Positions 1-51,818 of a stretch of DNA of 51,818 nucleotides are shown here, in pieces; position 1 is the stretch's first letter, and each line of letters opens with the position of its first letter. The DNA lies in NCBI GenBank assembly GCA_009837445.1, contig VXTM01000021.1, positions 390,271 through 442,088 on the forward strand. The letters run 5' to 3'. The translations under genes and the position numbers were made by a program. Under the pieces are notes generated by a model that was given only the letters and a program-made list of their open reading frames with translations, made no database searches and had not been told where the DNA came from. The stretch comes from Acidimicrobiaceae bacterium (GTDB taxonomy: Bacteria > Actinomycetota > Acidimicrobiia > Acidimicrobiales > Aldehydirespiratoraceae).

Positions 1-363
1 GGCCTGGGGCGCCGGTGGGGGCGGTTCGGGCTCCAGCTCGGGAGAGGGCGCCGGCGGTTCGGGCTCCGGCTCGGGAGAGGGCGCCGGCGGTTCGGGCGTA
101 GGGTGCTCGGCCGGCGCAGGGGCCTCGGCCTCGGAGCCGACACGGGCCAGCACCTGGCCCACCTCCACCACGTCCCCCTCGTTGGCCAGGATCTCCGAGA
201 GCACTCCAGCCGCCGGCGACGGCACCTCGGTGTCGACCTTGTCGGTGGACACCTCGAACAGCGCCTCGTCCAGGGCGACCTCGTCGCCCACCTGCTTGAA
301 CCACCGCGTGACGGTTCCCTCGGTGACTGTCTCTCCCAGTTGGGGCATCACGATGTCGGCCAT
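1..363 (-). CDS. 2-oxo acid dehydrogenase E2 (dihydrolipoyl acyltransferase), N-terminal lipoyl domain, partial
   Basis: This is the acyl-carrying core subunit of a pyruvate or 2-oxoglutarate dehydrogenase complex. The visible 121 residues begin [16 protein letters not shown] and form one complete lipoyl domain, with the lipoylated Lys at residue 42 in [15 protein letters not shown]. After about residue 78 the chain becomes a flexible linker of Pro, Glu, Ala and Ser, then runs off the left edge; the peripheral-subunit-binding and catalytic domains are not seen. The start at 363 has an AGGAGAG ribosome site at 370-376. The gene lies 13 nt downstream of lpd (E3) on the same strand, so E3 and E2 are probably cotranscribed. 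The E1 gene aceE is nearby on the opposite strand. Whether this E2 serves pyruvate, 2-oxoglutarate or both, as in mycobacteria, cannot be told from this fragment. Confidence 0.93.
23..100. repeat. 33-bp tandem repeat in the E2 linker
   Basis: Two adjacent 33-bp units (23-55 and 56-88) differ at a single base, and a third unit begins at 89. They encode an 11-residue Pro/Glu/Ala/Ser unit of the flexible linker after the lipoyl domain. Such swinging-arm linkers vary in length between strains. The array may continue past the window edge. Confidence 0.85.
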
Positions 364-376
364 GTGAGGCTCTCCT

Positions 377-1789
377 CTAACCGTGCAGCGAGCGGCCTGT
401 CAGGGACAGGGCGGCCTCGCCGAATAGTTCGCTCATAGTGGGGTGGGGCTGGATCAGGCCGGCGATGTCGGCGGCGGTCGCCTCCCAGTTGACCGCGAGG
501 TAGGCCTGCCCGAGCTGTTCCGTGACCCACGGGCCGGCCATGTGGACACCCAGGATCCGCCCGCCGGTGCCGTCGGAGAGCTTCTCGGCGATCACCTTGA
601 CCAAGCCGTCGGTCTCGCCGAGGATCTGGGCGCGGCCGTTGCCCATGAACCGGTGGGTGGACGTGACCACCTCGAATCCGGCGTCCACCGCGCTCTGCTC
701 GGTGTGTCCGGCGAAGGCCACCTCGGGATGGCTGTAGATGCACCACGGCGTGCCGTGGTAGTCGAGCGGGTCAGGATCCTCGCCGCAGATGTCGGAGATG
801 GCGAGCATCCCCTCGGCGAAGGCGGTGTGGGCGAGCTGGGGGGTGTCGACCACGTCGCCCACGGCCCACACGCCGGGCGCGGTGGTGCGGCATCGGGCAT
901 CGACCTCTATGAATCCCCGGCTGTCGACCGCTACTCCGGCGGCGTCCAGCCCCAGACCCTCGGTGCGGGGCCGCCGTCCCACCGCGACCACAACCAGGTC
1001 GACTTCGACCTGCTTGCCCTCGCCGAAGGAGACCACCGTGCCGGCGCCGCCGGCCTGCGGCTCGTGGCCGTGCACGGTGACGCCGGTGTGCACCGCGATG
1101 CCCCGCTTGCGGAAGGAGCGGCGCACGACCTTGGCCACGTCGGCGTCGCATCCGGCGAGGATGCTGGGCAGCGCCTCCAGCACGGTCACGTCCACGCCGA
1201 GGTCGCCCATCATCGATGCGAACTCGCAACCGATGGCACCCCCGCCGATGACCGCGGCCGATGTCGGCAGGCGGTCCAGGAAGAACAGCTCGTCCGATGT
1301 GACCACGACGCGGCCGTCCACTTCGAAGCCGCCGATCGTTCGGGGCGTCGACCCCGTGGCCAGGATGACCGACGGTGCCGTCACCGCCATTGGGGTCTCC
1401 CCGCCGGCGGGACTCACCTCAACCGTCCCGGGCCCGCTGAGGGTGCCGGAGCCGCTATAGACGGTGACCTTGCGGTGGCCCAGCAGCCCGGAGAGCCCCG
1501 CGGTGAGCTGATCGATGACCCGCTGCTTGCGGCCGAGCACCGTGGACCAGTCGATGCCCGGCACCGACGCGGTGATCCCGAAGTCGGCTGCGGCTGCGAC
1601 GGTGCGGTACACCGAGGCCGCCTCGAGCAGCTCCTTGGCCGGGATGCAGCCGACATGCAGGCAGGTTCCCCCGACCTTGTTGTTCTCAACGACGGCCACG
1701 TCGAGGCCGGCACCCGCGCCGCGCAGGGCCGCGGCGTAGCCGCCGGGTCCTCCTCCGATGACGATTACGTCGTGGGTTGCGTCACTCAC
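377..1789 (-). CDS. lpd: dihydrolipoyl dehydrogenase (E3)
   Basis: This FAD-dependent E3 subunit reoxidises dihydrolipoyl groups of 2-oxo acid dehydrogenase complexes and reduces NAD+. The 470-residue length is typical. It shows the FAD-binding [10 protein letters not shown] near residues 12-21 and the redox-active disulfide C43/C48 in [14 protein letters not shown] second dinucleotide motif, [11 protein letters not shown], lies mid-protein. Close to the C terminus, HPTMSE supplies the catalytic His449-Glu454 pair. It precedes the E2 gene by 13 nt on the minus strand. Related flavoprotein disulfide reductases such as mycothione reductase were considered, but the E2 neighbour and the HPTMSE tail favour E3. 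Confidence 0.96.
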
Positions 1790-1823
1790 ACAGCCTCCCT
1801 GATCGTCCGGTGACCCTACCGGG

Positions 1824-1913
1824 TCAGGTGGCCAGGAGTACCTGCACGGTGAAGGCCAGCAGGATGACCAGACCGCACACCAGCGCAGTGAGGATCAGCG
1901 CGCGGGTGCTCAC
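1824..1913 (-). CDS. possible 29-residue single-helix membrane peptide
   Basis: A GTG-initiated frame in the gap between lpd and the LapA-like gene encodes 29 residues. From about residue 5 to 28 it is one continuous hydrophobic segment of Leu, Val, Ala, Ile and Thr (for example LVCGLVILLAFTV), with a short MSTR head. There is no good Shine-Dalgarno sequence, so expression is uncertain. It is the only short frame in this 170-bp gap with an obvious protein-like pattern. It could be chance in GC-rich DNA. Confidence 0.25.
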   Translation of the reverse strand: MSTRALILTALVCGLVILLAFTVQVLLAT

Positions 1914-1961
1914 CTTTCGCGACCCGCGACCAGGTCCGGAACCGACCGGGATTCCATGGTC

Positions 1962-2222
1962 TCAGCGGCGGCGGCGACGCCTTCGCCGCACGAATCCGAA
2001 CACCTCGTTGAGGACCGCGCCCGCGACCGCAGCCACGAGGATCACCACCCAGAGAGGGCCAGTCATGTCGAAGATCAGCCATTCGAAGGCCACATCGTCG
2101 CCGTTCTGGACGACGAAGAAGATCAGTGCCGCCACCAGCAGCACAGCGGCCACCAGTCCCGGCGGGATGGACAGCTTCTTGGCGTCGGGCTTGGCTTCCG
2201 GTGGCTTGGGCTCTTCGTTCAT
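1962..2222 (-). CDS. LapA-domain (DUF1049-like) small membrane protein
   Basis: An 86-residue protein starting MNEEPKPPEAK. A charged N terminus is followed by two hydrophobic helices (about residues 20-38 and 52-72) and a strongly basic tail of Arg residues. The pattern FFVVQN...FEWLIF between the helices is the signature of the LapA/DUF1049 family, whose Gram-negative members take part in lipopolysaccharide assembly. The role in actinobacteria is unknown. An upstream in-frame start at 2285 would add 21 unlikely residues; I prefer the Met at 2222. It sits divergent from the TIGR01777 epimerase. Confidence 0.75.
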   Translation of the reverse strand: MNEEPKPPEAKPDAKKLSIPPGLVAAVLLVAALIFFVVQNGDDVAFEWLIFDMTGPLWVVILVAAVAGAVLNEVFGFVRRRRRRRR

Positions 2223-2308
2223 TGCGCTTCCCCCGCTTCGAGGGCCTGTTCGCCATTGTTGGGACCGCGAGGGTCCCGCAATCACGCCTGCGATGGTAGA
2301 CCACGGGC

Positions 2309-3229
2309 ATGGCGAACCGGATGCGAATCGCAGTCACCGGATCCACCGGCCTGATCGGACGGGCCCTGGTCGAACGGCTCGAAGCCAGCGGCCACCTGAT
2401 CGTGCGGGTCGTACGGCCGGGAAGCGCGGATCCGTCGGCGCCGCCGATGTCGGTGGCCTGGGATCCATCCGCCTCCCGGATCGACGCCGGCGGGCTGGAG
2501 GAACTCGACGCGGTGGTCCACCTTGCCGGCGAACCGATAGCGGCACGGCGCTGGTCGCCGGAGCAGAAGGAGCGCATTGCCCGCAGCCGGGTGCATCCAA
2601 CGGCGCTGCTGGCCCAGACGCTGGCTCGGCTCGACGCGCCACCCGCGGTGCTGGTCTCGGCGTCGGCTATCGGGTACTACGGGGACCGCGGCGACGAACT
2701 CCTCGACGAGTCGTCCAGCGGCGGCGACGACTTCCTGGCCGGTGTGTGCCGCGACTGGGAGTCCGCCGCCGAGCCGGCCCGGACCGCGGGCATCCGGGTA
2801 GCCCATCCCCGCACCGGTGTGGTCCTCAGCCGCTCCGGCGGAGCCCTGGCCGAGATGCTGCCATTCTTCAGGCTCGGCATCGGTGGTCGGATCGGCAGCG
2901 GACGCCAGTGGATGAGCTGGATCAGCGTGCACGACGAGGTCGAAGCCCTTGTCTGGCTGCTGGAGGCCGACGTGGAGGGCCCCGTCAACCTCACCGCCCC
3001 CGAGCCGGTCACCAACCGGGAGCTGACCGCGGCGCTCGGCCGGGCGCTGCGCCGGCCCGCGGTGCTGCCCACCCCCAAGCCCGCCCTGTGGGCCAAGCTG
3101 GGCCGCGAACTCACCGAGGCCCTGCTCTACAGCAGCACCCGGGTGGCGCCCTCGGTGCTCCAGCGCCGCGGCTTCACCTTCGCCCACCCCGACATCACCA
3201 CCGGCCTGGAGGCCGTGCTCTCCCGCTAA
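2309..3229 (+). CDS. TIGR01777-family NAD-dependent epimerase/dehydratase-like protein
   Basis: A 306-residue extended short-chain dehydrogenase fold. The nucleotide-binding GSTGLIGRALVERL lies near the N terminus, followed by VHLAGEPIAARRW and SASAIGYYGDRG, which are characteristic of the TIGR01777/YfcH group. The C-terminal stretch (about residues 250-300) fits the DUF1731 domain, with FTFAHPDITTGLEA at the end. No substrate is established for the family; plant and bacterial members are linked to cell division or are uncharacterised. It converges with rnhA across a 36-bp gap. Confidence 0.88.
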   Translation: MANRMRIAVTGSTGLIGRALVERLEASGHLIVRVVRPGSADPSAPPMSVAWDPSASRIDAGGLEELDAVVHLAGEPIAARRWSPEQKERIARSRVHPTALLAQTLARLDAPPAVLVSASAIGYYGDRGDELLDESSSGGDDFLAGVCRDWESAAEPARTAGIRVAHPRTGVVLSRSGGALAEMLPFFRLGIGGRIGSGRQWMSWISVHDEVEALVWLLEADVEGPVNLTAPEPVTNRELTAALGRALRRPAVLPTPKPALWAKLGRELTEALLYSSTRVAPSVLQRRGFTFAHPDITTGLEAVLSR

Positions 3230-3265
3230 TCCGAACGGAAACTGGGTGAGTCGGAGTGCCGGGGG

Positions 3266-3739
3266 CTAGGGGCCGCGGCGGGGGCGCTGGTCGGTGGCCG
3301 CGCCGACCGCGAGCTGGTCGACGATCTCGTTCCACTCGTCGCCGGAGTGGCCCTTCACCCAGCGGAACGAGATCTCATCCTGGCGGGGCAGGTAGAGCCC
3401 GATGAGCGGCTTCCACAGGCCTTGGTTGGCCACCGGCTTGCGGTTCGAGTTCCGCCAGCCCCGCCGAATCCAGCCCTCGTACCAGCGGTCCTGGAAGCAC
3501 TTGACGACGTAGGTCGAGTCCGAGACCACCTCGACCGGCCCGTCCAACTCCTGAAGCGCCTCCAGCACGGCCCGCAGCTCCATCCGCTGGTTGGTGGTGT
3601 CCGGATCGGGACCGCAGGCCCAGTCCCCGCCGGGCACAGCCCAGGCCCAGCCGCCCGGGCCGGGGTTCCCCAGGCAGGCGCCGTCGGTGTACACCACGGT
3701 TGTCTCCGTGGTCGCCTCGGTGATTGCTTCGGCGGGCAT
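3266..3739 (-). CDS. rnhA: ribonuclease HI
   Basis: This enzyme cleaves the RNA strand of RNA-DNA hybrids using two metal ions. The 157 residues carry all the expected acidic and His positions: Asp19 in VYTDGACLGNPG, Glu in MELRAVLEAL, Asp in VSDSTYV, and the C-terminal KGHSGDEWNEIVDQLA, which contains both the flap His and the last Asp. The short tail ends in TDQRPRRGP. It is divergent from aceE, with an 80-bp intergenic region between the two starts. Confidence 0.96.
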   Translation of the reverse strand: MPAEAITEATTETTVVYTDGACLGNPGPGGWAWAVPGGDWACGPDPDTTNQRMELRAVLEALQELDGPVEVVSDSTYVVKCFQDRWYEGWIRRGWRNSNRKPVANQGLWKPLIGLYLPRQDEISFRWVKGHSGDEWNEIVDQLAVGAATDQRPRRGP

Positions 3740-3803
3740 CTTGGTGATATTCGCGCACCGGCCGGCGGTGGGCGCGCATCGTTTCTGGCGCAGGTTGCGT
3801 CGG

Positions 3804-3809
3804 TACGAT
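3804..3809 (+). promoter_or_regulatory. -10 box (TACGAT) of aceE, likely near-leaderless
   Basis: TACGAT matches TANNNT and ends 10 nt before the aceE ATG, so transcription should start at or next to the start codon. No Shine-Dalgarno is present. No convincing -35 element was found. Confidence 0.5.
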
Positions 3810-3819
3810 CATTGAGACC

Positions 3820-6552
3820 ATGACCGACAACTTCCTGCGCCAGCTGCCCGACACCGACTCGGCCGAGACCCAGGAGTGGATCGACTCGCTCGACGCGGTG
3901 GTGGCCGCCGGGGGGCGGGAGAGGGCCCGCTACATCGTGGCCAAGCTGCTCGAGCGGTCCAACGAGCAGCAGCTGGGCGTGCCGCCCACCACCTACACGC
4001 CCTACATCAACACCATCCCGGCCTCGGAGCAGCCCTTCTTCCCCGGCAACGAGCAGGTCGAGCGCCGCATCCGGCGCTTTATCCGGTGGAACGCGGCAGC
4101 CATGGTGATCAGGGCCAATAAGACCGCCGACGGGATCGGCGGCCACCTGTCCACCTTCGCCTCGTCGGCCTCGCTGTACGAGGTGGGCTTCAACCACTTC
4201 TTCAAGGGCAAGGACGACGGCCTGGTCGGTGACCACATCTACTTCCAGGGCCACGCCGCCCCCGGCGTGTACGCCCGGGCCTACCTGGAGGGTCGCCTGT
4301 CGGAGCGGCAGCTCGACAACTTCAGGATGGAGGTGGGCGGCAACGGGCTGTCCAGCTACCCCCACCCCCGCCTGATGCCCGACTTCTGGGAGTACCCGAC
4401 GGTGTCTATGGGCCTCGGCCCGATCAACTCCATCTACCACGCCCGTTTCAACCGCTACATCCACAACCGGCGCATCGACGACACGTCAGAAAGCACGGTG
4501 TGGTGCTTCCTCGGCGATGGCGAATGCGACGAGCCCGAGACTCTGGGCGCCATCTCGCTCGCCGGCCGCAACGGGCTGGACAACCTCAAATGGGTGGTCA
4601 ACTGCAACCTGCAGCGCCTCGACGGGCCGGTCCGGGGCAACAGCAAGATCATCCAGGAGCTCGAGGGCGTGTTCCGGGGCGCGGGCTGGAACGTGATCAA
4701 GGTGATCTGGGGCTCCAGGTGGGACGAACTGCTGATGCGCGACACCGACGGCGCCCTGCTCAACAAGATGGCAACCACCGTGGACGGCGAGTACCAGCGC
4801 TACGCGGTGGAAACGGGCGCCTACATCCGCGAGCACTTCTTCGGACCCGATCCCCGGCTCCGAAAGCTCGTCGAGCACCTCTCCGACGAGGACCTGCGAG
4901 TTCTGCCGAGGGGCGGCCACGACTACCAGAAGGTCTACGCCGCGTTCAAGGCGGCCGTCGAGGTCAAGGACCAGCCCACCGTGATCCTGGCCAAGACGAT
5001 CAAGGGATGGACCCTGGGACAGGGTTTCGAGGGCCGCAACGCCACCCACCAGATCAAGAAGATGACCACCTCGCAGTTGATGGAGCTGCGGTCGCGGCTG
5101 CACATGGAGAACGAGATCGCCGAAGAGGACCTCGCCGACGGCATCCCCCCGTACTACCGGCCGGCTCCCGACTCCGAGGAGATCCGGTACATGATGGATC
5201 GCCGCCGGGCCCTCGACGGTGCGGTGCCCCGCCGGGTGGTCCGGGACCGGCGACCAATCGTGCCCCCTGCCGACGGTCCCTTCCTTGACGTGCGCAAGGG
5301 GTCGGGCGGGCGGAAGGTGTCCACCACCATGGCCTTCACCGGCCTGCTGCGGGACCTGCTGCGGGACCTGAACTTCGGTCCCCGCGTCGTGCCCATCGTC
5401 CCCGACGAAGCCCGAACCTTCGGCATGGACTCGCTGTTCCGGGAGTTCAAGATCTACGCGCCCCACGGCCAGCTCTACGAACCGGTCGACCACGACCTGC
5501 TGCTGAGCTACAGCGAGTCCTCCGACGGCCAGATCCTCGAGGAGGGCATCACGGAGTGCGGCTCGCTGGCGAGCTGGCTAGCCGCGGCCACGTCCTACGC
5601 CAACCTCGGCGTTCCCATGGTGCCCTTCTACGCGTTCTACTCGATGTTCGGCTTCCAGCGGGTGGGCGACTCCATATGGGCGGCTGCCGACGCCCGGGCC
5701 AGAGGCTTCCTCATCGGCGCCACGGCGGGGCGCACGACGCTGCCCGGCGAGGGACTGCAGCATCAGGACGGCCACAGCCATGTGCTGGCGTCCACCGTCC
5801 CCTCCTGCGAGGCCTACGACCCGGCCTTCGCCTACGAACTGGGGGCCATCATCGACGACGGCCTGCGCCGCATGTGCCCGCCCGACGCCGGCGACGGAAC
5901 CGACGTCTTCTACTACATCACGATCTACAACGAGAACTACGAGCAGCCGCCCCGGCCCGACCACGTGAGCGACGAGGACATCTGCAGCGGCCTCTACAAG
6001 TTCGACGACGGGCCGGGCGGGCGCGGTCGCTGCGCCACCATCCTGTTCTCGGGCGCGTCGGTGGGCGCCGCGCTCGAAGCCCAGGCGCGGCTGGCCGCCG
6101 ACCATGACGTCTCCGCCGAACTGTGGAGCGCCACCTCCTACCAGCGCTTGCGCCGGGAGGCCCTCGACGTCGAGCGCCGGAGCCGCCTGAACCCCGGGAG
6201 CGATCCGGTCGTCCCTCTTGTCACCCGGAGGCTGTCGGACTCCGACGGCCCGATCGTGGCCGTGACCGACTACATGACTCTGGTCCCCGACCAGATCGCC
6301 CGCTTCACGCCCAGGCCCCTGCACGTGCTGGGCACCGACGGGTTCGGCCGCTCGGACACCCGCGAGGCGCTCCGGCGGTTCTTCGAGGTGGACGCCGACC
6401 ACATCGTGGTAGCCGTGCTGTCAGCCCTGGTGGCCTTGGGTGAGGCCGAGCCGGACGAGGTGGCCGCGGCCATGGAGCGCTACGGCATCGACGCCGAACG
6501 CGACGATCCGGGCCATCCCGACACCGGCGCAAGATTATGCTCCGATCGATGA
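3820..6552 (+). CDS. aceE: pyruvate dehydrogenase E1 component, homodimeric type
   Basis: The thiamine diphosphate-dependent E1 decarboxylates pyruvate and acetylates the lipoyl group of E2. At 910 residues it has the full length of AceE. The TPP/Mg motif starts GDGECDEPETLG at residue 232 and ends at VVNCN (Asn263). Other family blocks are GGNGLSSYPHPRLMPDFWEYP and, in the second half, FYSMFGFQRVGD and GEGLQHQDGHSHV. The C-terminal domain ends in VVAVLSALVALGEAEPDEV. The E2 and E3 genes are close by but on the other strand. The stop overlaps the next gene (ATGA), so aceE probably leads an operon that includes the two selenocysteine redoxins. Confidence 0.97.
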   Translation: MTDNFLRQLPDTDSAETQEWIDSLDAVVAAGGRERARYIVAKLLERSNEQQLGVPPTTYTPYINTIPASEQPFFPGNEQVERRIRRFIRWNAAAMVIRANKTADGIGGHLSTFASSASLYEVGFNHFFKGKDDGLVGDHIYFQGHAAPGVYARAYLEGRLSERQLDNFRMEVGGNGLSSYPHPRLMPDFWEYPTVSMGLGPINSIYHARFNRYIHNRRIDDTSESTVWCFLGDGECDEPETLGAISLAGRNGLDNLKWVVNCNLQRLDGPVRGNSKIIQELEGVFRGAGWNVIKVIWGSRWDELLMRDTDGALLNKMATTVDGEYQRYAVETGAYIREHFFGPDPRLRKLVEHLSDEDLRVLPRGGHDYQKVYAAFKAAVEVKDQPTVILAKTIKGWTLGQGFEGRNATHQIKKMTTSQLMELRSRLHMENEIAEEDLADGIPPYYRPAPDSEEIRYMMDRRRALDGAVPRRVVRDRRPIVPPADGPFLDVRKGSGGRKVSTTMAFTGLLRDLLRDLNFGPRVVPIVPDEARTFGMDSLFREFKIYAPHGQLYEPVDHDLLLSYSESSDGQILEEGITECGSLASWLAAATSYANLGVPMVPFYAFYSMFGFQRVGDSIWAAADARARGFLIGATAGRTTLPGEGLQHQDGHSHVLASTVPSCEAYDPAFAYELGAIIDDGLRRMCPPDAGDGTDVFYYITIYNENYEQPPRPDHVSDEDICSGLYKFDDGPGGRGRCATILFSGASVGAALEAQARLAADHDVSAELWSATSYQRLRREALDVERRSRLNPGSDPVVPLVTRRLSDSDGPIVAVTDYMTLVPDQIARFTPRPLHVLGTDGFGRSDTREALRRFFEVDADHIVVAVLSALVALGEAEPDEVAAAMERYGIDAERDDPGHPDTGARLCSDR

Positions 6553-7139
6553 CCCCCACTGCGACGGGAACTCTGGCGGTCACCGGAGACGAGGCCGCCG
6601 ACCGGCTGGTGAACAACGACCCGCTGGCGCTGGTGCTGGGGATGCTGCTCGACCAGCAGATTCCCATGGAGTGGGCGTTCATGGGCCCTCACCGTCTGGC
6701 CGAACGGCTCGGATCGGAGTTGGACGCCCACGACATCTCGGAGCGCGACCCCGAGGACTTCGCGACACTGGTCAGGGCCAAGCCGGCCCTGCACCGTTTC
6801 CCCGGATCGATGGCCCAGCGGATGCAGTCCCTGTGCCGGCACGTCGCCGACTGCTACGGCGGCGACGCGGGCGCAATCTGGGCTGACGCCGTCACCGGCG
6901 AGGAGCTCTTCGGGCGTTTGCGGGACCTGCCCGGCTACGGCGACGAGAAGGCCCGGATCCTGACCGCGGTGCTGGCCAAGCGCTTCGGTGTGCAGCCGGA
7001 GGGCTGGCAGGAGCAGGCCGGAGCGTTCTCGGACGACCAGCCCCGGTCGGTGGCCGACATCGACGGACCCGAGTCTCTCCAGCGGGTCCGGGCCTGGAAG
7101 AAAGCCCAGAAGGCGCGCGGCAAGAAGAAGGACGAATGA
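6549..7139 (+). CDS. HhH-GPD-family protein (TIGR03252-like)
   Basis: A 196-residue protein from the preferred ATG at 6549, which overlaps the aceE stop as ATGA; an upstream ATG at 6537 would add four residues. The segment NDPLALVLGMLLDQQIPMEW and the helix-hairpin-helix-like FGRLRDLPGYGDEKARI match an actinobacterial group within the HhH-GPD base-excision-repair superfamily. A catalytic lysine of DNA glycosylases is not evident, so glycosylase activity is unproven. The C terminus is Lys-rich (KKAQKARGKKKDE). It is coupled on both sides: its own stop overlaps the start of the first redoxin. Confidence 0.8.
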   Translation: MTPTATGTLAVTGDEAADRLVNNDPLALVLGMLLDQQIPMEWAFMGPHRLAERLGSELDAHDISERDPEDFATLVRAKPALHRFPGSMAQRMQSLCRHVADCYGGDAGAIWADAVTGEELFGRLRDLPGYGDEKARILTAVLAKRFGVQPEGWQEQAGAFSDDQPRSVADIDGPESLQRVRAWKKAQKARGKKKDE

Positions 7140-7738
7140 GGTTCCGACCCATCACCTTCGCCGCGGCCATCGCCCTCGCGATGGTTGCCGCGGCCTGCGG
7201 CTCCGACGATCCGGTCACCGTCATCGAGACCACCGACCCGGAAGCCCCGGTAGAGCGGGAGGAGTCGTCCGCCACTTCGGCGGCTGACCCGTCCGAGACG
7301 GCCGGCAGCGCCGCGGCCACGGGGCCGGGCGATGTCCCGGACCTCCAGATGGTCGACGTGCACACCGACGAGGCCGTCAACCTCCAAGCGGTCGTCGACG
7401 GGTCCACTCCCCTGCTGTTCTGGTTCTGGGCGCCCCATTGACCGACCTGCCGGAGAGAGGGTCCGGCCCTTGAGCAGTTCGCTCAGGAGAACCCAGACAC
7501 CGTGAAGGTGGTGGGCATCGGCGCCCAGGACGACCTCGCCTACGCCCAGAACTTCGTCGAGCGGACCGGCACCACCTTCACCATGCTGTGGAGCGACTCC
7601 AACGAGTCCTGGCGCCACTTCGGTGTGCGCCGGAACTCCACCGTGCTACTGCTCGACCGCGGCGGCAACGTCGTGGAGGGAAGCGCCGGCAGCTACGACC
7701 CGGACAGCCTCATCGAGCAGCTGGCCACCATGACCTGA
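7136..7738 (+). CDS. selenocysteine-containing thioredoxin/TlpA-like lipoprotein (in-frame TGA = Sec102)
   Basis: Read through the TGA at 7439-7441, this is one 200-residue protein. A signal peptide ends in the lipobox VAAAC (residues 17-21), followed by a Glu/Ser/Ala spacer and a redoxin domain from about residue 70. Here FWFWAPH-U-PTCRREGPAL replaces the usual FWAPWCxxCRxExPxL, so Sec102 occupies the first redox position and Cys105 the second. The frame then continues as VKVVGIGAQDD, FGVRRNSTVLLLDRGG and a final helix, all typical of TlpA-like folds. The usual cis-Pro before the last strands appears replaced (RRNST). The start overlaps the upstream stop (ATGA). A hairpin follows the TGA. 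Alternatives are a nonsense mutation or frameshift, which the identical arrangement in the next gene argues against. Confidence 0.85.
7449..7467 (+). promoter_or_regulatory. candidate bacterial SECIS hairpin of redoxin 1
   Basis: Six perfect base pairs (7449-7454 GCCGGA with 7462-7467 TCCGGC) enclose a 7-nt purine loop, GAGAGGG. Counting the U of UGA as 1, the loop spans +17 to +23, with G23 next to U24. Position and size fit a bacterial SECIS, but no folding software was run. Confidence 0.55.
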
Positions 7739-7741
7739 GCG

Positions 7742-8890
7742 ATGACAGTGCCGCACCGATTCCGAGTTGCCGTGGCGCTCTCCGCTGCGGCCCTGCTGGC
7801 CTCAGCCTGCGGCACCGACGGGGAGCCGGGTCCAGACAGCGCGGACGCCGGGGCCGTGACGCCCACGACCAGCGCAGCGGTCGACACCGACTTCGCCGAG
7901 GCCCAAGCCGCTGAAGCCGAGGCCGAGGCTGAAGCCGCCGCGGCTGAGGCCGAGGCCGCCGCCCAGGCCGCCGCCGAAGCCGAAGCCCAAGCCGCCGAGG
8001 CAGAAGCCGAAGCCGCCTTAGCCGAAGCCGAGGCCCAAGCAGCCGCGGAGGCAGCCGCCCAGGCTGCTACCGAAGCCGAAGCCGCCGCCCGGGCCGCCGC
8101 CGAAGCCGAAGCCCAAGCCGCCGAAGCGGAGGCCGAGGCCGCCGCGGAGGCAGCCGCCCAGGCTGCTGCCGAAGCCGAAGCCGCCGCCCGGGCCGCCGCC
8201 GAAGCCGAAGCCGAGGCTGCCGCGGCCGCTGAAGCGCAGGCTGCTGCCGAAGCCGAAGCCGCCGCCCGGGCCGCCGCCGAAGCCGAAGCCCAAGCCGCCG
8301 CGGAGGCAGCCGCCCGGGCCGCCGCCGAAGCCGAAGCGGCGGCCGTAGCCGCAGCCGCAACCACGACGACTGCCGCACCCACCACTACCGCCGCGCCCAC
8401 CACCGCTGCCGCGCCCACCACCACTGCCGCGCCCACCACCACTGCAGCACCCACCAGCACCGCCGCCCCTGCGATCCTCGCGACCGACGTGCCCGATGAC
8501 GAGATGACCGACCTGCGCACCGGCGCGACGGTCAACCTTCGAGACTTCGTGGACGGTTCCACGCCGCTGCTGCTGTGGTTCTGGGCGCCCCATTGACCGA
8601 TCTGCCGGCGGGAGGCCTCGTCGGTCGAGCAGTTCGCTCGAGACAACGTAGACCGAGTGACCGTCATAGGCGTGGGCGGCACGGACAGTCTGTCCCAGGC
8701 CGAGAGCTTCCTGGCCTCCGCCGGAGGTCCCCCGATCATGCTCTGGGATGAGCGCCCGGACTCGTGGAGCCACTACAACGCCGGCAACCCCGCTCTCATA
8801 CTGCTCGACGGCGCGGGTGAGACCCGGGTCGAGAGGGTCGGCTCGTTCAACCGGAGCCGTCTCCAGGACGCGCTGGACAGCTTGAGCTAG
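7742..8890 (+). CDS. selenocysteine-containing redoxin lipoprotein with long Ala/Glu spacer (in-frame TGA = Sec285)
   Basis: A paralogue of the preceding gene, 382 residues when the TGA at 8594-8596 is read as Sec285. A signal peptide with lipobox LASAC (about residues 19-23) is followed by an extraordinary segment (about 52-204) made almost only of Ala, Glu and occasional Gln/Arg, predicted helical. Next comes a Thr/Ala/Pro linker (about 205-241) and then the redoxin domain, with LLLWFWAPH-U-PICRREAS. Cys288 is the resolving Cys. After the Sec the frame runs on as VTVIGVGGTDS and NPALILLDGAGE, keeping the cis-Pro that the first copy lacks. It starts 3 nt after the upstream stop. The N-terminal spacer would hold the domain away from the membrane or across the cell wall. 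Confidence 0.85.
7900..8350 (+). repeat. degenerate GCC/GAA repeat encoding the Ala/Glu spacer
   Basis: Within this low-complexity stretch a 51-bp core recurs at 8063-8113, 8162-8212 and 8240-8290 (offsets 99 and 78 bp), the first with one mismatch. Each core encodes 17 residues of Ala, Glu and one Arg. All offsets are multiples of three, so copies can be gained or lost without breaking the frame. Confidence 0.85.
8605..8624 (+). promoter_or_regulatory. candidate bacterial SECIS hairpin of redoxin 2
   Basis: 8605-8612 (CCGGCGGG) can pair with 8617-8624 (CTCGTCGG) with two G-U wobbles, closing an AGGC tetraloop at +20 to +23 from the UGA. The sequence differs from the first copy while the hairpin position is kept. 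Assigned by eye. Confidence 0.5.
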
Positions 8891-8892
8891 AC

Positions 8893-8970
8893 ATTTAACC
8901 TTCCGTTTACCGGCATTCACTCCCGGTTCACGGTCACATTCTCTGTCAGAAACCTGCCCCCCTCTAGCTT
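8893..8970 (+). promoter_or_regulatory. PHO box and -10 region of the pst operon
   Basis: A run of direct repeats spaced about 11 bp apart resembles PhoP/RegX3-type PHO boxes: TTTAACC (8894), GTTTACCGG (8905), ATTCACTCC (8915), GTTCACGGT (8926) and a weaker CATTCTCTG (8937). A TAGCTT -10 candidate at 8965-8970 lies 17 bp beyond the last unit, so the box would replace the -35 region. This suggests induction under phosphate limitation. Confidence 0.6.
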
Positions 8971-9031
8971 GCTTGCGGCTCGCGTGGCGCGGGCTCATGC
9001 CATGCCGTTTCCCCCAAGGAGGGACGACTGA

Positions 9032-10015
9032 GTGCGCAAACCAAGGCGCCGGCTGCTGTGGTTGCCGGTGATTCTCGTGACGCTGTCTCTGATGGCCGCA
9101 GCATGCGGTGGCGACGAGGTCGAAGAGGAGGCTTCCGCTGTCTCCGGCGAGGTGAGTATCTCGGGTTCGTCGACGGTTGAACCGATCTCGATCCGGGTGG
9201 CTGAGCTGTTCGAGGACGTGGCCCCGGACGTGTCGGTGACCGTGGACGGCCCGGGCACCGGCGACGGCTTCAAGCTGTTCTGCGAGGGCGCGACCGACAT
9301 CTCCGACGCCTCCCGCCAGATCAAGGACGCGGAGAAGGAGGACTGCTTCGAGGCCGGCATCACCGACATCGTCGAGCTCAAGGTTGCCGTCGACGGCATC
9401 GCGTTGATGACCAACGCCAGTAACGACGCCGTCGAGTGCCTGAGCTTCCACCAGCTCTTCGACCTCATCGGCCCCAACGGCGAGGGCACCAGCACCTGGG
9501 CCGAGGCCTCTGCGGGCCTACCCGATGCGCCGCTGGACATCTTCGGCCCCGGCGAGGAGTCAGGCACCTTCGACTCCTTCGTCGAGATCGTCCTCGAGGA
9601 CCAGGCCGAGGAAGCCGGCGTGGAGGCCACCACCCGCACCGACTACAGCCCGTCGGGCGACGACAACGTCATCCTGCAGGGCATCCAGTCCAGCGGCACC
9701 AGCTTGGGCTGGGTCGGCTTCGCCTTCGCCGTCAACGCCTCCGGCGTGAAGCTGCTCGAGGTCGACGGCGGCAACGGATGCGTCGAGCCCACCGAAGCCG
9801 CCATCGCCTCCAACGAGTACCCGGTCAGCCGGGACCTGTGGATCTACGTCAACGCGGACAAGGCCGCAGCCAACCCCGCAATCACCGCCTACCTCGACTT
9901 CTACGTCTCCGACGCCCTCACCCAGGCCGTCAACGAGGTCGGCTACATACCCCTCACCGACGCAGCCCACACCGAGACCGCAGACCGCTGGCACAACCGC
10001 ACCCTCATCAGCTAG
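9032..10015 (+). CDS. pstS: phosphate ABC transporter substrate-binding lipoprotein
   Basis: This lipoprotein captures inorganic phosphate outside the membrane and delivers it to PstCA. The GTG start at 9032 has an AAGGAGGG site at 9016-9023. The 327 residues begin with a signal peptide ending in lipobox MAAAC, then SISGSSTVEPIS, which forms the phosphate-binding loop. ISDASRQIKDAE, VAVDGIALMTN and GPGEESGTFDSF are further PstS blocks. It opens the pst operon behind the PHO box; a repeat-rich 80-bp gap separates it from pstC and may allow higher PstS levels. Confidence 0.96.
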   Translation: MRKPRRRLLWLPVILVTLSLMAAACGGDEVEEEASAVSGEVSISGSSTVEPISIRVAELFEDVAPDVSVTVDGPGTGDGFKLFCEGATDISDASRQIKDAEKEDCFEAGITDIVELKVAVDGIALMTNASNDAVECLSFHQLFDLIGPNGEGTSTWAEASAGLPDAPLDIFGPGEESGTFDSFVEIVLEDQAEEAGVEATTRTDYSPSGDDNVILQGIQSSGTSLGWVGFAFAVNASGVKLLEVDGGNGCVEPTEAAIASNEYPVSRDLWIYVNADKAAANPAITAYLDFYVSDALTQAVNEVGYIPLTDAAHTETADRWHNRTLIS

Positions 10016-10023
10016 AACACCGG

Positions 10024-10079
10024 CCGGCCAGGCCCGGATCCGACCAGGTCCGGACCGGCCAGGCCCGGATCCGACCAGG
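10024..10079. repeat. 25-bp perfect direct repeat with palindromes between pstS and pstC
   Basis: The 25-bp unit occurs at 10024-10048 and 10055-10079, separated by TCCGGA. The junction makes the palindrome GGTCCGGACC (10047-10056), and each unit contains CGGATCCG. The region can fold into several alternative hairpins. A role in processing or attenuation between pstS and pstC is an inference. Confidence 0.85.
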
Positions 10080-10095
10080 AAGCTCCTTGCGCCGA

Positions 10096-11247
10096 ATGAC
10101 CGACACGAGCGTCGTACACCAAGAGCTCCTCACCGTCGACCAGCTTCAGATCGCGCCTTCCCGCAGGCACCGCGAGGTGATCATCAGGTACATCCTGCTG
10201 GTGACGGCGCTCGTGTCGGTCCTGGTCAGCACGCTGATCGTGTGGAGCCTCGTGCGTGAGGCGTGGACGTTCGTCACCGGTGTGGTGTGGGCCGACACCT
10301 GGGGACAGCAGGGATGGTTCCCCCGGCGAGGCCTCTACGACATTCCCACCATCGTCGTGGCCTCCCTGATCGTCACCGGCATCGCCATGGTGGTGGCCGG
10401 ACCGCTGGGTCTGGGCGCCGCGGTGTACCTGTCGGAGTACGCCAACCGGAGGGTCCGGTCCTGGCTTAAGCCCGCGCTGGAGATCCTGGCTGGAATCCCG
10501 TCGGTTGTCCTGGGATTCTTCGCACTCACATGGATCGCGCCCAACATCGTGGGGCGTATCGGGAAGACCACCTTCCTGGTGCTGGGCGCGGTGATCCTGA
10601 TCGGCTACGCGGCGATATCCGCGGTGATAGCACGATCCAAGATCAAGCAGTACCGGGAGGGAACGACTGATCCCTCGGCCCGCATCGGCGCGGTGGCGTC
10701 GATAGCAACGCTGGTCGTCGTCTTCGCCCTTGCCCTGGCCTGGATACTCAATGTGTGGCTGGAGTTCGCGCCCAACAACGCCGGCTCGCTGACCGCAGCG
10801 GGCATCGGTGTGGGCATCCTTACCATCCCGCTGGTGGCCTCGATCTCCGAGGACGCCATGGCCGCGGTGCCCGACTCGCTACGCCAGGCCTCAGCGGGGC
10901 TCGGCGCCCGCAAGAGGACCACGGCCACGACAGTCGTGCTGCCCGCGGCCATCTCCGGCATCGTGGCCGCCTTCATCGTGGCCGTCTCGCGGGCCATCGG
11001 TGAGACGATGGTGGTCTTCATGGCTGCCGGCGCGGCCGACGCGGCCCGGTGGACGGACAACCCATTCGAAGGAGGCCTGACCATGACCGCGGCCATGGCC
11101 TCTCTGGCCTCGGGCACCGACAGCGTCGTGGGCGAGGGCCTCACCTTCCAGAGCCTCTACTTCGTAGGCCTGCTCCTGTTCTTGACCACCTTGAGCCTCA
11201 ACATCATCGCGTCGCGCTTCGTGGCGAAGGTCCGGGAGGTCTACTAG
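10096..11247 (+). CDS. pstC: phosphate ABC transporter permease PstC
   Basis: A 383-residue membrane permease that, with PstA, forms the phosphate channel. It has an N-terminal helix near residues 30-55 and further membrane segments. The binding-protein-dependent transport loop reads VPDSLRQASAGLGARKRTT. The region between the first and second core helices is long (GVVWADTWGQQGWFPRRG), as in actinobacterial PstC. I use the ATG at 10096; an in-frame TTG at 10087 is better spaced from AGGAAG (10077-10082) and is a real alternative. PstA follows after 13 nt. Confidence 0.94.
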   Translation: MTDTSVVHQELLTVDQLQIAPSRRHREVIIRYILLVTALVSVLVSTLIVWSLVREAWTFVTGVVWADTWGQQGWFPRRGLYDIPTIVVASLIVTGIAMVVAGPLGLGAAVYLSEYANRRVRSWLKPALEILAGIPSVVLGFFALTWIAPNIVGRIGKTTFLVLGAVILIGYAAISAVIARSKIKQYREGTTDPSARIGAVASIATLVVVFALALAWILNVWLEFAPNNAGSLTAAGIGVGILTIPLVASISEDAMAAVPDSLRQASAGLGARKRTTATTVVLPAAISGIVAAFIVAVSRAIGETMVVFMAAGAADAARWTDNPFEGGLTMTAAMASLASGTDSVVGEGLTFQSLYFVGLLLFLTTLSLNIIASRFVAKVREVY

Positions 11248-11260
11248 TGGAGCCGGACCG

Positions 11261-12223
11261 ATGATCAGCCGCCTCTCCGATGACCGGTCCCGGGCGGCCA
11301 TCGCCGCCTCGATCGAGCGGCGCCGGGTTGACACTCGGGGCCTGCTGTTCAGGACGCTGCTCCAGTCGTGCCTGCTGATCACGCTGGCCCTGCTCGCGGT
11401 ACTGCTGATCACCGTCGCGTTGGACAGCACCGACCAGCTCGGCACCCGGCTGTGGGAGTTCCTCCAGGGCACCCTGCGGTCCCGGTCAGAAGACGAGCGA
11501 CTCGGCATCCACCAGGGCATGTACGGCTCGCTGTGGATCGCCATCATCGTGGCCGTGCTGGCTTTCCCGATCGGGATCGGCGCGGCGGTGTACCTCGAGG
11601 AGTACGCGCCCCGGAACCGCTTCACCGCGTTCATCGAGGTCAACATCCGCAACCTGGCCGGAGTGCCGTCGGTGGTGTATGGCCTGCTCGGTCTCGCTCT
11701 GCTGCTGAACGGCCAGATCTTCGGCCTCGACCGCCTCACCGGCGGGAGCTCGGCCCTGTCGGGCGGGATCACCCTGGCCATCCTCGTGCTGCCGATAGTG
11801 GTGATCACCTCCGGCGAGGCCTTCCGGGCGGTGCCCATCGAGCTGCGGGAGGGCGCCTACGGCGTAGGGGCCACCAGGTGGGAAATGATCCGAACCCAGG
11901 TGCTTCCCTACGCCGCGCCCGGCATCCTCACCGGCACGCTGCTGTCGATGGCCCGGGCGGTCGGCGAGGCCGCCCCGCTGATCCTGGTAGGCGCCATCTC
12001 CGGGCGGCTCGGTGACAATCCCGGGCTCTTCGACATCAGCGCCCTCACCGATCGGTTCACTGCCCTGCCGATCGTCATCACGACCTGGACCGTGCAGTCG
12101 GGCCGGGACGTCGGCTTCACCGCGGCCGCGGCCGCCGCCATCGTCGTGCTGCTTGTGTTCGTGCTAATGATGAACTCCGCTGCGATCCTGCTACGGAACC
12201 GGTTCGAGAAGAAGAGAGGCTGA
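11261..12223 (+). CDS. pstA: phosphate ABC transporter permease PstA
   Basis: The partner permease of PstC, 320 residues with about six membrane helices. Recognisable blocks are [31 protein letters not shown] and the EAA loop [19 protein letters not shown], which contacts Pst[17 protein letters not shown] is a conserved PstA stretch. The C terminus is a short basic tail (NRFEKKRG). The stop lies 1 nt before the pstB GTG, so translation is probably coupled. Confidence 0.95.
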
Positions 12224-12224
12224 A

Positions 12225-13100
12225 GTGTCGATGACCGACGAGGCTCCCCGCTTGATCGAGCGCCCAGTCGCCGCCGGCGATCCGAGCGCGGCACCGGGAA
12301 CGCCCTCGGTGGCGACCGAGAGGGACGTCGTGTTCCGATCCGAGGACGTGAACGTCTACTACGGCAGCTTCCGGGCGGTGCGGGACGTCACGTTCGATGT
12401 GCGAAAGAACCAGATCATGGCCTTGATCGGCCCCTCAGGATGCGGCAAGTCGACAGTGCTGCGCTGCTACAACCGGATGAACGACCTGATCAAGGACGCC
12501 CGGGTGACCGGAACCATCACCTACCGGGGCACGAACCTCTACGACGAGCGAGTCGACCCGGTCGAGGTGCGACGCCGCATCGGCATGGTGTTCCAAAAGC
12601 CCAACCCGTTCCCGAAGTCGATCTACGACAACGTCGCCTACGGCCCCCGGGTGGCCGGCCAGAAGAAGGGCCTAGACGAAATCGTTGAGAACTCGCTGCG
12701 CAAGGCGGCCCTGTGGGAGGAAGTCAGCGACCGTCTCAAGGACTCGGCTCTTGGCCTCTCGGGCGGCCAGCAGCAGAGACTGTGCATCGCCCGGGCCATC
12801 GCGGTGGGCCCCGACGTGCTGTTGATGGACGAGCCGTGCTCGGCCCTCGACCCGATCGCCACCGCCCACATCGAGGACTTGATGCAGGAGATCAAGCAGG
12901 ACTACACGATCATGATCGTGACCCACAACATGCAGCAAGCCGCCCGGGTGAGCGACACCACCGCCTTCTTCACCGCCGATGTCCGCTCCGAGAACGACAC
13001 CCGCACCGGCATCCTGGTGGAGGTGGACGCCACCCAGAAGATCTTCTCCAACCCGTCCGACGAGCGCACCGAGAACTACGTCACCGGACGGTTCGGGTGA
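12225..13100 (+). CDS. pstB: phosphate ABC transporter ATP-binding protein
   Basis: The ATPase that powers phosphate import. In 291 residues it has Walker A GPSGCGKS (69-76), the Pst-specific [18 protein letters not shown], signature LSGGQQQR, Walker B VLLMDEP and switch His in [13 protein letters not shown]. The first 40 residues are an extension beyond the usual PstB start. The GTG at 12225 has AAGAGAGG at 12212-12219 and is preferred; an ATG two codons later is possible. The gene ends 10 nt before phoU. Confidence 0.96.
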
Positions 13101-13110
13101 GGCTTCGAGC

Positions 13111-13872
13111 ATGACCGAGCAGACCCGCAAGACGTTCCACGCCGAGATCGAAGAGATCAGCGATCTGATCGTGCAGCTCGCGGCCCGGGCCGGGGACTCC
13201 GTCGCCCGGGCCACCGACGCTCTCTTGACGTACGACCTGGCGGAGGCCCAGCAGATCATCGACGACGACGACGCCATCGACGTGGCCGCCCTTGAGGTCG
13301 AGGAGAGGTGCCAGAGTCTGCTGGCCCTCCAGCAGCCCATGGCTGGCGACCTCCGCCAGATCCTGGCCGCCATGTGGATCACCGCGGAGCTGGAGCGGAC
13401 CGGCGGGCTGGCCTGCAACATCTGCAAGGGAGCCCGCCGGATGTTCCCGGCCGAGCTGCCCCCGAAGCTGCGGGGCTTGATCGCGGAGATGAGCGAGGAG
13501 GCGATCCGGCTCATCCGGCTGTCGGTGGACTCCTACTCCGAGCGCGACGCCGGCCTGGCCAGCGCCCTCGACGACATCGACGACAGGCTCGACAGCCTCC
13601 ACCGCGTGTTCGTGCGGAACCTCCTGGAGGTGAGCCGGTCCAAGGACCTGGACGTGCAGCCCGCGATGCAGCTGGCCCTGATCGCCCGCTACTACGAGCG
13701 CATAGGCGACCATGCCGTCAACGTCAGCGACCGGGTGCGCTACATGGTGTCCGGCGTCATGCCGTGGCGGGACAAGATGACCAGGCACCCGACCCGGGAG
13801 GAGTCTGTCGTCCAGGATCCCTCGCCCGGCTCGACCGAGGTGTCCCCCAACGGCGAGAACAAGACCGACTAG
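13111..13872 (+). CDS. phoU: phosphate signalling regulator PhoU
   Basis: PhoU links Pst transport activity to the phosphate-sensing histidine kinase and represses it in high phosphate. The 253-residue protein starts at MTEQTRKTFHAEIEEI and has two similar three-helix repeats with acidic metal-binding patches (for example DDIDDRLDSLHRVFVRN and RYYERIGDHAVNVSDRV in the second repeat). About 30 residues at the C terminus are an unstructured tail rich in Pro, Ser and Glu. It lies between pstB and the kinase, which supports the signalling role. Confidence 0.93.
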   Translation: MTEQTRKTFHAEIEEISDLIVQLAARAGDSVARATDALLTYDLAEAQQIIDDDDAIDVAALEVEERCQSLLALQQPMAGDLRQILAAMWITAELERTGGLACNICKGARRMFPAELPPKLRGLIAEMSEEAIRLIRLSVDSYSERDAGLASALDDIDDRLDSLHRVFVRNLLEVSRSKDLDVQPAMQLALIARYYERIGDHAVNVSDRVRYMVSGVMPWRDKMTRHPTREESVVQDPSPGSTEVSPNGENKTD

Positions 13873-13881
13873 GAGCGTCCG

Positions 13882-15090
13882 ATGACGACGCTCATAGTCG
13901 CTGTTCTGCTGGTGGTGGGCGGTGCCGTCACGGGCATTGCGCTGGACCGGGTCCGGCTGCGCCGCTGGCTCCGGCGCCTGTCGCCGGAGGGTCGGTCGGG
14001 CCCTGAGATGCCCCGGTCGGCTCGCGGGTTCATCGAAGCCGCTCAGCGGCGTGGGGACGTCGCCGAGGCCGGCCGCGTCTCGGCTGTGACCGCGGCTCGC
14101 CGGCTGGAGGCGAGCCTGGACGGGCTCCAGTCGGGGCTGGTGGTGTGCGACCGCACCGGGAGCGTGGTGGCCCAGAACGCGGCCGCGGAGCAGTTCCTGC
14201 TGGCCCGCCACGGCGAGGCCCTGGTCGGCCGGGAGATCAAGGAGCTGCTTGAGCGGGCCCGGGCCGGCGAGCGGGTGACGACCACCGTCGAACTTCACAC
14301 CGAGCCCCGCCGCAGCTACGAGGTGGAGGCCGGCCCGATCGAGCGTGATTCCGAGACGCTCGGGGCGGTTGCGCTGGTGTACGACATCACCGAGCACCAC
14401 CGCATCGACTCCGTCCGGCGCGACTTCGTCGCCAACGTGAGCCACGAGCTCAAGACGCCGATCGGCGCGCTGAGCCTGCTGGCCGACTCCCTGGCCGCCG
14501 ATCCCGAGCCCGAGGTGGCTACCCGCCTCGCGGGCCGCATGCAGATCGAGATCCAGCGGGTGGCCGACACCATTGACGACCTGCTGACGCTGGCGATGCT
14601 GGAGGACGAGAGCGGCCGGTCCGACGAGCAGGTCGACATCTGTGCGGTCGTCGCGGCCGCCGCCGACCGGATCAGCCAGCCAGCCGAGCAGCGGGACATC
14701 ATGGTGATCGTCTCGGGCGAGCAGGACGTCTCGGTGATCCGGGGAGCCCGGCGGCAGCTGGAGTCGGCGGTGTTCAACCTGCTCGACAACGCGGTGAAGT
14801 TCAGCGAGCCCGGCGGCCGGGTCGACGTCGTGGTCGAGACCCATGACCGGGACCTGCATGTGTCGGTGGCCGACGAGGGCATCGGCATCCCGGCCTCAGA
14901 GCGATCCCGGATCTTCGAGCGGTTCTACCGGGTTGACCGGGCCCGGAGCCGCAACACGGGGGGCACCGGTCTTGGGCTGTCCATCGTGCGGCATGTGGCC
15001 CTGAACCACGGCGGCGACGTGAATGTGACCTCGCAGGAGGGCTACGGGTCGCGGTTCACCATCACCCTGCCGATCGACAGCGCCGACTGA
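13882..15090 (+). CDS. SenX3/PhoR-type sensor histidine kinase
   Basis: A 402-residue membrane-anchored kinase. One N-terminal helix (residues 3-21) is followed by a PAS-like domain (about 78-170), a HisKA dimerisation domain with the phosphoacceptor His188 in FVANVSHELKTPIGAL, and a HATPase_c domain with N-box NLLDNAVKF, G1 DEGIGIP, the F-box FERFYRVD and G2 GTGLGLSIV. The single-helix architecture and the phoU/pst neighbours fit the SenX3 branch of phosphate sensors. Its AGGAG site overlaps the phoU stop. Unusually, the next gene is convergent, so no response regulator is adjacent. Confidence 0.92.
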   Translation: MTTLIVAVLLVVGGAVTGIALDRVRLRRWLRRLSPEGRSGPEMPRSARGFIEAAQRRGDVAEAGRVSAVTAARRLEASLDGLQSGLVVCDRTGSVVAQNAAAEQFLLARHGEALVGREIKELLERARAGERVTTTVELHTEPRRSYEVEAGPIERDSETLGAVALVYDITEHHRIDSVRRDFVANVSHELKTPIGALSLLADSLAADPEPEVATRLAGRMQIEIQRVADTIDDLLTLAMLEDESGRSDEQVDICAVVAAAADRISQPAEQRDIMVIVSGEQDVSVIRGARRQLESAVFNLLDNAVKFSEPGGRVDVVVETHDRDLHVSVADEGIGIPASERSRIFERFYRVDRARSRNTGGTGLGLSIVRHVALNHGGDVNVTSQEGYGSRFTITLPIDSAD

Positions 15091-15104
15091 GACCGGCTTC
15101 GCGG

Positions 15105-15914
15105 CTAGACGTGCTGGCCGGAACCGTTCGCTTCGCCCGCAACGAGCGGGGCCAGTAGCGACTGGCGCTGGCGCTCGAGCCATCCGAGCAGCACAGCCAC
15201 TGCTCGGGGATCGTGGCGGAGATGGTGGCCGGCACCGCTGATGATCCTGAGGTCAGCGCCCGGATGGGCGTCGGCCAGAACCCGGGCGTCGAAAACGGGC
15301 ACCGTCTCATCGTCGCTGCCGTGCAGAACCAGGAGCGACCGGTCCCCCAGCGACTCCGCGGCCTCGACTGCCCGCACGGACCGGATCTCTGCCGCCCATC
15401 GATCGAACCGCTCTGGGAACTCCGGGTCGCTCACGACTCCCACGTCACGGGCATACACCAGCAGCTTGCGGGGGTTGCGGGCCCAGTCCTCGAAGTCGGC
15501 CGGCGCGGCCACCGCGGCCACACCCCTGACCCGCTCGTCGGTGCTGGCCACCACCACGGCCAGCGCGCCGCCGGTTCCGAAGCCGATGATCCAGATCCCG
15601 TCACAGCTCACCTCCGTGGCGAGGAAGTCGACCGCTCCGGCGAGATCGCGCCGCCAACCGTCGAGCGAGAAGTCGCCTGCGGATCCGGCCACTCCCCTCG
15701 AGGCGTAGGTCAGGGCAGCGAACCCGGTCTCAGCCGCGATCAGGTCGGCGAGAGCCGGCATCGTCCTCGTCGAGTTGATTCCGCCCCCCGCCTCGGTGGG
15801 AAAGCCGTGGACGATCACCGCTGCCGGCTGCACCGCGGGAGCCCGTGCGGGGCGGGCCAGATGGGCGGTCAGCGTGTTCGAGTCGACGGTGAACCGGCCC
15901 TCCATCCGGGTCAC
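15105..15914 (-). CDS. alpha/beta-hydrolase-fold protein lacking the usual Ser nucleophile
   Basis: A 269-residue alpha/beta hydrolase fold: oxyanion-region VIVHGFPTEAGGG, the nucleophile elbow, an acid in VLHGSDDETVP and a His in ISGAGHHLRHDP. The elbow reads IIGFGTGG, with Gly113 where a Ser (or Asp/Cys) nucleophile would be expected. The rest of the triad is present. The fold may be non-hydrolytic or use another mechanism. The GTG at 15914 follows GGAGGT at 15918-15923. It converges with the sensor kinase, 14 bp apart. Confidence 0.75.
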   Translation of the reverse strand: MTRMEGRFTVDSNTLTAHLARPARAPAVQPAAVIVHGFPTEAGGGINSTRTMPALADLIAAETGFAALTYASRGVAGSAGDFSLDGWRRDLAGAVDFLATEVSCDGIWIIGFGTGGALAVVVASTDERVRGVAAVAAPADFEDWARNPRKLLVYARDVGVVSDPEFPERFDRWAAEIRSVRAVEAAESLGDRSLLVLHGSDDETVPVFDARVLADAHPGADLRIISGAGHHLRHDPRAVAVLLGWLERQRQSLLAPLVAGEANGSGQHV

Positions 15915-15938
15915 GGTACCTCCGTGTGCGGGCGCGAG

Positions 15939-15967
15939 GTGGGGCGGGCCTCAGGGACCCGCCCCAC
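15939..15967 (-). terminator. strong hairpin upstream of the hydrolase gene
   Basis: A perfect 10-bp stem (15939-15948 with 15958-15967) closes a 9-nt loop. It is very GC-rich and has no U-run on either side, so it is either an inefficient terminator or an attenuator for the short leader at 16045-16173 that is read towards the hydrolase. Confidence 0.55.
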
Positions 15968-16044
15968 ACATCGATTCTTGCTGGAAATCCCGGTCGAGCC
16001 GTGTGGCACCGCGGCAACAGCCGCAGGCGCCGCGCCGGATGTGA

Positions 16045-16173
16045 CTAGGTCCGGCGACTCGGATCGGGGGTGGAGCTGGCGGGGATTCGCCAGTCGGTCC
16101 AGCTTGCCGTAGCTAGCGGCCAGCCACCTCCAAGGTCACAACGCATAAAGCACTCAGCTGGACCACCTCCTTT
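16045..16173 (-). other. putative leader RNA or small-ORF region with a perfect Shine-Dalgarno
   Basis: In the 311-bp gap 15915-16225 the minus strand carries an unusually strong ribosome site, AAAGGAGGT (16165-16173). Two short frames follow: GTG at 16153 encodes only five residues, and ATG at 16146 encodes 33 residues ending at 16045. The 33-residue frame includes GGGWPLATASWTDWRIP and contains three Trp. Spacing from the ribosome site (12 and 18 nt) is too long for either start, so the exact product is unclear. The region ends in the strong hairpin at 15939-15967. I do not recognise the family with certainty. Confidence 0.4.
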
Positions 16174-16225
16174 CCTTGGTGGCACCAGTCAACCACACAG
16201 TCGCCCCTCGCGCCACGCTTTCTGC

Positions 16226-16687
16226 TCACGGTTGCCGGTCACGAGGCGGGGGCTCGCCGGCGCTGAGGGCGCCTATCTCGGCCAGGTAGGCGAGCTGGGC
16301 CTCAAGGATGCACACCACGTCGACCGGATCGGGGCCGCCCTCCGCAAGCGATCGGGCCACCACCGCGTCGGTTGCCGCGTCGGTGTCCGCCACCGCCATA
16401 CCGTCCACAGCCACCGCGGAGTCACCGAGCTCCTGGCCGTGGGAGGTGGCCAGACCCACCGCCGCGAACCAGTCGAGGTGCCAGCCCAGTACCTTCCTCA
16501 CGTCGTCGTAGCTGATCCTGGCTGTGACCTCGTCGGGCAGGCGGTCGGCCACATAATCGACGGCTGCGGCCAGCCGGTAGACCGACGGAGCGGTCTCGTG
16601 CTCCAGGCGCCCGACCGCGATCCCCACCGACACGAACGCGATCGCCACCACCGCGGCCAGGCCGACCGCGGCGATCAGCCAGATCAC
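16226..16687 (-). CDS. conserved hypothetical membrane-anchored protein
   Basis: A 153-residue protein with one N-terminal membrane helix (residues 2-25), followed by a soluble part that begins at GRLEHETAPSVYRLAAAVDYVADRLPDEV. No catalytic motif is evident. The stretch VLGWHLDWFAAVGLAT and the later AQLAYLAEIGALS are helical. It lies 18 nt downstream of the acyl-CoA dehydrogenase on the same strand and may be cotranscribed. GTG start. Function unknown. Confidence 0.65.
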   Translation of the reverse strand: MIWLIAAVGLAAVVAIAFVSVGIAVGRLEHETAPSVYRLAAAVDYVADRLPDEVTARISYDDVRKVLGWHLDWFAAVGLATSHGQELGDSAVAVDGMAVADTDAATDAVVARSLAEGGPDPVDVVCILEAQLAYLAEIGALSAGEPPPRDRQP

Positions 16688-16705
16688 GGCGCCCGCCGTA
16701 CCGCT

Positions 16706-17821
16706 CTAGAGGCCGATGCGCTGGGCCAGGAGTTCCCGATGGTAGGTGGGGTCTCCGAAGAGGAGTTCGGAACTCTTGGCCCGCTTGAAGTAGAGGTGCG
16801 CGGGGTGCTCCCAGGTAAATCCGATCCCGCCGTGGATCTGGATGTTCTCGGCCGCGGCGTGGAAGTAGGCCTCCGAGCAGTAGCTCTTGGCCAGCGACGC
16901 CACCTGGGGCAGCTCGTCGTTCATCTCGGCCGCGCACCAGCCTGCGTAGTAGGCGGCCGACTTGGCCGACTCCACCTCCAGCAGCATGTCGGCACACTTG
17001 TGCTTGATGGCCTGGAACGAGCCGATGGGCCGCCCGAACTGCACCCGGACCTTGGCGTACTCGACCGACATGTCGAGGCAGCGCTGGGCTCCGCCCACCT
17101 GCTCAGCGGCCAGGGCCACCGAGGCAAGGTCGAGCACGCCCTCCAGCACCGGCCATCCCTGGCCCTCGGTGCCGATGAGCGTGGCCTCCACGCCCTCGAA
17201 GGTGAGCTTGGCCTGCTTGCGGGTCTGGTCCATGGTCGACAGCGCCGTCCGGGTCAGCCCGTCGGCACCGGGATCCACCGTGAACAGCGAGACGCCGCCG
17301 CCGGTGCGGGCGGCCACGATCAGCAGGTCGGCGGTGTGCCCGTCGAGGACGTACATCTTGACGCCGTCCAGCCGCCACCCGCCGTTCTCGGCCGTCGCGG
17401 CCATGGTGATGCCGGGCTCGTCCCAGCGGCCGTTCTGCTCGGTGAAGGCCAAGGTCCCCCGGGTCTCACCCGAGGCAATGCCCGGCAGGTGGGCCTGCTG
17501 GGCCGACTCGTCCCCGCTGAGCATCAGCGTGTTGGCAGCCATCACCGCCGAGGAGAAGTAGGGGGCGCACAGCAGCGACCGCCCCATCTCCTCGAGCACG
17601 ACGACCTGTTCGATGCGGGTGAAGCCCTGGCCGCCGTACTCCTCGGGGATGGTCAGGGCGGGCAGGCCCATCTGCTCGGACATCTGGGCCCACACGTCGG
17701 GGTCGAAGCCCCGCTCGGTGTCCATCTGCTCCCGGACCGCGGACTCGGGCGACTTCTCCTCCAGGAAGCTGCGAACGAAGTCTCGAAGCTGCTCCTGCTC
17801 ATCGGTGAATGCGAAGTTCAC
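16706..17821 (-). CDS. acyl-CoA dehydrogenase family protein
   Basis: A 371-residue flavoenzyme of the acyl-CoA dehydrogenase superfamily. The N-terminal helical domain (MNFAFTDEQEQLRDFVRSFL) is followed by PEEYGGQGF and LAFTEQNGRWD in the middle beta domain, and by VQFGRPIGSFQAIKHKCADM and IHGGIGFTWEHPAHLY in the C-terminal domain. The last two blocks resemble the FadE enzymes of actinobacterial lipid and sterol side-chain degradation. The usual C-terminal base is not obvious in the visible tail. Substrate unknown; there is no beta-oxidation cluster beside it. Confidence 0.88.
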   Translation of the reverse strand: MNFAFTDEQEQLRDFVRSFLEEKSPESAVREQMDTERGFDPDVWAQMSEQMGLPALTIPEEYGGQGFTRIEQVVVLEEMGRSLLCAPYFSSAVMAANTLMLSGDESAQQAHLPGIASGETRGTLAFTEQNGRWDEPGITMAATAENGGWRLDGVKMYVLDGHTADLLIVAARTGGGVSLFTVDPGADGLTRTALSTMDQTRKQAKLTFEGVEATLIGTEGQGWPVLEGVLDLASVALAAEQVGGAQRCLDMSVEYAKVRVQFGRPIGSFQAIKHKCADMLLEVESAKSAAYYAGWCAAEMNDELPQVASLAKSYCSEAYFHAAAENIQIHGGIGFTWEHPAHLYFKRAKSSELLFGDPTYHRELLAQRIGL

Positions 17822-17913
17822 GTGGGACTCTCCTGAGAATCGAACCTGGCCGCCAAGCTATCGGGCCGCCCCAGCTATGGGGTGTCCCCGTAGTGCCCGC
17901 CCCGGCGCGGCCG

Positions 17914-17919
17914 TAGGAT
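17914..17919 (+). promoter_or_regulatory. -10 box (TAGGAT) of sufC-sufS-sufU
   Basis: TAGGAT lies 6 nt before the GTG start of sufC, consistent with a leaderless transcript. The same bases contain AGGA, which could instead act as a weak ribosome site. Confidence 0.4.
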
Positions 17920-17925
17920 CGGAGC

Positions 17926-18684
17926 GTGCCCGCAGCACCGCTCTTCGAGATCGACGGCCTGCATGTGGCCACCGCCGACGGCGGCGTCGAGATACTGCGC
18001 GGCGTAGACCTCGTGGTCGGCGCGGGCGAACTGCACGCCCTCATGGGTCCCAACGGGTCGGGCAAGTCCACCCTGGCCTCCACCCTGCTCGGCAGCCCCG
18101 AGTACGAGGTGACCAGCGGCTCGATCCGCTTCAAGGGCGAGGACATCACCTCCTGGCCCCCGGAGGTGCGGGGCAAGGCCGGCCTGTTCCTGGCCTTCCA
18201 GTACCCCCAGGAGATCCCGGGCGTTTCGGTGAGGAACTTCCTCACCCAGGCCCTGCAGGCCCGCAAAGGCACCGACGTCAGCTCGATCGAGACCTACATG
18301 ACCATGGTCGAGTGGATGGAGCGCCTGGCCATCGACTCGCAACTGATGGATCGCCACCTCAACGAGAAGTTCTCCGGCGGCGAGAAGAAGCGCAACGAGA
18401 TACTCCAGATGGCGGTGCTGGAACCGGAGATGGCCATCCTCGACGAGACCGACACCGGCCTAGACATCGACGCCCTGCGCATCGTCGCCACCGGCCTGAA
18501 GGAGGTCCGGTCGGAGCGGCCGGAGCTGGGCGTCCTGGCCATAACCCACTTCCAGCGCATCCTCACCGCCGGTCTTGAGCCCGACCGGGTGCATGTGATC
18601 ATGGGCGGCCGCATCACCACCAGCGGCGGCCCCGAGCTGGCCGATCAGCTCGAACGCGAGGGCTACGAGCGGTTCGCGTCGTGA
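17926..18684 (+). CDS. sufC: Fe-S assembly ATPase SufC (copy 1)
   Basis: The ABC-type ATPase of the SUF Fe-S scaffold. The 252 residues have Walker A GPNGSGKS (41-48), the SufC-specific FLAFQYPQEIPGVSV, the signature KFSGGEKKRNEI, and Walker B/D-loop LDETDTGLDID, with His in ITHFQRI. The GTG start is close to a -10-like box. It is followed by sufS with a 4-bp GTGA overlap. A second SufC is encoded at 26604-27401 beside sufD, so the two may differ in partner or timing. Confidence 0.95.
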   Translation: MPAAPLFEIDGLHVATADGGVEILRGVDLVVGAGELHALMGPNGSGKSTLASTLLGSPEYEVTSGSIRFKGEDITSWPPEVRGKAGLFLAFQYPQEIPGVSVRNFLTQALQARKGTDVSSIETYMTMVEWMERLAIDSQLMDRHLNEKFSGGEKKRNEILQMAVLEPEMAILDETDTGLDIDALRIVATGLKEVRSERPELGVLAITHFQRILTAGLEPDRVHVIMGGRITTSGGPELADQLEREGYERFAS

Positions 18685-19922
18685 GTGGAGAGGGCAGCGA
18701 GCTAGGAGCGGGTACCCGCGCTGACTTCCCCCTGCTGGGGAGGGAGGTGCGCGGCCGGCCCATCATCTACCTCGACTCGGCTGCGTCGTCGCAGAAGCCC
18801 CGGTGCGTTCTCGACGCCATGAACAGCTACTACGAGACGATCAACGCCAACGTCCACCGGGGCGCGTATGAGATCGCAGCCCAGGCCACCGAGGCCATGG
18901 AGGCGGCCCGGACGGCCGTTGCCCGGTTCGTCAACGCGCCCTCGGCCGACGAGATCGTGTTCACCAAGAACGTCACCGAGGCCATCAACCTGGTGGCCCG
19001 GTCCTGGGGTGGGGCCAACCTCGGACCCGGCGATGCCGTGGTGATCACCGAGATGGAGCACCACGCCAACATCGTGCCGTGGCACATCATGGCAGCCGAG
19101 AAGGGCTTCGAGCTGCGCTGGATCGGCGTCAGCGCCGACGGGCAGCTCGATCTCAGCAACCTGGACCGGCTGCTCGACGGGGCCAAGCTGCTGGGCGTAA
19201 CCGCCATGAGCAACGTGCTGGGCACACTCAACCCAGTACGCCGGCTAGCCGACGCCGCCCACGACGCCGGAGCGCTGGTTCTGGTCGACGCAGCCCAGTA
19301 CGTTCCGCACCTGCCCACCGATGTGCAGGCGCTCGGCGCCGACTTCCTGGGATTCACCGGCCACAAGATGTGCGGGCCAACCGGAATCGGGGTGCTGTGG
19401 GCCCGGGCCGAGCTGCTGGAGGCCATGCCGCCGTTCCTCGGGGGCGGCGAGATGATCCTCGACGTGCGCAAGGACGGCTTCCTGCCCAATCACATCCCCC
19501 ACAAGTTCGAGGCCGGAACCCCGCCCATCGCCGAGATCGTCGGTCTCGGCGAGGCAGTGCGCTACCTCGACGGGCTGGGCATGGACCGGGTGCGTGAGCA
19601 CGAGGTGAGCCTCACCGCCTACGCACTGCGCACGCTCCAGGACCGCTACGGCCCGGAACTCGCGGTGCACGGACCGTCGGAGCCGGCCTGCCGGGGCGGG
19701 GTCCTGTCGATGAGCTTCCGAGACATCCACCCCCACGACCTCTCCCAGGTGCTCGACGACCGGGGCGTGTGCGTGCGGGCCGGCCACCACTGCGCCAAGC
19801 CCCTCATGCGCCACCTCGGGGTCCCGGCCACCACCCGGGCCTCGCTGTACGTCTACAACGACACGGCCGACGTGGACGCCCTCGCCGACGCCCTCGGCGC
19901 GGCGGGCGAGTTCTTCGGGTAG
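18681..19922 (+). CDS. sufS: cysteine desulfurase SufS
   Basis: A PLP enzyme that mobilises sulfur from cysteine for cluster assembly; related enzymes can also act on selenocysteine. The 413 residues have the PLP Lys229 in FTGHKMCGPTG and the catalytic Cys371 in RAGHHCAKPLM. Other group II blocks are YLDSAASSQKP, VHRGAYE and EMEHHANIVPW. GTG start overlapping the sufC stop; sufU follows 13 nt later, so the three form one operon. Confidence 0.95.
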   Translation: MSGEGSELGAGTRADFPLLGREVRGRPIIYLDSAASSQKPRCVLDAMNSYYETINANVHRGAYEIAAQATEAMEAARTAVARFVNAPSADEIVFTKNVTEAINLVARSWGGANLGPGDAVVITEMEHHANIVPWHIMAAEKGFELRWIGVSADGQLDLSNLDRLLDGAKLLGVTAMSNVLGTLNPVRRLADAAHDAGALVLVDAAQYVPHLPTDVQALGADFLGFTGHKMCGPTGIGVLWARAELLEAMPPFLGGGEMILDVRKDGFLPNHIPHKFEAGTPPIAEIVGLGEAVRYLDGLGMDRVREHEVSLTAYALRTLQDRYGPELAVHGPSEPACRGGVLSMSFRDIHPHDLSQVLDDRGVCVRAGHHCAKPLMRHLGVPATTRASLYVYNDTADVDALADALGAAGEFFG

Positions 19923-19935
19923 GAGGGAGTCAGTC

Positions 19936-20424
19936 GTGGCCGGGCTGGAGGACCTCTACCGGGAGATCATCCTCGACCACTACCGCAACCCCCGTAACCG
20001 CGGCGAGCTTGAGGTCCCTCCCGCCGTCCAAGCCGTGGGTTTCAACCCGCTGTGCGGAGACGAGGTGATCGTCTACGTGGAAGTGAGCGACGGTGTGATT
20101 ACTGAAGTGTCCACCGGCGGTCAGGGATGCTCCATCAGCCAGTCGTCGGCGTCGATGATGTCCACCGCGGTCAAGGGCCGGACGGTCGCGGAGGTGCGGC
20201 GGCTGGTGCAGGCCTTCAAGCGGATGATGTCAATCCACGGCAGCGGCATCGGCGGCACGGGCGACGAGCTCGACGATGAGCCCGGCAGCGGCAACGGCGC
20301 CGGCGACGTGAAGCTCGGCGACCTCGAGGCCCTGCAAGGTGTGGTGAAGTTTCCGGTGCGCATCAAGTGCGCCACCCTGTCGTGGAACACCCTCGTCCAA
20401 GCCCTGGACGAGACCCTCGGCTGA
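19936..20424 (+). CDS. sufU: Fe-S assembly sulfurtransferase SufU
   Basis: A zinc-binding sulfur acceptor for SufS. The 162-residue protein has the ligands Cys40 and Asp42 (NPLCGD), Cys65 (GQGCSIS) and Cys145 (RIKCATL). An insertion between the second and third Cys (about residues 100-118, GGTGDELDDEPGSGNG) is longer than in the classical IscU, fitting the SufU type. GTG start. It converges with the helicase gene at 20434 with only 9 bp between the stops and no obvious terminator. Confidence 0.93.
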   Translation: MAGLEDLYREIILDHYRNPRNRGELEVPPAVQAVGFNPLCGDEVIVYVEVSDGVITEVSTGGQGCSISQSSASMMSTAVKGRTVAEVRRLVQAFKRMMSIHGSGIGGTGDELDDEPGSGNGAGDVKLGDLEALQGVVKFPVRIKCATLSWNTLVQALDETLG

Positions 20425-20433
20425 GCGGACGAT

Positions 20434-23235
20434 CTACCGGTTCAAGTCGGCAAACAGGTCCTTGAGAGCTGCGCCGTATGCGGTGAGCCTGGCAGGGCCG
20501 ATGCCGCTTACTGCCAATAGACCTGCGTCCGTGACCGGCCGCTGCCGGGCCAACTGCCGGAGAGTGGCGTCGGAGAAGACCACGTAGGCCGGTACGCCGT
20601 CAGCTCTGCTGCGTTCCAGACGCCACTGACGCAGTTGCTCGAATGCCGCCGCGGCCTGAGGCTCGGCGGTCTCGTCGATCGGAGGGCTCTGCGACTTCGA
20701 CACGGACGCAGCCGGCTTGGCCGGTTGGTCGCGGCTCGGAGCCGCGGGACGCTCGGCCGGGATGCCCGACGGCTGGAGCTTGGAGCGCCACTGCATCTCC
20801 CTGATGAACGGCGACTGGGGGCCGTCGGCGACGATCAGCACCGACTCCGAGCCGCGGGTGATGGCGACGTGGAACACCCGGCGCTCCTCCTCGGTGTCGC
20901 TGGCCAGACGGTGGGGCATCAGGCCCTCTGTGGCCGACAGGACGATCACGTGGGGCCACTCCAAGCCCTTGACCCGGTGCACGGTAGCCAGCCGCACGCC
21001 CCGGCCCCACGACGGGCGACCGGCACGGGGATCCCCCTCCTCGTCGCCGCCGCGGCTGCCCTCGGTAAGGCGGTGCCGCAGCCAGTCCTCGAACTCGGTC
21101 GGGTCGCCGCAGTGGGGTGCCACCGACATGAGGGCCCGAAGATCGTCGCCGTGAGCCGATCGGTCCACTGCGCGGCGAGAGGCGTCGAGGCGCGCGTCGA
21201 GAGTCGCGCCGAGTTGGGTGCCGTCCCGTATTGCCTCCAGCAGGCCGAGAGTGTCGGCCCCGTCGCGGGCCATCCCGCCGAGGCGCTCAACATCGTCTGC
21301 GAAGTCCGATACCCGCTCCGCGGTCCGCGCGTCGGAGATGCGCCCGGCCAGCCGCCGTAGTCCGCCGGCGTTGTGCTGCTCCGCGATCCATTCGATCACC
21401 CGCGGCGATATGCCCCGGGGTGGTCGCCGGGCTGCCATGGCGAGGGCGTCGGCGGGCAACCGGGACGTTGCGGATGTGGCCAGCCGCAGCCAGGCCAGCA
21501 TGGAGGCGACGCCTGTGCGCTCCAGGAACCACGGGCCGACGGGGGCCATGCAGTCGATCCCGGCCTCCGACAGCAGGATCTGCGGGGCCAGCAGCGCGCT
21601 GTTGACCCTGGTCAGCACGGCGATGTCACGCGCCTCGGCTCCCGCGCCCATGAGGGCCCGCACATTCTCCACCACGGCCAGACCGCCGTCGCCGGCCGCC
21701 TCGACCGCCAAGGACCGGCCGGCGGCCGACCGTCCCGCCGCCGGCTCAATGTCCTTGGGGATGCGGTGGCGGTTGTGTGACAGCAGGTTGGACGCGGCCT
21801 CGACCACCTCGGGCGGGCAGCGGTAGTTGACACCCAGCAGGTGCCGGGCCGCGCCCGGGAAGAAGCGCTCGTATTCGATCAGCCAGCGGGGCGAGGCGCC
21901 TGAATAGCCGTAGATGGTCTGGTCGTCGTCGCCCACCCCGATGACCTCGGCCCTCGGGCCAGCCACCAGGCGGATCATGAGCAGGTGGGCCGGGGTCAGG
22001 TCCTGGAACTCGTCCACCAGCAGCACGCCGCACGCCCGGCGGGCCGCGGCCCTCGCCGCTGGGTCGGTGAGTAGCACGTCGATAGCCCGCACGATCTGGT
22101 GGTCAAAATCGACGGCGCCTCTCTCCTCCAGCGCCTCTGCGTAAGCCGGGGCCACGTCGGTGAAGCCCTCGACGTCGGGGGCGTAGTCGCGCTCGACATC
22201 GGCAGGATCGCGCAGCCCGAGCCGCGACGCGCTGAGTGCCTCGACCCACGGAGCCAGCGGGTCGGTCATGGCCCGGCGCCGACGACGGGGGGCGCGTTCC
22301 CCAACCAGTCCATGCAGCAGATCTCGCACCTCCCGCTCGTCGATCACCTCCACCCGGCCGTGGCGGGTGGGACGGGCGAAGGGGCCGGTGCCGTTGCACA
22401 CCGCCAGCGCCAGGCTGTTCAGGGTGCGCACCTCCAGGCCCTCGAGGTCGGCGGTGCGCTCCTGCATCTCGGCCCGGGCCCGCACGTTGTAGGCCACCAG
22501 ACACACCGCCGCAGGCGCCACGCCCAGGTCGCGCACCAACCATCGGGCCCGCTCGGTGAGCACCCGGGTCTTGCCCGACCCGGCCGGGGCCACGATGCAG
22601 GCACCACCGCCGAGATGGCCGACCGCCCGCCGCTGATCGGGCGCCAGATCGGCGACGGGCTCGCAGTCCCGCAGCGCGCCGAGGTCGCCCACAACCAAGT
22701 TGGCGGCCGGGATCAGTCCAGCGCCCTGCAGCTCACCGGCACCGAACGTGTCCAGAGGCCCGCCGTCGCACCAGGTGGGCTCGCCGGCAGGCAGCACGAC
22801 ATCGCCCGGCTCCCCCGCCGCGGCGGCGCGGGCACCCAGCGCCCGAGCCAGCTCCCGGGGAAAGAATCGCAGCTGCTCGGGATCCCGCGCATCCACCGCG
22901 TTGGCGGTCAGGAGATGGCTCCAAACCTCGTCGGTCAGCGTCAGGCCGGGTCCCCATTCCCACCACGGCTTCGCCAGCACAGGCTCGGCACCCGGCAGCG
23001 GCCCGTCCAATTCGATGACCAGCCGCTCACGCTCGTGCCACGCCGACCGCAGCCGGCGCCCGACCGCCGCGTCCGGCGATCCGATGGCGACCGTCACCCG
23101 GGGGCACCGCTCCCACGGCGCGGGCGGATCCTGACCGGAAGAAACCAGCACGCTGCGCCCCAGACAGTCCGGCCCGGCCACATGCTCAGCGCTATAGACG
23201 GCGGCAGCCTCGGCGCGGCGAGGGACCGCAGCCAT
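20434..23235 (-). CDS. UvrD-like superfamily 1 helicase with C-terminal HRDC domain
   Basis: A 933-residue DNA helicase. Motif I is APAGSGKT (216-223); motif II reads LLVDEFQD; motif III-like GVGDDDQTIYGYSGA and motifs V-VI TVHRVKGLEWPHVIVL and RRVFHVAITRG are intact. A C-terminal HRDC domain (DGVPAYVVFSDATLRQLA, then AVSGIGPARLTAYG) makes it UvrD2-like. The first 195 residues form an extra N-terminal domain ahead of the ATPase. The ATG at 23235 overlaps the stop of the dihydropteroate-synthase-like gene, so I reject the longer frame that begins further upstream. Confidence 0.88.
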   Translation of the reverse strand: MAAVPRRAEAAAVYSAEHVAGPDCLGRSVLVSSGQDPPAPWERCPRVTVAIGSPDAAVGRRLRSAWHERERLVIELDGPLPGAEPVLAKPWWEWGPGLTLTDEVWSHLLTANAVDARDPEQLRFFPRELARALGARAAAAGEPGDVVLPAGEPTWCDGGPLDTFGAGELQGAGLIPAANLVVGDLGALRDCEPVADLAPDQRRAVGHLGGGACIVAPAGSGKTRVLTERARWLVRDLGVAPAAVCLVAYNVRARAEMQERTADLEGLEVRTLNSLALAVCNGTGPFARPTRHGRVEVIDEREVRDLLHGLVGERAPRRRRRAMTDPLAPWVEALSASRLGLRDPADVERDYAPDVEGFTDVAPAYAEALEERGAVDFDHQIVRAIDVLLTDPAARAAARRACGVLLVDEFQDLTPAHLLMIRLVAGPRAEVIGVGDDDQTIYGYSGASPRWLIEYERFFPGAARHLLGVNYRCPPEVVEAASNLLSHNRHRIPKDIEPAAGRSAAGRSLAVEAAGDGGLAVVENVRALMGAGAEARDIAVLTRVNSALLAPQILLSEAGIDCMAPVGPWFLERTGVASMLAWLRLATSATSRLPADALAMAARRPPRGISPRVIEWIAEQHNAGGLRRLAGRISDARTAERVSDFADDVERLGGMARDGADTLGLLEAIRDGTQLGATLDARLDASRRAVDRSAHGDDLRALMSVAPHCGDPTEFEDWLRHRLTEGSRGGDEEGDPRAGRPSWGRGVRLATVHRVKGLEWPHVIVLSATEGLMPHRLASDTEEERRVFHVAITRGSESVLIVADGPQSPFIREMQWRSKLQPSGIPAERPAAPSRDQPAKPAASVSKSQSPPIDETAEPQAAAAFEQLRQWRLERSRADGVPAYVVFSDATLRQLARQRPVTDAGLLAVSGIGPARLTAYGAALKDLFADLNR

Positions 23236-24047
23236 CACGACTCGGCGACGACGCCGGCGCGCCGCATCGCTGCCAGTACCCGGTCGGGGCGGTGGCAGCG
23301 GCCGTAATCGAAGCCGGACCGTATGCATATCTCCAGTAGTTCGTCGTGCTGGTCGGTCTCCTTCCAGGGCAGCGGCAAGTAGATGGGCAGCCCGAAGGCC
23401 CGCAGGGCGTCGAGGTCCTCGTAGACCCGCTTCTGGTACCGGTAGCGGTCGGCCCATTCCCAGTCGGGCGGTCCGAAGCCGGTGCCGGGGTCGAGGATCA
23501 GCCGGTGCCGCTCGATGCCGGTTCCCTCTAAACGCGGCAACGAGCGGCGGAACCATGCGCAGATCGTCTCAACCGGATCGCCCGTCACATGCCGCGAGGC
23601 CTTGGGGTCGGTGCCCCACACGAACGGAACCACCACCGGCACGTCCTGCTCGACCGCGAGCCGGACCATGGCCGGGTTCTGAAGCCCGTCGGCCGCGTTG
23701 ATCATCGTGGCCCCGCACTCCAGGGCCCGGCGCATGATCTCGGGCTGCCAGGAGTCCACCGAGAGCGCCGCTCCCCGGTCCCGGCACAGCCCGGCGAGGG
23801 CCTGGACCTTGCCGTCGAGGCGGGCCCACTCGATCTCGATGTCCACGCGGGCGGCGAACTGCGTGGAGCCGGCCCCGCCGAGGTCGATGCCGGCGCAGCC
23901 GCCGTCGAGCAGCTCGCAGGCTCGGGCAACCGCGCTCTCGACCGTCGTCGTCACCGAGAAGTCGGCCAGCGAGTCGGGCGAGGCGTTGATGACGCCGTGC
24001 AGCCTCATCGAACCAACCGGTATCGCCGACTGCTCACCCCGGGGCAC
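23235..24047 (-). CDS. dihydropteroate-synthase-like protein (FolP2-like)
   Basis: A 270-residue TIM-barrel protein of the pterin-binding family: GVINASPDSLADFS, DLGGAGST, LSVDSWQPE, INAADG and LDPGTGFGPP correspond in order to the family blocks. The later SRK and RVHD blocks of true dihydropteroate synthase are not recognisable, so enzyme activity is doubtful. The pair with gpgS recalls the folP2-gpgS pair of mycobacteria. The GTG at 24047 overlaps gpgS by 14 bp; an ATG at 24008 is the alternative start. Confidence 0.75.
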   Translation of the reverse strand: MPRGEQSAIPVGSMRLHGVINASPDSLADFSVTTTVESAVARACELLDGGCAGIDLGGAGSTQFAARVDIEIEWARLDGKVQALAGLCRDRGAALSVDSWQPEIMRRALECGATMINAADGLQNPAMVRLAVEQDVPVVVPFVWGTDPKASRHVTGDPVETICAWFRRSLPRLEGTGIERHRLILDPGTGFGPPDWEWADRYRYQKRVYEDLDALRAFGLPIYLPLPWKETDQHDELLEICIRSGFDYGRCHRPDRVLAAMRRAGVVAES

Positions 24048-25230
24048 GGAGCGCCTCGACGAGCAGCGGCCCTATCTCGGGAGCCTCCTGGTGCACCTGC
24101 TGCCATGACGGGTTGAGCGAGTCCTCCCGGGGGTTGTCGCGGCAGAGGGCCACCCCGTCGGCGACGCTGCGGGCAAACACCTCAGCAGTGGCCTGCTCGG
24201 CGGCGACGTCCACGACGTAGCCGTTGAGCTCCGCGTCGTTGGCGTAGTGGCGGACCAGGTTCCGGGCTGCGGCCAGATAGGCCTCGCACAGACCGTCGGC
24301 ACCGTCGACGACCTCCGGGCCCAGGCGGCGGATCATGGTGGAGGTGACGTCGATGCTCATTCGCCGCAGGCCTGCGTTCGGATCGTCGGCTGAGAGGTCC
24401 TGATGCTTGTGGTCGTAGGCGTCGGCCACCGACACCTGGCAGATGGTGGACGGATCGCACCGCGCGTAGACATCGGAGAGGATGCCGATGTCCATGCCCC
24501 AGTGGCCAGGAATCCGCAGGCTCGCAGCTACCTCGGCGGTCATGGCGGTCTCGCCGGCCAGCGGGTACCGGAACGCCTCCAGGAAACGCAGGTACTGGTG
24601 GTCGCCGGCCTCCGCCCGCAGCGCCCGCACCAGGGGCGCCACCAGCAGCCGGGTCACCCTTCCGCCGAAGCGCCCTTCGGTCACGCGATGGTAGTAGCCC
24701 TTGGCGAAGCAGTAGCCGAAGCTCGGGTGGGCTACCGGGTACACCAGGCGAGCCGGCAGCTCACGGCCGTAGCCCACGATGTCGGCGTCGTGCATGGCGA
24801 TCACCTGGGCCGAACCCTCCGCCAGCAACGCGCCCAGGCAGTACCACACGTTGCGGCCCTTGCCCCGGCTGCGGGGGGCCAGTCCCCGGTCCCGCAGTCG
24901 CCGCTCGACCGCGGCCATGGCGCCGCTGTCGTTCCACAGCACGTCGCAGCGCTGCGGCAGCCGTTCTAGCAGGTCGAGGGCCCGCTGGCAGTCGTGCTCG
25001 CCGGCCTCGTCGAGGCCCACGACGATGTGGGCCAGCCAGTCGGCGCCGGCCAGTTCGGCGATCATCCTCTCGAACGCTTCCGCACCGACGTCTGACGCCA
25101 GACAGGGGATGATCAGAGCCACGGGCCGGTCGGCGGACCAGGCCCGGAGATCCCGCTCAAGGTCGGCGGCCTGGCGGTGGCCCAAGTCGTGCAGCGTCGG
25201 CACGACGCCCGCCTGGCTGAAGTCGGCCAC
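24034..25230 (-). CDS. gpgS: glucosyl-3-phosphoglycerate synthase
   Basis: This GT81-family enzyme starts glucosylglycerate synthesis, feeding compatible-solute or methylglucose lipopolysaccharide pathways. The 398 residues show the nucleotide-sugar region VALIIPCLAS, a GKGRNVWYCLGAL turn, the metal-binding HDADIVGYGR and later GHWGMDIGILSDVY. The length suits the longer GpgS form. GTG start at 25230. The folP2-like gene overlaps its end. The phosphatase gpgP is not seen. Confidence 0.82.
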   Translation of the reverse strand: MADFSQAGVVPTLHDLGHRQAADLERDLRAWSADRPVALIIPCLASDVGAEAFERMIAELAGADWLAHIVVGLDEAGEHDCQRALDLLERLPQRCDVLWNDSGAMAAVERRLRDRGLAPRSRGKGRNVWYCLGALLAEGSAQVIAMHDADIVGYGRELPARLVYPVAHPSFGYCFAKGYYHRVTEGRFGGRVTRLLVAPLVRALRAEAGDHQYLRFLEAFRYPLAGETAMTAEVAASLRIPGHWGMDIGILSDVYARCDPSTICQVSVADAYDHKHQDLSADDPNAGLRRMSIDVTSTMIRRLGPEVVDGADGLCEAYLAAARNLVRHYANDAELNGYVVDVAAEQATAEVFARSVADGVALCRDNPREDSLNPSWQQVHQEAPEIGPLLVEALRAPG

Positions 25231-25291
25231 GCCCGGCAGTGTCGCACGGAAGGGGGCCGCATCCCACCCCCTGACGGTGAAATCGCCTGGT

Positions 25292-25297
25292 TAGAGT
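25292..25297 (+). promoter_or_regulatory. -10 box (TAGAGT) of the DUF2510 gene
   Basis: TAGAGT ends 7 nt before the GTG start at 25305; no Shine-Dalgarno is present, which suggests a leaderless mRNA. Confidence 0.4.
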
Positions 25298-25304
25298 CGC
25301 CGGC

Positions 25305-26297
25305 GTGAGCGACCTGCCGCCGGCCGACTGGTACACCGACCCCGAGGACGAGTCGCAGTACCGCTACTGGGACGGATCGTCCTGGACCGAGCACCGCGCC
25401 CCCCGGATCATCGACACGGACGCGGAGGCCGGCGACGCCACCGTCGGGCTGCGCAGCCCGACGAAGCTGGTCGCGGACACGTTCTCGCTGACCGGCCGGC
25501 GGTGGCGGCCGTGCGTCGCCGTCGCCCTGATCTACGTCCTGAGTCAGATCGCCGGCGTCGTCCTGCTGTTGGTCGCTGCCAACAACATCCTCATGGGAGA
25601 ACTGGGCGCGATCTTCGACAGGGTCTCCCAGCCCGGCTTCGACGCGTCGGATCCCGAACACGAGGCTTACTTCGAGTCGCTGGCATTCGACCTCGCTCCC
25701 ATCAATCTCGTGCTCGCCCTGCTGGGCCTGCTGGCCTTGTGGATCGCCAGCAACCTGATGCAGGCGGCCGTCACGAGGATTGCTCTCAGCGATCTGCACG
25801 ACCGGGCCGTGACCACATCCGACACTCTCAGGCAGGCCATGCGACGAGTGCCGCGGTTGATGGGCGTCGATCTCATCGTTGTGGCGATCTTCCTGCTTGC
25901 AGCGGCCGCCATGGTCCTGACGTTGATCGGCGCGCCGTTGCTGCTGATTCCACTGATTCCGGCCTTTATTGCCGGCGCTGTCTATGCGATTGTCGTGCTG
26001 CCGATGGCCTATGCGGTCGCCTCAGCAGGACCGCGCACATGGTCACTCCCCTACGGGGCCCGCCTCGTGCGGGGACGGTTCTGGGCGACGTTGGGACGCC
26101 TGCTCCTCGTCGTGCTCGTGCTGTTCGCCGTCAGCCTCGCAGTTGGGATCGTGTCGACCCTGGCCGGGACCTCAGGAGGAACTGCGCTCGAGCTGGTCTC
26201 GCAACTCGTTCAGACGGTGGTGAGCGCCGGGCTCGCGGTAGTTGGAATCGTTGCCGCTGCGATCCTCTACGACGACCTCGGAGGCGAGTCGGACTGA
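25305..26297 (+). CDS. DUF2510 multi-pass membrane protein
   Basis: A 330-residue protein. Residues 6-32 (PPADWYTDPEDESQYRYWDG) are a DUF2510 domain, a short actinobacterial module. After a linker come about six hydrophobic segments from residue 65 onward, the first reading VAVALIYVLSQIAGVVLLLV. The middle and C-terminal helices resemble the DUF7544/GlpQ-linked membrane region family. Function unknown. Local codon use shows more A/T at third positions than neighbours, around 25850-26000. It is divergent from gpgS and convergent with the pterin dehydratase. Confidence 0.75.
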   Translation: MSDLPPADWYTDPEDESQYRYWDGSSWTEHRAPRIIDTDAEAGDATVGLRSPTKLVADTFSLTGRRWRPCVAVALIYVLSQIAGVVLLLVAANNILMGELGAIFDRVSQPGFDASDPEHEAYFESLAFDLAPINLVLALLGLLALWIASNLMQAAVTRIALSDLHDRAVTTSDTLRQAMRRVPRLMGVDLIVVAIFLLAAAAMVLTLIGAPLLLIPLIPAFIAGAVYAIVVLPMAYAVASAGPRTWSLPYGARLVRGRFWATLGRLLLVVLVLFAVSLAVGIVSTLAGTSGGTALELVSQLVQTVVSAGLAVVGIVAAAILYDDLGGESD

Positions 26298-26303
26298 CGG
26301 GAG

Positions 26304-26594
26304 CTAGCCGCCGGCGGCGTCGACCCGCTCAACGAAATCGCGGTCGCGGGCCGACAAGCCCCCGACATCGTGGCTGGTGACGGCCAACTCGACCTTGTTG
26401 TAGACGTTGGACCACTCCGGGTGGTGGAAGAGCCGCTCGGCGATGAGGGCCACATGGGTCATGAAGGCGAAAGCCGCCCGGAAGTCGGCGAACTGGTAGG
26501 AACGGCGCAGCACATCGCCGTCCCGCCTCCACTGCGGATGGGCCTCCAGCAGCTCGTCGACTTCAGCGCTGCTCAGCAGATCATCGTTGCTCAT
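26304..26594 (-). CDS. 4a-hydroxytetrahydrobiopterin dehydratase (PCD/DCoH)
   Basis: A 96-residue pterin-4a-carbinolamine dehydratase. The active-site block FHHPEWSNVYNKVELAVTSH carries the expected His-His-Pro-Glu. It recycles the 4a-hydroxy pterin formed by aromatic amino acid hydroxylases, but no hydroxylase is nearby. It lies 9 nt downstream of sufC copy 2 on the same strand. It may have a moonlighting role in molybdopterin metabolism as in some bacteria; not tested here. Confidence 0.92.
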   Translation of the reverse strand: MSNDDLLSSAEVDELLEAHPQWRRDGDVLRRSYQFADFRAAFAFMTHVALIAERLFHHPEWSNVYNKVELAVTSHDVGGLSARDRDFVERVDAAGG

Positions 26595-26603
26595 AGCCCG
26601 ATG

Positions 26604-27401
26604 CTACGTCAGGAGATCTGCGAAAGGGTCCCCGAACGGGTCGGTGAAGGGTGCAGCCCCAGCGTCGGGCTTGGACGAGGCCGGCATCCAGCGCTCGTAG
26701 CCGTCAGCCTCGAGCTCCTCGGCGAGCTCCGGTCCGCCGGACTCCTGTATGCGCCCCCCGGCGAAGACATGCACGGCGTCCGGCCTGAGATGGTCGAACA
26801 CCCGGCTGGAGTGGGTGATGGCCAGCACTCCCAGCCCGTCGTGCTCGGTGGCGTCCTCGATCCGGTCGCCCACGAATCGCAGGGCGTCGACATCGAGTCC
26901 GGAATCGAGTTCGTCGACAACCGCAAAAGCGGGCTTGAGCACGCCCAGTTGCAGGGCCTCGTTGCGCTTGCGCTCGCCACCGGACAGGTCGACGTTCACC
27001 GGGCGGGCCAGGAACTTCTCGTCGAAGCCGATCCGCCCGGCCTCCTCTTGCATCCGCTCGGCCACCGCGGCGCCCTCAGCGGTGCACACCGACTCCGTCA
27101 GCATGTCGAGCAGCGAGACGCCCGGAACCTCCGTCGGGTACTGCATCGCCAGGAATAGGCCCGCCTCGGCCCGGCGCCATGCAGGCAGCGTCAGCAGCTC
27201 GGTACCGTCGAGGCGTACCGACCCCTCTGACACGTCGTAGCCGTGGCGGCCGGCGATCACGTGGGCCAGGGTCGACTTCCCCGAGCCGTTGGGACCCATG
27301 ACCGCGTGCACCTCGCCCGCCGCCACCTCCAGATCGACGCCGGTGAGGATCTCGCGGCCCGCTACGGAGGCCCGCAGTCCCTCGATCACAAGAGTGCTCA
27401 C
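26604..27401 (-). CDS. sufC: Fe-S assembly ATPase SufC (copy 2)
   Basis: A second SufC, 265 residues from the GTG at 27401. It has Walker A GPNGSGKS, FLAMQYPTEVPGVSL, signature DLSGGERKRNEA and the D-loop VDELDSGLDVDA. A C-terminal tail of about 25 residues (PASSKPDAGAAPFTDPFG) is rich in Asp, Pro and Phe and is absent from copy 1. The start overlaps the Rieske ferredoxin stop by 4 bp. Its D-loop is closer to the SufC consensus than that of copy 1. Because it sits between sufD and the pterin dehydratase, it is probably the partner of SufB-SufD. Confidence 0.94.
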   Translation of the reverse strand: MSTLVIEGLRASVAGREILTGVDLEVAAGEVHAVMGPNGSGKSTLAHVIAGRHGYDVSEGSVRLDGTELLTLPAWRRAEAGLFLAMQYPTEVPGVSLLDMLTESVCTAEGAAVAERMQEEAGRIGFDEKFLARPVNVDLSGGERKRNEALQLGVLKPAFAVVDELDSGLDVDALRFVGDRIEDATEHDGLGVLAITHSSRVFDHLRPDAVHVFAGGRIQESGGPELAEELEADGYERWMPASSKPDAGAAPFTDPFGDPFADLLT

Positions 27402-27733
27402 GAAGCGCCCTCCGGATCGTCGCCGAGGCTCAACACGACCCGGCCGTCCACGACGGAGACTTCGTAGACGGGCACGGCCCGGGTAGCCGGAAGGGACAGC
27501 GGCTCGCCGGTCTCGAGGTCGAACATGGCTCCATGGGCGACGCACTCGATGGCACAGTCCTCGGGCTCCACCCAGCCCTCCGACAGCGACACCTCGGCGT
27601 GACTGCAGGTGTCGCCGATGGCATAGACGTCGTCGCCGATACGCACGACCGCGATCTCGCGGCCGGCCACGTCGACGCGCCGGGCCGAGTCGGGCGCAAT
27701 CTCGTCGAGGGAGAACAGATCGTGGGTCGTCAT
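27398..27733 (-). CDS. Rieske [2Fe-2S] ferredoxin
   Basis: A 111-residue non-haem Rieske protein. Cluster ligands are Cys43 and His45 (TCSHAEVSL) and Cys64 and His67 (ECVAHGAMF). It is soluble and lies between sufD and sufC copy 2; such ferredoxins recur in actinobacterial suf operons and may donate electrons to cluster assembly. The stop overlaps the sufC start. Confidence 0.92.
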   Translation of the reverse strand: MTTHDLFSLDEIAPDSARRVDVAGREIAVVRIGDDVYAIGDTCSHAEVSLSEGWVEPEDCAIECVAHGAMFDLETGEPLSLPATRAVPVYEVSVVDGRVVLSLGDDPEGAS

Positions 27734-27778
27734 CTTCGCTGCTCCGATCTCAGTGGCACCGCTCGGTCGTTCATCGCG

Positions 27779-29068
27779 TCACGCCGCATGGCTCAACATC
27801 TGGTTGAGCTTCACAGAGAGCGCGTGCCTGACGCCGTCCTCGATGGACCGGACGGGCAGTGCGTCGATCACCTCGTCGAAGAACCCGGCCACGATCAGGC
27901 GCTCGGCCACGGGAGTGGGCACCCCCCGGCTCTCCAGGTAGAAGACCTGGTCGGCGTCCACCGGCCCCACCGCGGAGGCGTGGCTGCACCGGACGTCGTT
28001 GTTCTCGATCTCCAGATTCGGCACCGACTCGGCCCAGGCGTCGTCGCTGAGCTTCAGATTCCGGTTGGTCTGGAAGGCGTTGGTGCCCCTGGCGTTGGGT
28101 CTGACCCGGATCAGCCCGGTGTACACGCTGCGGGCCGAGTCGCCCACCGCGCCCTTGTAGAGCAGGTTGGAGGTGGTGTCGGGGGCGGCGTGGTCCTGGT
28201 AGGTGCGGAAGTCGAGGATCTGGTCGCCGGCACCGAAGTAGACCGACAGCAGGTCGCCGCTGGCTCCCCGCCCGACGAGGCGGGTGTCGGCCCGGGTGCG
28301 GGCGTAGCCGCCTCCGAGCGCGACCGAGGCGGCCACCAGGGAGGCGTCGCGCTCCACCCGGGCGGTGTGGGCCGCGATCTGCCAGGCTCGCGGATCGTGC
28401 TGCTGCAGGTTCAGGTAGCCGAGCCGGCCAGCCGGGCCTACGTCCAGTTCCACCACCGGCACCACCAGCGCCGGTCCACCCGAGTGTTGAACATCGAGCA
28501 CGGTGGCCTGCGCGGCGCGGCCCACCCGGACCACCAACCGGGGGAAGCTGGCCGCGCCTGCCTCGCGGGCGTGGTGCCGCACCACGATCACGCCGTCGAG
28601 GATCGCTCCGTCGGGCACATCCACCACCACGGGCACCGGGGCGAAGGCGTCGTTCAGCACGGTGAAGTAGTCCGACGCCCCGTCCGACACCGAGCCCAGC
28701 AGCCCTTCCGCGCCGGCCGCCTCGGCCAGCGGCCCGACGAACGCGCCCGCAGCCGAGAGCCTGTCGATCCCGTCGACTGCCGCCACCTGGCCGTCGACCA
28801 CGTCCACGACGGCCGTGACCGGCGCGCCGTCGATGCCGATCACGTCGCTACCAGCGCCGGACCGGTCCGGAGCCCCCGCAGTTGCGGCGCCGTTGGCAAG
28901 ACGGTAGGAGGCGAGATCGAGGTCGGCGATCGCGCTGTAGCGCCACTCCTCGGCAGCGGTCGTGGGAGGCTCCGCGGCCGCGAAGCGCTCAGCGGCTGCC
29001 GACCGGCGCTCTGCCAGCCAGCGGGGGCCCGGCAGGCTCCGGGCGGCGTCGACAGTGAACTGGTTCAT
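27779..29068 (-). CDS. sufD: Fe-S cluster assembly protein SufD
   Basis: The scaffold partner of SufB. The 429 residues lack the Cys-rich N-terminal part of SufB and show the beta-helix core, ending with the SufBD signature HASAVGPVDADQVFYLESRGV. QTNRNLKLSDDAWAESVPNLEIENNDVRCSHA is the conserved C-terminal region (His in CSHA). Followed by the Rieske ferredoxin after 45 bp. The preceding gene is the small Cys-rich protein, 7 bp away. Confidence 0.94.
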   Translation of the reverse strand: MNQFTVDAARSLPGPRWLAERRSAAAERFAAAEPPTTAAEEWRYSAIADLDLASYRLANGAATAGAPDRSGAGSDVIGIDGAPVTAVVDVVDGQVAAVDGIDRLSAAGAFVGPLAEAAGAEGLLGSVSDGASDYFTVLNDAFAPVPVVVDVPDGAILDGVIVVRHHAREAGAASFPRLVVRVGRAAQATVLDVQHSGGPALVVPVVELDVGPAGRLGYLNLQQHDPRAWQIAAHTARVERDASLVAASVALGGGYARTRADTRLVGRGASGDLLSVYFGAGDQILDFRTYQDHAAPDTTSNLLYKGAVGDSARSVYTGLIRVRPNARGTNAFQTNRNLKLSDDAWAESVPNLEIENNDVRCSHASAVGPVDADQVFYLESRGVPTPVAERLIVAGFFDEVIDALPVRSIEDGVRHALSVKLNQMLSHAA

Positions 29069-29075
29069 GCAGTTA

Positions 29076-29498
29076 TCAGCCGTCGCGATACCGCCTGCGG
29101 AACCGCTCGCCCAGCCCGCCCGAGGAGGGCCCGCCCTTGCCTTTGCCCCTGCCCTTGGACTTGCCGCCCTTGGCCCGGCTCCTCGAGCCCCGGCGCTTGC
29201 GCCGCTCGGCCTCGACCTCGGCGATCAGGTCGGGGGCGGCCGCGTTCACGATGTCCTCGGCCGCGTCGAGCAGCGCCCCAATGCTGTCGTCGCTTCCCAG
29301 GCTCTCGGGCTCGGGCGGGGTCTCAGGGGTGACGAGGGTGCCGTAGCTCCAATTGACGTCGGCCAGTCGACGGGTGTACTTCGGGCAGTCTTCGGGGCAG
29401 CGCCACGGAGCCTCGGGGGCCAGGTCCAGATCGCACTTGCGCACCGTCTCGCCGTTGGGATACGTGCGCGACTCGAAGTACTTGCAGTCCTGGCGCAT
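29076..29498 (-). CDS. Cys-rich conserved protein next to sufD
   Basis: 140 residues from the preferred ATG at 29498 (upstream AGAGG); ATGs at 29504 and 29513 are alternatives. Four Cys occur in the first 40 residues (QDCKYFESRTY, RKCDLDL, WRCPEDCPKY), a pattern that could bind zinc or an Fe-S cluster. The C-terminal half is basic and Gly/Lys/Arg-rich (KGGKSKGRGKGKGG). Its position between the alpha-2-macroglobulin gene and sufD suggests a link to the suf operon, but no function is known. Confidence 0.72.
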   Translation of the reverse strand: MRQDCKYFESRTYPNGETVRKCDLDLAPEAPWRCPEDCPKYTRRLADVNWSYGTLVTPETPPEPESLGSDDSIGALLDAAEDIVNAAAPDLIAEVEAERRKRRGSRSRAKGGKSKGRGKGKGGPSSGGLGERFRRRYRDG

Positions 29499-29575
29499 CG
29501 GCATGCCTCTCATTGTGGCATCCCGCCAGGGGTTCGCGTCGCGGTTCCACCGAACCGCGGCCTCCTTATTCAGGG

Positions 29576-32500
29576 TCAGGGGCCGTCTTGCACGATGACA
29601 GTGTCGGTGCCGGAGCGGCCGAACACCTCCGGGGCGTAGATCTCCTCTGCCTTGGCCGGGGGCACCACGAACGTGCCGGGGGTGGTGGCCCGCACGACGT
29701 AGCTGTATTCGTGGGTGCCGGCCCACAGGTACGACGCGAACGCCTCGGCCCTATCGTCGCGGAGGTTCTGGTGCTCGTACCAGGTCCACGACCACCACGA
29801 GTCGGCAGCCCCGCCGCGGCGGGTGTCGACCTCGCCGGTCACCGCCAGTGCCGGGTTGAGGGCCTCGAAGCCGGCCGGCATGGGATCGACCAGCGCCATG
29901 TTGGTGCGCCGGCTGTCGTTGACCATGGTCACGTTGACCCGCACCTGGGCCCCGGCCAGCACATGCCAGACACCGTCGTCGTCGAGCCACACGTCGCCGG
30001 GATCGTCGACGGCCTCGTAGCTGCGCTGCACCACGAAGCCCCGGTCGAGGGGATCCAGGTGGAGGTCGTCGGGGGCGTAGCGAAGCCCGAGACGGTAGTA
30101 GAGGCGGCCCTCCCCGTCCTTCTGCACGATGAGATCGGAGTCGCCCGTCGCCAGCAGCTCCGCCATCGGGACCAGCGTCAGGGCCCGATCGGTGGTGCGC
30201 CCGGAGAACTGGTGCTCGGCGGCGTAGAGGTCGCCGAGCCACACCCGGGCCACGAAGTCGGGATCGGTGGCCTCGAACGCGGCGAAGTAGCGGTTGAGGG
30301 CCAGCAGGATGAACGAGTTCTCCTGGACGTTGTTCCAGCGTCCCCTGATCCGGCTGGCCAGCAGTCCGGCCACGGCCTTGGGAATCAGATCCGACTCGGG
30401 AGCCATCGTGATCAGGGCATCGAGCACGATGGCGTCGGTGCGGCGGCTGGAGTGCAGCAGCAGGTAGGCCTCCTCGCCGTAGTCGGTGACGAATGCGGCC
30501 GCCCCAGCGGTCTCGACAACCCGGTTGTTGAGGGCCCGCTCGATGCTGGCCTCGACGGCGTCGTCGTCCACTACCGGCCAGATCCAGGCCAGGGCATCCG
30601 CCCCCAGGTCCGTGCCCCGGCGTTCCCAGAGGGCGCGGGCGGCGCGGGCGTCTCGAATCCCGCCCAGCGACCGGACGTGCAGTGCGTAGGCCGTCAGCAT
30701 GTCTTTGCTTCGCTGGCTGTAGTAGTCCGGGATCCGGTCCTCGATGGTCTCCAGGTACCAGTACCCACTGGACATGACCCGGTCCGGCACGGTGAAGCCC
30801 TCATTCCGGGCGACTGTCAGGGCATGCATCGCCTGAATCGACTGGTACGGGCTCGAAGGACGGTTGCGCGACCACCACCCGAAGCCGCCGTCGCTGTTCT
30901 GGAGGGCCGACAGTTCGGTGATGTCGCGGCGCACGGTGGCGTCGAGCTCCGCCGGGCTGGCGAGACCCTCGGCCTCGAACGCCCCGAGCACGTCGCGCAG
31001 TGCGGAGATGGCCAGGATGCGGCTGGCGTAGGCATCGGCGCTGGCGTATCGGTACTCGGAGAGGTACAGCACGGCGTCGGTCAGGGCCTGGAGCGCGGTC
31101 GACGAGGTGTTGATCTCGAGCCCGCCGAACTGGGGAATCACGTCTCGCGGCGCGGCTATCGGCTGGATGACCGCGCCCTGGTCGACCACCCCGTAGGTGG
31201 CGAATGCCTCGCTGGTGGCCGGGGTGTACACGGGCAGGGCGACGATCTGGGCGTCGGCGTGGTCGCCCGACACCGCCGCCGCCCGGAAGCGGGCTGTGCC
31301 CGGCGAGTTCGCTCGGGCCGGGAACCGGACCTCGACCCGGTCGTTGGCGGGCACCGTCACACGCCGTCCCGGCGACCCGTCCAGCTCGAGATTGGAGGTC
31401 TGCACGACCACATCCACCACCATGGGGGAGTCGGTCTGGTTCTGGACGACGATCGGCAGCTCGAACTCGTCGCCGTAGTTCAGGAACCGGGGGGCCGAGG
31501 GCCGTACCTGGAGGGGCAGCCGTGCGGTGATGGCCGACTCAGCCGTGCCGAAGCGCTCTGCACCGTGCACCGCGACCGCCATCACCCGGTAGCGGGTGAG
31601 GTTGTCGGGCAGGTCGAACTCCACGGTTGTCCGGCCGGCCGAGTCGGTGGCTGCGTCGGGGTCGAACAGTGCCAGCGCGTCGAGGTTCTCGCGGACGTCG
31701 ACCTGGAGTCCCGCCGATGCAGACCGGCCGTCCCCGGAGTCGGCGGCCGCCTCCGCCATCGCTTCCGCTTCTTCGGCGACTGCGAAGTCCTCCTCGATCA
31801 GCCGCAGGAGTTCCTTGGGGCTCTCGAGCAGGATGGTGCTCCTGCCTCGCGCCGTGCGCAGATAAGCCGTCCAGGGGCGGTAGAAGACATCGATGGGATC
31901 GAGCAACTCGTAGCCCGACACGGCCAGCACCGCCTCGTCCACCACGATGAGAAGCACGTTGGCCCCCTGGACGGGAGCGCCGCCGGCGTCGTTGACCTGC
32001 ACTGCGATGCTGGTGGCCGCGCCCGGCTTCACCACCGTCGACGCGGGCTCGGCGGTGACGTCGAGGGTCCGCAGCAGGGGCGGGACCCGCAGCAGCACCT
32101 GCCCGGACGCGTAGGCGGGGCGAGGGGGCGCACCTTCCAGGGTGGTCCCGTCGTCGGCGGTTCGCTCGGTGGTGGAGACGATCTCGACGTGCACCAAGAG
32201 CTCGGGGACGTGATCGTCGGTGATCGGCACTTCGAGAACCGCAGCATGGTCGGCGATCTCGAAGGTGCGGAGCTCGATGATCCGGTTGTGGGCGATCGTC
32301 AGGAGACCGGTGGCCGAGGCGAAGGGCGAGTCGACGAGGATCTCCGCGGTGTCGCCCGCGGCGTAGGTCTCGGCATCGGGAATCAGGTTGGCGGCCTCGA
32401 GATCGATCCTGCGGCTCGGCACACCGCTTCTTGAGCCGGCGACCCAGCGGGTCAACTCGCTGCGGTTGGTCCGCCCGGCGTCGTCGACGACGTGGGCGGA

Positions 32501-35500
32501 GATGCGGTAGCGGCCTCCGATGCCGGGCGCGAACTCGCACCCGACCGGCGTCTGCTGCGACACGACCTCACACGTCTCCAGGTCCGTGGGGACCTCGGTC
32601 CACTGGCCGTCGACGTACTGGTGGACGATGCGGGCCGCGGTGATCTCGAAGGATCGGCCGGGAACCGGGTTGCCGTCGATGTCGGTCACCACCGCGTCGA
32701 TGTCGAGGGTGTCTCCGGCCCTCACGAAGGTGCGGGCGGAGCGGATGCCGACATACAGGTTGGCGGAATGGACCAGGACGTCGGCCGCCGATGCCCATTC
32801 CTGGCGGTTCACGTCGAGCACTCGAGCCTCGGCGGTCACCGTGGTGGGGAGATGGTCGCCGTCGCCCTCGAACTCCATGTGCAGGTAGTGGCGGCCGCTG
32901 GAGTCGGTCCTGCCCGAGAAGGTCCTGCGCTGCGACTCGGCCCAGGGGTCGATCCACGGCTCGTCGAAGTAGCCGAAGTACCACCACGGACGCCACACGC
33001 CGAACGTGAAGCCGCTCCAGTTGGGCGGGGAGTACGAGCCCTGCCTGGTGGTGACCGTCCAGGTGACCTCGGCGTTGGCCAGAGGACCGCCGGAGAAGTA
33101 CGTGGCGTCGACCGCGGCCACCGCCGGCTCGTCCACCAGATGCGGGCCGGCTGACTCGACGCGTGCCTCCACTTCGAACTCGGGACGGCGGAACTCCTGG
33201 ACCTGGAAGTAGTGATAGTGCGGGCCCGGACGCTCAAAGACGATGCTGCTCCAGCCGAGGTTCGCCCCCTCCGGCAGCTCGACGGTGAGGTCGAAGCCGC
33301 CGTGGTCGTCCAGGCGGACCTCGCCCCGGCCGAGATCGTTGCCGAACGGGCCGTAGACGCTGTAGGTGACCAGCTCGCCGCGGGGGAACAACCGGAGGTC
33401 GCCGTCGTCGCTCAGATCGAGATTCCGGACCCAGCCCTTCAGGTGCAGCGTCTCGCCGGGGCGGTAGATGCCGCGATCGTCCGTCGTGTACCAGACGGTC
33501 TGATCGCCCTGCGGCCAGGGCTCGACTCTCACCGGGCTGAGGGCCTGATCGGAGCCGAGCGACGCAACCACCCACTCGTGCCCGTCGAAGCTGAGCGAGG
33601 CCCGGGCCAGGCCGTCGTTATTGGTGGTGAGCGTCACGCTCCGGCCCTCCAGCTCGATCGTCACGCCGGCCAGCGGATCGCCTGAGCGCAGGTCGGTGGT
33701 CCACACCACCACATCGCGGTAGTCGGAGATCATGTCGACGCCGATGTCGGTGTCCTGCACCCAGGTCATCGTCGAGCGGACCGTCCTCTGGCCGGCCTCG
33801 GTCTCTGCGAGCGGGCCAGCCCCGTCGACGATCATGACCACGTGACCGTGCTCTCCGTTGAGGGCCCCGGAGAGGTCTATGGGAACCTCGGTGAGGCCGT
33901 CATCGGCGATGCCGGTCTCGACGATCTCGTCGACGGCCGCAGGCCACGGCACATCCACAACAGTCCGGTCCCGGCGCCGCCAACTCGACACGAGATCCAG
34001 GAACGACTCGTAGTCGCTCGGCTCCACCGGATAGAGCCGCACACGGAGCTGCTCCCATTGGCGCACCATGACGGGGATCGTCTGTCGCGCCCCGAGCGGG
34101 TCGACGGTGGCGAGCAGCCCTCCCATGGAGCTGAGGTGGGGGCGGGCCTCCTCGATGCTGAACCTGATGGTCTCGGGCTCTCCCAGCCTCTGACCGAACA
34201 CGTCGCCCAGCGCTGCGGGGATCACCACCTCATAGACGGTGCCGCCGGCGGTGGGCCCGGCGATGGTGATGGAGCGGCCGTGCACCGAGATCGTGGCGCC
34301 GGGGAGCGCGGGCGTTATGGAGACGTCGGCCGCGTCGAGCGTCTCGGCATCCAGCGTGTTGTTGAACCAGGCGTCGAGCGCACGCCCCGGCCGGCACCCG
34401 TAGACCGAGCAACTGGTGTCCTCCAGCTGCAGCGGCGCGTAGGTGCGGGCCTCCACAACCGACGAGTCGTCGCTGGTGTTGGGGCCCTCGGCCGACGGCA
34501 CATGGGGGCCGACCTCGATCCTGATCGATGAGTCGGGCTCAAGGGGCGACACTGGGCGGAAGGCGACCCAGGTGCCGTCGAGCGCGTATCCGAGCAGGGA
34601 GCGGATGTCGTCGTCGCCTTCGATCTCGGCCTCGGTGGCGAGGCGGATCGGATGCTGGTCGCCGCCGGCTGAGAACGTGATGGCCTCGAGCGCGGCGGCG
34701 GGTTCGATCCGCTGGTCGAAGATGGCGACGAACACCGGTTGGAGATCGAGCGAGTCGTGCTGGGGTATGAGCCACGCCAGGTTGGGCGTGGGGGTCTCGA
34801 ACTCGAAGCGAACGGTCTCGGCCAGCTCGCCGCCGGACTGCGATGTCGTGCCCGAGGGGACTTCGACCACATAGGAGGTCGCCATCGGCAGGCGGTCGAA
34901 CACCTCCGGGTCGTGCTCGAAGCGCAGGGTGCGAGTGCCGATCCACTGCCAGCGCCCCGGCAACGTCGGAGTGATCGTGGCCGGAACGTCGAGGTCGTCG
35001 AGTTCGCCGACGGTGGCGAGCGGCACCATCGGCTGGTTGAAGGTGATGCTGACGAAGGGAGCGATCCCCACCTCGCCCTCGGGCTGCACCCGCAGCACGG
35101 CCAGGGGTCCAGGATCGACGTCGGGTGCGTCGCTGTCGGGCCCGGCCGGGAACGGCCGATCAACGGTGTCGCCGGTGCGGGGCGGCGGCAGCGACTCGGG
35201 CGGGCGGTTGAAGTCAACCGTGTCGCTCCCGTCGTCCTCGTCCCATGGCGGCAGCCGGTCGGTCACGGCTCGGATTTCCGCAGCGTCGAGCGGCCTGCCG
35301 TCCACCCGGCTCACCGCGGGCACGCTCAGACCGCCGATCGCTTCGCCCTCGCTAAGGAGAACGGTCAGTGCTGTTCCCTGCCCCGAACCGCCCGAATCGC
35401 GGGCCGAGGTCGCGGCAACAAGCGTGGGCGCGCTGCCGTTGCCGCCGCCATCACCGCCAGAAGCCGACGTGGCCGCGTTACCGGACGCCCCGGCATCACC

Positions 35501-35653
35501 GCCCGAGGCCGACGTAGCCGCACCGCCAGACGTGGAAGCGGCGCCGGACGTGTCACCCGGTCCGGCGTCAGGGTCGCCGTCGCCCACGCAGGCGCTGGCC
35601 AGCAGCACAACCACGATTCCGACGATCAGGCAACGCCTCAGTTGTGCCGGCAT
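29576..35653 (-). CDS. alpha-2-macroglobulin-family lipoprotein without thioester
   Basis: A 2025-residue giant. It starts with a signal peptide ending in lipobox LASAC, then a low-complexity Gly/Ala/Ser stretch (about residues 30-80) with the AATSASGGD repeat. Repeated MG-type beta domains follow, then the A2M-like core (DRGIYRPGETLHLKGWVRN). Near the position of the thioester motif the sequence reads YLSEYRYASADAYASRI; the usual CxEQ is missing, so it cannot form a covalent trap. Bacterial A2Ms act as periplasmic or surface protease inhibitors. GAGGAAGGG precedes the start. It separates sufB from the rest of the suf genes. Confidence 0.85.
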   Translation of the reverse strand: MPAQLRRCLIVGIVVVLLASACVGDGDPDAGPGDTSGAASTSGGAATSASGGDAGASGNAATSASGGDGGGNGSAPTLVAATSARDSGGSGQGTALTVLLSEGEAIGGLSVPAVSRVDGRPLDAAEIRAVTDRLPPWDEDDGSDTVDFNRPPESLPPPRTGDTVDRPFPAGPDSDAPDVDPGPLAVLRVQPEGEVGIAPFVSITFNQPMVPLATVGELDDLDVPATITPTLPGRWQWIGTRTLRFEHDPEVFDRLPMATSYVVEVPSGTTSQSGGELAETVRFEFETPTPNLAWLIPQHDSLDLQPVFVAIFDQRIEPAAALEAITFSAGGDQHPIRLATEAEIEGDDDIRSLLGYALDGTWVAFRPVSPLEPDSSIRIEVGPHVPSAEGPNTSDDSSVVEARTYAPLQLEDTSCSVYGCRPGRALDAWFNNTLDAETLDAADVSITPALPGATISVHGRSITIAGPTAGGTVYEVVIPAALGDVFGQRLGEPETIRFSIEEARPHLSSMGGLLATVDPLGARQTIPVMVRQWEQLRVRLYPVEPSDYESFLDLVSSWRRRDRTVVDVPWPAAVDEIVETGIADDGLTEVPIDLSGALNGEHGHVVMIVDGAGPLAETEAGQRTVRSTMTWVQDTDIGVDMISDYRDVVVWTTDLRSGDPLAGVTIELEGRSVTLTTNNDGLARASLSFDGHEWVVASLGSDQALSPVRVEPWPQGDQTVWYTTDDRGIYRPGETLHLKGWVRNLDLSDDGDLRLFPRGELVTYSVYGPFGNDLGRGEVRLDDHGGFDLTVELPEGANLGWSSIVFERPGPHYHYFQVQEFRRPEFEVEARVESAGPHLVDEPAVAAVDATYFSGGPLANAEVTWTVTTRQGSYSPPNWSGFTFGVWRPWWYFGYFDEPWIDPWAESQRRTFSGRTDSSGRHYLHMEFEGDGDHLPTTVTAEARVLDVNRQEWASAADVLVHSANLYVGIRSARTFVRAGDTLDIDAVVTDIDGNPVPGRSFEITAARIVHQYVDGQWTEVPTDLETCEVVSQQTPVGCEFAPGIGGRYRISAHVVDDAGRTNRSELTRWVAGSRSGVPSRRIDLEAANLIPDAETYAAGDTAEILVDSPFASATGLLTIAHNRIIELRTFEIADHAAVLEVPITDDHVPELLVHVEIVSTTERTADDGTTLEGAPPRPAYASGQVLLRVPPLLRTLDVTAEPASTVVKPGAATSIAVQVNDAGGAPVQGANVLLIVVDEAVLAVSGYELLDPIDVFYRPWTAYLRTARGRSTILLESPKELLRLIEEDFAVAEEAEAMAEAAADSGDGRSASAGLQVDVRENLDALALFDPDAATDSAGRTTVEFDLPDNLTRYRVMAVAVHGAERFGTAESAITARLPLQVRPSAPRFLNYGDEFELPIVVQNQTDSPMVVDVVVQTSNLELDGSPGRRVTVPANDRVEVRFPARANSPGTARFRAAAVSGDHADAQIVALPVYTPATSEAFATYGVVDQGAVIQPIAAPRDVIPQFGGLEINTSSTALQALTDAVLYLSEYRYASADAYASRILAISALRDVLGAFEAEGLASPAELDATVRRDITELSALQNSDGGFGWWSRNRPSSPYQSIQAMHALTVARNEGFTVPDRVMSSGYWYLETIEDRIPDYYSQRSKDMLTAYALHVRSLGGIRDARAARALWERRGTDLGADALAWIWPVVDDDAVEASIERALNNRVVETAGAAAFVTDYGEEAYLLLHSSRRTDAIVLDALITMAPESDLIPKAVAGLLASRIRGRWNNVQENSFILLALNRYFAAFEATDPDFVARVWLGDLYAAEHQFSGRTTDRALTLVPMAELLATGDSDLIVQKDGEGRLYYRLGLRYAPDDLHLDPLDRGFVVQRSYEAVDDPGDVWLDDDGVWHVLAGAQVRVNVTMVNDSRRTNMALVDPMPAGFEALNPALAVTGEVDTRRGGAADSWWSWTWYEHQNLRDDRAEAFASYLWAGTHEYSYVVRATTPGTFVVPPAKAEEIYAPEVFGRSGTDTVIVQDGP

Positions 35654-35762
35654 GGATCGGCAACCCTTCCTCGCGCAGTCACAAGGTTATGACGACGCGA
35701 AGCACCGGTGAGTTCCCACGACTATAGGGCGCGGTGCCGGCATCGGATCCGGCTGCCGGCGG

Positions 35763-37166
35763 TCAGCCGACGCTGCCCTCCATCTGGAGCTCGATCAGGC
35801 GGCTCCACTCCACCGCGTACTCCATGGGCAGGGTGCGGGTGACCGGCTCGATGAAGCCGTTGACGATCAGGCCCATGGCCTGCTCCTCGGTGAGGCCCCG
35901 GCTCTGGAGGTAGAAGAGCTGGTCGTCGGCCACCTTCGACACGGTGGCCTCGTGGCCGATCACCGCGTCGCCCGAGCCGACCTCCATGTACGGGTAGGTG
36001 TCGGACACGGAGTCCTCGTCGAGGATGAGGGCGTCGCACTGCACGTGGCTCTTGCACCCGTAGGCGTCGTCCTCGACCCGGACCAGCCCCCGGTAGGAGG
36101 TGCGGCCGCCGCCCGAGGAGATCGACTTGGACACGATCTTGGAGGTGGTCTCGGGCGCGGCGTGGGTCATCTTGGCCCCGGTGTCCTGGTGCTGGCCCGG
36201 GCCGCCGTAGGCCACCGACAGCACCTCGCCCGACGCCTTGGGCCCCACCATCACCACCGCCGGGTACTTCATGGTGAGCTTGGACCCGATGTTGCCGTCG
36301 ATCCACTCCATGTGGCCCTCGGCCTCCACCCGGGCCCGCTTGGTGACCAGGTTGTAGACGTTGTCGGACCAGTTCTGGATAGTGGTGTAGGTCACCCGAG
36401 CCGACCGCCCCACGATGATCTCCACCACCGCCGAGTGCAGCGAGTCGGTGGAATAAGTGGGCGCCGAGCAGCCCTCGATGTAGTGGACCTTGGAGCCCTC
36501 ATCGGCGATGATCAGCGTCCGCTCAAACTGGCCCATGTTCTCGGCGTTGATCCGGAAGTAGGCCTGCAGCGGCGCCTCCACCTCCACGCCGGGCGGCACG
36601 TAGATGAACGACCCGCCGGACCACACTGCGGAGTTGAGCGCCGAGAACTTGTTGTCGTTGGGCGGGATGACCGTGCCGAAGTGCTTCTTCACCAGCTGGG
36701 GGTACTCCCGCAGGGCGGTGTCCATGTCGCAGAACAGCACGCCCTGGGCCTCGAGGTCCTCGCGGTTGCGGTGGTAGACGACCTCGCTCTCGTACTGGGC
36801 GGTCACCCCGGCCAGGTACTTGCGCTCGGCCTCGGGGATGCCGAGGCGCTCGTAGGTGGTCTTGATCGACTCCGGGACCATGTCCCAGTCGTTGGCGAGC
36901 GTGTCGGTGGGCTTGATGTAGTAGTAGATGTCGTCGAAGTTGATGCCGGTGGTGTCGCCGCCCCAGGTCGGGCGGGGGCGGCGCTCGAAGCGGCGGTGCG
37001 ACTTGAGGCGGAAGTCGAGCATCCACTGGGGCTCGCCCTTGAGCCACGACATCTCGGAGATGATGTCGTCGTTGAGGCCCTTCTTGGGCTTGAAGACGTA
37101 GTCCTCCTCGTCGCTCCAGCCGAGCTGGTAGCGGCTGAGATCGACGCCGATGTCCGCGGTGGTCAT
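35763..37166 (-). CDS. sufB: Fe-S cluster assembly protein SufB
   Basis: The scaffold subunit on which clusters are built. The 467 residues include the N-terminal [16 protein letters not shown], the central [19 protein letters not shown] and the C-terminal [18 protein letters not shown] with Cys and His candidates. GGGAG precedes the ATG at 37166, and TAGATT at 37199-37204 is a possible -10. SufB is split from sufD by the 6-kb A2M gene. The next gene upstream is gamma-carbonic anhydrase. Confidence 0.95.
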
Positions 37167-37220
37167 GGAATCTCCCGATGCGCTGGCGCTTGCATCCCAA
37201 TCTACCCCGCGGGGCGGCGA

Positions 37221-37739
37221 TCAGTCGATACGGCGCTGCTTGGACCGGTAGTGGTGGCCGCGCTGGGCGTAGATGTCGGCGTTCTGCTGGTTGTGGCCGG
37301 GCTCGACCGCGTTCTCGCGGATCCGGGCCGGCGTTCCCAGCGCCATGGCACCGGGGGGAACCACTGTCCCGCCGGTCACGGTCGCATTGGCGCCCACCAG
37401 GGCGTGAGGGCCGATCCGGGCGTCGTGAATCACCACCGCCCCCACGCCGATGAGCGAGTCGTCGTGCACGGTACAGCCCTCCAGGTGGGCCTGATGGCCG
37501 ATGGTGCAGTCGTCGCCGATGATCGTCGGGTGGTTGGGTGTGCAGTGGATCACCGCATTGTCCTGAACGTTGCTGCGGGCACCGATGCGGATGATGCCGT
37601 CGTCGCCCCGCAGCACGGCGTAGGGCCACACCGAGGCCTCCGGGCCCAGCTCGACGTTGCCGATCACCACCGCCAGCGGGTGGACATAGGCGGTGGGGTC
37701 GATGCGCGGCTCGCTGTCACCGAGCGCGTAGATCGCCAT
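37221..37739 (-). CDS. gamma-carbonic anhydrase family protein
   Basis: A 172-residue left-handed beta-helix protein. Hexapeptide turns (for example IGNVEL, IGARSN, IGHQAH, IGVGAV) run through the chain. Zinc-binding candidates are His65 in NAVIHCTP and His82 in GHQAHLEGC. The third His of the canonical enzyme (five residues after His82) is Glu87, while His85 is shifted; the activity is therefore uncertain. The start codon directly follows the flavin reductase stop. Confidence 0.86.
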   Translation of the reverse strand: MAIYALGDSEPRIDPTAYVHPLAVVIGNVELGPEASVWPYAVLRGDDGIIRIGARSNVQDNAVIHCTPNHPTIIGDDCTIGHQAHLEGCTVHDDSLIGVGAVVIHDARIGPHALVGANATVTGGTVVPPGAMALGTPARIRENAVEPGHNQQNADIYAQRGHHYRSKQRRID

Positions 37740-38258
37740 TTACAGTCCTGCCACCCGGCCGTATCCGCCCTTGAGGAAGATGAGCGGCCCGGACTCCGAC
37801 TCGCCGTCGCCGCCCGAGGTGCCGAGGGCCACCACACGGCCCACGACGATGTCGTGGTCGCCGGCGACGTGGACCGCCTCAAGGTGGCAGTCGATCCAGG
37901 CCCGACAGCCCTCGATCACCGGCGCGCCGGTGGCCTCCACCCGGGTGCGCAAGCCGTCGAACCGGTCATCGACCTTGCTGGCGAAGGTGGTGGACACGCC
38001 GGACTGGTCGTCGCCGAGGACGTTCACGCAGAAGCTGCCCACGTCGCGCATCCGGATCCATGAGTCCGAATCGTGGCCGGGGCAGAACGACACCAGGGGC
38101 GGATCCAGCGAGACGCTGGTGAACGACCCGATGGTCATGCCCTCGGGACCGCCGGGACATGCCGCGGTCACCACGGTCACGCCCGTGGGATAGTGGCCCA
38201 GAACCCGGCGGAACTCCTGACCGTCAATCGGTTCGTTGCCGCCCCTGATGCTCCCCAT
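37740..38258 (-). CDS. flavin reductase-domain protein
   Basis: 172 residues from the ATG at 38258. It has the flavin-binding split-barrel blocks VLGHYPTGVTVVTA, MTIGSFTSVSLDPPLVSFCPG and FCVNVLGDDQ. Such proteins bind FMN and reduce flavin or supply it to a monooxygenase; no partner oxygenase is seen. The longer frames upstream are rejected because codon patterns fit only from 38258. It lies divergent from the thioredoxin-fusion gene of the UGSC pair. Confidence 0.88.
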   Translation of the reverse strand: MGSIRGGNEPIDGQEFRRVLGHYPTGVTVVTAACPGGPEGMTIGSFTSVSLDPPLVSFCPGHDSDSWIRMRDVGSFCVNVLGDDQSGVSTTFASKVDDRFDGLRTRVEATGAPVIEGCRAWIDCHLEAVHVAGDHDIVVGRVVALGTSGGDGESESGPLIFLKGGYGRVAGL

Positions 38259-38267
38259 CGCATCGCG

Positions 38268-38273
38268 AGGGTA
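38268..38273 (-). promoter_or_regulatory. -10 box (TACCCT) of the flavin reductase operon
   Basis: TACCCT on the minus strand ends 9 nt before the ATG at 38258, in line with the other near-leaderless starts in this window. Confidence 0.35.
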
Positions 38274-38289
38274 ACAGTGGCACAATCGC

Positions 38290-39747
38290 ATGATGAGTTC
38301 TGACCTCCCCTCGGCGCGGCGGTTGCCCGACGGGCTGGTGGCGGTGGTCAAGCGCGACTGCCCCACCTGCGAGCTGGTTGCGCCCGTGCTCAGCGACCTG
38401 CACGACCGGGCCGGCCTCACCGTGATCACCCAGGACGACCCGCACTTCCCCGTCGACGCCGACTGGGTGCGCCACGACGACGACCTCGCCATCTCCTGGC
38501 ATCACGACATCGAGGTGGTCCCGACGCTTCTGCGAGTGGTCGAAGGTTCGGAGGACCGGCGCACCGTCGGCTGGTCGCGGTCCGAGTGGGAGCAGTTCAC
38601 GGACCTGGACGGACTGGGTCAGGGCCTCCCCGACTGGCGGCCGGGCTGCGGGTCGCTCAGCGTCGATCCCGCCCACGCCGACGTGCTGGCGGTGCGATTC
38701 TCGGCTTCGGGCCTGCGCAGCCGGCGGGTGGAGATGGCCGCACTGGAGGACGAGTGGGAGGCGATGTGGGACCGGGGCTGGTCCGACGGCCTGCCGGTGG
38801 TGCCCCCCACTGAGGCGAGGGTGCTGCGGATGCTGGAGGGCACGACCCGGGACCCGTCCGAGATCGCGGCCGCCGTGCCGCCGGCGCTGGTGGATTGCAG
38901 CGTCGAGAAGGTGGCCGTCAACGCGGTGATGGCCGGATGCGCGCCCGAGCACCTGCCGGTGGTGATCGCGGCTGTCGAGGCGACCTGCACCGACGAGTTC
39001 AACATGCACGGCGTGCTGGCCACCACCATGAGCGTGGGGCCGGTTCTGGTGGTGAACGGGCCGGTGGCGGGGCGCATCGGCATGAACAGCGGGATCAACG
39101 CACTGGGTCAGGGCAACCGGGCCAACTCGACCATCGGCCGGGCCCTCCAGTTAGTGGTGCGCAACGTGGGCGGCGGGTGGCCCGGCGGCGTCGACCGGGC
39201 CACGTTCGGCTCGCCGGCCAAGGTGGGATTCTGCTTCGCCGAGGACGAGGCCGGCTCGCCGTGGACATCGCTGGCCGAGAGCCGCGGCTGGCGGGAGGAC
39301 CAGTCCACGGTGACCGTGTTCGCGGGTGAGTCGCCCCGGATATTCGCCGATGAGAAGTCCCGTAGCCCCGAGTCGCTGACCAGGCACCTGGCTCAGGCGC
39401 TGCAGGCCACCGTGTCGCCCCGGATGATGCTGGGCATGGACGCCATGCTGGTGCTGTCGCCCGACCACATGGCCCGTTACGCCGACGCGGGCTGGAGCCG
39501 GGACCGGTTCATGGACGAACTCTCCGCGGAGCTGCTGTGCGACGCGGATGAGCTCTTGGCCGGTGTCAGGGGCGTCGCCGCGGGCCTCCCTCCGGCTGCG
39601 GCCGGCCGGAAGGTCCCCAAGTTCCGCCCCGGCGGGCTACTGGTGGCCCACGCCGGCGGCCCAGCCGGACTGTTCTCGGCCATCATCGGAGGCTGGGCCA
39701 ACGGTCCGAGAGGAAGCGACCCGGTCACCCGCGAGATCACGCCGTGA
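38290..39747 (+). CDS. thioredoxin-domain fusion protein paired with the UGSC selenoprotein
   Basis: 485 residues in two parts. Residues 15-110 look like a thioredoxin fold with the motif KRDCPTCELV (Cys24 and Cys27) and a cis-Pro in EVVPTLLRVV. Residues 140-485 are a separate conserved domain that begins EMAALEDEWEAMWDRGWSDG and contains several Cys (VDCSVEK, MAGCAPEH, ATCTDEF). The second domain is of unknown function. The UGSC gene follows 43 bp later on the same strand, so an electron relay between CPTC and the UGSC motif is plausible. Tandem ATGs at 38290 and 38293 leave the start ambiguous. Confidence 0.78.
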   Translation: MMSSDLPSARRLPDGLVAVVKRDCPTCELVAPVLSDLHDRAGLTVITQDDPHFPVDADWVRHDDDLAISWHHDIEVVPTLLRVVEGSEDRRTVGWSRSEWEQFTDLDGLGQGLPDWRPGCGSLSVDPAHADVLAVRFSASGLRSRRVEMAALEDEWEAMWDRGWSDGLPVVPPTEARVLRMLEGTTRDPSEIAAAVPPALVDCSVEKVAVNAVMAGCAPEHLPVVIAAVEATCTDEFNMHGVLATTMSVGPVLVVNGPVAGRIGMNSGINALGQGNRANSTIGRALQLVVRNVGGGWPGGVDRATFGSPAKVGFCFAEDEAGSPWTSLAESRGWREDQSTVTVFAGESPRIFADEKSRSPESLTRHLAQALQATVSPRMMLGMDAMLVLSPDHMARYADAGWSRDRFMDELSAELLCDADELLAGVRGVAAGLPPAAAGRKVPKFRPGGLLVAHAGGPAGLFSAIIGGWANGPRGSDPVTREITP

Positions 39748-39790
39748 GACCCGCCTGCGACTACTCTCACCACCGCAAGGAGGCTGCAAG

Positions 39791-40309
39791 ATGACGACGG
39801 TTCTCGATCCCACCTCTGAGACGGCACCGGCGACGCGGGAGCGGGCGACCCGGCCCGAGTCGCTGGCCGGCCTCACCGTCGGCCTGCTCGACATATCCAA
39901 GCCCCGGGGCAACGTGTTCCTCGACCGCGTCTCGGAGCGGCTCACCGGACTCGGCGCGACCGTGAACCGCTACGCCAAGCCGGCCTTCAGCAAGCCGGCG
40001 CCGGTGGATCTGCGCCACGAGATCGCCACCGAGTGCGATGCAGTGATCGAGGCCCTAGCCGATTGAGGCTCCTGCGTGTCGTGCAGTGTGCACGACATCA
40101 GCGATATCGAGCGCCGCGGCGTCCCCGGCGTCTTCGTGTCGACCGTCCATTTCGCCTCGGCGGTGACCGCGCAGTCCGAGTCCCTGGGATTCGACGCGGC
40201 CGCGGTGCTCACCCACCACCCGATCCAGGACCAGACCGACGACGAGATGACCGCCATCGCCGACGCTGCCTTCGACGACCTGGTCAAGGCCCTAGTCGGC
40301 CCCGCTTAG
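39791..40309 (+). CDS. UGSC-family selenoprotein (in-frame TGA = Sec92)
   Basis: Read through the TGA at 40064-40066, this is a single 172-residue protein. The N-terminal half has GLTVGLLDISKPRGNVFLDRV and ends ATECDAVIEALAD; then U-GSCVSCSVHDISDIE begins the second half, with FVSTVHFASA and HHPIQDQTDDEM after it. The motif U-G-S-C is the diagnostic feature of a (seleno)protein family named after it. AAGGAGG at 39777-39783 precedes the ATG by 7 nt. A strong SECIS-like hairpin lies at 40077-40097. Without readthrough the second half would have no ribosome site of its own. Confidence 0.9.
40077..40097 (+). promoter_or_regulatory. SECIS hairpin of the UGSC gene
   Basis: TGTCGTGC (40077-40084) pairs perfectly with GCACGACA (40090-40097), closing the 5-nt loop AGTGT. 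Counting the U of UGA as 1, loop bases are +22 to +26 and include G23 and U24, the positions contacted by SelB in E. coli fdhF. Confidence 0.8.
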
Positions 40310-40324
40310 CTCGCCATCAATCGA

Positions 40325-40369
40325 AATTGATGCAGTTCTCGCCCTCCTAGGGCATCAGCTGCATCAATT
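40325..40369. terminator. nested hairpin after the UGSC gene, probable bidirectional terminator
   Basis: An 11-bp outer stem (40325-40335 with 40359-40369) encloses a second 5-bp stem, GCCCT-CCT-AGGGC (40341-40353). It sits between convergent genes, 16 nt after the UGSC stop. No T-run follows. Confidence 0.6.
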
Positions 40370-40380
40370 CGGCTGGCAAG

Positions 40381-41097
40381 TCATGGGGTGAAGAGTTCGG
40401 GGACGATGGGGCAGTCGGACGACCGGGCTGCCTCGGCGGGGGTTCGCAGGCCCGACGGGATCGCCACCCGGGTGACGAAGCGGTGCAGGTCCAACACGGC
40501 TAGACCGTGCACGGACGGGTCGTCGGGACGGGCGTTCAGCAGGTCCCACATAGGTCCGGGCAGGATCCGGCCTGCGCCCGCCACCAGCCACACCGGCGTA
40601 CCTCGGTCGCGGGCCGTCTCGGCAGCCGCCACCGCTTCGGTCGCCACCAGGGCATGCGACGGGCCCGCGCAGTCCGTGGCCACAAGGACCAGATCGGCCC
40701 CAGAAGCCTCGGGATCGTCGGATTCCAGCCACCGCAAGTCGGGCCGGTCCTGGAGCGCGGCAGCGAATGCGCCCAACTCCCCCACCACAAGGACACTCGA
40801 CCCCGCCGCCAGGGAGTCCAAGCCGCTCTCCAGCACCCGGCCGGTGGCGTCGGCGTCCAGCTCCGATACCACCTTGGCCGCCTCGGCACGGGGGTCCATG
40901 GCCGAGAGCATCCGGGCCGCCAGCCACACCAGCGGCCCGCAGTCGCGACGTCGGTCCAGCAGCCGGCGGCACGATGTGAGCAGGCCCTTGGGGTCGTCGG
41001 CGAACGACGACAGCGCGGCGGCCGACTCCCGGACCAGCGGCCCCACGGGCACCGCGCCAGCCCGGGCCACATACCGCAGCCGCTCAATCGGATGCAC
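40381..41097 (-). CDS. eIF-2B/MtnA-like conserved protein
   Basis: 238 residues from the GTG at 41097; longer frames upstream lack coding character. The segments VLVVGELGAFAAALQ, ADLVLVATDCAGPSHALVATEAVAAAETARDRGTPVWLVAGAGRILP resemble the Rossmann-like domain shared by eIF-2B subunits and methylthioribose-1-phosphate isomerase. The N-terminal helical part (IERLRYVARAGAVPVGPLVRE) also fits. The catalytic residues of MtnA cannot be placed with confidence, so the substrate is unknown. It is convergent with the UGSC gene and separated from it by the hairpin. Confidence 0.68.
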   Translation of the reverse strand: MHPIERLRYVARAGAVPVGPLVRESAAALSSFADDPKGLLTSCRRLLDRRRDCGPLVWLAARMLSAMDPRAEAAKVVSELDADATGRVLESGLDSLAAGSSVLVVGELGAFAAALQDRPDLRWLESDDPEASGADLVLVATDCAGPSHALVATEAVAAAETARDRGTPVWLVAGAGRILPGPMWDLLNARPDDPSVHGLAVLDLHRFVTRVAIPSGLRTPAEAARSSDCPIVPELFTP

Positions 41098-41169
41098 CCT
41101 CCGAGCGTACGCACCCACCGCCAGCCCGCGCCGGACGCGACCCGCGAGGCCGGGGGGTGGCGACGAGTC

Positions 41170-41209
41170 AGATGACCGACGAATAGGGCGAAGCCCGTGT
41201 CGGTCATCT
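41170..41209. other. 11-bp inverted repeat with inner stem in divergent intergenic region
   Basis: AGATGACCGAC (41170-41180) and GTCGGTCATCT (41199-41209) pair perfectly. Inside, GGGC (41186-41189) pairs with GCCC (41193-41196) over GAA. It lies between the divergent starts at 41097 and 41287. It could be an operator, a small RNA or a 5' leader; its nested form resembles the hairpin at 40325. Confidence 0.7.
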
Positions 41210-41273
41210 CGGCTCGGCGACAGGACCCGCCGGCCGGAACGACGCAACCCGCCGACCGGAAGGACACAACCGC

Positions 41274-41279
41274 TAGCGT
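41274..41279 (+). promoter_or_regulatory. -10 box (TAGCGT) of the thioredoxin-fold gene
   Basis: TAGCGT ends 7 nt before the GTG at 41287; no Shine-Dalgarno, so a leaderless start is likely. Confidence 0.4.
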
Positions 41280-41286
41280 TGGCCTC

Positions 41287-41772
41287 GTGACCGCCGTCTC
41301 GCTCGATCTTGAACTGGATCCGCTCGGAGGCAAGGCCAGGCCGCTGTCCTCCTGGCTCACGACGTTCCCGCTGCTGCCGGTGCTGCTCGACCCCTACACC
41401 AACGAGAGCGCCTGGATCCTGCACACGGCACGGCGGATCCTGGTCACCTACGCCGAGGCCGGCTGCCGGACCTGCTGGGTGGTGGCCTGCGGCCCCGACG
41501 ACGCCCGGCGCTTCCTGGGCCCGTACGCCAAGGAGATCCTCACCTTTGCCGACCCCGACCGCCGGGTGCCGGCCGCGCTAGGGCTCGACACCCTGCCTGC
41601 GTTCGCCTTCGTGCTGCAGAACGGCGCGGTCAGCGCGGCCGCCGAGGGCTGGAATCCTGCGGAGTGGAGAGACGTGGCCGACACCGTCTCCGACTACACG
41701 CACTGGCAGCGCCCGGTGATCGGAGACGGCCAGGATCCGGTGGCGTTCCCCGGAACGCCGGCGAGGCCCTGA
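41287..41772 (+). CDS. thioredoxin-fold-like conserved protein
   Basis: 161 residues from the GTG at 41287. The order [15 protein letters not shown] (strand), a helix, [19 protein letters not shown] and [16 protein letters not shown] suggests a thioredoxin-like fold with the cis-Pro in LPAF. The usual CxxC position after the first strand has no Cys; the CRTC pair lies later, after the first helix. It may therefore not be a classical thiol oxidoreductase. The fumarase gene follows 25 bp downstream on the same strand. Confidence 0.6.
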
Positions 41773-41797
41773 AAGGGCTCCGGCTGGGACGGGCGTT

Positions 41798-43449
<1,652 letters not shown>

Positions 43450-43453
<4 letters not shown>

Positions 43454-43881
43454 TCCGCGGCCCGCCAGTCGATCAGCGGGCAGTCGCCCCAGAGCCGCTC
43501 GAGCTGGTACAGGTCGCGCCGCTCGGAGTCGAAGACGTGAACCACGAAGGGCCCGTAGTCGAGGAGCACCCACTGGCGGTCGTCGGCCCCCTCGATGCGG
43601 AGCGGCGGTGGACCGCCCGCCGCCTTCAGGCTCTCCTCCACGCCCTCGGTGATGGCCCTCACCTGGCGGGCGTTGTTGCCATGGGTGATCACGAACAGGT
43701 CGGTCACCACCAGCACATCGCCGACGTCGATGACCACGGTGTCTACGCCCTTGCGCTCATCGGCGGCCGCGGCCGCGGCCATCGCCCAGCGCCGTGCGTA
43801 GGCGCCGTCGGAGATCGCGGGCGGTCCCCCGGCAGGGTCTGTGGAGCCCGCCAGCCCGGCCACGTTGGCGCCTGATGTCAC
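43450..43881 (-). CDS. rsfS: ribosome silencing factor RsfS (Iojap)
   Basis: A 143-residue RsfS that binds L14 of the large subunit and blocks subunit joining under stress. Family blocks are [61 protein letters not shown]. An N-terminal extension of about 45 residues is rich in Ala and Gly. It overlaps the upstream LytR_C gene by 4 bp (ATGA) within the nadD-lytR-rsfS cluster. Confidence 0.95.
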
Positions 43882-45107
43882 CGGGCCGCCTGGTCGCTTC
43901 CGACAGTCACGGTGATGTCAACCACATCAGGGGTGTCCTCGCCCAGCTCGATGAGGGCCATGTCGACGCCGAGCACGATGGCGATGGTGTTGGTGAAGGG
44001 GTCGTTCACGAGATCGGCGCGATGGTAGGCGAAGTGGGTGGTCTCCACGCCAAACTCGGCGGCGTTGCCGATGACGGTGATGACCCCGCCGGCCGCGATC
44101 ACATCGTCAACCAGGGCGTCGCGGATAGATGGATCGCCCGTGCCGTCGAGCAGTTGGACTCTGGGCCGCTGGAAGGACTCCGGCTGGCGGGGCCAGGGCA
44201 CCAGCTCCAGAGCCCTGTCACGCAGCCAGGATCGGCCATCTTCGCCGAGCGTGTAGCGGGGCGGTGACGCCGGGTCGACCACCAGGGACTGCAGGGGCGG
44301 AACCTCCACTACCGCGGTGCCGGAGCCGAGAACCCGCAGGAACGGCGACAGGGGCGACGACGCCGGCGGGGCGGCCGCAGCCGCGTCGGTAGAGCGCCCG
44401 ATGACACCGAGCCACGACTCCCAGAGGATGCGCTGACGCTCCAGCCGATTGACATCGGCCTCATCCGCGTTCCTGAAGGCGTACACCATGGCCGCATCGG
44501 TGGCGGAGAACTCGTAGGTGCCGGCCTCGTACACCACCCGCTGGGCGCCCCCCGAATCCGCCTCCGAGAGGTCGTCCACCAGCAGGTAGGGCAGGGGCTC
44601 GGCCGGACCGATGCTGTCGGCCAGCGACTCGGTGGTGATCTCCTCCACGTCGTCGAACCCGATCCCGAAGAGCTCCTCAGCGACCACCTCGACGGCCTCG
44701 GCGCCTCCCCGGGCGTACACCTCGGAGATGAGCTCGCCCTGCTCGGCGGCCCCGCCGGAGGGGGTGACCAGCAGATCGGCAGGCAACAGCACGATGCCGC
44801 CCCCCGCGTCGATGCCTGTGCTGGCCATGAACGCCAAACCAGCCAATTGGCCGTTGTCTGTGTGAAGCGACAGCAGTGTCGGCGTGACCCCGACCAACTC
44901 CAGATACCCCGGCTCGCCGGGCTGCAGGACAATCTCTTCGTGGACCGTCTCAAACCTCGTGTCGAGAACGGCCCGGCCGCCCTCCCGAGCCAGAAGCAGG
45001 ACCACCAAGCCTGCAGCCACCACTATCGGGGGGAAGACGAACCTCCAGAAGAAGTGGGCGCGGGGAGCGGGCTGGCGGCGACCCCGCACCAACTTCAGCG
45101 GCCGCAC
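43878..45107 (-). CDS. LytR C-terminal domain membrane protein
   Basis: 409 residues with one N-terminal membrane helix (about 20-42) and a large extracytoplasmic part. The C terminus (VQLLDGTGDPSIRDALVDDV, then TVIGNAAEFGVETTHFAYH) fits the LytR_C domain. The middle section resembles, distantly, the LytR-CpsA-Psr catalytic fold but without the Arg/Asp set I could identify. Gene order nadD-lytR-rsfS is an actinobacterial constant. It overlaps nadD by 13 bp. Confidence 0.85.
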   Translation of the reverse strand: MRPLKLVRGRRQPAPRAHFFWRFVFPPIVVAAGLVVLLLAREGGRAVLDTRFETVHEEIVLQPGEPGYLELVGVTPTLLSLHTDNGQLAGLAFMASTGIDAGGGIVLLPADLLVTPSGGAAEQGELISEVYARGGAEAVEVVAEELFGIGFDDVEEITTESLADSIGPAEPLPYLLVDDLSEADSGGAQRVVYEAGTYEFSATDAAMVYAFRNADEADVNRLERQRILWESWLGVIGRSTDAAAAAPPASSPLSPFLRVLGSGTAVVEVPPLQSLVVDPASPPRYTLGEDGRSWLRDRALELVPWPRQPESFQRPRVQLLDGTGDPSIRDALVDDVIAAGGVITVIGNAAEFGVETTHFAYHRADLVNDPFTNTIAIVLGVDMALIELGEDTPDVVDITVTVGSDQAAR

Positions 45108-45697
45108 CCGTACAGGCCCCTGGATCTCACTACGTCGGCGACGGCGCGGGGCACGAGCGCCTCGACCGGCCGGCCGTCAGCGAAGCGGGCCCGGATGTCC
45201 GCCGACGAGATGTCGAGCGCAGGCCCCTCCACCACCTGGGCGGGCCAGCCGGGCGGGGGCCTCCCGCCGGATCGTCCCGCCCGGTCCACCACGACGGTGG
45301 TGGCCAGTTCCCTGAGTTCGGCGGGCCGTTTCCAGGTGTCGAGGCTTTGGGCTATGTCCGAGCCGACCACCAGCATCAACTCGGCGCCCGGGTGCACCGA
45401 CGCCAGCTCGGCGAGGGTGTCGGCCATGTAGCTCTCGCCGCCGCGGTCTATCTCCAGAGCGCTGGCCTCGACCCCTTCGAGGTCGCCGACCGCGGCCCGC
45501 ACCATCTCCAACCGCAGGCGCGCCGGCGTCACCGGGTGGAGGGCCGACTTCTGCCACGGGTCGTTGGCCACGACCAGCAGGACGACCGACAGCCTCAGGC
45601 GGTGCTGCACCTCCAGAGCGATCGCGAGATGTCCGAAGTGGGGCGGATCGAAGGTCCCGCCCAGCACGCCGATGCGGGGGGAGTTTCGTTCCGGCAC
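45095..45697 (-). CDS. nadD: nicotinate-nucleotide adenylyltransferase
   Basis: It makes NaAD in NAD biosynthesis. 200 residues from the GTG at 45697: GGTFDPPHFGHLAIA holds the nucleotidyl-transferase motif, VVANDPWQKS and ISSADIRARF are further signatures. The frame upstream of 45697 is rejected because it lacks coding character. TACACT ends 6 nt before the start. Confidence 0.95.
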   Translation of the reverse strand: MPERNSPRIGVLGGTFDPPHFGHLAIALEVQHRLRLSVVLLVVANDPWQKSALHPVTPARLRLEMVRAAVGDLEGVEASALEIDRGGESYMADTLAELASVHPGAELMLVVGSDIAQSLDTWKRPAELRELATTVVVDRAGRSGGRPPPGWPAQVVEGPALDISSADIRARFADGRPVEALVPRAVADVVRSRGLYGCGR

Positions 45698-45703
45698 CGC
45701 CGA

Positions 45704-45709
45704 AGTGTA
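45704..45709 (-). promoter_or_regulatory. -10 box (TACACT) of nadD-lytR-rsfS
   Basis: TACACT on the minus strand ends 6 nt before the nadD GTG, indicating a leaderless transcript. Confidence 0.5.
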
Positions 45710-45740
45710 GGATCGTGCGGGATCGGTCGCGCCGCGGCCC

Positions 45741-45754
45741 GTGACAAATGTCAC
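45741..45754. promoter_or_regulatory. CRP/GlxR-like operator candidate
   Basis: GTGACA-AA-TGTCAC is an inverted repeat that also reads GTGA-N6-TCAC, the core of CRP-family sites. It lies 20 bp upstream of the -35 of the sigma factor gene and about 30 bp upstream of the nadD promoter. Confidence 0.5.
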
Positions 45755-45774
45755 ACCGGTTGGGCGCGCCCGCC

Positions 45775-45803
45775 TTGACTTGCCGGGAACAAACGCGTAC
45801 TGT
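45775..45803 (+). promoter_or_regulatory. sigma-70 promoter of the sigma factor gene
   Basis: TTGACT (45775-45780) and TACTGT (45798-45803) are separated by exactly 17 bp. About 115 nt of untranslated leader follows, including a Cys-rich-free GC hairpin near 45885-45915, before the ATG at 45927. Confidence 0.75.
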
Positions 45804-45926
45804 ATTCTGGTTCGTCTGGGCTGGAGTAGCGCGCTCGGAGGGTGTGCGCCCGGCACCAAATCCTCCCCACAAAGAAAGCGAGAAGGCCGCCCTGCCACGC
45901 GAGCGGGGCGGTCAGGTGAGTGTGAC

Positions 45927-46772
45927 ATGAGTGACTCAGTAGGACAGTACCTGAACGAAATCGGCGCGGTGGCGCTGCTGAACGCCCAGGAAGAGCGTGA
46001 GCTCTCGCAGGCCATCGAGCGCGGCGTCGAAGCCCGCCAGCGCAAGGACGAGGGTGAGCGCAGCCGCGAGATCGACAGAGCCATCCGCGAGGCCGCGGCG
46101 GCCAAGGACCGGTTCATCCGGGCCAACCTGCGCCTGGTGGTCAGTGTGGCCCGCCGGTATCCCCTGCCTCCCGGCATGGAGTTGCTCGACCTCATCCAGG
46201 AGGGCAACCTCGGCCTCGAGCACGCGGTCGACAAGTTCGACTGGCGCAAGGGCTTCAAGTTCTCGACCTACGCCACCTTCTGGATCCGCCAGTCCATCGG
46301 GCGGGCCCTCGATCAGAAGGCCAGCCTGGTCCGGCTGCCCGGCGACCGGTCGGCATCGCTGCGCGCCGCGCTGCGCCAGGTGTCCGGCGACGGCGACGAG
46401 CTGGACGACGACCACGCCCGGCTGCACCGGCTCACCACCCCCACTTCGCTCGACCGCACCATCGGTGACGACGACAGCAACGAGCTCATCGACCTGCTGC
46501 CTGACGCCAACCCGGGCCCCGAGCTCGAGGTGATGGCCAAGGCCGAGGAGGAGATGGTGACCGGACTGCTCGACATCCTCGAGCCCCGGGCCAAGTACGC
46601 GGTCGAGCAGCGCTTCGGACTCTCCGACGGCATCAAGCGCTCCTACCGAGAGGTGGGCGAGGAGCTGGGCGTCACCGCCGAGGCCGCCCGCCGTCTGGTG
46701 AAGCGCGCCATCAACGCCGTGCGCGAGCACGCCGAGGAGCTGAGCCTGGCCGAGACGGTCGACGCGGCCTGA
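45927..46772 (+). CDS. RNA polymerase sigma factor, sigma-70 family (RpoD/HrdB-like group)
   Basis: 281 residues. Region 1.2 reads QYLNEIGAVALLNAQEERELS, region 2 DLIQEGNLGLEHAVDKFDWRKGFKFSTYATFWIRQSIGRAL, then region 3 and region 4 (RSYREVGEELGVTAEAARRLVKRAI). The short N terminus suggests a group 2 factor rather than the primary sigma. Region 4 is intact. It has its own strong promoter and a nearby CRP-like site. DAHP synthase follows 7 bp later. Confidence 0.9.
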   Translation: MSDSVGQYLNEIGAVALLNAQEERELSQAIERGVEARQRKDEGERSREIDRAIREAAAAKDRFIRANLRLVVSVARRYPLPPGMELLDLIQEGNLGLEHAVDKFDWRKGFKFSTYATFWIRQSIGRALDQKASLVRLPGDRSASLRAALRQVSGDGDELDDDHARLHRLTTPTSLDRTIGDDDSNELIDLLPDANPGPELEVMAKAEEEMVTGLLDILEPRAKYAVEQRFGLSDGIKRSYREVGEELGVTAEAARRLVKRAINAVREHAEELSLAETVDAA

Positions 46773-46779
46773 GCATGCG

Positions 46780-48156
46780 ATGACCGGCGAAGATCTGACC
46801 CTTTTCGCCGGCGGGAGCAACTGGTCGCCCTCGTCCTGGAGGGCCAAGCCCGCTAAGCATCAGCCGGCTTGGCCCGACCAGGCCGAGCTCGAGCAGGCCA
46901 CCAAGGCCCTGTGCGACCTGCCCCCGCTGGTGTTCGCGGGCGAGGCCCGGGCCCTGACCGGGCTGCTGGGCCGGGTGGCCAACGGCGAGGCCTTCCTGCT
47001 CCAGGCCGGCGACTGCGCGGAGTCGTTCGACTCGTCGGCCGACTCGATCCGCGACAAGCTGCGGGTGATCCTCCAGATGGCCATCGTGCTGACCTACTCC
47101 GGCGGCGTGCCGCTGGTGAAGGTGGGACGCATCGCCGGGCAGTTTGCCAAGCCCCGGTCCAGCCCCACTGAGACCGTGGGCGAGGTGGAGCTGACGTCGT
47201 TCCTGGGCCACATGGTCAACGACATCGGCTTCAGCGAGTCCGAGCGGCTGCCCGACCCTCGCCGGCTCTTGACCGCGTACCACCGGGCCGCGTCCACCCT
47301 CAACCTGCTCCGGGCCTTCACCCGGGGCGGGTACGCCGACCTGTCGCAGGTGTCGAGCTGGAACCGCGAGTTCGTGGCCACCTCACCGGCGGGACGGCGG
47401 TACTCGCAGATGGCCGACGAGATCGACCGGGCCCTGCGGTTCATGACCGCCTGCGGGGTGACCACGGCCAACACGCCGCAGCTCCACGAGGTGGAGTTCT
47501 ACACCAGCCATGAGGCCCTGGTGCTCGACTACGAGGAAGCCCTGACCCGGGTGGACTCGCTCACCGGCGACACCTACGACTGCTCGGCCCACATGCTCTG
47601 GATCGGCGAGCGCACCCGCCAGCTCGACGGCGCCCACGTGGAGTTCCTGCGGGGCGTGCACAACCCGCTCGGCTGCAAGATCGGACCCACCGCCACCGCC
47701 GATGAGGTGGTCGCATTGTGCGAGCTGCTCAACCCTCAGCGCATTCCCGGCCGGTTGACGCTCATTACCAGGATGGGCGCCGGCAAGATCGAGACTCTGC
47801 TGCCGCCGCTGCTACGGGCCGTGCGCGACTCGGGCCATCCGGTGGCCTGGACGTGCGATCCGATGCACGGCAACACCTACACGTCCACGTCGGGGCGCAA
47901 GACCCGCGACTTCGACGACGTGCTGGCTGAGATCAGCGGGTTCTTCGCGGCCCACGCGGCCTGCGAGACGTGGCCGGGAGGCGTACACGTCGAGTTGACC
48001 GGCGACGCGGTCACCGAGTGCATCGGCGGAGCCGACAAGATCCTCGACGCCGACTTGGAGCGAGCCTTCGAGACGCTGTGCGATCCCCGGCTCAACGGCC
48101 GCCAGTCGGTGGACCTGGCCTTCCGGGTGGCCGAGATGCTGTCGGGGCGCCGCTAG
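46780..48156 (+). CDS. class II 3-deoxy-7-phosphoheptulonate synthase
   Basis: The first enzyme of the shikimate pathway, condensing phosphoenolpyruvate with erythrose-4-phosphate. 458 residues: RAKPAKHQPAWPD, the metal-binding Cys79 in LLQAGDCAESF, KVGRIAGQFAKPRS, the later HNPLGCKIGPTA and TCDPMHGNTYTS place it in the plant-like class II group, as in M. tuberculosis AroG. It sits right behind the sigma factor, 7 bp away. Confidence 0.96.
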   Translation: MTGEDLTLFAGGSNWSPSSWRAKPAKHQPAWPDQAELEQATKALCDLPPLVFAGEARALTGLLGRVANGEAFLLQAGDCAESFDSSADSIRDKLRVILQMAIVLTYSGGVPLVKVGRIAGQFAKPRSSPTETVGEVELTSFLGHMVNDIGFSESERLPDPRRLLTAYHRAASTLNLLRAFTRGGYADLSQVSSWNREFVATSPAGRRYSQMADEIDRALRFMTACGVTTANTPQLHEVEFYTSHEALVLDYEEALTRVDSLTGDTYDCSAHMLWIGERTRQLDGAHVEFLRGVHNPLGCKIGPTATADEVVALCELLNPQRIPGRLTLITRMGAGKIETLLPPLLRAVRDSGHPVAWTCDPMHGNTYTSTSGRKTRDFDDVLAEISGFFAAHAACETWPGGVHVELTGDAVTECIGGADKILDADLERAFETLCDPRLNGRQSVDLAFRVAEMLSGRR

Positions 48157-48165
48157 GGCGGGCGC

Positions 48166-49674
48166 TCAGGCCAGGCGGTCGACGAAGGCCTCGAGTTGGC
48201 GCAAGTTGCGCACCTCGAACACGCCGTCGCAGTGGGGGGCGTATTCCCCCACTATCGAGTCGCCGGTGTCCCAGTAGCTGCGGGGCTCGGGGTTCAGCCA
48301 GTACAGGTGGCGGGCCTTCTCCCGTAGGGACTTGACGATCCAGCTCTCGGGGGCGTGGTAGTTGTTGCGGGCGTCGCCGAGGATCAACACGGTGGTCCTG
48401 GGACCGACGTCGTTGGCGTAGTTGTCCCAGAACACCCCGAGGGCGTGGCCGTAGTCGGAGTGGCCGTCCACCCAGACCACGTCGGCCTCGGTGTTAACCC
48501 GGTGGACCGCTTCCGCGATGTCGTCGGTGCCCTCGAAGTACTGGGTCACCTCGTCGAGCCCGTCGATGAAGACGAATGACCGCACCTTTGAGAACTGGCT
48601 GGAGATGGCGTACACGAGGTGCAGCGTGAACCGGGCGAACGCGGCCACCGACCCCGACACGTCGGCCACCACCATGATGTCGGGCTTGTGGGGCCGGGGG
48701 TGGCGGAACTTCGGCTCTACCGGCACACCCCCGTACGACAGCGAGTGCCGGACCGTGGAGCGGAAGTCGAGCGGCCCGGACCGCCCGTGGCGACGCTTGC
48801 GGACCAGCCGGGCGGCCAGCTTGCGGGTCAGCGGGTAGATGGCCTTGCGGAGGCTGGCCATCTCCTCGCGGGACGCGTGCATGAAGTCGATGTCCGACGG
48901 GAGAGGCTTGCGCAGCGTCTTGGCCATGGCCTCGACGCCGCGGTCGGCCACCAGCCGGCGCCGGATCTCGGCTTCGATCTGGCGTTTGAGCTCGGCGATG
49001 CGCAGCTCGTAGGTGTCGCGCCTCAGGCGCAGCTCGAAGTCGTCGACGCCGCCCTCGGTCTGTTGGTCCACGTCCATGAGACGCTCCAACACACCCTCGA
49101 GGTCGAGGTTGCGCAGCGTGCGGTACAGGTAGTAGGTGCCCCCGACGGGACGGCCCGGCTCCATCCCCGCATAACGGCGGACGGCCTGGCGGGCCGCGGC
49201 CCGGATCATCTCGGCGTCGCCTCGCATCAGGGCCCGGTAGAGCATCTCGGCCAGCTCCTCGGGGCTGAGCATGTCGCCGGACCCGCCCCGGTCGCCCTCG
49301 GCCGCGATCTCGGCGTCGTCGGCGAGGTCCTCCAGATCGTCCTCGGTGATCTCGTACTGCGCCCCCCTCAGGGAGAAGTACACCTCGAAGACGGTCTCGA
49401 AGGCCTTCCAGTGGGCCTGGTTCTTGACCAGTGTGGCGGCCAGGGCGTACTTGAAGGTGTCGCGGTCCTCGACCGGGATGTGCTTGACCGCCTCCATGGC
49501 GTCGAGGTTCTCGGTGAGGCTGGCGGGAATCCCCACAGCCCGCAATTCGGCGATGAAGCCGTTGAGCAGGTCCAGCAGAGGATCTCCGGCCGCGACGGGC
49601 AGGCCGCCGACGGTTCCTATGCCGGGCGCGTGGTCTGCAACGGTCACAGCCGAGCCCTGACCCCCCTTGCCCAT
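48166..49674 (-). CDS. CoxE-like VWA-domain protein
   Basis: 502 residues from the ATG at 49674; the longer frame upstream is not coding. The N-terminal two thirds are helical; the C-terminal part has a von Willebrand factor A fold (PDIMVVADVSGSVAAFARFTL), with the MIDAS DxSxS motif. Typical CoxE companions of MoxR AAA proteins. It follows the MoxR gene after 4 bp, suggesting a MoxR/VWA chaperone pair that activates a metalloenzyme. No target enzyme is adjacent. Confidence 0.86.
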   Translation of the reverse strand: MGKGGQGSAVTVADHAPGIGTVGGLPVAAGDPLLDLLNGFIAELRAVGIPASLTENLDAMEAVKHIPVEDRDTFKYALAATLVKNQAHWKAFETVFEVYFSLRGAQYEITEDDLEDLADDAEIAAEGDRGGSGDMLSPEELAEMLYRALMRGDAEMIRAAARQAVRRYAGMEPGRPVGGTYYLYRTLRNLDLEGVLERLMDVDQQTEGGVDDFELRLRRDTYELRIAELKRQIEAEIRRRLVADRGVEAMAKTLRKPLPSDIDFMHASREEMASLRKAIYPLTRKLAARLVRKRRHGRSGPLDFRSTVRHSLSYGGVPVEPKFRHPRPHKPDIMVVADVSGSVAAFARFTLHLVYAISSQFSKVRSFVFIDGLDEVTQYFEGTDDIAEAVHRVNTEADVVWVDGHSDYGHALGVFWDNYANDVGPRTTVLILGDARNNYHAPESWIVKSLREKARHLYWLNPEPRSYWDTGDSIVGEYAPHCDGVFEVRNLRQLEAFVDRLA

Positions 49675-49678
49675 CCGG

Positions 49679-50560
49679 TCAGGTGTCGAGGCCCTCGACG
49701 GTTGCCAGCTCCTTGCCCGCCCGGGTGATGTCGCTCTGGTACTTGAGCAGGATGTTGATCGTCTCCGCGGCGACGTCGGCATCGACGTGCTGCACTCCGA
49801 GCAGCACAAGGGTGCGGGCCCAGTCGAGGGTCTCCGACACCGACGGCGGCTTCTTGAGCTCCAGCCTCCGGATCGAGCGGACCACCCGGGCCACCTGGTC
49901 GGCCAGGTTCTCGGTTATGTCGGGAACCTTGGCCAGCACGATCTCCTTCTCCCGCTCCATCGACGGGTAGTCGATGTGCAGGTACAGGCAGCGCCGCTTG
50001 AGGGCCTCGCTCAGCTCGCGGGTGTTGTTGGAGGTGAGGAACACCAGCGGCACCTGCACCGCCTCCATGGTGCCCAGCTCGGGGATCGACACCTGGTACT
50101 CGCTGAGGATCTCCAGCAACAGGGCCTCGGTCTCCACCTCGACCCGGTCGACCTCGTCGATCAGCAGCACGATTGGGTCGGTGGCCCTGATGGCCTCCAG
50201 CAGCGGCCGGGTCAGCAGGAACTCGTCGGAGAAGATGTCGGTGGAGATGTTGTCCCATTCCACGTCGGCCTCGCGCTCGGTCTGGATGCGCAGCAGCTGC
50301 TTCTTGTAGTTCCACTCGTAGAGCGCCCTGGCCTCGTCGAGGCCCTCGTAGCACTGCAGGCGGATGAGCCGGCTGCCGGTGATCTCGGCCACGCTCTTGG
50401 CCAGCTGCGTCTTGCCGGTGCCGGCCGGGCCCTCCACCAGCACGGGCTTGTCGAGGCGGTCGGCCAGGTAGACCACTCCGGCCAGGCCGGAGTCACACAG
50501 GTAGTCGACCTTGGAGAGGCCCTCCCGGACCGCGTCGACGTCGGTGAAGCGGTGCGACAT
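49679..50560 (-). CDS. MoxR-family AAA+ ATPase
   Basis: 293 residues with Walker A EGPAGTGKTQLA, Walker B VLLIDEVDRV and sensor region VFLTSNNTRELSEALKRRC. This is a MoxR-type AAA+ protein that with a VWA partner matures or inserts cofactors into enzymes. ProA lies 21 bp upstream on the same strand, and the CoxE-like gene 4 bp downstream. Confidence 0.9.
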   Translation of the reverse strand: MSHRFTDVDAVREGLSKVDYLCDSGLAGVVYLADRLDKPVLVEGPAGTGKTQLAKSVAEITGSRLIRLQCYEGLDEARALYEWNYKKQLLRIQTEREADVEWDNISTDIFSDEFLLTRPLLEAIRATDPIVLLIDEVDRVEVETEALLLEILSEYQVSIPELGTMEAVQVPLVFLTSNNTRELSEALKRRCLYLHIDYPSMEREKEIVLAKVPDITENLADQVARVVRSIRRLELKKPPSVSETLDWARTLVLLGVQHVDADVAAETINILLKYQSDITRAGKELATVEGLDT

Positions 50561-50581
50561 TGCGATCAGTCCCCGGGTGGG

Positions 50582-51818
50582 TTAGCGGACGTGGCCTTCG
50601 CCGCGCACGACGAACTTGAGGGTGGTCAACTGGTCGAGACCCATCGGACCCCGGGCGTGGAGCTTCTGGGTGCTGATTCCGATCTCGGCGCCGAAGCCGA
50701 ACTCCTCGCCGTCCACGAACCGGGTGGACGCATTGACCAGCACCGCGGCCGCGTCGACCTCGGTGGTGAACCGGTCGGCGGCTGCGATGTCGGAGGTGAT
50801 GATGGTCTCGGAGTGGCCCGACCCGTTGTCGTTCACGTGGGCGATGGCCTCGTCGAGGGTGTCCACCACCTTCACCGACATCTTGAGGTCGAGGAACTCG
50901 GTGGCGTGGTCGGCCGCCGTGGCCTGGCCCATCAACGGGACCGCCTGGCGGGCTCGCTCGTCGCCGAGCAGCTCGACGCCGTCCAGGGCGGCGGCGGCCC
51001 TGGGTAGGAACTCGTCCGCCACCGCCGAGTGGACCACCAGCGACTCCAGGGCGTTGCACACTCCCGGCCGCTGCGTCTTGCCGTTGACGACGATGTCCAG
51101 AGCCTTGTCGAGGTCGGCGGTGGCGTCGACGTAGGCGTGGCAGTTGCCGGCACCGTCGATCACCACGGGCACGGTGGCGTGCTCCACGATGGACGCGATC
51201 AACGACGGGCCGCCCCGCGGGATCAGGCAGTCGATGTAGTCGTTCTGCTGCATGAACTCCACCGCGGCGGCCCGCGACGTGTCCTCCACCAGGATGAGGG
51301 CGTCAGCGGGCAGGCCAGCACTCGAGATGGCGTCGCGGATGGCGGCCTCGATGGCCAGATTCGAGGTGATGGCTGACGAAGAGCCCCGCAGGAAGGCGGC
51401 GTTGCCCGACTTGAGGCACAGACCGGCCGCGTCGGAGGTGACGTTGGGGCGGCTCTCGTAGATGATGGCCACCACACCGAGGGGGACCCGGACCCGCTCG
51501 ATGCGCAGCCCGTTGGGCCGGACCCAGCCATCGGCCACCTCGCCGATGGGGTCGCGGCGGGCCGCGATCTGTCTCAGGCCGTCGGCCATGGCCTCGATGC
51601 GGGCCGGCGACAGGCGGAGGCGGTCGACGAGTGGGGCCGGGGTGCCGTCGGCCTCCGCCCGGGCGACGTCGACGGCGTTGGCGGCGCAGATCTCTCCGGT
51701 CCGGGCCACCAGCGCGTCGGCAGCCGCGGCAAGCGCGGCGTCCTTGGCCGCAGTGGACGCGACTGCCATCAGCCTGGAAGCGGCCTTGGCCCGGGCGGCC
51801 AGCTCGGCAACAGCCGTT
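50582..51818 (-). CDS. proA: gamma-glutamyl phosphate reductase, partial at the 5' end
   Basis: Second step of proline synthesis. The frame continues past the visible Met at 51769 to the right edge (ELAARAKAASRL precedes it), so the true start lies outside. Visible blocks are PLGVVAIIYESRPNVTSD, LRGSSSAI, the catalytic Cys in KTQRPGVCNALESL and the C-terminal FGFGAEIGISTQKLHARGP. It is followed by the MoxR gene. Confidence 0.95.
   Translation of the reverse strand, partial: TAVAELAARAKAASRLMAVASTAAKDAALAAAADALVARTGEICAANAVDVARAEADGTPAPLVDRLRLSPARIEAMADGLRQIAARRDPIGEVADGWVRPNGLRIERVRVPLGVVAIIYESRPNVTSDAAGLCLKSGNAAFLRGSSSAITSNLAIEAAIRDAISSAGLPADALILVEDTSRAAAVEFMQQNDYIDCLIPRGGPSLIASIVEHATVPVVIDGAGNCHAYVDATADLDKALDIVVNGKTQRPGVCNALESLVVHSAVADEFLPRAAAALDGVELLGDERARQAVPLMGQATAADHATEFLDLKMSVKVVDTLDEAIAHVNDNGSGHSETIITSDIAAADRFTTEVDAAAVLVNASTRFVDGEEFGFGAEIGISTQKLHARGPMGLDQLTTLKFVVRGEGHVR

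Follow-up and report, generated by a model that had tools for sequence, protein, structure and literature searches.

A tandem pair of predicted selenocysteine lipoproteins with short and long tethers in an Acidimicrobiia genome

Two adjacent genes, A and B, in a 51,818-nucleotide stretch of DNA from an Acidimicrobiaceae bacterium (the window) very likely both encode selenocysteine (Sec) lipoproteins with a TlpA/ResA/DsbE-like fold. This conclusion draws on the Sec machinery of the genome, the residues found at the TGA column, the co-occurrence of Cys forms with loss of selA, and the way database copies end. The TGA in each TlpA/redoxin domain is likely read as Sec; each product would then be an extracytoplasmic thiol-disulfide oxidoreductase, anchored by a lipid and bearing a UxxC motif. 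We assign a probability of roughly 0.78 to the whole reading, in which the pair comprises a short and a stalked UxxC lipoprotein, both likely reductases supplied with electrons by CcdA; within it, we infer Sec insertion, lipidation, the direction of electron flow and the substrates.

Gene layout, fold and tethers

The in-frame TGAs lie where the original prediction placed them, at 7439 and 8594 (U102 and U285), and both occupy the first redox position of a CxxC motif, a column at which homologues carry Cys and beyond which their sequence is conserved. Gene A comprises a lipobox-like Cys21, a 42-residue linker and a TlpA/redoxin domain at about residues 66–197. Gene B has a lipobox-like Cys23, a much longer linker of 223 residues and a redoxin domain at about residues 249–380. 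Both N-termini are hydrophobic and contain a candidate lipobox, VAAAC-GSD in A and LASAC-GTD in B, recognized by inspection and a loose pattern. The ATG of gene A overlaps the TGA with which the HhH-GPD gene upstream terminates. Gene A itself ends with TGA (7736–7738), so this codon also serves as an ordinary stop in this genome; gene B begins 3 nt further on, shares the frame of gene A and terminates at a TAG (8888–8890). Gene A ends with TGA in all 12 loci of the genus, and gene B starts in frame 3 nt on in 11 of them. We set aside an A–B read-through fusion, as the start of gene B is out of frame at locus L025 and B carries its own signal peptide.

Table 1 Features of the gene pair and its flanks (window positions).
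Feature	Position	Strand	Remarks
HhH-GPD-family DNA glycosylase-like gene, upstream	6540..7139	+	Start uncertain; TGA stop overlaps gene A start codon
Gene A, short-tether predicted selenolipoprotein redoxin	7136..7738	+	200 aa including Sec
Gene A predicted Sec codon, in-frame TGA	7439..7441	+	U102, motif WFWAPH-U-PTC
Candidate SECIS hairpin, gene A	7449..7467	+	GCCGGA...UCCGGC
Gene B, long-tether predicted selenolipoprotein redoxin	7742..8890	+	382 aa including Sec
Gene B Ala/Glu-rich stretch, one predicted helix	7874..8371	+	Residues 45–210, single-sequence model
Gene B predicted Sec codon, in-frame TGA	8594..8596	+	U285, motif WFWAPH-U-PIC
Candidate SECIS hairpin, gene B	8604..8625	+	GCCGGCGGG...CUCGUCGGU
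Phosphate-binding-protein-like gene (pstS), downstream	9032..10015	+	Followed by permease-like and ATPase genes; a neighbour, not a proposed partner

That the sequence past each TGA is coding, as originally claimed, is borne out by domain matches spanning the codon and by the pattern of differences to orthologues. Read through the TGA, gene A matched Redoxin (PF08534) with 59.2 bits and AhpC-TSA (PF00578) with 44.9 bits, and gene B matched them with 30.6 and 34.4 bits, all above the curated Pfam cut-offs of 26.6 and 26, respectively. Downstream of the TGA, differences at codon positions 1/2/3 numbered 12/13/32 between gene A and its copy in genome G002 and 3/2/8 between gene B and that of G008, with a weaker third-position bias in distant copies of gene B (29/25/32 against G010).

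The model of gene A, with pLDDT values of 94–98 over residues 71–200, adopts a thioredoxin fold whose first long helix carries both redox residues at its beginning. Its best PDB matches by fold were 1lu4 (DsbE/MPT53) and 3ios (DsbF), followed by ResA; 3ios was also the closest by sequence (E 6.8e-35). In thioredoxin-fold oxidoreductases, a cis-Pro faces the active site. By alignment, this position is Ser in gene A, which counts against the proposed reading, and in family rows outside the B clade, and Pro in gene B; Ser also occurs in 46 of 71 rows with an APW-Cys motif, so that of gene A is compatible with the superfamily. For gene B, a single-sequence model predicted a helix of 166 residues (block pLDDT 92–97 over residues 61–200), whereas its redoxin domain was modelled with low confidence. 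We also compared the composition and length of this stretch across relatives. According to the model, the redox domain of gene B probably sits at the end of a long stalk.

Electron supply and proposed role

Nucleophilic attack would fall to the Sec selenolate and resolution to the downstream Cys, with electrons probably supplied to both A and B by the membrane protein CcdA. A CcdA-type gene is present in the same genome, adjoining a Cys-type relative, and another lies directly upstream of a Sec relative (L191 in G106). Because electrons likely come from CcdA, the most likely role would be reduction of disulfides or oxidized thiols in cell-envelope proteins. The unequal tethers might place one domain within reach of substrates near the membrane and the other within reach of those further off.

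Alternatively, the two proteins could form disulfides, as oxidases resembling DsbE and DsbF. The proteins of the nearest structures, 3ios and 1lu4, act as oxidants in vitro according to the available text of PMC3853704, which weakens the case for a reductase. We found no match to VKOR in the 94% complete genome, and the two CcdA-type genes likewise speak against an oxidase. A selenol-first motif is, moreover, generally thought to favour fast reduction. Taken with these points, an oxidase role appears unlikely, if still a serious contender, and we retain CcdA-fed reduction as the preferred function.

Genomic context provides no substrate or partner because neighbours differ between clades, and on the same ground we rejected a functional reading of the pst neighbourhood. 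The pst genes accompany the family in genera g1 and g5. In other clades the gene lies near a SURF1 gene, after a CcdA-type gene, between putative gyrase/topoisomerase genes (an unscanned reading), or near a molybdate-type transporter, as read from ABC, TOBE and binding-protein matches. Neighbouring ORFs were defined as greedy longest ORFs, some of them on the wrong strand.

Decoding of the TGA codons

Across 30 family loci, TGA occupies 39 of 40 active sites, a count from which one chance antisense match in L024 was excluded. The remaining site, TGT, belongs to G023 (L033/L050), which has the same pst genes downstream; of the 51 family genomes, this one alone gave no selA match. A single genus presents two states: TGA with selA in G022, and Cys with no selA match in G023. 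The APH-Cys form occurs in six named genomes, one being the G023 record, and selA is missing in five of them, the exception being L052; the single named TGA-form genome in this comparison has selA. Across the class, the motif TGGTTYTGGGCNNNNHNNTGANNNNNNTGY was found in 73 of 395 genomes and its backwards control pattern in none, which argues against chance matches. Among these 73 genomes, 71 have selA, every match with an E value of 7e-100 or better, versus 185 of the 322 without the TGA motif at the selA cut-off (Fisher p 4e-13, kinship ignored). The two TGA-motif genomes with no selA match, G237 and G421, are 79% and 82% complete. No close copy of A or B was found in G007 and G014, which belong to the genus of the window and have selA.

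Sec and Cys interchange among relatives at the motif column. The domain comparison covered 103 of 158 domains, after 55 of 71 APW-Cys rows were randomly dropped; one domain set excluded loci L078 and L081 and domains with fewer than 75 residues after the motif. A scan of genome contigs (alignment A1, pattern WFWAP[HW]C) gave mainly Cys forms among the best 80 of 547 relatives. Of 60 database homologues, 47 stop directly before the Sec position and the other 13 have CxxC, so the family is easily overlooked.

The genome carries a full Sec pathway, in line with what the original prediction called for. selA, selB and selD matches all exceed their curated cut-offs, and selD has its own in-frame TGA, with U at SHGAG-U-GCK. 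A tRNA-Sec with anticodon TCA (UCA) scored 68.3 bits against Rfam, over the curated cut-off and in agreement with ARAGORN; we take its identity from the ARAGORN anticodon, since the Rfam cut-off by itself is unspecific, passing a tRNA-Ser and 5 of 14 controls.

Candidate SECIS hairpins lie downstream of both TGAs. Compared with synonymous recodings, the gene A hairpin was no better (z 0.47) and that of gene B was more stable (z −2.4, p 0.025); 49 and 33 of 200 dinucleotide shuffles, respectively, folded equally well. At 39 related family sites the mean z against recodings was −1.53, with p<0.05 in 14. After an 85% identity filter and exclusion of sites near another stop, the mean z was −0.61 (se 0.18) at 58 of 88 TGA sites, versus +0.19 (se 0.15) at 58 of 78 Cys sites. 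The published bSECIS rule (PMC13188914) matched 24 of the 58 Sec sites, with 23.0 expected from recodings, and did not separate the Cys sites either. An Rfam scan of 6500–9500 with E up to 1 returned no SECIS match; its lone hit, a sub-threshold CRISPR repeat, was taken as chance. Only weak covariation emerged when a single register was imposed, as A-type and B-type hairpins lie in different registers. Hairpins thus exist at the expected place, and their mean stability exceeds that of recodings, but the bSECIS rule does not discriminate them, and overall we regard SECIS support as moderate. Of the computational checks proposed with the original prediction, this is the one that did not turn out as expected.

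These data bear on how UGA is decoded. It could act as a selenium-dependent switch, with reading as Sec confined to conditions of ample selenium and a short lipoprotein without a redox domain as the meaningful product otherwise. Terminated at the TGA, both proteins would still have an entire signal peptide and tether. Against this, the Cys-form orthologue keeps the full domain, differences past the TGA favour third codon positions, and we saw no sign of selection for a truncated form, making a switch improbable. A suppressor, or tRNA-Sec charged with cysteine, could instead insert Cys (or, in the case of a suppressor, some other residue) at UGA. Such decoding would suit the column and the Sec/Cys interchange and would make both effectively Cys proteins. 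With a complete Sec pathway, an in-frame TGA in selD, and TGA terminating both the upstream gene and gene A, we consider it highly improbable. Pseudogenes or sequencing errors, which a single TGA in one gene would resemble, can be dismissed, as the original prediction suggested, because the TGA recurs throughout the family and in 73 of 395 genomes of the class and the domain beyond it is conserved with third-position-biased differences.

Wider reading and comparison with known systems

Decoding as Sec in a short- and long-tethered pair allows a broader, speculative reading that is more likely wrong than right by some distance. A two-arm selenium redox system may have arisen repeatedly on the cell surface of Acidimicrobiia, comprising a membrane-hugging and a stalked selenolipoprotein, the latter holding its Sec domain some 25 nm out on a single Ala/Glu helix. 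CcdA electrons would be passed through the envelope, with Sec providing the speed required far from the membrane, and lineages losing the Sec pathway would convert both proteins to plain Cys forms. Whether or not this broader reading is right, nature has set up in G022 and G023 a comparison that bears on the benefit of Sec and on the way it disappears, and the paired tethers make it testable whether redox enzymes are set at fixed distances across the cell envelope. As far as PMC5649159 describes them, sponge-symbiont genome bins from several phyla are enriched in selA and selB; the A/B family provides an expectation for such symbionts.

By sequence and fold, A and B most resemble the extracytoplasmic M. 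tuberculosis DsbE (MPT53, 1LU4) and DsbF (3IOS), the latter with the motif WFWAPWCPTC. They differ in that DsbE and DsbF have Cys rather than Sec, DsbF has Trp where A and B have His, and identity is 26–28%. A DsbD- or CcdA-like partner has been proposed for DsbE/DsbF, as stated in the same portion of PMC3853704. With the CcdA/DsbD-fed reductases ResA, CcmG and TlpA, the pair shares the fold, a predicted membrane-anchored domain and the CxxC position. Unlike ResA, TlpA and DsbE proper, both fall far below the NCBIfam cut-offs: gene A scored 42.7 of 123.15 for dsbE, 38.8 of 170 for ResA and 28 of 230 for TlpA, and gene B 36.1 of 123.15 for dsbE. No cytochrome c maturation gene was present among the few neighbours scanned.

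UxxC redoxin selenoproteins as such are a known kind. The original prediction considered Sec in such a motif unusual for an actinobacterium, which was only partly right: redoxin/TlpA-like UxxC selenoproteins are catalogued, and within the class TGA forms are common. The catalogued 'Redoxin family protein' (PF08534) and 'Thiol-disulfide isomerase-like protein' (cd02966) share with A and B the leading Sec, the TlpA/redoxin thioredoxin fold and widespread Cys homologues (PMC13188914, PMC9312934, PMC1088965, PMC2398784). The accessible descriptions in these sources make no mention of Acidimicrobiia, paralogues in tandem, stalks or lipoprotein tethers, and it is by description only that we set A and B apart. 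The thioredoxin-like HUIPC selenoprotein (NF047660), as far as it is described in PMC13188914, shares H-U-x-x-C; A and B instead read HUPTC or HUPIC, and neither matched its model up to E 0.01. What is new is the APH-U clade seen in Acidimicrobiia, with tandem A/B-type pairs that recur and a pairing of one short with one long tether in most measured pairs. The original prediction mentioned neither the stalk of gene B nor this recurrence of pairs. Adjacent selenoprotein genes also characterize the GrdA-GrdB, SAO and Tso operons (PMC13188914); those encode different subunits of one pathway, whereas A and B are paralogues of one domain on different tethers.

Gene layout, coding signal and selenocysteine machinery

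The two predicted selenocysteine (Sec, U) redoxin lipoprotein genes of the window, genes A and B, lie head-to-tail in a common frame with a gap of 3 nt. Upstream of them is an HhH-GPD-type gene, which terminates in a TGA that overlaps the gene A start. As originally predicted, each redoxin domain contains a single in-frame TGA at the first Cys of the CxxC motif, and profile searches with this TGA as one residue scored above cut-off for both genes (Redoxin, 59.2 bits, gene A; AhpC-TSA, 34.4 bits, gene B). Because TGA also terminates the upstream gene and gene A, the genetic code is not altered overall. Gene A ends in TGA at all 12 genus loci compared (L020–L031), and gene B starts in frame, one codon past this stop, at 11 of them, the exception being L025 (out of frame). 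The direct repeats between gene B and pstS resemble a PHO box; pstS probably has its own promoter.

Coordinates of the features discussed, in the window unless another locus is named
Feature	Positions	Description
Gene A	7136–7738	Lipoprotein-like N-terminus (by inspection), linker, redoxin domain
TGA of gene A	7439	
Gene A end/gene B start	7736–7744	
Gene B	7742–8890	Same domain order as gene A
TGA of gene B	8594	
Direct repeats	8905–8937	Three, 11 nt each: GTTTACCGGCA TTCACTCCCGG TTCACGGTCAC
Sec-redoxin relative, locus L046 (genome G026)	1699–1713	WFWAPHUPTCU
CcdA-type gene, locus L191 (genome G106)	6591–7481	Precedes a Sec redoxin gene

The sequence past each TGA had been proposed to be coding, and its differences from genus orthologues indeed fall mainly at third codon positions. 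Downstream of the TGA, differences at positions 1/2/3 of gene A were 6/4/14, 12/11/26 and 12/13/32 against genomes G008, G009 and G002, respectively, and those of gene B were 3/2/8 against G008. For B copies further removed, such as that of G010 (29/25/32), the bias is weaker. In one database search, 13 of 60 homologues presented CxxC, with the anticipated Cys at the TGA column, and the other 47 stopped at the residue preceding the Sec position; judging from the protein records, we take these short homologues to reflect TGA-blind annotation.

The source genome (94% complete) contains the Sec machinery implied by this reading, namely tRNA-Sec, selA, selB and selD. The tRNA-Sec (anticodon TCA) scored 68.3 bits with Rfam, whose cut-off by itself also passes one tRNA-Ser of this genome, and ARAGORN agrees. 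Scores were 370.9 for selA (cut-off 267.9), 359.6 for selD (cut-off 125) and 277.9 bits for selB (cut-off 242.25; profile positions 2–339), with an additional weak C-terminal piece match in the selB ORF. SelD (L018) has an in-frame TGA of its own in SHGAG-U-GCK, at what is presumably the catalytic Cys position.

SECIS support is moderate: a local hairpin follows each TGA, but neither exceeds dinucleotide shuffles. Over 39 family sites, the 33 nt after the TGA folded more stably than their synonymous recodings (mean z −1.53), 14 of them at p < 0.05; the hairpin of window gene B reached p 0.025, and that of gene A was no better than its recodings. Across 58 non-redundant TGA sites the mean was −0.61 (se 0.18), whereas 58 Cys sites averaged +0.19 (se 0.15) and other offsets within the TGA genes ranged from −0.32 to +0.50. 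One stem pair alternates between A-U, C-G and G-C among sequences; several stem-pair measures were not above shuffles (100/500 and 177/500 shuffles reached the observed values), and the remaining ones are inflated by sequence relatedness.

Distribution of Sec and Cys forms and of selA

Counting distant relatives, some gene A match occurred in all 51 family genomes, and the active sites in the 30 best-matching loci comprised 39 TGA and one TGT (n = 40). selA was found in 50 of the 51 (49 above cut-off). The sole family genome with no selA match, G023 (91% complete), is the one holding the TGT site, a count that covers one copy, the active site of the second not being readable. The same pst genes lie downstream of this TGT gene and of the TGA gene in the congeneric genome G022.

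In the class, inferred to be Acidimicrobiia, the TGA motif was present in 73 of 395 genomes and 37 of 183 genera. By our own count, 33 of the 73 carry APH before Sec (APH-U), spanning nine family groups (f1, f2, f8, f14, f19, f36, f40, f51 and f59). selA exceeded the cut-off in 256 of the 395, comprising 71 of 73 TGA-motif genomes (all at E 7e-100 or better) versus 185 of 322 others (Fisher p 4e-13, a value that is too small because the genomes are related). A second, more widespread TGA form in the class is WFWAPW-U-xxC (L194, L195, L198, L199), most rows of which cluster with APW-Cys relatives in the tree. In the ~1 Mb genomes of genus g95 (family f34), a strong selA match occurred in 34 of 42 by our own count, and the redoxin TGA pattern in 0 of 42. 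At L046, a second in-frame TGA follows the first by four codons, and the matched stretch also contains TAG; the second TGA may reflect two Sec residues, a decaying gene or faulty assembly.

A phylum sample of 396 genomes included 358 outside the class, among which 20 matched the TGA motif (17 APW-U and three that look like chance) and none had APH-U. Seven named genomes contained APH-Cys (six) or APH-U (one). Five of the six Cys genomes lacked selA, one being the same record as G023, and L052 is a named APH-Cys genome with selA. The TGA-form genome (L056) has selA and is labelled only 'Actinomycetota bacterium', a title that names no class. A Sporichthya sp. MAG (L053) has two adjoining APH-Cys copies and no selA match.

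Tethers and tandem pairs

By a loose lipobox rule, genus linkers measured 27–45 residues in gene A (9 loci) and 198–298 in gene B (11 loci), the latter rich in Ala (0.46–0.56) and Glu; the B form stands alone at two genus loci (L039 and L047). Unequal tethers recur in other tandem TGA pairs: three genomes of family f14 have 41–47 versus 154–163 residues (the longer Pro/Thr-rich), and G206 (family f2) has 38 versus 133. Pairs without clear inequality occur in G016 (133, with no lipobox found, and 184) and G022 (one copy measurable), and some single copies also have long tethers (genus g10, 186–333 residues from lipobox Cys to Sec). In a quick tree of 103 domains, built on few columns and with 32 of 100 inner branches open, genus A and B occupy different regions within the APH clade (at forks of 80–85), whereas both f14 forms group within one supported f14 clade (95), suggesting that the genus and f14 pairs likely arose separately. 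AlphaFold2 predicts residues 45–210 of gene B as one helix, which, at a rise of 0.15 nm per residue, would extend 25 nm, a length that is a prediction only, since the stretch is of low complexity and was modelled from one sequence.

Fold, redox direction and known systems

UxxC redoxin and TlpA-like selenoproteins are already catalogued (PMC13188914, PMC1088965, PMC2398784, PMC9312934, PMC1794560 and PMC5029168); full-text search of a limited literature collection returned no paper on such Sec redoxin lipoproteins in Acidimicrobiia. The gene A model (pLDDT 94–98, residues 71–200) best matched the solved structures 1lu4 and 3ios, followed by ResA, and 3ios was also the top match of its sequence profile (6.8e-35). 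By alignment, gene A has Ser at the cis-Pro position, gene B has Pro, and the three long f14 copies have His; Ser also occupies this position in 46 of 71 APW-Cys rows and is therefore not a Sec trait.

A CcdA-type gene (PF02683) occurs once in the source genome, adjoining a Cys-type relative. In G106, such a gene immediately precedes a Sec redoxin gene, and its stop overlaps the putative start of that redoxin gene. A DoxD-like gene follows this arrangement. VKOR had no match in the source genome. Together, the CcdA-type genes and the lack of a VKOR match favour a reducing role for the predicted redoxins. Yet for the nearest structures, DsbE and DsbF of M. tuberculosis, the literature describes an oxidant role, paired with a protein resembling DsbD or CcdA (PMC3853704), in contrast to the reducing role favoured here.
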